The notes beneath the pieces are model-generated. The model saw nothing but the letters and a program-made list of their open reading frames with translations. It was not told the DNA's origin and made no database searches. The translations under genes were made by a program, and so were the position numbers. A stretch of 31,749 nt of DNA. Source: a virus. The stretch spans positions 1-31,749 of IMG/VR virus record IMGVR_UViG_3300014962_000034; one strand, written 5' to 3'. This document shows, piece by piece, positions 1-31,749 of the stretch (positions are counted from its first letter, which is position 1; every line of letters begins with the position of its first letter).

Positions 1-2
1 AA

Positions 3-215
3 ATCACACAGGCCGCCCGTGACGCAGCGATGCGGTGGGCGGGCGCGCTACCTAGAGGCGAGTTTGAGCATCTGTTAACCATTGCAGACGATGCGGCTAT
101 TAAAAACAGCATGGCCGAACGCGCGGCAATCGTCGCATGGCTGCGGGAACAGGACGGGCATGGATACGACACGGTGCGGGCTGACTGCATCGAAGCAGGG
201 GAGCATTTGAAATGA
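3..215 (+). CDS. Hypothetical protein, 5'-truncated by window edge
   Basis: The open frame runs in from the left edge without a stop, so the first internal ATG at 30 need not be the real start. The 70 visible codons encode a mostly helical, soluble, charged protein with no membrane segment or recognisable catalytic motif. Its TGA overlaps the ATG of the next gene by four bases (ATGA), which indicates translational coupling. It is the first of five very small plus-strand genes packed end to end, as is typical of accessory genes at a phage module boundary. I do not recognise the family. Coding status is supported by the tight junction and even codon use. Confidence 0.55.
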   Translation: MTQAARDAAMRWAGALPRGEFEHLLTIADDAAIKNSMAERAAIVAWLREQDGHGYDTVRADCIEAGEHLK

Positions 216-562
216 CTAACATCGAACAAAAGGCGCTGGCCTTAGCCCGTGAAGTAAGCCCGGACGATAAAAATAGGGTTTGCAAAGAGCCGACCGTGTA
301 TTTTGCACTTTGGGAAGCCCTCTGCCGCTCCATCGAACAGCACGAGGCATACCGCCAAGAGGTGAGTGATGCGCTGCTTGAGTTTTATGGTGGGTATTTC
401 AATGCCCTTGGTGAACCGCTTAACCGCTTCATAATCCGGCCGAAGCCCGACCCGCTTGTCGAAGCGATGGACGAACTTGGATGGTATAACGCACCAACGG
501 ATGCCGATGACCTCCTCGCCGCACTCGCCAAGCGTGGTGGAAGGATCGTGTTCGATGACTAA
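212..562 (+). CDS. Hypothetical phage protein, 116 aa
   Basis: This frame starts at an ATG overlapping the previous stop, with a GGGGAG ribosome-binding site about eight bases upstream. The product is soluble and acidic, with helical stretches in the first 70 residues and an Asp/Ala-rich C-terminus ending in FDD. No nucleotide-binding, metal-binding or membrane motif is visible. The next gene starts inside its last codons (eight-base overlap), so the two are probably translated together. I do not recognise the family. The minus-strand open frame over the same DNA is a shadow: it lacks a ribosome-binding site and runs against the operon direction. Confidence 0.6.
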   Translation: MTNIEQKALALAREVSPDDKNRVCKEPTVYFALWEALCRSIEQHEAYRQEVSDALLEFYGGYFNALGEPLNRFIIRPKPDPLVEAMDELGWYNAPTDADDLLAALAKRGGRIVFDD

Positions 563-737
563 GATAATTTTGACAAAAGATGGCGCGGCAGTTGTGTCAA
601 ATGGATCTGCTTTCCCGTTCGATGCAGTGAAGGACATCATCAAGCCTGGGACAGCGCAGGACATTGAGCAGCGCATAGAGGATGCCATCAACGTGCTAAG
701 AAAATCTCAAAAGCTATCAAAGCTGGGGAGCATTTGA
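555..737 (+). CDS. Hypothetical small protein, 60 aa
   Basis: The open frame extends back to 456, but the ATG at 555 is preferred because it overlaps the upstream stop by eight bases and the protein then begins MTKIILTKDG, a plausible beta strand. The earlier part would be a low-complexity overlap inside the preceding gene. The product has a short beta-rich N-terminus followed by a helix with Glu, Arg and Lys (residues about 32-55). No known motif was found. It ends directly against the next ATG. Function unknown; possibly a small regulatory or host-interaction peptide, with nothing specific to support that. Confidence 0.55.
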   Translation: MTKIILTKDGAAVVSNGSAFPFDAVKDIIKPGTAQDIEQRIEDAINVLRKSQKLSKLGSI

Positions 738-902
738 ATGGATGACAAGAAAAAGGCTCTGGATGATCCGCGAATAATTGAAGCAATTGCAGAATGCGAT
801 GACGGCGCATCGGGGACAAAATCCGAATATGCTTACCGGTTTATGGCTGCACTCCGCAAACGCGGCCTTGAAATAACGGAGATTGAAAAATGGAACATCT
901 GA
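738..902 (+). CDS. Hypothetical small protein, 54 aa
   Basis: The ATG at 738 lies immediately after the previous TGA and has a GGGGAG ribosome-binding site upstream. The 54-residue product is charged: Asp/Lys at the N-terminus, then a predicted helical pair (about residues 11-20 and 29-48). A small helical DNA- or protein-binding role is possible, but no family was recognised. The following gene begins inside its end with a 13-base overlap. Start and stop positions both fit the packed operon, which is the main evidence that it is real. Confidence 0.5.
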   Translation: MDDKKKALDDPRIIEAIAECDDGASGTKSEYAYRFMAALRKRGLEITEIEKWNI

Positions 903-994
903 TAGGAATAGCGATATGCGCAGTCTGGGCCTTCATCGGCTACATTGTCGGACTGCATGAGGGAATTACACGCAACCAAGATGGAGACGCCTGA
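890..994 (+). CDS. Putative 34-aa single-span membrane peptide
   Basis: A 34-codon frame starts with ATG at 890, overlapping the end of the previous gene. Residues about 4-22 (LIGIAICAVWAFIGYIVGL) form one uninterrupted hydrophobic segment that can span the inner membrane. A short charged tail (HEGITRNQDGDA) follows. Phages commonly encode such tiny membrane peptides, but no named family can be assigned. It could also be a chance open frame, but the strongly hydrophobic block in the coupled frame makes this less likely. About 45 bases separate it from the methyltransferase gene. Confidence 0.42.
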   Translation: MEHLIGIAICAVWAFIGYIVGLHEGITRNQDGDA

Positions 995-1039
995 CGAGCC
1001 TTCATTGACTTTTAAAGGGCAAAGGCAGAGATAGGGGTT

Positions 1040-2206
1040 ATGGAATACAAGCCACAAATCAAGCATTTCAGCATTGATAAGCTGATCCCTTACGCAGCGA
1101 ACAGTCGCATCCATAGTGATGAGCAAGTCACCCAGATTGCAGCCAGCATCAAAGAGTTTGGCTTCACCAATCCAATTCTGGTCAATGGTGAAGGCACGAT
1201 CATCGCAGGGCATGGTCGATTGATGGCGGCCAAGAAACTGGGGCTGAAAGAAGTTCCAGCCATCGTCCTGGATCACTTGTCCAAAGCGCAACAGAAAGCC
1301 CTTGTTATCGCAGACAATCAGCTTGCCTTAAACGCAGGCTGGAACATGGATATGCTGAAAGCGGAGATTGAAGGGCTGAAGTTGGACGACTTCGATATAG
1401 ATCTGCTTGGGTTTGACGATAAGTTTCTGGACGGCCTGTTTGAGAAGGAGCCTAATGAAGGCTTGACCGATGAAGATGCGGTCCCAGAGGCCCCAGAGCA
1501 GCCAAAGACAGTGCTGGGTGACGTTTGGGTGCTGGGCAATCATCGGCTGATGTGTGGGGATAGCACGAGCGTTGATGATGTTATGAAATTAATGAACGGT
1601 GCATATCCTGATCTAGTTCATACCGACCCACCTTATGGAATGAACGCTGTAAGCAAATCATCTGTTTTAAAGAAGCGTTACGGGCAAGACATTATGGGGG
1701 ATGATACTCCTGATGTCGCAAAAGACGCCTTTCGCCTTATTTATGGGATGTATCCTGAAGCCAAACATATCTGGTGGGGTGCGAATTATTATTCGTCTGT
1801 TTTGCCAGACAGTGAGTGCTGGCTTGTTTGGGATAAGGATAACGGGCAGAGCGACCAAACCGATTGCGAATTAGCATGGGCAAATTTTAGGAGCGTTGTT
1901 CGTCAATTTACGCAGGCCAGCGAAAAGAAAAACCGCGTCCATCCAACTCAAAAACCTGTTTCCTTGATGGAATGGGCAATCAAAAGATTTAACCTGACAG
2001 CAACTTCAATTGCCGACTTTTTCTGCGGATCTGGAACGACTATTATAGCTGCTGAAAAGCACGGCATTTGCGGTTACGGAATGGAGTTCGACCCAAAGTT
2101 TTGCGATGTGATCATCAAGCGTTGGCAGGAATTTACAGGCAAGCAGGCTGTTCACGCTGAGACGGGTAAAACATATAACGAGATGTCAAATGTCACTAAC
2201 AGCTAA
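1040..2206 (+). CDS. ParB-like N-terminal domain fused to DNA methyltransferase
   Basis: Residues about 1-100 resemble the ParB/Srx-type nuclease domain, with IPYAANSR, a helix, and the signature GHGRLMAAKKLG near residues 54-65. An acidic linker follows. The rest is an AdoMet-dependent amino-methyltransferase: motif IV DPPYG at residues 195-199 comes before motif I FCGSGT at 328-333, the beta-class order, with HPTQKP between them. DPPY favours N6-adenine, although N4-cytosine cannot be excluded. The fusion is a known phage architecture. No partner restriction enzyme is visible, so an orphan methylase protecting the phage genome or marking packaging substrate is likely. Its last 17 bases overlap the terminase small-subunit gene, suggesting co-expression with packaging. 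Confidence 0.88.
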   Translation: MEYKPQIKHFSIDKLIPYAANSRIHSDEQVTQIAASIKEFGFTNPILVNGEGTIIAGHGRLMAAKKLGLKEVPAIVLDHLSKAQQKALVIADNQLALNAGWNMDMLKAEIEGLKLDDFDIDLLGFDDKFLDGLFEKEPNEGLTDEDAVPEAPEQPKTVLGDVWVLGNHRLMCGDSTSVDDVMKLMNGAYPDLVHTDPPYGMNAVSKSSVLKKRYGQDIMGDDTPDVAKDAFRLIYGMYPEAKHIWWGANYYSSVLPDSECWLVWDKDNGQSDQTDCELAWANFRSVVRQFTQASEKKNRVHPTQKPVSLMEWAIKRFNLTATSIADFFCGSGTTIIAAEKHGICGYGMEFDPKFCDVIIKRWQEFTGKQAVHAETGKTYNEMSNVTNS

Positions 2207-2576
2207 ACAAGAAGCATTCGCACAGGGCATCGCTGACGGACTTGACCAGGCCAGCGCCTATCGTGCTGCTTACGATGCCTCTGAAATGGCTGATAATACC
2301 ATTTATGCCCGTGCATCTGAGTTGATGAAGAACAGTAAGGTGGCGGAAAGGGTGGCGGAGTTGAAAGCGGCCCTTGCTGACAAGGTTCTATGGACACGGG
2401 AAATGTCTGTCCGCGCCCTTGTCCAGACGTTCAAGGAAAGCAGCGGCAGCGTTAGGGTGGCAGCCGTCAAGGAGTTAAATGCAATGCACGGCTATAACGA
2501 GCCGACCAAGCATCATCATAGCGGCACGATTGGCATTGTGATCTATCCCGGCCTGGATGATGACAAAGACGATTGA
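2190..2576 (+). CDS. terS: Terminase small subunit
   Basis: The 128-aa protein opens with LTAKQEAFAQGIADG and continues with a helix-turn-helix-like segment (AYRAAYDASEMADNTIY), the layout of small terminases that recognise phage DNA and load the large subunit. A helical middle region (about 45-100) would drive oligomerisation, and the tail is acidic (DDDKDD). It starts inside the methyltransferase gene and overlaps terL by 20 bases. Position directly before an unambiguous large terminase supports the call strongly. The remaining uncertainty is the family, which looks closer to the Terminase_2 type than the P27 type. Confidence 0.85.
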   Translation: MSLTAKQEAFAQGIADGLDQASAYRAAYDASEMADNTIYARASELMKNSKVAERVAELKAALADKVLWTREMSVRALVQTFKESSGSVRVAAVKELNAMHGYNEPTKHHHSGTIGIVIYPGLDDDKDD

Positions 2577-3825
2577 ACTCATCAGCCCGTATAGGCCACG
2601 GGAACAGTTTATACCGCTGCACAAGCGCACAACGCGGTGGATGATTACGGTTGCCCACCGTCGCGCTGGTAAGACCGTTGCCTGCGTCAATGAAGTTGTC
2701 CGCCGATCATTGGCCTGCAAACGAACAAACCCACGTTTTGCCTATATCGCACCGCAGCTTAATCAGGCGAAAGACATCGCTTGGACTTATATCAAAGAAG
2801 CCTGCGCATTCCTGCCTGACGTAAAGATCAACGAAAGCGAATTGTGGGTTGAGTTGCCCAACAAGGCCCGCATCAGGGTTTATGGCGCTGATAATCCTGA
2901 TCGACTGCGTGGGATCTATCTCGACGGCGTTGTTCTGGATGAGTTTGGTGACATGAACCCAACCGTCTGGACGCAGGTGATCCGTCCGGCACTGTCTGAC
3001 CGCAAAGGCTGGGCAATCTTTATCGGCACACCCAAGGGCAAGAACGTATTCTATGACCTTTGGCAGAACGCAGAGAATGACGACGACTGGTCTCGTCTAA
3101 TGCTCAAGGCGTCAGAGACTGGCCTGCTTGACGACAAGGAACTGAACGACGCCCGCCGCATGATGAGCGAGGACGAGTTTAATCAGGAATATGAGTGCAG
3201 CTTTGAGGCAGCCATTCGTGGTGCATTCTACGGCAAAGAGTTTATGGAAGCTGATGCCTCTGGTCGATTGACGCACGTTCCATATGATCCAGCCCTCCCA
3301 GTGCATACGGCATGGGACTTGGGTATGTCTGACAGCACGGTGATCTGGTTTGTCCAGACGCATGGTGGTGAAACACGCTGGATCGACTGCGTTAAGGGTG
3401 AGGGCGTTGGCCTAGACTGGTACGTCAAGCAGCTTCAGGAACGGCCCTACGTCTGGGGCAATCACTATCTGCCACATGACGTTCGGGTGCGTGAGTTAGG
3501 GACAGGCAAGAGCCGCTTAGAGGTGTTACAGGAACTTGGTCTACGGAATATCGAGATTGCGCCGCGCATGGATGTCAATGACGGAATACAGGCGCTTAGG
3601 ATGCTCTTGCCGCGCTCGTGGTTCGACAAGGACAAGTGTAAGACCGGAATTGAGGCGCTGCGGATGTATCGCCGTGACTACAACGAGAAGCGTCAGGAGT
3701 TTTACACCCACCCGCTTCATGACTGGACCAGCCACTACGCAGACGCTGCTAGGTATTTCGCTATAGCGCACAGGGAACAAATGGGGTATATACCGATCAA
3801 ACGAAACATTCGCGGCATCGTTTAA
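2557..3825 (+). CDS. terL: Terminase large subunit
   Basis: The 422-aa packaging motor has all the expected parts. Walker A is AHRRAGKT at residues 33-40, Walker B with catalytic acid is VVLDEF around D128-E129, and the coupling motif FIGTPKG lies at 155-161. The C-terminal RNase H-like nuclease domain has candidate metal acids D254 (AWDLG) and D396 (DAARYF). It translocates DNA into the prohead and cuts the concatemer. Two start codons lie three bases apart (2557 and 2560), both inside the terS end. Length is in the normal range for short headful-type terminases. No frameshift or insertion is visible. Confidence 0.95.
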   Translation: MMTKTIELISPYRPREQFIPLHKRTTRWMITVAHRRAGKTVACVNEVVRRSLACKRTNPRFAYIAPQLNQAKDIAWTYIKEACAFLPDVKINESELWVELPNKARIRVYGADNPDRLRGIYLDGVVLDEFGDMNPTVWTQVIRPALSDRKGWAIFIGTPKGKNVFYDLWQNAENDDDWSRLMLKASETGLLDDKELNDARRMMSEDEFNQEYECSFEAAIRGAFYGKEFMEADASGRLTHVPYDPALPVHTAWDLGMSDSTVIWFVQTHGGETRWIDCVKGEGVGLDWYVKQLQERPYVWGNHYLPHDVRVRELGTGKSRLEVLQELGLRNIEIAPRMDVNDGIQALRMLLPRSWFDKDKCKTGIEALRMYRRDYNEKRQEFYTHPLHDWTSHYADAARYFAIAHREQMGYIPIKRNIRGIV

Positions 3826-3835
3826 GGAATATCAA

Positions 3836-4150
3836 ATGGCTCAAGTTTTCCGCCCGATCCAGTCTATTCGCATGGATTGCTCGACGACTTCCAAGCGGGT
3901 GCCACTACCTGCCAACACAACCAACATTCGGATCTACAACAACACGGCCTCGTTGGCATGGGTTGTCTTGGGCAATTCGTCTGTGACTGCTGCCATTCCT
4001 TCACTGGACACGGCTGGCCCAGGCTTTCCGGTTGCACCTGGCACGGTAGAGAACTTCACTGAGACGGTTGACGGTGGCGCTACTCACGTCGCTGCTGTCC
4101 TCTCCAGCGGAACGGGCGTTGTAAACGTCACTTGCGGCGAGGGCTGGTAA
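3836..4150 (+). CDS. Small beta-rich phage structural protein
   Basis: The 104-aa product is rich in Thr, Val, Ala and Asn, with alternating strands (NIRIYNNTASLAWVVLG and similar), and has no charged helices. This fits a small beta-sandwich virion component such as a decoration or baseplate-like protein. It ends one base before the start of the giant adhesin at 4151, so it may be its partner or anchor. I do not recognise a named family. A ribosome-binding site AAGGAA lies just upstream of the ATG. Confidence 0.62.
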   Translation: MAQVFRPIQSIRMDCSTTSKRVPLPANTTNIRIYNNTASLAWVVLGNSSVTAAIPSLDTAGPGFPVAPGTVENFTETVDGGATHVAAVLSSGTGVVNVTCGEGW

Positions 4151-7057
4151 ATGTCCAGCCGCCTGCGGACGCGGCTCCGTGCTGGCACTGGTCTTGCCAC
4201 AGCCTCACTCAGTCTTGAGTTTGCGACGGCATCGGGCGCGCTCGACCCTCGCATTACGTTCAGCCGTGGGAGCCAAGCAACGGTCACCGACGCCACTGGC
4301 AAGCTGACCTACGCGCCGAATAACTTGCTGACGAACAGTGAGACGTTTGAGGCGGCGTCGTGGAACAAGGCAAACGCATCGGTATCAGCGAACGCATCGG
4401 TTGCACCTGACGGCACGACGACTGCTGATGTCATGACATCATCTGCCGCAGCGGGATACATATATCCTGCGACAAACTTATTCAGCGCGGCTGGTGGAGG
4501 CTCATTTATCGCGTCTGTTTACGCTAAAGCCGGGACGGCGACTTCTTTTCAGATTTTGCTTGCAGGCGTGGCAAACTACACGGGGACATTCAATCTCTCC
4601 ACTGGTGTCGCATCAACGTCTACAGCAAATACTTCTGTTTTGATGACCGCAGTCGGCAACGGCTGGTATCGCTGCGCCATGGTTTGCACGAGTGTTGCCA
4701 GCATTGGGTACGCTGAACTGCAAATTGGTCGGATTGCATCTACTCTCACGCTAAACCTCTGGGGCGCTCAACTAGAGCAAGTCACCTACCAGACAACACC
4801 GGGGACGTATAACAGCACCAGCCCAAAGAACTTGCTCGGCTACACACAGGAGTTTGATAACGCTGCGTGGACGAAGAGCAATGCGTTTGTGCAGACGAAT
4901 TTGCTGACGTATTCGCAGGCATTCGACAACGCTGCGTGGACGAAAACCTTGGCCACCATCGCAGCAGATGCAATATCGGCCCCTGATGGCACGGCCACAG
5001 CTGATGCTATGACCGAAGTGGCGTCATCAGGCCCGCACCTTGCCCTGCAATCCGCTTCGTTCGTCAGCGGCACGGAATACACCTTCTCGCTGCACGTCAA
5101 GCCTGGCCTTCGCACTTGGGTGTATGTGCAACTGCCTGGCGCGGCGTTCAGCACGGTCAAGACCAGCTTCTACGACCTGACTGGCGCTGGCGCTTTAGGC
5201 ACGGCAACGGGAAGCCCAACAAACCGTACGATCTTGGCGCTTGGCGATGGCTGGTATCAGATTACGATGACGGCTACAGCGACGGCGACAACCAGCGGCA
5301 ACATTGAGATCCGCGCTGCGTCGAACGGCAGCACGACTGTTTACACTGGGTCAGCTGCGTCTCCTGCCTTGTATCTCTGGGGCGCACAACTCGTCCAAGG
5401 CTCCACGGCTGGCGACTATCAGCGCACTGACGCTGCTGCGGCTGCTGTCCAGTACACGGCCCCTGATGGGTCGCGAACGGCTGATAAGCTGGTGGAGGAT
5501 ACTGCTAACGCATGGCATGGGCCGCGTCAGGCAGTAGGTTCTGGGACTGTTGGCGTATTTTCTTTCTACGCAAAGGCCGCCGAACGTAGCCGCGTTTGGG
5601 TTGCTGGTGATACGCCTGACTTTGTGGCCGCCGTTGCTGTATTCAATCTTGCAAACGGCACTGTCCAATCCGGCACTGGCACAATACAAGACGCAGGAAA
5701 TGGCTGGTATCGTTGCAGCATAGCAGTCACGGTTTCAGCGCGCGGTTGTAGTATTGCGATTGCAAACGACGCAGGAACTGTCATTCGGGCAGGGGATGGA
5801 ACGTCTGGTGTCCTTCTCTGGGGCGCACAGCTTTCCAACAGCGCCAGCCTTGACGCTTACAGCTACAACCCCGTGGCAGCACCTACGTCAGCGGCGTACT
5901 ACGGCCCAAGGTTTGATTACGATCCGATCCGGCTGACCCAGAAGGGCCTGCTGATTGAAGAGCAGCGGACGAATTTGCTGACGTACAGTGAGCAGTTCGA
6001 CAATGGGGCTTGGTCGCCTGTTGATGCCACTATTTCCGCAAATGTAACGCTTGCCCCAAGTGGAACAGTCGCGGCTGACGCTATGGTGGAGAGCGCCACC
6101 AATAACGTTCATACCATATTTCAATCCCCAGCCATTTCAGCGTCAACCACATACACATGGACCGTTTATGCCAAACGAGGGGTTGGGTCTCGCAACCTTT
6201 ATCTTCAGGCAAACTTTAATAGCGGAACATTAGGCGCTGGTTTTGCGTGGTTTGATCTGGCAAGCGGCGTTGCAGCAGCGCCCGCAACCTTAACTGCTCC
6301 TTTTACTGGCGTATCTTCGTCCATGACGCCTGTCGGCAATGGCTGGTATCGCTGCTCGTTTACGTTTACGACAAACGCAGGCAACACGTCCGTCACCTGC
6401 TATACCGCCATTTACAATAGCGGAAGGGTTTACGCTGGCGACGGGACATCTAGCATCTACATCTACGGCGCACAACTGGAAGCAGGCTCCTTCGCCACCA
6501 GCTACATCCCTACTGTAGCGTCACAGGTAACACGCACGGCAGACGTTGCTCTGATGCAGGGCGCTAACTTCTCGAACTGGTATAACCAGAACGAGGGGAC
6601 GTTTGTTGCTGAGTTTGATACGGCGGACGGTTCTGACAGCGCAGTTCTATCTGCAACTAACGGCGGTACGAATTATAACCGTATCTGGATGTGGACGGGG
6701 ACGCCAAACATCTTGCGTTATAGCGTCGTTCTTGGTGCGGTAACTCAATCTGAACTGACAGGACCGACAGTCACACTTAATTCTGTTGTTAAAACAGCTG
6801 CTGCGTATCGCACAAACGATTTTGCATTCTCCACGAATGGCGGAGCGGTTGGCACTGACACGTCCGGCAATGTAATTTTCGCAACCAGATTTGACATCGG
6901 GCAAGAACTTGGCGCTATTCCTCTCAACGGCCACATCTCCCGCATTGGCTATTACCCAACACGGTTGTCAAACGAGCAACTCCAGGCACTAACCGCACAA
7001 AGCACGATCCCATCTCTGTCCCTCGACTTTACGACGCAGGTGTTCAATGTTGGCTAA
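4151..7057 (+). CDS. Giant modular adhesin/tail spike-like protein (paralogue 1)
   Basis: The 968-aa protein consists of repeated beta-sandwich modules like those in phage head-spike/fibre proteins. Each module begins with N-L-L-T-x-S...F-D-N-A-A-W, contains APDGTxTAD, then GNGWYRC, and ends WGAQLE. Starts are near residues 56, 249 and 606. A half-module sits at about 226-248 and one lacking its first strand at about 433. Residues after about 794 form a concanavalin/LamG-like domain. It probably binds host surface glycans. The last dozen residues (SLSLDFTTQVFNVG) repeat the N-terminal strand SLSLEF rather than ending like the paralogue, suggesting a broken join with the next gene. No peptidase or lyase motif was seen. 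Confidence 0.8.
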   Translation: MSSRLRTRLRAGTGLATASLSLEFATASGALDPRITFSRGSQATVTDATGKLTYAPNNLLTNSETFEAASWNKANASVSANASVAPDGTTTADVMTSSAAAGYIYPATNLFSAAGGGSFIASVYAKAGTATSFQILLAGVANYTGTFNLSTGVASTSTANTSVLMTAVGNGWYRCAMVCTSVASIGYAELQIGRIASTLTLNLWGAQLEQVTYQTTPGTYNSTSPKNLLGYTQEFDNAAWTKSNAFVQTNLLTYSQAFDNAAWTKTLATIAADAISAPDGTATADAMTEVASSGPHLALQSASFVSGTEYTFSLHVKPGLRTWVYVQLPGAAFSTVKTSFYDLTGAGALGTATGSPTNRTILALGDGWYQITMTATATATTSGNIEIRAASNGSTTVYTGSAASPALYLWGAQLVQGSTAGDYQRTDAAAAAVQYTAPDGSRTADKLVEDTANAWHGPRQAVGSGTVGVFSFYAKAAERSRVWVAGDTPDFVAAVAVFNLANGTVQSGTGTIQDAGNGWYRCSIAVTVSARGCSIAIANDAGTVIRAGDGTSGVLLWGAQLSNSASLDAYSYNPVAAPTSAAYYGPRFDYDPIRLTQKGLLIEEQRTNLLTYSEQFDNGAWSPVDATISANVTLAPSGTVAADAMVESATNNVHTIFQSPAISASTTYTWTVYAKRGVGSRNLYLQANFNSGTLGAGFAWFDLASGVAAAPATLTAPFTGVSSSMTPVGNGWYRCSFTFTTNAGNTSVTCYTAIYNSGRVYAGDGTSSIYIYGAQLEAGSFATSYIPTVASQVTRTADVALMQGANFSNWYNQNEGTFVAEFDTADGSDSAVLSATNGGTNYNRIWMWTGTPNILRYSVVLGAVTQSELTGPTVTLNSVVKTAAAYRTNDFAFSTNGGAVGTDTSGNVIFATRFDIGQELGAIPLNGHISRIGYYPTRLSNEQLQALTAQSTIPSLSLDFTTQVFNVG
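4859..4944 (+). repeat. In-frame 17-bp direct repeat inside adhesin 1
   Basis: AACGCTGCGTGGACGAA occurs at 4859-4875 and again at 4928-4944, 69 bases (23 codons) apart. It encodes NAAWTK at the start of two adjacent modules, one reduced to about 23 residues. It looks like the trace of an unequal in-frame recombination between modules. Confidence 0.7.
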
Positions 7058-9290
7058 TTTCTCAAACCTGATTACGTTTAGCCGGGGATCGAACGCGACG
7101 CTGACCGATGCGTCTGGTCGGCTGACGTATGCGCCGAACAACCTCGTCACCAACTCGCAGGACTTTGAGGCGTCTGCTTGGGCAACAGTAAATGCCATTA
7201 TTCCAGCACCGACCAAGGCGTCATTTAATAGCGCCGCAGCACCAGACGGGACAATCACTGCTGATGTCATTTCATACCCAGCAGTTACAGGCGCTACAAA
7301 CACAAGCGCAATTCGCCAGACCGTGACGCTGGCGGCTGGTTTTCATATTGGCTCAATTTATTTAAAGGCTAACACGCCCGCCGACATCGGAAAACGTATT
7401 GCTATTTATCTTCTTGATGCTGTTGATTTTACAGTAGCCTTTTACACGCTAACCAATGATTGGACGCGAGTTCATGTGGTTAGAAATTGCGCAGCTGGCT
7501 CTGTATCTCTAAACGTCGGCGTACTTGGCAGCAGCATTGGCGGTGTCAATCAAGGGGCGGTGTCTGTAAATGTCTGGGGCGCACAGCTTGAAGCCGTAAC
7601 CTACCAGACCACGCCCAGCCCCTATGTCAGCACCTCCGTCGCCAATCTGCTTGGCTTCAGCGAGGCTTTCGACAATGCGGCTTGGACGAAGACAAACGCG
7701 GCTATTGTCACAGGCGTTGCCAAAAACCCGGTAAACAGCTTGTGGAACGCGCAGAAGTTGATGGAAACGACTGCCGCGTCAACCGTCCATCAGGTTTCTC
7801 AGATCTATAGCGGCGCTGTTGCAAATGGCGTTTATACGTTTAGCGTATATCTTGCTAAGGAAACTCGCGACAAAGCTGTTGTTATCGTTAGCGATAACGC
7901 AACCGGAGACTGTCGGGTGGTTGTTGATCTGACTGCCGGAACGGTTGGATCGCCTACTATTTCAGGAAACTGGACAGCAGCGTCTGCAACCATTCAGGCT
8001 GCGTTAAACGGATTTTTCCGCGTTAGCATCACTTGCACAAAGTCATCCTCTGGAAACGCAAATGTTGTTCCTGTGGTTGGGCTTTATACGACATCAGCAA
8101 CCTACACCGGCGACGGCAACAGCGGCATCTACATCTACGGTGCGCAGCTTTCCAACAGCGGCTCACTTGATCCGTATGTCCCGACACCCGGCGCTGCACC
8201 GTCATCCACAGCCTATTACGGCCCACGGTATGACTATGACCCTGTGACGCTGGCAGCTAAGGGCATCCTGATCGAAGAGGCTCGGACGAACCTTTGCACT
8301 TACAGTGAGCAGTTTGATAATGCGAACTGGACAAAGGATCTGTCGGCCATAACTGCAAACGCCGCAGTATCTCCAGATAACACCGCAAATGCTGATTTGT
8401 GGTATCCAACCACTTCTGGAAACACTTCAACCATTCGAATTGTCCGCAGCATTAGCGTGACGAATGGAACTGTATACACGGCTTCCGTATACGCAAAATC
8501 TTCTGGTCGGCGCTGGGTTTACTTTGCAGCACCAGACGCATCATCTTCTGCGTATAACTGCTGGTTTGATTTGCAGAATGGCGTTGTTGGAACGAAGGGG
8601 GCAAGCGTTACTGCTGCGTCGATCACGCCTGTCGGCAATGGCTGGTATAGACTGACGACCACATCGACGGCGACAAGCGCGTTAAATTACATGTTCATTT
8701 CATCAACGGATGCTGATAATTCATCGACCGTAACGGCCAGTGGAACATCTGGCATTCTTCTCTACGGCGCTCAACTTGAAGCAGGCGCTTTTGCCACGTC
8801 CTACATCCCCACGGTTGCCTCGCAAGTCACGCGCAATGCTGATGTAGCAAGCATCACGGGGAGCCTGTTCTCGCAGTGGTTCAATGGCAACGAAGGCACT
8901 TTGCTTGTTAAGTTTGATGTCGCATCAGTAGGAAGCGGCAGCAGCGGGATGGGAATTGCGGCGCTTGGGACCGCATCTACAAATGGCTATCTTTTGTATA
9001 AAGGGCTTGGTGTGCCTGGCCTTTTTGCATACACGGACGGAAATTCTGCCAGCCTTGGAAACTTGTCTGCCAATGTTGAGGCAAAGGCAGCTGTTACCTA
9101 CAACGGCGTTAGTAACGCCGGTGTATTTAATGGCTCAAGTCCTGTGAGTATAACCACAACCGCGGTTACTGCACCAAACAGGATGTCAATTGGATTTAGT
9201 GCGGGGGCGCAGTCAACCGGCCACATCCAAAACATCACCTACTACCCCAACCGTCTCCCTAACGATCAATTGCAGGCGATAACGAAATGA
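7047..9290 (+). CDS. Giant modular adhesin/tail spike-like protein (paralogue 2)
   Basis: The 747-aa paralogue of the preceding gene starts in the +1 frame within its last 11 bases. It lacks the first beta strand of its sister but picks up directly at ITFSRGSNATLTDASGRL, matching ITFSRGSQATVTDATGKL. Modules start at about residues 30, 200 and 412, each with the GNGWYR-type and GAQLE signatures. A ConA-like domain follows from about 594 to the end, closing with DQLQAI where the sister has EQLQAL. Inferred role: receptor or glycan binding on the virion. Its 3' end overlaps the next gene by four bases. Function is assigned by module type and position only. Confidence 0.78.
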   Translation: MLANFSNLITFSRGSNATLTDASGRLTYAPNNLVTNSQDFEASAWATVNAIIPAPTKASFNSAAAPDGTITADVISYPAVTGATNTSAIRQTVTLAAGFHIGSIYLKANTPADIGKRIAIYLLDAVDFTVAFYTLTNDWTRVHVVRNCAAGSVSLNVGVLGSSIGGVNQGAVSVNVWGAQLEAVTYQTTPSPYVSTSVANLLGFSEAFDNAAWTKTNAAIVTGVAKNPVNSLWNAQKLMETTAASTVHQVSQIYSGAVANGVYTFSVYLAKETRDKAVVIVSDNATGDCRVVVDLTAGTVGSPTISGNWTAASATIQAALNGFFRVSITCTKSSSGNANVVPVVGLYTTSATYTGDGNSGIYIYGAQLSNSGSLDPYVPTPGAAPSSTAYYGPRYDYDPVTLAAKGILIEEARTNLCTYSEQFDNANWTKDLSAITANAAVSPDNTANADLWYPTTSGNTSTIRIVRSISVTNGTVYTASVYAKSSGRRWVYFAAPDASSSAYNCWFDLQNGVVGTKGASVTAASITPVGNGWYRLTTTSTATSALNYMFISSTDADNSSTVTASGTSGILLYGAQLEAGAFATSYIPTVASQVTRNADVASITGSLFSQWFNGNEGTLLVKFDVASVGSGSSGMGIAALGTASTNGYLLYKGLGVPGLFAYTDGNSASLGNLSANVEAKAAVTYNGVSNAGVFNGSSPVSITTTAVTAPNRMSIGFSAGAQSTGHIQNITYYPNRLPNDQLQAITK

Positions 9291-9595
9291 CCGACTACTA
9301 TCTGAAGGCCGCCAATGAAAACGATATGGATGACGTTCTGCTGGCCGCTGGCTTGGCAGTTGAGTCTGAGGATGAAGAGGGCCTTGTAACTCTCGTCCCT
9401 ACGGATGGCGTCTATATCGACACAATCGGCCCGATCATAAAGTGGGACTACAGCGTAGATCCTCCCGTTGAGATCGACTATCCTGAGTGGCACGTTAATG
9501 TGCGTGTTGTGTATGACTTGACGGAAGAGCAGCTTGCCGCACTTGAACCTGTCCTTATCGTGCCGCCAGAGCAGCCTTATCGGGTGTTCGCATGA
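9287..9595 (+). CDS. Small acidic protein downstream of adhesins
   Basis: The 102-aa acidic protein starts in an ATGA overlap with the adhesin stop. The N-terminus resembles small proteins that follow phage fibre genes (DYYLKAANENDMDDVLLAAG). The centre carries GVYIDTIGPI and PEWHVNVRVVYD, which look like a small beta domain, and the protein ends in RVFA. Similar WHVN-containing proteins often sit after tail fibre genes and are thought to assist or cap them. That role is inferred from position. No enzyme motif is visible. It overlaps the next gene by four bases. Confidence 0.65.
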   Translation: MTDYYLKAANENDMDDVLLAAGLAVESEDEEGLVTLVPTDGVYIDTIGPIIKWDYSVDPPVEIDYPEWHVNVRVVYDLTEEQLAALEPVLIVPPEQPYRVFA

Positions 9596-9894
9596 AAACG
9601 CCCGCATGGCAGCGCAAAGAGGGCAAGAACCCATCTGGAGGCTTAAATGCCAAGGGCCGCGCATCTGCCAAGGCTCAAGGCATGAACCTGAAAGCACCTG
9701 TTAAATCTGGCGACAATCCACGGAGGGCGTCATTTCTAGCGCGTATGGGCAATATGCCGGGGCCGGAGCGTGACGAGAAGGGCCGACCGACCCGCCTTTT
9801 ACTATCGCTGCAAGCGTGGGGTGCGTCATCTAAAGCAGACGCGAGAACCAAAGCTAGAACCATTTCCGCCCGCAACAAGGGGAAGTCAAAATGA
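9592..9894 (+). CDS. DUF6321-like small basic phage protein
   Basis: The 100-aa basic protein starts PAWQRKEGKNPSGGLNAKGR and contains MPGPERDEKGRPTRLLL near residues 54-70. This pattern matches what I recall of the DUF6321 family of phage proteins, usually ending in a short aromatic or basic segment. The biochemical role is unknown. High Lys/Arg content suggests nucleic-acid contact, perhaps inside the head. It is the first of three consecutive small basic proteins placed just before the portal gene, coupled by four-base overlaps at both ends. Confidence 0.72.
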   Translation: MKTPAWQRKEGKNPSGGLNAKGRASAKAQGMNLKAPVKSGDNPRRASFLARMGNMPGPERDEKGRPTRLLLSLQAWGASSKADARTKARTISARNKGKSK

Positions 9895-10043
9895 AGATGG
9901 GTCTCTATGCCAATATTGCGGCCAAGAAAGCGCGGATCAAAGCTGGCTCTGGCGAAAAAATGCGCAGGCCGGGGACGAAAGGTGCGCCCACTGCCGCTGC
10001 ATTTAAGGCTGCTGCTAAGACTGCTAAGGTGAAAAAGAAATGA
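9891..10043 (+). CDS. Small basic phage protein (MGLYANI type), 50 aa
   Basis: The 50-codon frame begins MKMGLYANIAAKKARIKAG, followed by GEKMRRPGTKGAPTAAAFK and a Lys/Ala tail. This is a short conserved phage peptide pattern I recognise from other phage genomes, without a known function. It is very basic, contains no Cys and is probably disordered or helical on DNA. It overlaps both neighbours by four bases (ATGA). The start could be the second Met at residue 3. The same small set of basic proteins recurs around portal genes in related phages, so a head-internal role is plausible but unproven. Confidence 0.65.
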   Translation: MKMGLYANIAAKKARIKAGSGEKMRRPGTKGAPTAAAFKAAAKTAKVKKK

Positions 10044-10216
10044 AGAAACTTGATAAAGCTGCTAAGAAGATTGCCAAGGTCATGGGGGAATACAAGCGCG
10101 GCACTCTTCATGCTGGCGTAAATCCCAAAGGTCCGGCAAAAGCACCTCTGGCTAAGTCTCGCAAGCAGGCAATTGCAATCGCATTGTCGGAAGCTGGAAA
10201 GAGCAAAAAGAAGTAA
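10040..10216 (+). CDS. DUF6496-like small basic phage protein, 58 aa
   Basis: The 58-residue product reads MKKLDKAAKKIAKVMGEYKR, then GTLHAG and KQAIAIALSEAGKSKKK. The combination of VM-EYK-GTLH and RKQAIAIALSEAG matches the DUF6496 pattern as I remember it. Function is unknown. It is strongly basic, with Lys clusters at both ends, which would favour DNA or RNA binding. Its start overlaps the previous stop. Eight bases separate its stop from the portal start, where GTAAGGTATCCT supplies a weak ribosome-binding site. Confidence 0.7.
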   Translation: MKKLDKAAKKIAKVMGEYKRGTLHAGVNPKGPAKAPLAKSRKQAIAIALSEAGKSKKK

Positions 10217-10224
10217 GGTATCCT

Positions 10225-10671
10225 ATGGCATATCGTAAGAACACCAAGCCCTCAGAGGCCGAAATGGAAGCGCCGGAAGTCTCTATTGAGATGGAAGATG
10301 GCGTTGAGGTCGAAGTCGATATGCCTGATGAAGAGGCTATGTCGGAAGATGAACTCCAGCGCATCGTTGCTGGGGAGATCGACGACAGCCAAGCCTATAT
10401 TGATGACGTTATCTCGCCTGAGCGCGCGATGGCTGGTCAGTATTACAAGGGCGAACCGTTCGGAAATGAAGAGGAAGGCCGCTCTCAGGTCGTCTCGATG
10501 GACGTTCGGGACACCATTCAGGCCATCATGCCGTCGATCATGAAGGTGTTCTTTGGCTCGTCCAAGGTGGTGGAATACGCTCCGAACAGCGCAGAGGATA
10601 TTGAAGCCGCAGAGCAGGCAACGGATTATGTCAACTACCTATGCGATGTTCAAGGACGCTCTGACCCGTAA
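10225..10671 (+). CDS. Portal protein, N-terminal part (frame broken)
   Basis: The first about 137 residues match the N-terminus of large podovirus portals: an acidic leader (about 1-60), then AGQYYKGEPFGNE, VVSMDVRDTIQAIMPSIM and ATDYVNY. After YVNY the frame reads LCDVQGRSDP and stops at 10671, while the homologous sequence continues at once in the +1 frame with YAMFKDALTRKNG. In intact relatives that I recall, about 14 residues separate YVNY from FKDAL; here only ten bases remain. This points to a small frame-changing deletion, natural or from assembly. The fragment alone could not form a portal. Eight-base spacing from the upstream gene. Confidence 0.8.
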   Translation: MAYRKNTKPSEAEMEAPEVSIEMEDGVEVEVDMPDEEAMSEDELQRIVAGEIDDSQAYIDDVISPERAMAGQYYKGEPFGNEEEGRSQVVSMDVRDTIQAIMPSIMKVFFGSSKVVEYAPNSAEDIEAAEQATDYVNYLCDVQGRSDP

Positions 10672-12409
10672 GAACGGCTTCGGCAAGGTCTGGTGGGATG
10701 AGACAGAGAACGTTGAGACATACGAGATCGAGGGCATTGACGAAAACGCCTATATGGTCCTCATGTCCGACCCTGACGTTGAACTGCGTGAAGTCGAGAT
10801 TGAATATTCCCAACAGGAGATCATGACGCCTGAAGGGATTACCACAATTGTGGAAACCCCGATCTACAGCGCAACAGTCGTCCGCAAGACGAAAGAGGGT
10901 CGCCTCAACGTCGCAGCCCTGCCGCCTGAAGAGTTTCTTGCTGGCCGCCGCACCAAGTCAATGACTGACTTCGACTTTCTCGGCCATCGTCGGTATATGA
11001 CCGTCTCCGAACTGGTGAAGATGGGCTACGACCTAGACGAAATTGAGAACTTGGGCTTTGAAACTCAGGACGACTTCGACGGCAACCAAGAGACGTTTGA
11101 CCGCAACCCGCAGGCAAGCATCCTTGGATCTGGCCGCACTGACGTAGCAAGCCGCAAGGTTCTCTACATTGAAGGCTATCTCTACGTTGACAAGGATGGC
11201 GACGGCATCGCTGAATTGCGCAAGGTCTGCGTTGGCGGCACGGCCTATAAGATCCTGCACGACGAGGCTGTTGACGATCACCCGTTCTTCGACTTCTGCC
11301 CCGATCCAGAGCCGCACACGTTCTTTGGTATGTCGATTGCAGATGTCGTCATGGACATCCAGCGGATCAAGTCGTCCATCATGCGAAACACGCTGGACAG
11401 CCTCGCGCAGTCGATCTATCCCCGCATGGGCGTTGTGGAAGGCCAAGCCAACATTGAGGACGTGATGAACACCGAAGTCGGTGGCATCATCCGTATGCGC
11501 TCACCTAACGCTGTAACGCCCTTTGTGACGCCAAACGTCTCTCAGGCTGCATTCCCCATGCTGCAATACATGGATGAGATCAAAGAGAGTCGCACGGGTA
11601 TCTCTAAGGCGTCTGCTGGCCTCGATCCGAACGCCCTGAGCAATTCCACCGCAACGGCTGTCAACGCCACTGTAACAGCCGCACAGCAGCATATCGAACT
11701 GATCTGCCGCATCTTTGCCGAAACGGGCTTTAAGACGCTGATGAACAAGGCGCTGAAGCTGCTGGTTAAGAACCAAGACAAGCCGCGCATCGTTCGCCTG
11801 CGTAACAAGTTTGTCCCGATTGATCCGCGCGTCTGGGATGCCAACATGGACGTTGTGGTCAACGTGGCGCTTGGCACTGGCTCCGATCAGCAGCGGATGG
11901 GCTTCCTGAACGTCATCGCTCAGAAGCAGGAAATGCTGTTGCAGCAGCTTGGCCCTATGAACAACCCCATCGTGTCGCTGAGTAACTACTACAACACGCT
12001 TGAGCAGATGCTGGCCGTCGCTGGCTTTAAGGATGTTTCGCAGTTCTTTGAGAACCCGCAGAACTTCCAGCCGCCGCAGCCGACACCGCCGCCGCCCAGC
12101 CCTGAGCAGATCTTGGCAGAGGTGCAGGCCCAGTCAATTCAGGCGGACATCCAGAAGAAGGCCGCCGAACTTGAACTGAAGCGGCAGGAAATGCTGTTAG
12201 TTGATGACCGTGAGCGTGACAAGCTGGACGCAGACGTTCTCCTGAAGGCCGCTGAGATCGAAGCCAAGTATGGCGCACAGGTCAATACGGCGAATATCGA
12301 GGCTCTAATGCAGCGTGACCGTGAGGCAATTCGTCAACAGGCCGAAGCTGACCGCGCAATCATGGCTGCACAGGCTCAGGCCGCTCAAGTTGAACCGGGG
12401 ATGATGTAA
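10628..12409 (+). CDS. Portal protein, C-terminal part (frame broken)
   Basis: This is the bulk of the portal, the dodecameric ring through which DNA enters and leaves the head. The frame is open from 10553, but codons before about 10637 only shadow the N-terminal fragment. ATGs at 10628 and 10646 are the nearest possible starts and neither has a good ribosome-binding site. Portal-like content begins at FKDALTRKNGFGKVWW, continues through HPFFDFCPDPEPHTFFGMS and QRIKSSIMRNTLDSLAQS, and ends with a Pro-rich hinge (PQPTPPPPSPEQ) and a Gln/Ala/Glu coiled coil. Joined with the N-terminal part it would be roughly 730 aa, normal for this portal type. The stop overlaps the next ATG (TAATG). Confidence 0.85.
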   Translation: MSTTYAMFKDALTRKNGFGKVWWDETENVETYEIEGIDENAYMVLMSDPDVELREVEIEYSQQEIMTPEGITTIVETPIYSATVVRKTKEGRLNVAALPPEEFLAGRRTKSMTDFDFLGHRRYMTVSELVKMGYDLDEIENLGFETQDDFDGNQETFDRNPQASILGSGRTDVASRKVLYIEGYLYVDKDGDGIAELRKVCVGGTAYKILHDEAVDDHPFFDFCPDPEPHTFFGMSIADVVMDIQRIKSSIMRNTLDSLAQSIYPRMGVVEGQANIEDVMNTEVGGIIRMRSPNAVTPFVTPNVSQAAFPMLQYMDEIKESRTGISKASAGLDPNALSNSTATAVNATVTAAQQHIELICRIFAETGFKTLMNKALKLLVKNQDKPRIVRLRNKFVPIDPRVWDANMDVVVNVALGTGSDQQRMGFLNVIAQKQEMLLQQLGPMNNPIVSLSNYYNTLEQMLAVAGFKDVSQFFENPQNFQPPQPTPPPPSPEQILAEVQAQSIQADIQKKAAELELKRQEMLLVDDRERDKLDADVLLKAAEIEAKYGAQVNTANIEALMQRDREAIRQQAEADRAIMAAQAQAAQVEPGMM

Positions 12410-13761
12410 TGGCAGACCTTCAGACGCTTATTAATGCTGGTTTATCCCCGCAGGACGCTGCATCGCTGCTTGCCGACCTTCAGCGTTACGAAACGGCTGG
12501 CTTTCCAAACCTAAACTTGGGCGTTGCACCGCAAAGCGCGATGGTCAACGGGGTGGAATATCAAAATCTTTATGGCGGGATGGATATTATTCCCGGCATG
12601 ACCAGCAATGTCTTTGCAAACCTCGGCATCGAAAATCCGCAAGTACCAGTATACAATATTGCCGAAGTTCAAGCGCAACAAAATCCAAACGATGCGCGTC
12701 AAATGTCGTTCATGCCAACCCCAGGATCAACATACCGTCTTGTAGATAATACAACGGGCGATGTTGTTGTAACCGCATCAACTCCAGAACAATACGCAAC
12801 GCTTGCTCAAACGGCAAATGAACTGGCTGCATCGGAGGGTAAACGCGCAAACTTTGAGATCCAGCGGCAAGACCCGCAGTCGATTGGCGGAGGCTTCACC
12901 CCGATCTATTCTGACACGCCTGATGTAGCATTTGACACGACTGCACAGCTTCTGGCCGCTGGTATGCTTGCCATGACTGGCGCTGGATTGCTTCAGCCGG
13001 GTGGATTGGGCGGTGTTGGTGCAGGCGCAACGGGTGCTGGTGTCGGCACTGGGACAGGCATTGGCGCTGGCGCTGGTATTGGCGGTAGTGTTGCTGCGCC
13101 ATCCTTAGCAGCCTCCACACTCGCCCCGCTTGCGGCTGAGGCTGGGACGATTTTGGTGACTGCACCTACGGCTGCTGCTGGTCTTGGTACTATTGCGCCA
13201 ATTGCGGCAGGAACGGCTGCCACTGGTGGGCTTTTGGCATCAACTGGAGGCGTTGGCGCTCAACCTGCACCCCAATCTCCTACAAATGCTGCTGCTGCAC
13301 CTGACGAAATTGTTGTCACCGCGCAAAATGCCAACCCATTAACAATTCCGCCTGCTGTTCCAGTCGCCGCTGGAACTGGTTTAACCACCGGACTCTTGGC
13401 AGGTGCGCAGCCAACAGCATTGCCGGAAGTTGGGCCGATCGACACTGTAAAGCAGCCTGGTATTCTTGATAAGGCGCTGGGTAGCCTGTCAATCTCCGAT
13501 TACCTAACGCTTGGCAGTCTTGCGGCATCTGGGGTTGGAAGCCTTCTCGGTGGCGGTGGAACTGGCAACCAGACGCCGTATACATCGCCATTCACATCCG
13601 CAGCCGCTGGCCGTGACATGAGGGCTAATCCGAACATCGCTGATTACGAGCAGTATGGCTTTGGCCCTGAGGCCACATTCTTCAAGCCTGAGTATAACCA
13701 GCTTGTATCCAGCACGTTCCAACCCGCCACGCAGGCTTACAGGCCTCTCATCAATGGATAA
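12409..13761 (+). CDS. Gly/Ala-rich virion protein with TonB-box-like motifs
   Basis: The 450-aa protein lies between portal and scaffold. Residues 1-180 form an ordinary globular region. About 185-295 is a low-complexity Gly/Ala/Thr stretch (GVGAGATGAGVGTGTGIGAG) with hydrophobic character. The C-terminal 60 residues are Tyr/Phe-rich (YEQYGFGPEATFFKPEYNQL). Three short sequences resemble TonB boxes of outer-membrane receptors: DVVVTAS at 118-124, TILVTAP at 247-253 and DEIVVTAQ at 299-306. The last is nearly identical to the boxes of FepA (DTIVVTA) and BtuB (DTLVVTA). No family was recognised. A virion or ejection role is inferred from its position. Start in TAATG with the portal stop. Confidence 0.7.
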   Translation: MADLQTLINAGLSPQDAASLLADLQRYETAGFPNLNLGVAPQSAMVNGVEYQNLYGGMDIIPGMTSNVFANLGIENPQVPVYNIAEVQAQQNPNDARQMSFMPTPGSTYRLVDNTTGDVVVTASTPEQYATLAQTANELAASEGKRANFEIQRQDPQSIGGGFTPIYSDTPDVAFDTTAQLLAAGMLAMTGAGLLQPGGLGGVGAGATGAGVGTGTGIGAGAGIGGSVAAPSLAASTLAPLAAEAGTILVTAPTAAAGLGTIAPIAAGTAATGGLLASTGGVGAQPAPQSPTNAAAAPDEIVVTAQNANPLTIPPAVPVAAGTGLTTGLLAGAQPTALPEVGPIDTVKQPGILDKALGSLSISDYLTLGSLAASGVGSLLGGGGTGNQTPYTSPFTSAAAGRDMRANPNIADYEQYGFGPEATFFKPEYNQLVSSTFQPATQAYRPLING

Positions 13762-14002
13762 CAAAATGGACCGTCAAACGGCGATTGACAAGGCCGAACA
13801 CTGCAACCGTCTGGTCAAGGATGAGTTGCTGATTGAAGCCTTTGAGTCGGTTGAGGCTGACATTTACAACGAATGGCGCACCAGTGCCGTGGGCGATTAC
13901 CAGTATCGCTCAGACCTGTTTCACACGCTTAAAGGATTAGAGCGTTTGAAAGCTAGACTGCAAAAATACATCGACGATGGAGTGATTGCGTCTAGGAGTT
14001 AA
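13754..14002 (+). CDS. Small helical conserved phage protein, 82 aa
   Basis: The open frame begins at 13655, but the ATG at 13754, overlapping the previous stop by eight bases, is the better start; 13766 is an alternative that gives MDRQTAIDKAEHCNRL. The product is charged and helical throughout, ending ERLKARLQKYIDDGVI, and looks like a two-helix coiled coil. Similar short proteins sit before the scaffold or capsid genes in other podovirus-like genomes, usually without assigned function. It may help head assembly; that is inference. A 22-base spacer with AAAAGGTGAT precedes the scaffold gene. Confidence 0.65.
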   Translation: MDNKMDRQTAIDKAEHCNRLVKDELLIEAFESVEADIYNEWRTSAVGDYQYRSDLFHTLKGLERLKARLQKYIDDGVIASRS

Positions 14003-14024
14003 CATTAACATGAAAAGGTGATAT

Positions 14025-15032
14025 ATGACGGAACAAGTCGGCAACCCCGAAGGCGGGATCGGCCTCCACGAAGCAACCTTAGCCATTAGTCAATTGCTCG
14101 GCCCTGAAGAGGACAACCAAGAGGAGACTGAGGCGCTAGATCCAGAAATGGATCAGGACGGATCTGAATACGAGGAAGAAGGCGAAGAGCCGGAAGCCGA
14201 AGAGGATGACGAGTCCGAACTGGATGAAGATGATGGTGAGGAAGAAGCCTCGCAGGAACTTCCCGACGATCTAACTGTCAAGGTCAAAGTTGACGGCGAA
14301 GAGATGGAAGTCACCCTAGCAGAACTTCGGAATGGCTATAGTCGGACTTCAGATTACACGCGGAAGGCGCAGGCTCTCGCAGAGGAACGCAAGGCGTTCC
14401 AATCGGAAGCTGAAACCATCCGTCAAGAACGCGCTCAATATGCTGAATTGTTGCCGCTGCTACAGCAGCAGTTGATGCAGCAAGCCAGTGCGGAGCCTGA
14501 CTGGGACAGTCTTTATAACGAAGACCCCATTGAGGCAGCGCGGTTAGAACGACAGTGGCGTAAATCCCGTGAGGAACAGTCGTATCGGCTCCAAGCCATT
14601 CAGGCAGAGCAGCAGCGATTGGCACAGGAAGCAGCCGCCGACCAGGCAAGAGCCATTCAGGCTTTTGTCGAAGAAGAACGGGCTAAGTTACCTGATGTTA
14701 TCCCAGAGTGGAAAAATAAGGAAACGATGGTTCGGGAAGCTAAAGAGTTACGGGAATGGGCTATTGCTCAGGGCCTGACAGAGCAGGAAGTAGACAGCCT
14801 GCGTCAAGCCAATCACGTTGCTCTGATCCGCAAGGCGATGCTCTACGATAAGGGCAAGACACGGGTGCAGCAGTCTAAGAACGCACCCAAGAAGCAGGGC
14901 AAGGTTATCCGTCCCGGCTCGTCAGGATCACAGGTCGATAGTCGTCAAACCGATGTAAAGAGGGCTTCCCAGCGTCTTGTACGTTCTGGCCGCATTTCTG
15001 ATGCAGCCGCTCTTTTGGATAAACTCATTTAG
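14025..15032 (+). CDS. Capsid assembly scaffolding protein
   Basis: The 335-aa protein has an extremely acidic N-terminal third (Glu/Asp-rich from about 25 to 85), a small beta segment (DDLTVKVKVDGEEMEVTLAE), then a long Gln/Glu/Ala coiled coil (about 110-220) and a basic C-terminus. This is the classic scaffold layout: an extended helical core with a basic C-terminal segment that contacts the capsid. It sits directly before the major capsid gene with a 15-base gap. The ribosome-binding site AAAAGGTGAT lies seven bases before the ATG. Confidence is high from composition and position, although scaffold sequences themselves are poorly conserved. Confidence 0.85.
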   Translation: MTEQVGNPEGGIGLHEATLAISQLLGPEEDNQEETEALDPEMDQDGSEYEEEGEEPEAEEDDESELDEDDGEEEASQELPDDLTVKVKVDGEEMEVTLAELRNGYSRTSDYTRKAQALAEERKAFQSEAETIRQERAQYAELLPLLQQQLMQQASAEPDWDSLYNEDPIEAARLERQWRKSREEQSYRLQAIQAEQQRLAQEAAADQARAIQAFVEEERAKLPDVIPEWKNKETMVREAKELREWAIAQGLTEQEVDSLRQANHVALIRKAMLYDKGKTRVQQSKNAPKKQGKVIRPGSSGSQVDSRQTDVKRASQRLVRSGRISDAAALLDKLI

Positions 15033-15047
15033 TGAAAGGCCCATATC

Positions 15048-16010
15048 ATGGCTATTGTTGCAAATACCTTTACCCGTTATTCCGCCATCGGTATTCGTGA
15101 AGATCTCTCGAATGTCATCTATAACATCTCGCCGGAAGAAACCCCGTTCATCTCGAACATTGGCCGCGAGAATGTTAAGAACACCTACTTTGAATGGCAG
15201 ACGGACGCTCTGGCTGCCGCTTCGGACTCGAACGCGGCTCTGGAAGGCGATGACGTTTCGTCGTTCACCGCTGTCACCCCGACTGTCCGCGTTGGTAACT
15301 ACACGCAGATCAGCACCAAGAACGTGGTCCTGTCCGGTACGCTCGAAGCGGTTGACAAGGCTGGCCGTCGCTCGGAACTGACCTATCAGCTTGCCAAGCT
15401 GGGTTCGGAACTGAAGCGCGACATGGAAGCCGCTCTGCTTGCCAACCAGGCTTCGGTTGCTGGTAACACCACGACTGCCCGTCGCACGGCTGGTCTGCCC
15501 GCATGGCTCACCTCGAACACCTCGACGGGTTCGGGTGGTGCTAACCCGACTGTTGGCTCGACCCCGACTGCTGCCCGTACGGACGGCACTCAGCGCGCCT
15601 TCACGGAAACGCTCCTGAAGAACGTCATCTCGGCGGTCTGGACGAGCGGTGGTAGCCCGAAAATCCTCATGACGGGCGCGTTCAACAAGCAGGCCGCCTC
15701 TGCCTTCTCCGGCATTGCAACCCGCTTCCGTGACGTTCCGGCTGGTTCGCAGGCTCAGATCATCGGTGCTGCCGATGTGTATGTGTCTGACTTCGGCACG
15801 GTGAGCATCGTTCCGAACCGCTTCCAGCGCGCTCGTGACGCTTTCGTCCTCGATCCTGAAATGGCTTCGCTGGCGATCCTGCGCCCGATCCAGCAGATGG
15901 AACTGGCAAAGACCGGCGACGCTGAAAAGCGCCTGATGCTGGTTGAATATGGCCTGAAGGTCAACAACCAAGCGGCCCACGGTATTGTGGCCGACCTTAC
16001 AACCTCGTAA
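15048..16010 (+). CDS. Major capsid protein, SU10/DUF5309 type
   Basis: The 320-aa product matches the SU10-like (DUF5309) major capsid family across its length as I recall it: IREDLSNVIYNISPEETPF at the start, FEWQTDALAA, VLSGTLEAVDKAGRR, TDGTQRAFTETLLK, VPNRFQRARDAFVLDPEM and the ending HGIVADLTTS. It has the HK97 fold and forms the icosahedral shell. Codon use is the most biased of the window, heavily favouring C-ending codons such as AAC, ATC and TTC with frequent CTG and TCG, as expected for the most highly made protein. A strong hairpin follows the stop. The 350-aa open frame on the opposite strand is a by-product of this bias. Confidence 0.94.
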   Translation: MAIVANTFTRYSAIGIREDLSNVIYNISPEETPFISNIGRENVKNTYFEWQTDALAAASDSNAALEGDDVSSFTAVTPTVRVGNYTQISTKNVVLSGTLEAVDKAGRRSELTYQLAKLGSELKRDMEAALLANQASVAGNTTTARRTAGLPAWLTSNTSTGSGGANPTVGSTPTAARTDGTQRAFTETLLKNVISAVWTSGGSPKILMTGAFNKQAASAFSGIATRFRDVPAGSQAQIIGAADVYVSDFGTVSIVPNRFQRARDAFVLDPEMASLAILRPIQQMELAKTGDAEKRLMLVEYGLKVNNQAAHGIVADLTTS

Positions 16011-16023
16011 GGTGTTGGGGTCT

Positions 16024-16045
16024 GGGGAGGGGTTCGCCTCTCCCC
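16024..16045 (+). terminator. GC-rich hairpin with TTCG loop after capsid gene
   Basis: GGGGAGGGG and CCTCTCCCC pair over nine positions (one G-T) around a TTCG tetraloop. The hairpin begins 13 bases after the capsid stop and ends 18 bases before the next ATG. There is no T-run, so it may act as a partial terminator, an RNase barrier that stabilises capsid mRNA, or a translation control element rather than a full terminator. Confidence 0.6.
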
Positions 16046-16063
16046 TAACTCACCGGAGGGATA

Positions 16064-16372
16064 ATGACCAAGAAAATCATCTCTGACGATAGCGCAACGA
16101 CAGGCATCGTCACTTCATTTCAATATGATGCGGACACCGATGAGGCGATCATCTCGAAGGAGCAGGATGTCTCCGCGATCATAGAAGCCAACAAAGCAGA
16201 ATTTAATGATGCGCCTGACCGCTGGGGAGAGTGGACAAAGGTTGGCTCTATTCCACTTTCAGTATATTATGAACTTGAGCGTAAAGGCATTCTGCATGAC
16301 CAGAAGGCCCTAGCCGCATGGTTGAACGATCCCGACAATCGGGCGTTTAGAACAAGGCCGGGAACGATCTAA
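16064..16372 (+). CDS. Conserved head/connector-region protein, 102 aa
   Basis: The 102-aa acidic protein has an N-terminal beta part (IVTSFQYDADTDEAIISKEQ) and a helical C-terminus: VYYELERKGILHDQKALAAW, then LNDPDNRAFRTRPG. This C-terminal pattern is familiar from proteins that directly follow capsid genes in several podovirus-like phages and jumbo-like relatives, with no experimentally named role that I can recall. A head completion or connector function is inferred. GGAGGG provides a strong ribosome-binding site. Its TAA overlaps the adaptor start. Confidence 0.72.
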   Translation: MTKKIISDDSATTGIVTSFQYDADTDEAIISKEQDVSAIIEANKAEFNDAPDRWGEWTKVGSIPLSVYYELERKGILHDQKALAAWLNDPDNRAFRTRPGTI

Positions 16373-16992
16373 TGGCGATTACGACCTATTCAGAATTGCA
16401 AAGTGCAGTCGCTGATTGGCTTAACCGCCAAGACCTCACGTCTGCCATCCCGAACTTCATTTCGTTGGCAGAGGCGCAACTGAATAGGTCGCTTCGCAAT
16501 CGCAAGATGCAGACGAGTGCAACGCTCACGTTGTCATCCAACTACGCCAATCTTCCCGCTGACTGGCTTGAGAATATCCGCGTCCAGTTAGACACCAATC
16601 CCGTGACGCCTTTGGTTTATGAAACACCTGAGCAGATCCTTGAGGACAGCCAGATGTATTCAGCAAATGGCCAGCCGCTGTTTTTCAGCGTTGTGGGGAC
16701 GCAATTGCAGGTTCTGCCCTACCCAGACACATCATACACACTGAGCCTGCTGTATTACGGCAAAATCCCGTCCTTGTCGGACTCGAACACGACCAACTGG
16801 CTGCTGACCGAAGCGCCTGACCTGTATCTCTACGCAACCCTGATCCAATCCGCGCCGTATCTGAAGGAAGATGAGCGCATTGGCACTTGGGCTGCAATCT
16901 ATGACCGTATTCTTAACGACATGAAGATTGCCGACGAAAACGCTCGTGTTGGCAATAGCAAACTCATGCCGCGCGTTCGCTCCTTTGGATGA
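16372..16992 (+). CDS. Head-tail adaptor protein (SU10 adaptor-like)
   Basis: The 206-aa protein starts ITTYSELQSAVADWLNRQDL and contains FISLAEAQLNRSLRNRKMQ, LPADWLENIRVQLD and YTLSLLYYGKIP, ending with a helical tail. This is the pattern of phage adaptor proteins that bind the portal base and connect it to the tail nozzle in podoviruses such as SU10 and in P22-like relatives. A gene of this family after the capsid is expected. The TAATG junction couples it to the previous gene. No oddity. Confidence 0.82.
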   Translation: MAITTYSELQSAVADWLNRQDLTSAIPNFISLAEAQLNRSLRNRKMQTSATLTLSSNYANLPADWLENIRVQLDTNPVTPLVYETPEQILEDSQMYSANGQPLFFSVVGTQLQVLPYPDTSYTLSLLYYGKIPSLSDSNTTNWLLTEAPDLYLYATLIQSAPYLKEDERIGTWAAIYDRILNDMKIADENARVGNSKLMPRVRSFG

Positions 16993-17003
16993 TAGGTTAA
17001 AAC

Positions 17004-18218
17004 ATGGCTGACACAACCACCACGAACCTTGGCCTTACAAAGCCCGAAGTTGGCGCTTCGGCTGACACCTGGGGGACGAAACTTAACACCGATCTGGATA
17101 CGATTGACGCGCTGTTCAAGGCCGATGGTACGGGGACGAGTGTTGGCTTGAATGTCGGTTCTGGCAAGGTGCTGACGGTTGCCGGTAACATCTCCGCCAA
17201 TGCAGCGACAATTAGCCCAACCGAACTTAGCTATCTTGATGGCGTGTCATCTGCGATCCAGACACAAATCAACGGTAAACTCGGCGGTTCACTCACTTCT
17301 GGCTATCTACCAAGAGCAACGGGCGCTACGACTACTGAAAACTCCCTGATTTACGACAGTGGCCTTAATGTCGGGATTGGCACAACTTCGCCTATTTCAG
17401 AATTTTCCGTGGCATCTGGCGATATTTCGGTTGAGTTGTGTCAGTCAGCGTCTGCCTCGTGGGGATTTTTCGGTTACAAGTCGCGTGGCACAATATCTGC
17501 AAAAACTGCTGTGACATCTGGCGATGACTTGCTTAAAATCCGCGCTTACGGGCATGACGGGACCAATTATTACAACAGGGCTGAGATCCTTTTTGAAGTT
17601 GATGCCGCAGTTTCAACTGGTGTTGTCCCGACCCGCATGATTTTCTCAACGGGAACCAGTTCTCTTATTGAGCGGATGCGCATTGACAGCACTGGCAATG
17701 TTAATATTGGCCCTGGATCAACCCCGGCTGAAAAGCTGCAAGTTACGCTCGGCAATATTCGCCTGTCCGATACATATTATCTGACTTGGGGCGGGTCCAA
17801 TAATTACATCACAGGCTCAAACGCTGATAACACGGTATCCATCGCAACGAATGGAACGGTTCGGTTTACAATCGGCTCAACTGGCGGTGTGACCTCATCC
17901 AACATTCCTGATGCGGTTGGTTACAAGGGCGCTCCTCGATCAACTACGACAACGACAGCAACTGTTTCCGATGTTGGCAAGTGCATTGCGATTGTAAATA
18001 ACATCACCATCCCAAGCGGGACATTTTCCGCTGGTGACGAGTTGACAATTTACAACGCTGGTTCTGGCGGCCTGGCTATTATTGAGGGGTCTGGCCTTAC
18101 ATTGCGCCTCGGCGGAACAGGTAACAGCGGAAACCGTGGCATCAACCAGTATGGCCGTGCAACGATATGGTTCAACTCTGCAACTGAGGCAATCTGCTAC
18201 GGTGCTGGTGTTTTTTGA
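17004..18218 (+). CDS. Tail fibre protein
   Basis: The 404-aa Gly/Ser/Thr/Asn-rich beta protein has an N-terminal segment ([20 protein letters not shown]) common to many phage fibre proteins, which is probably the virion-binding part. Fibre features include [20 protein letters not shown] (short trimerisation-type helix), [16 protein letters not shown] and [16 protein letters not shown], typical of extended trimeric beta-helical fibres. The C-terminal about 110 residues are a compact Gly-rich beta domain ([18 protein letters not shown]). No chaperone or peptidase domain was seen. It is followed by the lysis genes with the next candidate start touching its stop. Receptor unknown. Confidence 0.78.
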
Positions 18219-18241
18219 TAAAGCTAATGTCGGTGGAAACT

Positions 18242-18451
18242 ATGAGCATCATTGACCCTGTTGAATACGGCAAACTCCTTCACGCTGTAGAAGCGCTTGA
18301 AGGCAAGGTGTCTGACATGGAGGCCGACATTAAGAAGTTGGTGCAGCTTGCCGACCAATCGAAGGGTGGCTTTTGGGTTGGTATGACCATCGCGTCGATC
18401 ATCGGCGGCATTGTAACCTACGTTAGCAACTTCTTTATCGCAAAGCCGTGA
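18242..18451 (+). CDS. Small membrane protein, XhlA/holin-like
   Basis: The protein has an N-terminal coiled coil (HAVEALEGKVSDMEADIKKL) and one C-terminal transmembrane segment (FWVGMTIASIIGGIVTYVSN), the topology of XhlA-type haemolysin/holin accessory proteins. It sits just before the GH108 endolysin gene. Possible starts are TTG 18215 (four-base overlap with the fibre stop), ATG 18227 and ATG 18242; the last has GGTGGA five bases upstream and is preferred. The product is 69 aa from 18242. It probably inserts in the inner membrane and contributes to endolysin release or membrane targeting. Confidence 0.68.
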   Translation: MSIIDPVEYGKLLHAVEALEGKVSDMEADIKKLVQLADQSKGGFWVGMTIASIIGGIVTYVSNFFIAKP

Positions 18452-18452
18452 C

Positions 18453-18980
18453 ATGGCTGCTGGTAACTTCAACGCCTGCTTGGCTGAGATCCTGAAGCAC
18501 GAGGGCGGCTTTGTAAATCACAGCAAAGACCCCGGCGGCATGACCAACCTAGGCGTCACCAAGGCGACCTATGAAGAGTGGATCGGCCATCCTGTATCCG
18601 AAGCCATCATGCGCAAGTTGACCCCGCAGCTTGTCGGCCCGCTCTACAAGAAGAAGTTCTGGGACATGATGAAGTGCGACGGTCTGCCCAAGGGCCTTGA
18701 CCTGTGCGTGTTTGACTTCGGTGTGAACGCTGGCGTTAAACGCTCTGCAAGGATGCTACAGCGCCTTGTCGGGGTGTCTGACGATGGTGTGATAGGCCCA
18801 GCCACTCTCAAGGCTGTAGAGGCCCGTAAAGCGGTTATAGGCACTCATGCGCTGATTACGTTCTTTCAGGCAGAGCGCCGTGTTTATTACAAGTCACTCT
18901 CTCACTTCCCGACATTCGGCAAGGGCTGGCTGCGTCGTGTTGACGCTGTTGAGAAAACTGCACAGGCGATGGCGAAATGA
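18453..18980 (+). CDS. Endolysin, glycoside hydrolase family 108
   Basis: The 175-aa muramidase of the GH108 family has the hallmark E17-G-G-F-V-N (catalytic Glu17) followed by DPGGMTNLGVT at 26-36. The C-terminal half has the peptidoglycan-binding part with FDFGVNAG and DDGVIGPATLKAVEA. It cleaves the glycan backbone after release by a holin. No signal peptide, so release depends on the flanking membrane proteins. One base separates it from the previous stop, and the next gene overlaps its end by four bases. Length matches single-domain GH108 lysins. Confidence 0.92.
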   Translation: MAAGNFNACLAEILKHEGGFVNHSKDPGGMTNLGVTKATYEEWIGHPVSEAIMRKLTPQLVGPLYKKKFWDMMKCDGLPKGLDLCVFDFGVNAGVKRSARMLQRLVGVSDDGVIGPATLKAVEARKAVIGTHALITFFQAERRVYYKSLSHFPTFGKGWLRRVDAVEKTAQAMAK

Positions 18981-19198
18981 GCCTAATTAACATCGAAAAA
19001 GGCATCCTTGAAAGGATACGAGTATGGTGGCGGCCAGTGACCTGCATCGGGATTGCGGCGGGTGTGATTGTGAACGCTGTAGCTTTGCCGTTGATGACCA
19101 ATCAGCCAATCTCTCTGACCGACCTCGCTGCCACGATTGCAGCCTGTTCGACTATTTTCGCGGTCAGGGAATGGGGCAAGATCAATGGGGCCGATTAA
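18977..19198 (+). CDS. Holin-like membrane protein, 73 aa
   Basis: The protein has a short amphipathic N-terminus ending in RIRVWWRPV, a hydrophobic segment (TCIGIAAGVIVNAVALPL), a short polar loop, and a second hydrophobic stretch (LTDLAATIAACSTIFAVREW). The WWRP motif before the first span is seen in small holins. It overlaps the endolysin stop by four bases and the i-spanin start. Of the two small membrane proteins flanking the lysin, this one is the better candidate for the actual holin; roles could be swapped or shared. Confidence 0.68.
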   Translation: MSLINIEKGILERIRVWWRPVTCIGIAAGVIVNAVALPLMTNQPISLTDLAATIAACSTIFAVREWGKINGAD

Positions 19199-19544
19199 CC
19201 CGCTCTTGGCATATGTCGCGGCTGCTACACTTGTCTGCGGACTTGGTGTAGGCTGGAAGGTGCGCGACTGGCAGTGTGACGCTGCATACGCAAAGGCTCT
19301 CGAAAAGGCAGAGCGTGACCGCAAAGCCCTACAGGGGAAAATCAATGCTATTTCAACGACTTACGAGCAAGAGCGCAATCAAGCCGATGTGGTGGTCGCC
19401 GGAACGCGCACAACGATCCGCGAGATTTATAAAACTCTGCCGCCTGTTCCTGCTGATTGTTCTCCTGACATTCGTGTTGTCCGCTTGCTCGAAGGCAGTG
19501 TCAGTAACGCCAATCGAGCCGCTTCCGGCCAATCTAGCGAGTAA
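19185..19544 (+). CDS. i-spanin (Rz-like), inner-membrane subunit
   Basis: The 119-aa product from ATG 19185 (the open frame extends back to 19137 only by overlap with the holin gene). Residues about 6-24 form one membrane span (PLLAYVAAATLVCGLGVGW). A periplasmic coiled coil rich in Lys/Glu/Ala/Arg follows (KALEKAERDRKALQGKIN), then a Pro-containing tail. This is the Rz layout. Its last 158 bases contain the start of a lipoprotein gene in another frame, the typical Rz/Rz1 nesting. Together the pair would disrupt the outer membrane, implying a Gram-negative host. Confidence 0.82.
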   Translation: MGPINPLLAYVAAATLVCGLGVGWKVRDWQCDAAYAKALEKAERDRKALQGKINAISTTYEQERNQADVVVAGTRTTIREIYKTLPPVPADCSPDIRVVRLLEGSVSNANRAASGQSSE

Positions 19545-19689
19545 CTGCCCCGACCTTCCCGCTGTCCCTAATCCTCTGGTCGATCCAGAGCGATCCATCT
19601 GGGAAGTTGAGATCATTGCAAAATATAGTGATTGCGCATTAAAACACCGACTAACTGTTGAGGCATGGTCCAAAGCGGTTAAGAAGTGA
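19387..19689 (+). CDS. o-spanin (Rz1-like) outer-membrane lipoprotein
   Basis: The frame is +1 relative to the i-spanin gene. From ATG 19387 the product is 100 aa with a basic n-region, a hydrophobic core (LFLLIVLLTFV) and the lipobox LSAC, lipidated Cys at residue 34. The mature part is short and Pro-containing (PIEPLPANL, PDLPAVPNPL), as in Rz1 proteins. The open frame begins at 19276, so earlier starts (19345) cannot be excluded, but they would lengthen the signal's n-region. It overlaps the i-spanin over 158 bases and extends 145 bases beyond it. Confidence 0.78.
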   Translation: MWWSPERAQRSARFIKLCRLFLLIVLLTFVLSACSKAVSVTPIEPLPANLASNCPDLPAVPNPLVDPERSIWEVEIIAKYSDCALKHRLTVEAWSKAVKK

Positions 19690-19698
19690 GGGGGATAT

Positions 19699-20694
19699 AT
19701 GACGATCCTATCTGATGAAGAGTTCATTAAAGCGTGGCAGACCTGTGGTGGAAGCCCGCGACAAATGGCCGACATTACTGGCCTCGATGAGCGCAGTATT
19801 TACAAGCGGCGCAGGGCGTTGGCGAACAAGGGCATTATCCTGCAAAGCAACCCAAGGACGAGCAATGCTGGTTCATACGGCACTTGGTCCAAGGATGATG
19901 TTGGCCGCGCGTATCGCAAACAATTGAACCACTCGATTGATACTGGCTCTGTGATCGTTTTCTCTGATGCCCACTGGTGGCCGGACCAAGACATAACGTG
20001 CGCCAATCACGCCCTGCATGAACTTATCAGGGAATTGCGACCCGTTGCGATGATTGCCAATGGCGACATTTTCGACGGCGCTCGTATCTCCCGTCATGCG
20101 CCACTTGGCTGGGCTGAATTGCCCACGGTCAAGCAGGAATTAGAGATCTGCCACGAGCGGTTGGCCGATATTGAAATGCTTCTTCCGCCCGGTTGCGAAA
20201 AGTTCTGGAACATCGGCAACCACGACGCCCGCTTTGACCGCGCTTTGGTCGTTGGCGCTGCTGAATATGATGGCATCGTTGAGCGGCTGGAAGATAAGTT
20301 TGACCGCTGGGAAATGGCATGGTCGCTGATGATTAACGATACGGTCATCATCAAGCACCGCTACCACAACGGCATTCACGCGGCCTATAATAACGCTCTA
20401 AAGGCTGGTAAGTCAGTTGTCACCGGACACCTTCACCGCCTCGCTGTGACGCCCTGGGCGGACTATAATGGCCGTCGCTGGGGTGTGGACACTGGAACGC
20501 TTGCCGACCCGCATGGCCCGCAGTTTGATTACGCTGAAAATAACCCGTCTCCACATACGTCTGGCTTTGCCGTCCTGACATTCAAGGATGGGATGTTGCT
20601 TCCGCCTGAGTTGTGTGAAGTGATCGACAACAAGGCATATTTCCGTAGTCAATGCGTTTATGATGCAGGATGCGATGATGATCTCAGCAATTGA
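19699..20694 (+). CDS. Calcineurin-like metallophosphoesterase with N-terminal HTH
   Basis: The 331-aa protein begins with a helix-turn-helix-like region (about 17-44, RQMADITGLDERSIYKRRR). The rest is a metallophosphoesterase with all metal-binding blocks: D90-A-H92 (FSDAHWW), G122-D123 (NGDIFDG), G173-N-H-D176, H220 with H223, and G243-H-L-H246. It probably hydrolyses phosphodiesters using two metal ions; the substrate is unknown. Phages carry such enzymes near late genes, but the role is not settled. It follows the spanins after a nine-base gap with GAGGGGG as ribosome-binding site, and overlaps the next gene. No key residue appears missing. Confidence 0.86.
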   Translation: MTILSDEEFIKAWQTCGGSPRQMADITGLDERSIYKRRRALANKGIILQSNPRTSNAGSYGTWSKDDVGRAYRKQLNHSIDTGSVIVFSDAHWWPDQDITCANHALHELIRELRPVAMIANGDIFDGARISRHAPLGWAELPTVKQELEICHERLADIEMLLPPGCEKFWNIGNHDARFDRALVVGAAEYDGIVERLEDKFDRWEMAWSLMINDTVIIKHRYHNGIHAAYNNALKAGKSVVTGHLHRLAVTPWADYNGRRWGVDTGTLADPHGPQFDYAENNPSPHTSGFAVLTFKDGMLLPPELCEVIDNKAYFRSQCVYDAGCDDDLSN

Positions 20695-21007
20695 ATTTCT
20701 TGAACGAGCCGCTGACCTGATGCTTGAACGCGGTCAGGAATACGACACCGAGGGCGGTGAACGCAGCATGGCGCAGACAGTGGCGGCCTTTAACGTCATC
20801 ACTGGCAACATCATGTCAGAGCAAGAGGGCTGGCTGTTTATGTTGCTCTTGAAACTGGTCCGCCAACACCAAACTGATGGGTGGCATCAGGACAGTTCTG
20901 AGGACGCAATCGCCTATGCGGCTTTGATGGCTGAGTCGTGGCAAAAAGAACCAGAAGATGATATAGAGATCACGTTCACGTTCTACCCTGATGGTGAAGA
21001 TGACTAA
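20675..21007 (+). CDS. DUF6378-like phage protein
   Basis: Helical protein of about 110 aa with RGQEYDTEGGERSMAQTVAA and an EGWLFMLLLKLVRQHQ segment, ending DAIAYAALMAESW and an acidic tail. This matches the phage family DUF6378 as I recall it, whose function is unknown. Starts at 20660, 20663, 20675 and 20678 are all possible; CAGGA upstream favours 20675 or 20678. The N-terminal part overlaps the end of the metallophosphoesterase gene. Conserved His/Asp/Glu could bind metal, resembling small all-alpha pyrophosphohydrolase-like folds, but this is speculative. Confidence 0.68.
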   Translation: MMISAIEFLERAADLMLERGQEYDTEGGERSMAQTVAAFNVITGNIMSEQEGWLFMLLLKLVRQHQTDGWHQDSSEDAIAYAALMAESWQKEPEDDIEITFTFYPDGEDD

Positions 21008-21009
21008 AC

Positions 21010-22494
21010 ATGGCTCTAGTTCCACTTAACATTCCTCCAGGCGTCTACCGCACCGGCACTGAACTTCAGTCCGCTGGCCGTTGGTATGACGCCAATCTTG
21101 TTCGGTGGGGCGAAGGCACGATGAAGCCTGTGGGTGGATGGCAGAAACGATCAATTTCTGCCTTAACTGGCAAGGCCCGCAGTTTTCTGACATGGAAAAC
21201 AAATGCCAATGTCCGCCTCATGGCAATCGGCACGTCATCCAAACTTTACGCTGTCACCCAAAATAATGTTCTAGCCGACATCACCCCGACATCGTTCACT
21301 GCTGGATCTGATGATGCGGTATTGAACAACGGTTACGGATTGAATTTTTACGGAACTGGCTATTATGGGACGGCCCGTGTTGATACGGGGGCGACAACGC
21401 CTGCAACGACATGGAGCCTCGACACATGGGGCGAATATCTCGTCGGCTGCTCTAGTAGCGATGGCAAGATTTACGAGTGGCAACTTGATTACACAACGCC
21501 AACCAAGGCTGTTGTGGTCACAAATGCACCGACAAGCTGCACAGCTATCCTCGTGACCGCAGAGCGTTCTCTAATGGCTCTGGGGGCCTCTGGTAACTAT
21601 CGCAAGGTCGCATGGTCTGATCTTGAAAATAACACGATTTGGACGCCATCATCTACAAACCTTGCTGGCAGCGTTGAATTGCAGACGGTTGGCCGGATCA
21701 TAACTGGCAAGCGTGTCCGTGGGCAGAACTTGATCCTAACTGACGTTGACGCTCATGTTATATCTTATGTCGGCCAGCCTTTTGTTTATTCGGCGGAAAT
21801 TGCAGGCCGCGCCTGCGGCGCTTCCTCCGCCAATTGTGTTGCCGTTCTTGACAATATGGCGGTCTGGATGGGCGTCCAAGGCTTCCACATTTATGACGGC
21901 TATGTCCGCCCGCTCCCTTGCGACGTGTTTGATTACGTTTTCAGCGATATTAACAACGACCAAATCTCCAAGGTCTATGCGGTCAACAACTCGCAGTTTA
22001 ATGAGGTGTGGTGGTTCTATCCGTCATCCAGTTCCAATGAGAACAACCGCTATGTCGCATGGAACTATGTTGAAAATAGCTGGACGTTTGGATCTCTGGC
22101 CCGCACTTGCGGCACTGACCGTGGTGTGTTCTCCAATCCCATCATGGTTGGCATTGATGGCTTTACTTACGACCACGAGACTGGCCTGAACTATGATGGC
22201 GCTCTGCCCTATGTCGAAAGTGGCCCTGTCCAGATCGGCAATGGCGACCAGATCATGTATGTAAATGAAATGATCCCCGATGAGCGCAATCAGGGTTCAG
22301 TCGTGGCGACGTTCAAGACGAAATACTATCCGAATGGCAGTGAAACATCATACGGTCCGTATGATTTGACAAACCCGACATCCGTCCGCTTCAACGGGCG
22401 GCAGATCAAAATGCGCGTGACGACTGATAGCACCCCGTCAGCGTGGCGTGTTGGAACTCAGCGGCTGAATGTGATTGCAGGTGGTCGTCGGTGA
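21010..22494 (+). CDS. Tail nozzle/stabilisation protein (beta-propeller-like)
   Basis: The 494-aa protein is mostly beta with repeated W/G-D blade-like segments (SLDTWGEYLVGCSSSDGKIY, NVRLMAIGTSSKLYAVTQ, VAVLDNMAVWMGVQGFHIYD). The N-terminus VPLNIPPGVYRTGTELQSAG and the body resemble the nozzle or DNA-stabilisation proteins of podoviruses, which close the tail channel below the adaptor. Its presence next to tail fibre genes and the absence of long-tail genes support a short-tailed virion. Two bases separate it from the upstream stop. Its stop overlaps a GTG start of the next gene (GTGA). Confidence 0.75.
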   Translation: MALVPLNIPPGVYRTGTELQSAGRWYDANLVRWGEGTMKPVGGWQKRSISALTGKARSFLTWKTNANVRLMAIGTSSKLYAVTQNNVLADITPTSFTAGSDDAVLNNGYGLNFYGTGYYGTARVDTGATTPATTWSLDTWGEYLVGCSSSDGKIYEWQLDYTTPTKAVVVTNAPTSCTAILVTAERSLMALGASGNYRKVAWSDLENNTIWTPSSTNLAGSVELQTVGRIITGKRVRGQNLILTDVDAHVISYVGQPFVYSAEIAGRACGASSANCVAVLDNMAVWMGVQGFHIYDGYVRPLPCDVFDYVFSDINNDQISKVYAVNNSQFNEVWWFYPSSSSNENNRYVAWNYVENSWTFGSLARTCGTDRGVFSNPIMVGIDGFTYDHETGLNYDGALPYVESGPVQIGNGDQIMYVNEMIPDERNQGSVVATFKTKYYPNGSETSYGPYDLTNPTSVRFNGRQIKMRVTTDSTPSAWRVGTQRLNVIAGGRR

Positions 22495-23621
22495 CGCTTA
22501 AACTTCCTCCCGCCCCACAATCCTATAACCCTGCATATGAGGCGCAGCGCAACCGTCTTATTGAGGTTTTTGCAAGCCAGACATACACCAAGGGCGAGGA
22601 TGTCGGCATCTATCAGCCTGCAAAGCTGATTGCGTCCGATGCGTCATTTATCACCACCGACACGCACACGCCGTCTGAAGGCTCCCTGTCATGGAACAGC
22701 CTGGACGGGACGCTTGATCTTGGCATGGAATACGGAGTGATCCAACAGATCGGCCAAGAGGTTTATGCCCGCGTTGAGAACATGACTGGATCGACGATCC
22801 CAAATGGGAGTGTTGTCGGATTTGCGGGGGTTGGTGCAAACAACGTCTTATCCGTCTCAAAATACATTGCGAACGGCTCCACGCCCACGCTCTACATTCT
22901 TGGTGTCTTGACGCATGATCTGCCCGATAGCGGCGAAGTCGGCTATTGCACAACCTTCGGTCATGTGCGCGGCATCAACACGAGCGCGTTTTCAGTTGGC
23001 AACATTCTCTACGCCTCGCCCACCACGGCTGGAGCATTCACAAACGTCAAGCCGACAGCGCCAAATAATGTCGTTCCGGTTGCTGCTGTTTTAAAAGTCG
23101 GCACAACGGACGGTGAGATCTTTGTCCGCCCGACGATTGAGCAGCAAAAATACTATGGGGTTTTTTCGGATACCGCAACCAAGACGCCTGCTGCTATTTA
23201 CACGCCATACGCAATCACGTTCAACACGACTGACTTTGCCAATGGCTTTTCACGAGGTTCACCGACATCTCGGATCGTTGCGCCGACATCTGGCCTGTAT
23301 AACTTCCAGTTTTCAGTTCAGTTGAGCAGCGGATCATCCAGCGCAAAGAAGATCTGGATCTGGCCGCGCATTAATGGCGTTGATGTGCCAAACTCAAACA
23401 GCGAAGTGACGGTTGCAGCAAATAACGCAGCCGAAGTTGTTGGATGGAACTGGGCCTTGTCGCTGAACGCAAACGACTATTTTGAAATTATGTATGCGGT
23501 TGACGATACGAATGTCCAGATCGTTGCATCTCCCGCCCAAACAGGCGCTGTCGGGACATCTACGTTTGCACGGCCCGCTGTGCCTTCGATCATTTTGACT
23601 GTGACTGAGGTCCAGCAATGA
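22491..23621 (+). CDS. Tail fibre with C1q-like C-terminal domain
   Basis: The open frame extends from 22443, but the GTG at 22491 overlapping the nozzle stop (GTGA) gives a sensible start: VTLKLPPAPQSYNPAYEAQR. The product is 376 aa. Residues about 60-230 form a beta-rich stem or capsid-binding part, with NMTGSTIPNGSVVGF and GILYASPTT-like turns. Residues about 235-376 resemble a C1q/TNF-type jelly roll: TSGLYNFQFSVQL, then WPRINGVDVPNSNSEV and DYFEIMYAVDDTNVQI. Such domains trimerise and bind receptors. It is the fourth adhesin-type gene in the window. Confidence 0.76.
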   Translation: MTLKLPPAPQSYNPAYEAQRNRLIEVFASQTYTKGEDVGIYQPAKLIASDASFITTDTHTPSEGSLSWNSLDGTLDLGMEYGVIQQIGQEVYARVENMTGSTIPNGSVVGFAGVGANNVLSVSKYIANGSTPTLYILGVLTHDLPDSGEVGYCTTFGHVRGINTSAFSVGNILYASPTTAGAFTNVKPTAPNNVVPVAAVLKVGTTDGEIFVRPTIEQQKYYGVFSDTATKTPAAIYTPYAITFNTTDFANGFSRGSPTSRIVAPTSGLYNFQFSVQLSSGSSSAKKIWIWPRINGVDVPNSNSEVTVAANNAAEVVGWNWALSLNANDYFEIMYAVDDTNVQIVASPAQTGAVGTSTFARPAVPSIILTVTEVQQ

Positions 23622-23986
23622 TGAACGTCTATGAGGAGTTTAAGCGCCTATCTCCACAGCTTGAGGCGGCGCTTGAATACACCAAGGGAACGCACTCCCT
23701 AGACGACATTTGGCATGGAATTGTCGAGGGCCGTTTTCAGTTCTGGCCGGGTGACAATTCTGTGATTGTGACGGACATCGAGATTTATCCGCAGCGCCGT
23801 GTCATGCACATTTTTCTGGCTGGTGGAGAGTTGGAAGAACTGCTTGAAATGGAGAAGGCAGTGGAAGCCTACGCGCAAACAATTGGGTGTAATTCTATGT
23901 CAATCTCTGGTAGAAGGGGTTGGCTGAAGGTTTTTCAGAACGATGGTTGGCAAGAGGTATGCACCACCATCGCTAAGGAGTTTTAA
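23618..23986 (+). CDS. Conserved small phage protein, possibly GNAT-fold
   Basis: The 122-aa protein contains IVEGRFQFWPGDNSVIVTDI, YPQRRVMHIFLAGGELEEL, and a C-terminal AYAQTIGCNSMSISGRRGW followed by KVFQNDGW. The pattern (strand, RRVMHIFLAGG, helix, GC--MSISGRRGW) is familiar from a conserved phage family found beside tail or internal virion genes; the fold resembles a trimmed GNAT acetyltransferase, but the acetyl-CoA loop is not convincing. It is placed between the fibre and the ejection proteins and starts in an ATGATG overlap with the fibre stop. Biological role unknown. Confidence 0.66.
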   Translation: MMNVYEEFKRLSPQLEAALEYTKGTHSLDDIWHGIVEGRFQFWPGDNSVIVTDIEIYPQRRVMHIFLAGGELEELLEMEKAVEAYAQTIGCNSMSISGRRGWLKVFQNDGWQEVCTTIAKEF

Positions 23987-23988
23987 GT

Positions 23989-24858
23989 ATGTCCAAGGGC
24001 GGCAACACGGCGACACAGGCGACGACGCAGACGCTTGATCCCTTTGTTAAGGATCTAATGACGCGAGGCTTTACGGCTGCACAGCAAGTTGCCTCTACGC
24101 CTTATCAGGCATACACTGGTCCCCGACTGGCTCAGTTCCGCCCGCAGGAGATGCAGGCATTCCAGATGGCTGAACAGGCCGCCACTGGCCGCGTTGGCGC
24201 TCCCCAGCTTGAACAGGCCACGATGGCCGCTCAGAGGGCCGCAGGATACTCCCCCGCACAGTTCCAGCAGGACGTGCAGGGTTTCATGTCACCGTATCAG
24301 GAAAGCGTTGTAGACGCGACTATGCGCCGTCTGGCTCAGGCCCGTGCAGAGCGTGACGCAGCGACCAAGGCTCAGTTGGCATCATCCCGCGCGTTCGGCA
24401 ATGAGCGCCGTGGCGTGTATGAAGCGCAACTTGCTGGCGAACAGGATCTGAACACGGCTCAGACGCTGGCGAACCTCTATCAGCAGGGCTACGGTCAGGC
24501 CGCTGGCTTTGCTCAGGCGCTTCCGACCCAGCAGTTGGCAGGTGCTGGTGCATTGGCTAACTTCGGCGCTCAGGCCCTCTCACAAGAGCAAGCCCGTCAG
24601 CAGATGCTTGCTGGTGCTGGTCAGGCGCAACGCGGCATGGCGCAGCAGAACCTTGATCTGGCGTATCAGGATTTCCTTGCGCAGCGCGGCTATCCGCTGG
24701 AACAGCTTAAAATCCTTCAGTCTGGCATCAGCGGCGTTCCCGCACTTACGTCATCCACACAAACAACCACCGGGCCTGGACAGGGGTTTCTTAATACAGC
24801 GTCTGACGTAACTGGATTTATTTCTGGCCTCCAAAAAATCGGGATTTTACCGAAATGA
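23989..24858 (+). CDS. Probable internal virion/ejection protein, 289 aa
   Basis: Ala/Gln-rich helical protein: LDPFVKDLMTRGFTAAQQVA, PYQAYTGPRLAQFRPQEMQA and FMSPYQESVVDATMRRLAQA, followed by long Ala/Gln repeats and a hydrophobic tail. Similar proteins with YTGPRLAQF- and FMSPYQ-type motifs occur in many short-tailed phages of aquatic bacteria just upstream of other internal proteins. It probably forms part of the ejected channel or inner core. No enzymatic motif. It overlaps the next gene by four bases (ATGA). Confidence 0.72.
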   Translation: MSKGGNTATQATTQTLDPFVKDLMTRGFTAAQQVASTPYQAYTGPRLAQFRPQEMQAFQMAEQAATGRVGAPQLEQATMAAQRAAGYSPAQFQQDVQGFMSPYQESVVDATMRRLAQARAERDAATKAQLASSRAFGNERRGVYEAQLAGEQDLNTAQTLANLYQQGYGQAAGFAQALPTQQLAGAGALANFGAQALSQEQARQQMLAGAGQAQRGMAQQNLDLAYQDFLAQRGYPLEQLKILQSGISGVPALTSSTQTTTGPGQGFLNTASDVTGFISGLQKIGILPK

Positions 24859-25418
24859 AAATGCCGCAACCTATTCAAATCTCAGATACCGAGCGCCTTG
24901 CACAACTAATGCAGGGCAATTTCTCTGGGCAACTTGACAGTAGCGATAAACTTGCAGCCTTGAGCGCCCTTCTCCGTTCTGTTGGTCGTGGAAGCCAAGT
25001 TAGCCCACAACAGGCATTGCAGCAATTCCAGCAGCAAAAGATGCAAGAGGTTCAGGGTCGCATTCAGATTGACCAGCTTCGCAAGCAGGCTGAACAGCAG
25101 GCGCAGTTGGCTGCGGTAAAGGCTCAATATATTTCGCAGCTTGAACAGACCAATCCGCAACTTGCCCGTGCAGTGCAGTTGATGAACGCTGACGATTTTG
25201 CGAAATTGGTCATTGAACAGAACAAGCCCGAAAGCCTTGGTCAATGGTCTGAAAATTTGCAGAGATTTATTCCTAAAAATCGGCCTGTTCCAACTAGGTC
25301 TGGCCGCATGGCTGACGGAAGCACCGTTACAGAATATTCAAACGGCGATAAAGTAGTTAAATATCGAGACGGAACCGAACGCCGGTTTGACGTAGAAGGA
25401 AACCCAATCAATGGCTGA
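24855..25418 (+). CDS. Coiled-coil virion protein, 187 aa
   Basis: Residues about 50-115 are a Gln-rich coiled coil (QQALQQFQQQKMQEVQ and following), flanked by an N-terminal helical region and a C-terminal small beta part (GSTVTEYSNGDKVVKYRDGT). The second part looks like two or three antiparallel strands. No family recognised. It starts and ends in overlaps with genes of the same cassette, so an ejection-complex or virion-core role is inferred. The overlap with the next gene is eight bases. Confidence 0.66.
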   Translation: MKMPQPIQISDTERLAQLMQGNFSGQLDSSDKLAALSALLRSVGRGSQVSPQQALQQFQQQKMQEVQGRIQIDQLRKQAEQQAQLAAVKAQYISQLEQTNPQLARAVQLMNADDFAKLVIEQNKPESLGQWSENLQRFIPKNRPVPTRSGRMADGSTVTEYSNGDKVVKYRDGTERRFDVEGNPING

Positions 25419-26127
25419 TCGTCTTGATCTTGGCGCAATCCAGTGGGACCAGCCAGCCGTCCCTACGCAGCAAACGCCTGGCTTCCGTGGCGCTGTAACG
25501 GCGGCAGAAACTCGTGCGCGTGGCACGTTTCGGGATGTGACGCGCAAAGGTCCAGATGGAAAGCCTGTATTCGGTCAAGAAAACACGTTGACGGGTGAGT
25601 TCAAGCCCTATCCCAAAGAAATGCAGCCTGCTGCACCGCAGAAGTTGACGCCACAAGAACTTGCAGATGCGCGTGAAGATGCTTTGCGTCGTGCGTCTAT
25701 TGCCAAAGAACTTGAGCGGTCATCGCGTGAAGATTGGTTTTCGACAGGTTTTCTTGCTCCGACATTTTCGGGCTTTGGCGGGTCTGCTGCTGCAACGGCA
25801 ATGCAGAACATAGAGGCTCTGAAGGCTGGTGGCGCATTGCAGACGCTCCTGACCATGGCGAAGCAATCTGGTAAAAACCTTCTGACGCCCTTGTCCAACA
25901 GCGACGTTCAGCTTTTGTCTAATGCAAAGCAGTTGCCTCTCGACATTAGTATGCGTGACACTGACTTTCAGAAAAACGCAAGGCAATATTTTGAGGCGAA
26001 TAAACGCGCATATATTGCAGCAGGTGGCAAAGAGTCTGACTTCCAGACGCAGATTATGCGGCTGACCGGACGCGCAAATGCGGCAAAGAAAGATACTTCA
26101 GGGATCAAAGTCGAAAGGGTCCGTTAA
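25411..26127 (+). CDS. Probable internal virion protein, 238 aa
   Basis: The protein begins MADRLDLGAIQWDQP, has a Gly/Thr-rich stretch around residues 20-70 (GTFRDVTRKGPDGKPVFGQE), a helical middle with many Arg/Glu, and a basic C-terminus (RANAAKKDTSGIKVERVR). The layout (short disordered head, helices, basic tail) suits a protein packed in the head. No enzymatic motif or known family. Stop and start of the neighbour share the same TAATG. Function inferred from cassette context only. Confidence 0.65.
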   Translation: MADRLDLGAIQWDQPAVPTQQTPGFRGAVTAAETRARGTFRDVTRKGPDGKPVFGQENTLTGEFKPYPKEMQPAAPQKLTPQELADAREDALRRASIAKELERSSREDWFSTGFLAPTFSGFGGSAAATAMQNIEALKAGGALQTLLTMAKQSGKNLLTPLSNSDVQLLSNAKQLPLDISMRDTDFQKNARQYFEANKRAYIAAGGKESDFQTQIMRLTGRANAAKKDTSGIKVERVR

Positions 26128-28349
26128 TGGCCGCCAAGAACGCAACCTATCGCGTAACACTTCCTGATGGTCGCGTTTATAATGTGACTGCACCACCGAA
26201 CACGCCTCGGAATGAATTGATTCGCATTGCCCGCGAAAGCGAACTGCCAGAGCGCACAACCGGCTTTGGCATTCCGGCCATTGACGTTCCGCTGTCCGTT
26301 TTGAATGAAGCTGTTATTGGTGGCGTCCAAGGTCTGTCTCGTATGACATCGGCAATCTCAGATCCGATTGTTGAGGCTGGCCTAAACTTGATCCGCCCTG
26401 GTCTTGGGACAAGTGGCCGTCGCGGCGCTGAAGAAACGCGTGGTCGCATTGAACAGCAAGTGTCTCGCCGGACTGTTGCACGACCCATGCCTGCCGCCCG
26501 TGAGACTGGTCAAATCCTAAGTTCTCTTGCTGCTGGGGGCCTAAAGGCTCCATCCGCTGTTGTTAAGGCCGCGCCAAGAATTGCTCCTATTTTAACCCGC
26601 GCTGTGCAAGGCGCTGTTGGCACTCAAGCGGTTCCAACACCTGGTCTTTCTCCTACACAAGCGGCCATGCTCGGTGGCGCAACCAATGTCGTTCTGCCGC
26701 CTGCACTTCAAGCTGTTGCCCGCACCCGTCCTGTTCAGGCTGCTATTTCAGCGGCTGGACGTGTGGCCGCTCCTGCTGTTAGTGCCATTGATGAAGCAGC
26801 CCTTGGATTGCGTCGCGCAGTTGGCCTTGAGACGCCTCAGATTGCGCGTCCTCAAATTGCCCCGATTGCGACTGAAGCCGCTGAAGAACCCATCTCTCGC
26901 ATGGCATTGCCGCAAGAGTTGCAGCAGGCGATCCCGCAAGTTGAAGAAGCCCTTGGCCGCGAGGCAGCGCAGCGTTTGCGCAACTTCCAGCGCATTGGTG
27001 TCCAGCAGCCGACAACTGGTATGGTCACGCGAGAGCCCGGTGTGTGGCAATATGAGCGCAACACCATGGGGCAGGTGAATGTTGGCGAACCAATTCGGGA
27101 CGCCATCGTTAAAGTTAATGAAGATATCAATCAGGCAGCCACTGACCTTATTCAAAAGGTTGGCGTTGCGGAGGATGTTGAAAAAGTTGGCGCTCTTGCC
27201 GCTGATGCGTTGAGCAAAAAAGAAAAAGAGATGCAGGCTGTTGTTGGCCGTCTCTATGCCAATGCCCGTGAGCAATACGGAGAAAAGTCAGCAGGACCCG
27301 TCCAGAACTTCCTTGGTCAATTGGACAACCCAGATCTTGTTGATAATGAAGCGTTTGACGCAATGCGGTCCAGCATCATGCGCCGCTTGCAACGCTATGG
27401 CATGACGGGCGAAAGCGGTCTGCCGCGCCAAAATGCTGTCATGACGGTTGGTCAGGCAGAAGAAATGCGCAAGTTCATTGGCAGCTTGGGCAATGGCGCT
27501 GATCCAAACATTCGCCGCATTCGTGCGCAGTTGGTGGAAAGCCTCGATGACGATGTTGTCGCAGGCTTTGGCGATGACGCATTTAAGCAGGCTCGGATGG
27601 CCGCAAAACAACGGTTCGCTGAGTTTAAGGACACGCTGGCTGGTAAAATTGGTGCAAGTGAAATTGCTCCCGAAAAGATCACAAAGCGCCTTATGTCGGA
27701 GTCAACTCCACTGAAAGACTTCCGCAATTTGAAGGCTACGCTGCTCACTGGCGAAGCGGATCAGGTTGCGCGTGGTCAGCAGGCATGGTCGAGCATTGGC
27801 GCTCAGGCTTTGGATGACTTGTTTGCTTCTGCCCGTATTGGCGAGAATATGCTTTCTGGCGCTCGTCTGTTGAAGAATTTTAACAAGAACATTGCACGGT
27901 ATCGTGAACTTCTGAACCGTGAGGAATATGTCACGCTTAACCGCATCGTTAGAGCGGCCCGCGATGCAACTGTTCCTGTTGACTTCTCAAACGTAAACAC
28001 ATCTGGAACGGCATCTGCCCTTGCAAACCTCTTCGCAGATCCGGTCAAGGGTGGGCGGTCTGGCGTAAAGACTATGATTGCGCACCTCGCTGCTGGATTT
28101 GCTGGTGGGCCGGTTGCCAACGTGGCGGTTGCAGGCGCTCAAGAGGCGGCACGGACCGCCGCTGAACGTGCTGCTGCAACTGAAGCTGCACAACGTGCTT
28201 TGATGACAACCCAGCCCATTAATGTGGCGCAGGCTGTCCGTCAGTCGCTTATCCCAGCAGCGCCTCGCGCCCCAGCCCGTGGGATGACGTTCCCTGGCAT
28301 TCTTGGGTCGATCTATGGACCCGCCTTCCCCGCTGAAGAGGAAATGTAA
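26127..28349 (+). CDS. Large ejection/internal virion protein, 740 aa
   Basis: The largest protein of the ejection cassette. The N-terminal about 40 residues (YRVTLPDGRVYNVTAPPNTP then NELIRIARE) match a small ubiquitin-like or beta-grasp domain often found at the front of large phage ejected proteins. After that comes an Ala/Pro/Gln/Arg-rich extended region (to about 260) and a long helical part (about 270-620), with a hydrophobic Gly/Ala stretch (MIAHLAAGFAGGPVANVAVA) near the C-terminus that could insert in a membrane. It probably forms part of the DNA-ejection conduit. No lysozyme or polymerase motif seen. Confidence 0.7.
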   Translation: MAAKNATYRVTLPDGRVYNVTAPPNTPRNELIRIARESELPERTTGFGIPAIDVPLSVLNEAVIGGVQGLSRMTSAISDPIVEAGLNLIRPGLGTSGRRGAEETRGRIEQQVSRRTVARPMPAARETGQILSSLAAGGLKAPSAVVKAAPRIAPILTRAVQGAVGTQAVPTPGLSPTQAAMLGGATNVVLPPALQAVARTRPVQAAISAAGRVAAPAVSAIDEAALGLRRAVGLETPQIARPQIAPIATEAAEEPISRMALPQELQQAIPQVEEALGREAAQRLRNFQRIGVQQPTTGMVTREPGVWQYERNTMGQVNVGEPIRDAIVKVNEDINQAATDLIQKVGVAEDVEKVGALAADALSKKEKEMQAVVGRLYANAREQYGEKSAGPVQNFLGQLDNPDLVDNEAFDAMRSSIMRRLQRYGMTGESGLPRQNAVMTVGQAEEMRKFIGSLGNGADPNIRRIRAQLVESLDDDVVAGFGDDAFKQARMAAKQRFAEFKDTLAGKIGASEIAPEKITKRLMSESTPLKDFRNLKATLLTGEADQVARGQQAWSSIGAQALDDLFASARIGENMLSGARLLKNFNKNIARYRELLNREEYVTLNRIVRAARDATVPVDFSNVNTSGTASALANLFADPVKGGRSGVKTMIAHLAAGFAGGPVANVAVAGAQEAARTAAERAAATEAAQRALMTTQPINVAQAVRQSLIPAAPRAPARGMTFPGILGSIYGPAFPAEEEM

Positions 28350-28837
28350 TGGCTGACGCTGTAGGTATTGTTAAGTCGCTGTTCCCCACGGCACGGATCA
28401 CAAGCACCAAACGCTCCCCCATGAGCAAGTTGGGCCGCGCTAATCCGCGCTCCTATCACAACATCGGCAAGGCAATCGACATTGCGCCCATCCCTGGGGT
28501 GAAGTTCAAGGATTACGTCCGGTCACTTGAGGGCGCTGGCCTGAAGATCGTAGAGGCTCTTGAGGAAGTCGGTTCAAAGCGATCTAAGCACGCTACAGGC
28601 GATCACTGGCACGTTGCCTATGAAGTTGCCGCACCTGCCAAGAAAGCGGCTCCAGCGGCTCCCAATCCCGTCCAGATGGCTGCTATGGACGTTGAAGAGC
28701 CTGATATGCCTGACGCGCCTGAGTTTGACGTTGCGGCAGAAACGGAAAGCAATTTCGCATCGCTCTTGGCTGGCCTTGGTAAAAAGAAGCGCAAGGGCAA
28801 AAAGAAACTTCCCGGCATTCTGGATGGGATCGTGTAA
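28349..28837 (+). CDS. M15-type peptidoglycan peptidase, virion-associated
   Basis: The 162-aa protein carries the M15/VanY-like zinc peptidase signature: SYHNIGKAID with H37 and D44, then GDHWH with H88 (and H86) as third ligand. These enzymes cut the D-Ala-containing peptide stem of peptidoglycan. The catalytic part is short (about 95 residues), then comes an Ala/Pro/Glu linker and a Lys-rich tail (KKKRKGKKK). Being inside the ejection cassette rather than beside the lysis genes, it probably opens the cell wall locally during DNA entry. It is separate from the GH108 endolysin. Starts in TAATG, ends in the same way. Confidence 0.82.
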   Translation: MADAVGIVKSLFPTARITSTKRSPMSKLGRANPRSYHNIGKAIDIAPIPGVKFKDYVRSLEGAGLKIVEALEEVGSKRSKHATGDHWHVAYEVAAPAKKAAPAAPNPVQMAAMDVEEPDMPDAPEFDVAAETESNFASLLAGLGKKKRKGKKKLPGILDGIV

Positions 28838-29649
28838 TGGCTCAGGCTCCCCGTAGGTTCTCTATCGCTGATGCTCTTGGCCTGAATGGTGCGCAGCGCC
28901 GTGATTTAACGCAATCATATGGACAGGCCGTCAATCGTCCGGCTCCGCGCACAACTGGAACACTCAAAGCTGCCCGTCCGACTGCCGCTCAGGAACTTGC
29001 TCAACTTCTAACGCCTGATACACGCTTTGGCGCTGAACTTGCCGCAAAGATTGAGCCTGCCGTTGAGATGTCGCCTCTGGGGCTTCTTACGGGCCTTGTG
29101 GACGCCCGCAGGCAGTATCAGGCGGGAAACATTGGACAGGCCGCTGGTGCGGGCATTTTTGCTGCTCTCAGCGCCATTCCTAGTGGAAAATCAGTCAAAA
29201 TCGGCGGAAAGATGTTTAAGAATTTCCCAACTTCTGAGGACGCATATATTGAAGCAATCAACCCAGGCTTGAAGCGCATTGCGGAAAGTGATCGTCCAAA
29301 TCTTGGCATGGGCGATATGTATGGGATGGCTCCAAAATCAGCTAAAAAAATAAAATCCATCCAAGCCGATAATTTTGGAAAAGTGGACTTCGTGTCCGAT
29401 GGCGAAAATGTTTACGCCTTAGGCTTCAATCCAGATTTGGGTGAAATTGATGTTCTTGGTTACGCCATGAAGCGCGGGGATGACACAACTGAATTGGCAG
29501 TAGCAAACGAATTGCAGGGACTGGGCATAGGATCTGAACTGTCATATTTGTATAGATCCATGAACCCGCTGGCCAAATCTGGCGGACTGACAGAAAAGGG
29601 CGAACGCGCGGCAAGGCGCTCATATCGTAGAATGATGGAGGGGAAATAA
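28837..29649 (+). CDS. Probable ejected protein with GNAT-like C-terminus
   Basis: The 270-aa protein has an N-terminal basic and Ala-rich part, then a hydrophobic stretch (LGLLTGLVDARRQYQAGNIG; AAGAGIFAALSAIPSG), and a C-terminal mixed alpha/beta region (from about 165). That region contains NELQGLGIGSELSYLY (residues 225-240), which resembles the acetyl-CoA loop (Q-x-x-G-x-G) of GNAT acetyltransferases. The N-terminal layout is typical of large phage proteins that carry different enzymatic ends. It could modify host proteins after ejection, or be a structural derivative that lost activity. It follows the peptidase with a TAATG overlap. Confidence 0.62.
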   Translation: MAQAPRRFSIADALGLNGAQRRDLTQSYGQAVNRPAPRTTGTLKAARPTAAQELAQLLTPDTRFGAELAAKIEPAVEMSPLGLLTGLVDARRQYQAGNIGQAAGAGIFAALSAIPSGKSVKIGGKMFKNFPTSEDAYIEAINPGLKRIAESDRPNLGMGDMYGMAPKSAKKIKSIQADNFGKVDFVSDGENVYALGFNPDLGEIDVLGYAMKRGDDTTELAVANELQGLGIGSELSYLYRSMNPLAKSGGLTEKGERAARRSYRRMMEGK

Positions 29650-29768
29650 TGGCTAAGAAAGCATCATCTCAAACCCCGTGGACACCACAGCAGCGCAAGA
29701 AGCGTCGTCATCAGCCTGCGGGTCTGCGTCATCGTAAAAAGCTGGGGCCTAAGTCTCACTTGAGATGA
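29649..29768 (+). CDS. Small basic protein, 39 aa
   Basis: The 39-codon frame starts in a TAATG overlap with the previous stop. The sequence MAKKASSQTPWTPQQRKKRR then HQPAGLRHRKKLGPKSHLR is strongly basic and disordered, suggesting nucleic-acid contact. No family recognised, though similar short Arg/Lys-rich last genes of virion cassettes are common. It is the last plus-strand gene before the convergent terminator. Confidence 0.5.
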   Translation: MAKKASSQTPWTPQQRKKRRHQPAGLRHRKKLGPKSHLR

Positions 29769-29802
29769 AAAAGGGCCGGACCCCAACAAGCCCGACCCTT
29801 TC
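29769..29802. terminator. Intergenic terminator between convergent units
   Basis: AAAGGGCCGG (29770-29779) pairs with CCGACCCTTT (29792-29801) with one C-A mismatch around a 12-base loop. Read from the minus strand the hairpin is followed by CTTTTTC, i.e. five T, a good terminator for the leftward early unit. Read from the plus strand the trailing sequence is CCCAACG without T-run, so termination in that direction is less certain. The gap of about 80 bases up to 29851 otherwise shows no gene or RNA. Confidence 0.65.
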
Positions 29803-29850
29803 CCAACGTATGATGCAGCCTTTGCGGCGGTACATCAATCTACACACTCC

Positions 29851-30063
29851 CTATTCATCGTCAATAGCGTTTAATGGTGTTTCTGGAGGCAATTCTTCGG
29901 GAAGCCTCGCATAATCCTCACCCGCATTGATAAGATCCTTTAGGGCGCTCTGGACAAGTTCTCCCTTGTCCCACTGGCCTCCAATAACGCCACGATACAC
30001 TACAGAGCCTTCCCGATAGGCTTTAGCGACTTTATCACGCGCTTCTGGAAGCAGCTTGGTCAT
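29851..30063 (-). CDS. Hypothetical protein, 70 aa
   Basis: Minus-strand gene, last of the early unit. The open frame begins at 30075, but ATG 30063 has GGAG six bases upstream and lies just after the preceding stop, so it is preferred. The product has a Lys/Arg-rich start (MTKLLPEARDKVAKAYREG), a middle VYRGVIGGQWDKGELVQSAL and an acidic tail (PEELPPETPLNAIDDE). No family recognised. It ends 50 bases from the terminator. Confidence 0.58.
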   Translation of the reverse strand: MTKLLPEARDKVAKAYREGSVVYRGVIGGQWDKGELVQSALKDLINAGEDYARLPEELPPETPLNAIDDE

Positions 30064-30064
30064 A

Positions 30065-30277
30065 TCATTCTCCATGATATTCGTCGTCTGTTATTACTCT
30101 TATACCTTTTGCCAGTCTATATCTGCCATCCTGTCCCTTTGTGACAATTCCTGTATCAACAAGGGAGTCAAGAAGAACTTCAATCTCATCTGGAGTGAGT
30201 TCATTGTCGTCTACATATTCAAGGTAATCGACAACATCTTGACGCTGCTCTGGCGTCATGTCTGATGATTTTATCAT
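30065..30277 (-). CDS. Hypothetical protein, 70 aa
   Basis: Small acidic protein; two starts are possible. ATG 30289 overlaps the SSB stop (ATGA) and ATG 30277 has GGAG six bases upstream, favoured here. The sequence is MIKSSDMTPEQRQDVVDYLE followed by an acidic helical part and LLDSLVDTGIVTKGQDGRYR, which looks like a small helix-turn-helix or winged-helix-like domain without a clear family match. It is co-transcribed with SSB. Role unknown; perhaps a regulator. Confidence 0.58.
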   Translation of the reverse strand: MIKSSDMTPEQRQDVVDYLEYVDDNELTPDEIEVLLDSLVDTGIVTKGQDGRYRLAKGIRVITDDEYHGE

Positions 30278-30288
30278 CTTCTGCTCCA

Positions 30289-30681
30289 TCAAAAGGGCGG
30301 CAGATCGTCGTCAAGGTCATCAGGCTGATACCCATTGCCCTTGGCGACATTATGACTGGACAGAGGCTTTGGTGCGTTGTCGGCCCGTGACAGAAGTTCA
30401 ATGCCATTCGGGTCAACAACAACCTTGAGTTGCGTTTTTCCTTCATATTCGTCGGTTTCAAATTCACCAACAACTCCCACCATCGTGCCTTTGACAAGAT
30501 ACGGCGCAAGAGAAACGGCGCGCTTCCCAAAGATGGTGCAGCGATACCAATTTGTTTTCTTGCTGTCTGCGTATCCCTGAGTTGCCCCAACTGGGAATGA
30601 CAGGACATCCTCACCATTGCGGGTCTTTTTCAGTTCAGCGTCTCGGCCAAGGTTGCCTTTTTGAATAATGATTTTCGCCAT
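30289..30681 (-). CDS. ssb: Single-stranded DNA-binding protein
   Basis: 130-aa OB-fold protein: MAKIIIQKGNLGRDAELKKT at the start, then VLSFPVGATQGYADSKKTNW and YRCTIFGKRAVSLAPYLVKG, typical SSB strands. The C-terminal tail after about 105 is disordered and ends DDLDDDLPPF, the acidic tip that recruits partner proteins in bacterial SSBs. The frame continues upstream to 30822, but the ATG at 30681 follows the GapR stop and gives the correct SSB N-terminus. It protects ssDNA during replication and recombination; the neighbours (NinB-like, Ref-like) fit. Confidence 0.93.
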   Translation of the reverse strand: MAKIIIQKGNLGRDAELKKTRNGEDVLSFPVGATQGYADSKKTNWYRCTIFGKRAVSLAPYLVKGTMVGVVGEFETDEYEGKTQLKVVVDPNGIELLSRADNAPKPLSSHNVAKGNGYQPDDLDDDLPPF

Positions 30682-30682
30682 C

Positions 30683-30919
30683 TTACATCCCCAGTGCTGC
30701 AATGTAGGTGTCGAGAACGGCTTCCCATTCCTGACGCTCGTGGCTTTCCATCGCCCGTAGCTTGATGATCTGACGCATGATCTTAGCATCATAACCACGC
30801 GCCTTAGCCTCATTGTAGACATCGCGGATGTCGTCCGAAATGCCTTTTTTCTCTTCTTCCAGGCGCTCGATGCGCTCGATCAAAAGCCGCAATTCATCGG
30901 CTGCAACAATCTCACTCAT
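30683..30919 (-). CDS. GapR-family protein (DUF2312)
   Basis: 78-aa protein matching the DUF2312/GapR family over nearly its whole length: [20 protein letters not shown], then DIYN-like [20 protein letters not shown] and an [14 protein letters not shown] end. GapR binds overtwisted DNA in Caulobacter and related bacteria and stimulates topoisomerases. ATG 30919 is preferred to 30943 because GGAG lies upstream. It lies between the NinB-like gene and SSB. The family is largely alphaproteobacterial, which points to the host. A phage copy may support replication or modulate host topology. Confidence 0.9.
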
Positions 30920-31292
30920 AATAATCACTCCATTTGACGCCATGCTTTGCGCCGTAGCTATAGATAAATTCGATTAAGTCAGACATTTGGGCTTTGGTTA
31001 GCTTTGACGAGTGGAAGCCTATCGGGAACGGTCTGCCGTCTAACCCCTGTTCAAATGCAACCTCATGGCCGCAGGCTTGCATAAACAAGCACTTCCAAAC
31101 TTCTGGGGTGTGACGCCGTTCCTCTGGCTTTGCGCGGCTAACGTCTGACAACATTGCCCACATCTTTGCGTTCTGGTCGTCGCTCCGCTTCTCTGGGCTG
31201 ATCTTGACCACTGCGTTTGCAGGGGCCTTGTCGATCAGTTTCTTAGCTAACTCCCTTTGGTAATTCCCAAGCAGGTGAACGACCTGTGACAT
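30912..31292 (-). CDS. NinB-like recombination protein
   Basis: 126-aa protein with the NinB pattern: [35 protein letters not shown], and [20 protein letters not shown]. Lambda NinB (Orf) is a mediator that displaces SSB and helps strand-exchange proteins load on ssDNA. The location beside SSB agrees with this. GGAG lies seven bases before the ATG. It overlaps the GapR start by eight bases at its 3' end. Length is close to lambda Orf (146 aa). Confidence 0.86.
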
Positions 31293-31294
31293 TT

Positions 31295-31636
31295 CTAATC
31301 TCCTTCATTCGTCTCTAACTTTTGCCGGTGAGGGCTGGCTTTGAAAAACTCCATCGCCAAAGCCTTCATATCAATACCGTGGGCTTTCTCAAATGTTTTC
31401 TCGCCCTGCTGGTGCTGCTGTGCGTGGCAGGATTTACACAGAGAGATACACCACTTGTCCGATGGCTTGATGCCCATGCCACCGTCAGTTCCAACGCGGA
31501 CGTGAGCAACTTCGATTGCCTCAGTCGATCCGCAGGCAGAGCAGGCAAAGCCACGAACCCATGCACGATGCGCTGGTGAACGCTTGCCACGCTCCGCCTT
31601 GTCAGACTTTGACTTAATGCGCTGTGGGAGAGCCAT
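31295..31636 (-). CDS. Ref/DUF968-like HNH nuclease
   Basis: 113-aa protein with a zinc/HNH-type layout: C32-x-x-C35, H45, then GMGIKPSDKWCISLCKSCH with C67, C70 and H71, and H75 in HQQG. The combination G-x-x-x-K-P-x-D...C-x-x-C-H...H-Q-x-G is the signature I associate with phage DUF968/Ref recombination-enhancing nucleases. Ref from P1 is a RecA-dependent nuclease. In this operon it would act with NinB and SSB. Its start overlaps the end of the preceding gene by 23 bases. Confidence 0.76.
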   Translation of the reverse strand: MALPQRIKSKSDKAERGKRSPAHRAWVRGFACSACGSTEAIEVAHVRVGTDGGMGIKPSDKWCISLCKSCHAQQHQQGEKTFEKAHGIDMKALAMEFFKASPHRQKLETNEGD

Positions 31637-31749
31637 TCGCCAATCCCTTCAGCGTATATCTGGCAACACGGCGCTCCTGCCCATGTCGATCCATGACGTA
31701 GTTCCACGACATATCTATCTCGTGACCCTCGTCCCGCAGATCCTTTATC
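31614..31749 (-). CDS. Winged-helix-like protein, 5'-truncated by window edge
   Basis: Minus-strand frame open from the window edge to a TAA at 31614. The 44 visible residues read IKDLRDEGHEIDMSWNYVMD, then RHGQERRVARYTLKG and a short tail. This looks like the end of a winged-helix domain (helix, then beta hairpin with R-x-x-R-Y-x-L), common in small phage regulators and helicase-loader-like proteins. The upstream part is missing, so function cannot be named. The competing frame over the same DNA gives an implausible composition. Confidence 0.55.
   Translation of the reverse strand, partial: IKDLRDEGHEIDMSWNYVMDRHGQERRVARYTLKGLANGSPTAH

Follow-up and report, generated by a model that had tools for sequence, protein, structure and literature searches.

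A protein encoded directly behind the portal gene of a short-tailed phage was found to carry a motif closely resembling the TonB boxes of outer-membrane receptors, and this motif recurs family-wide, with one to four copies in each protein that carries it. Judged from the sequences, mimicry of TonB boxes appears well supported, and the motif would thereby be encountered in a new type of protein, namely a virion-region protein of phages. As to its function, the chances are about even that this is an ejection-type protein whose TonB-box mimics engage the host TonB in the periplasm while the genome is being delivered.

Genomic setting of the motif gene

The window, that is the whole stretch of DNA analysed, is a complete IMG/VR record of 31,749 bases, a podovirus-like contig that is placed with the SU10-type short-tailed phages by its genes for a portal (PF23899), a scaffold and a major capsid protein (PF17236). 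The gene of interest (12409..13761, + strand) is an open reading frame (ORF) whose translation gives a putative ejection-type virion-region protein of 450 amino acids, the residues being coded by 12409-13758. The main part of the SU10-type portal protein (10553..12409, + strand; PF23899, E 9e-167; phrog_1216) lies directly upstream. Downstream follow the genes for a head scaffolding protein (14025..15032, + strand; phrog_3927, E 1.6e-56) and an SU10-type major capsid protein (15048..16010, + strand; PF17236, E 3.5e-102), and a protein encoded at 23989..24858 (+ strand) belongs to the 'DNA ejection protein' family phrog_4287. In Riverwalkvirus-like phages, the counterpart of this last protein adjoins the motif gene.

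Some features of the surrounding DNA deserve to be recorded in their own right. The portal of the window is split between two overlapping ORFs in different frames, 10225-10671 and 10553-12409, which match positions 10-114 and 125-697 of phrog_1216, respectively; in the loci L002 and L003, the portal is a single ORF of 760-768 amino acids. The split would be either an assembly error or a genuine frameshift. Besides, a small phrog_8161 protein (13655-14002) is called in another frame over the 3' end of the motif gene, and its true start probably lies later than called; in the related phages phiM5, MW202879 and MW202711, a small gene likewise lies directly after the portal. Elsewhere in the window, at 1040-2206, a ParB-like N-terminal domain is fused to an N6/N4 DNA methylase.

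The motif protein of the window has no match in Pfam or in PHROG, tape-measure-family profiles of the latter included, and a tblastn search of 50,697 phage records gave none either. Three of its relatives (L020, L007 and L096) also gave no tblastn match among phage records, the link from the family to isolate phages being reached via the relative L131 and then phage GB2A. Since no match to the TonB_C family was found anywhere in the contig, any TonB partner would be that of the host. The possibility of a captured, real TonB receptor was rejected, the motif protein being devoid of Pfam matches and the contig of a PF07715 plug domain.

Motif copies and predicted structure of the protein

The translation places three TonB-box-like sequences at the residues given in the earlier note. 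One of them, DEIVVTAQ, occupies residues 299-306 (13303..13326, + strand) and is regarded as TonB-box-like on its sequence and on its score with a matrix of receptor boxes. The two weaker copies that had been proposed fared differently. TILVTAP at residues 247-253 (13147..13167, + strand) has a counterpart, PEAGTILVTAP, in the close relative L038 and is probably a degenerate second copy. DVVVTAS at residues 118-124 (12760..12780, + strand) lies within the folded N-terminal domain and is judged coincidental, because it forms a confidently predicted beta strand (E118-123, in a block of pLDDT >90 in AlphaFold2) and is lost in the closest relatives, DVVMSAT replacing it in L001 and L003.

In an AlphaFold2 model built on a 30-sequence alignment, high confidence is confined to the N-terminal domain, at residues ~100-170 (pLDDT near 90), and to an N-terminal helical stretch. 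The overall layout comprises an N-terminal alpha/beta domain, a hydrophobic helix, a long motif-bearing linker, a second helix and a conserved C-terminal segment. The linker, rich in Gly, Ala, Pro and Thr, spans residues ~199-349 (13003..13455, + strand), includes DEIVVTAQ and is bordered by helices predicted at 173-194 and 362-379; its pLDDT of ~30-45 suggests that it is probably disordered and hence that the motif lies in a flexible segment. A single hydrophobic segment exceeds the usual threshold in most relatives, and none does so in the window's protein; insertion of the protein into a membrane is thus a guess. Among solved structures, no fold match to the model was obtained at E below 0.001, and a fold search of BFVD returned two uncultured phage proteins together with A0A514AAY2 (580 amino acids, E 5e-6), presumed from the equal length of 580 amino acids to be Gp065, the family member discussed below.

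A motif that recurs in a diverging family

A profile scan of IMG/VR detected at least 129 relatives, the best 80 of the 129 being retained. In nearly all loci with flanking DNA, the motif gene lies between the portal and the scaffold and capsid genes. This gene order is constant, with capsid proteins ~90% identical to that of the window and portals at 60-95%, and the motif itself is retained although the motif protein drops to mostly 30-45% identity across relatives (30-sequence alignment). Conservation is found at the two ends of the protein, as the pattern PGQxxRLVDNxTGxV in the N-terminal domain and PYVSPFG...DMRANPNIxDYERYGFGPEAxFF in the C-terminal segment; the middle part is a Gly/Ala/Pro/Thr-rich linker of variable length that has strongly diverged. 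Scanning bacterial genome contigs for relatives revealed none. When portal and capsid are compared, the closest isolates, among them phages infecting Sinorhizobium, Rhizobium, Methylophilales, Microcystis and Pelagibacter, give no more than a hint that the window phage has a proteobacterial host. In phiM5, MW202879 and MW202711, just small genes are annotated between portal and scaffold, and the motif protein is therefore regarded as accessory and non-essential to this phage type.

With the strict definition [DE].?[IVL][IV]VT[AG], the motif occurs in 19 of 34 cluster representatives, against 0.1 expected from residue shuffles and 0.25 from dipeptide-preserving shuffles, clustering at 70% identity correcting only partially for the non-independence of relatives. 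Under a relaxed definition, 61 of 75 proteins together contain 112 copies (mean in shuffles 0.9, maximum 5), nearly all within the linker and most commonly spaced by 33-57 or 92-114 amino acids. The 48 unique strict copies yield the consensus P-[ED]-[ED]-I-V-V-T-[GA]-x-[R/P/K]-P. The copies are written in many different codons, which argues for selection or convergence at the protein level rather than recent duplication of DNA.

The earlier note had allowed that the motif might have arisen by chance in surroundings rich in V, T, A and G, and had proposed its conservation in homologues and its frequency relative to shuffled sequences as checks. The composition is indeed biased, and across all IMG/VR the string P[DE][DE]IVVT also matches many unrelated folded viral proteins besides the motif family, so that the string alone is not diagnostic. 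However, motif-bearing proteins or copies exceed the shuffles ~70- to 300-fold, and the same loci contribute 4,176 other ORFs, totalling 517,249 residues, without a single match to the strict motif. Chance is thereby rejected at the level of the family and is considered a highly improbable explanation for the motif. At the level of the family, both checks thus came out on the side of the motif. The exact octamer of the window is not kept in its three closest relatives, which have AAPIVVTAP (L003) or AAPLIITAP (L005), both lacking the acidic residues, or no copy (L009). What is conserved at the sequence level is the recurrent motif, not DEIVVTAQ at its site.

The number of copies also bears on another way in which TonB could be bound. 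The motif might occupy or block TonB, acting as a competitive inhibitor early in infection that excludes TonB-dependent phages and bacteriocins, and not as a means of drawing energy. Multiple copies would suit such a sponge, and Tuckman and Osburne (1992, as cited in PMC7142613) reportedly found that processes dependent on TonB are inhibited in vivo by a pentapeptide of the TonB box. Nevertheless, many members have a single copy, few copies of the protein would enter with each virion, and the gene sits among virion genes, for which reasons inhibition is viewed as improbable.

Likeness to the TonB boxes of receptors

Receptors for comparison were drawn by profile search from two plasmids, pNL2 of Novosphingobium aromaticivorans and one of Pseudoalteromonas, and their boxes include EEIVVTARK, GEIIVTAQR, EEIIVTAQK and DIVVTARR. 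With a matrix of 12 Novosphingobium boxes, DEIVVTAQ scores 22.0, while the best of 680 shuffled family sequences reaches 13.6 and the best control ORF, out of 481, 14.4; the sample of host boxes is small, 12 from the two plasmids. The resemblance to TonB boxes noticed earlier is thus borne out for the window's copy. It extends to positions unused in selecting the phage copies: position -1 is E, D or G, in agreement with the 12 alignable host boxes, and position +7, three residues after the T, is R in 27/67 and K in 5/67 copies, again as in the host boxes, although R and K make up just 2.4% and 2.0% of the residues of the family. The motif of the family thus matches the Novosphingobium boxes EEIVVTARK and GEIIVTAQR, these unselected positions included.

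Known TonB boxes provide a frame for this resemblance. In Sphingobium SYK-6, the box consists of three hydrophobic residues followed by T, with V and T required for uptake (PMC6874591). All TonB-dependent receptors and TonB-dependent colicins are reported to have a TonB box, and in pairing with TonB this box serves as a beta strand (PMC11658791). Like the boxes of BtuB, FepA, FhuA and the DdvT of Sphingobium SYK-6, the phage motif combines an acidic or polar residue, three hydrophobic residues including V, a T, an A or G and often an R or K, and it is placed in a probably flexible segment, that of the receptors facing the periplasm. Receptors, however, are plug-barrel proteins with one box close to the N terminus, whereas the phage motif lies in an internal linker, in one to four copies, without plug or barrel. 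Group B colicins and bacteriocins (colicin M, colicins 5/10, klebicin C) offer another comparison, being foreign proteins with a TonB box of their own in an unstructured region (PMC11658791), as would be the case here. These are nevertheless soluble toxins with an N-terminal box, while no toxin domain was found in the phage motif protein in any search. In receptors and colicins alike, the box is usually single and near the N terminus, in contrast to the internal and often repeated phage copies.

A bacterial MlaA lipoprotein (PF04333) on a contig of the viral collection, L179:532-1740, has SPDDIVVTARGE ahead of its MlaA domain, and TonB-box-like tags therefore exist outside TonB receptors. This lends some weight to the idea that the phage motif binds another periplasmic host partner recognising such tags, for example TolA, a TonB paralogue or an unknown beta-augmenting protein. 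As TonB is the best-studied ligand of such sequences (PMC11658791, PMC6874591), a partner of this kind is thought quite improbable.

A second gene context in Riverwalkvirus-like phages

L038, although a close relative of the window protein, sits in a different genomic setting: there, and in the Caulobacter phages RW, RLK, KcrB and GB2A, the motif gene lies between phrog_3287 and the phrog_4287 'DNA ejection protein'. Among 65 further non-redundant relatives of this second group, 18 have the relaxed motif, versus 0.7 in shuffled sequences, and 47 are without it. The copies may depart in style from those of the portal-context proteins, as in L301 (EVVITASKF, EEVVVTGNRA, DEVIVTGSKY and EEVVVTGTRP), which follow a different TonB-box style, or in L279 (PEIVVTGSKT, EEIKVTAKK and EEITVTGKK).

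The family is also represented in Riverwalkvirus phages of Caulobacter vibrioides, a control genome of which encodes TonB receptors and TonB. In GB2A, the sole member with a known host, a single copy comes near to the canonical form and fits the relaxed pattern (VDEIVVTP, with P for A/G), and the others are divergent. Its protein, Gp065 (found in RW, RLK, KcrB and GB2A, and labelled 'tail length tape measure protein' in GB2A), shares with the window protein the type of N-terminal domain and a hydrophobic region, and with the family a Gly/Pro/Thr linker, here with one DEIVVTP and divergent copies, and a C-terminal YGMGPEASFF. It differs by its place between phrog_3287 and phrog_4287, the window gene following the portal, by an extra C-terminal domain common to tape measure proteins, and by less canonical motifs.

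This short C-terminal domain (SDGEYVMDAETVALLGDGS...) is common to L038, L111, L131 and L203 and to tape measure proteins of Arthrobacter, Rhodococcus and other phages, and the tape measure family matches seen in some relatives are confined to it. The motif is absent from 7 proteins that have only this domain, a small sample from phages of Arthrobacter, Rhodococcus, Nitrincola, Synechococcus, SAR11 and others, 2 of them from phages of Gram-positive hosts. A protein of phage DSL-LC04 (L205:2889-5168) has the same C-terminal domain and a linker with a different tandem repeat, (SYAGMDLSSAQGTLGGP)n, and other kinds of repeated short motif therefore occur in such proteins.

The strongest rival to TonB engagement is a role inside the virion, in which the motif would be a docking peptide that adds a beta strand to a partner such as the portal, the scaffold, the capsid or an ejection partner during assembly, its likeness to TonB boxes reflecting shared strand chemistry. 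Such a role would suit a gene placed between portal and scaffold in SU10-type phages, and a partner in the form of a ring could be matched by several copies set at intervals; beta-strand peptides can also resemble each other, the activity of TonB boxes depending little on individual side chains (PMC11658791). Yet the motif is found in two gene contexts, the shifts of style in the second group (EEVVVTGTR, EEITVTGKK) follow the variation of host TonB boxes, the residues at +7 and -1 agree with host boxes, and the copy number ranges from 0 to 4 among phages whose capsids are near-identical. Docking within the virion is thus taken as rather unlikely.

A possible use of the host Ton motor

To return to the engagement of host TonB, the motif protein would be packaged in the particle and leave it with or before the DNA. 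It would consist of a folded N-terminal domain and two helices, at least the first of them hydrophobic, separated by a long flexible linker with at least one TonB-box mimic. After adsorption, the linker would become exposed to the periplasm, where the motif would add a beta strand to the C-terminal domain of host TonB, multiple copies raising the chance of capture. The conduit for DNA delivery could in this way be anchored to, or pulled by, the proton-driven Ton motor, as TonB-dependent colicins make use of their own box.

The steps of this scheme differ in their grounds. We infer the presence of the protein in the virion and its release into the periplasm, and a role in ejection is suggested by the gene neighbourhood of the second context and by analogy with the ejection proteins of SU10, the location in an ejection module being seen in the GB2A-like group and the window gene instead following the portal. 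The ejection proteins of Kuravirus SU10 (gp20-24) are thought to lengthen the tail or to form a conduit across the periplasm (PMC9509320). The portal and capsid families of SU10 are common to the window phage, but the description of SU10 consulted here mentions neither such a protein after the portal nor any involvement of TonB (PMC9509320). The earlier note had suggested that entry might be coupled to the TonB of the host. In this respect, the family-level motif, its likeness to host boxes and a setting that fits an ejection-type protein all speak for the suggestion, whereas the binding of TonB and the use of its energy are only inferred, by analogy with colicins. A broader version of the proposal, according to which several phage lineages independently armed their DNA-ejection proteins with arrays of TonB-box mimics and the Ton motor itself, beyond a TonB-dependent receptor, has a direct share in opening the envelope or pulling the delivery complex in, is put forward tentatively and seems on the doubtful side.

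A search of the open-licence PMC literature with a few combinations of terms found no description of a TonB box in a phage virion protein. The energy supply for DNA entry and the need of phages such as T1 and phi80 for TonB are long-standing questions, and the general view is that the TonB box of the receptor mediates the action of TonB on phage entry. If the proposal is true, a phage-borne and repeated TonB box inside an ejection-type protein would represent a new use of the Ton motor, and a demonstration of TonB binding would be significant for the understanding of phage DNA entry. Caulobacter vibrioides, whose Riverwalkvirus phages carry a related protein, provides a directly testable system. 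Finally, phages that infect TonB-rich bacteria, such as the sphingomonads, might then also be recognisable in sequence data by this motif.
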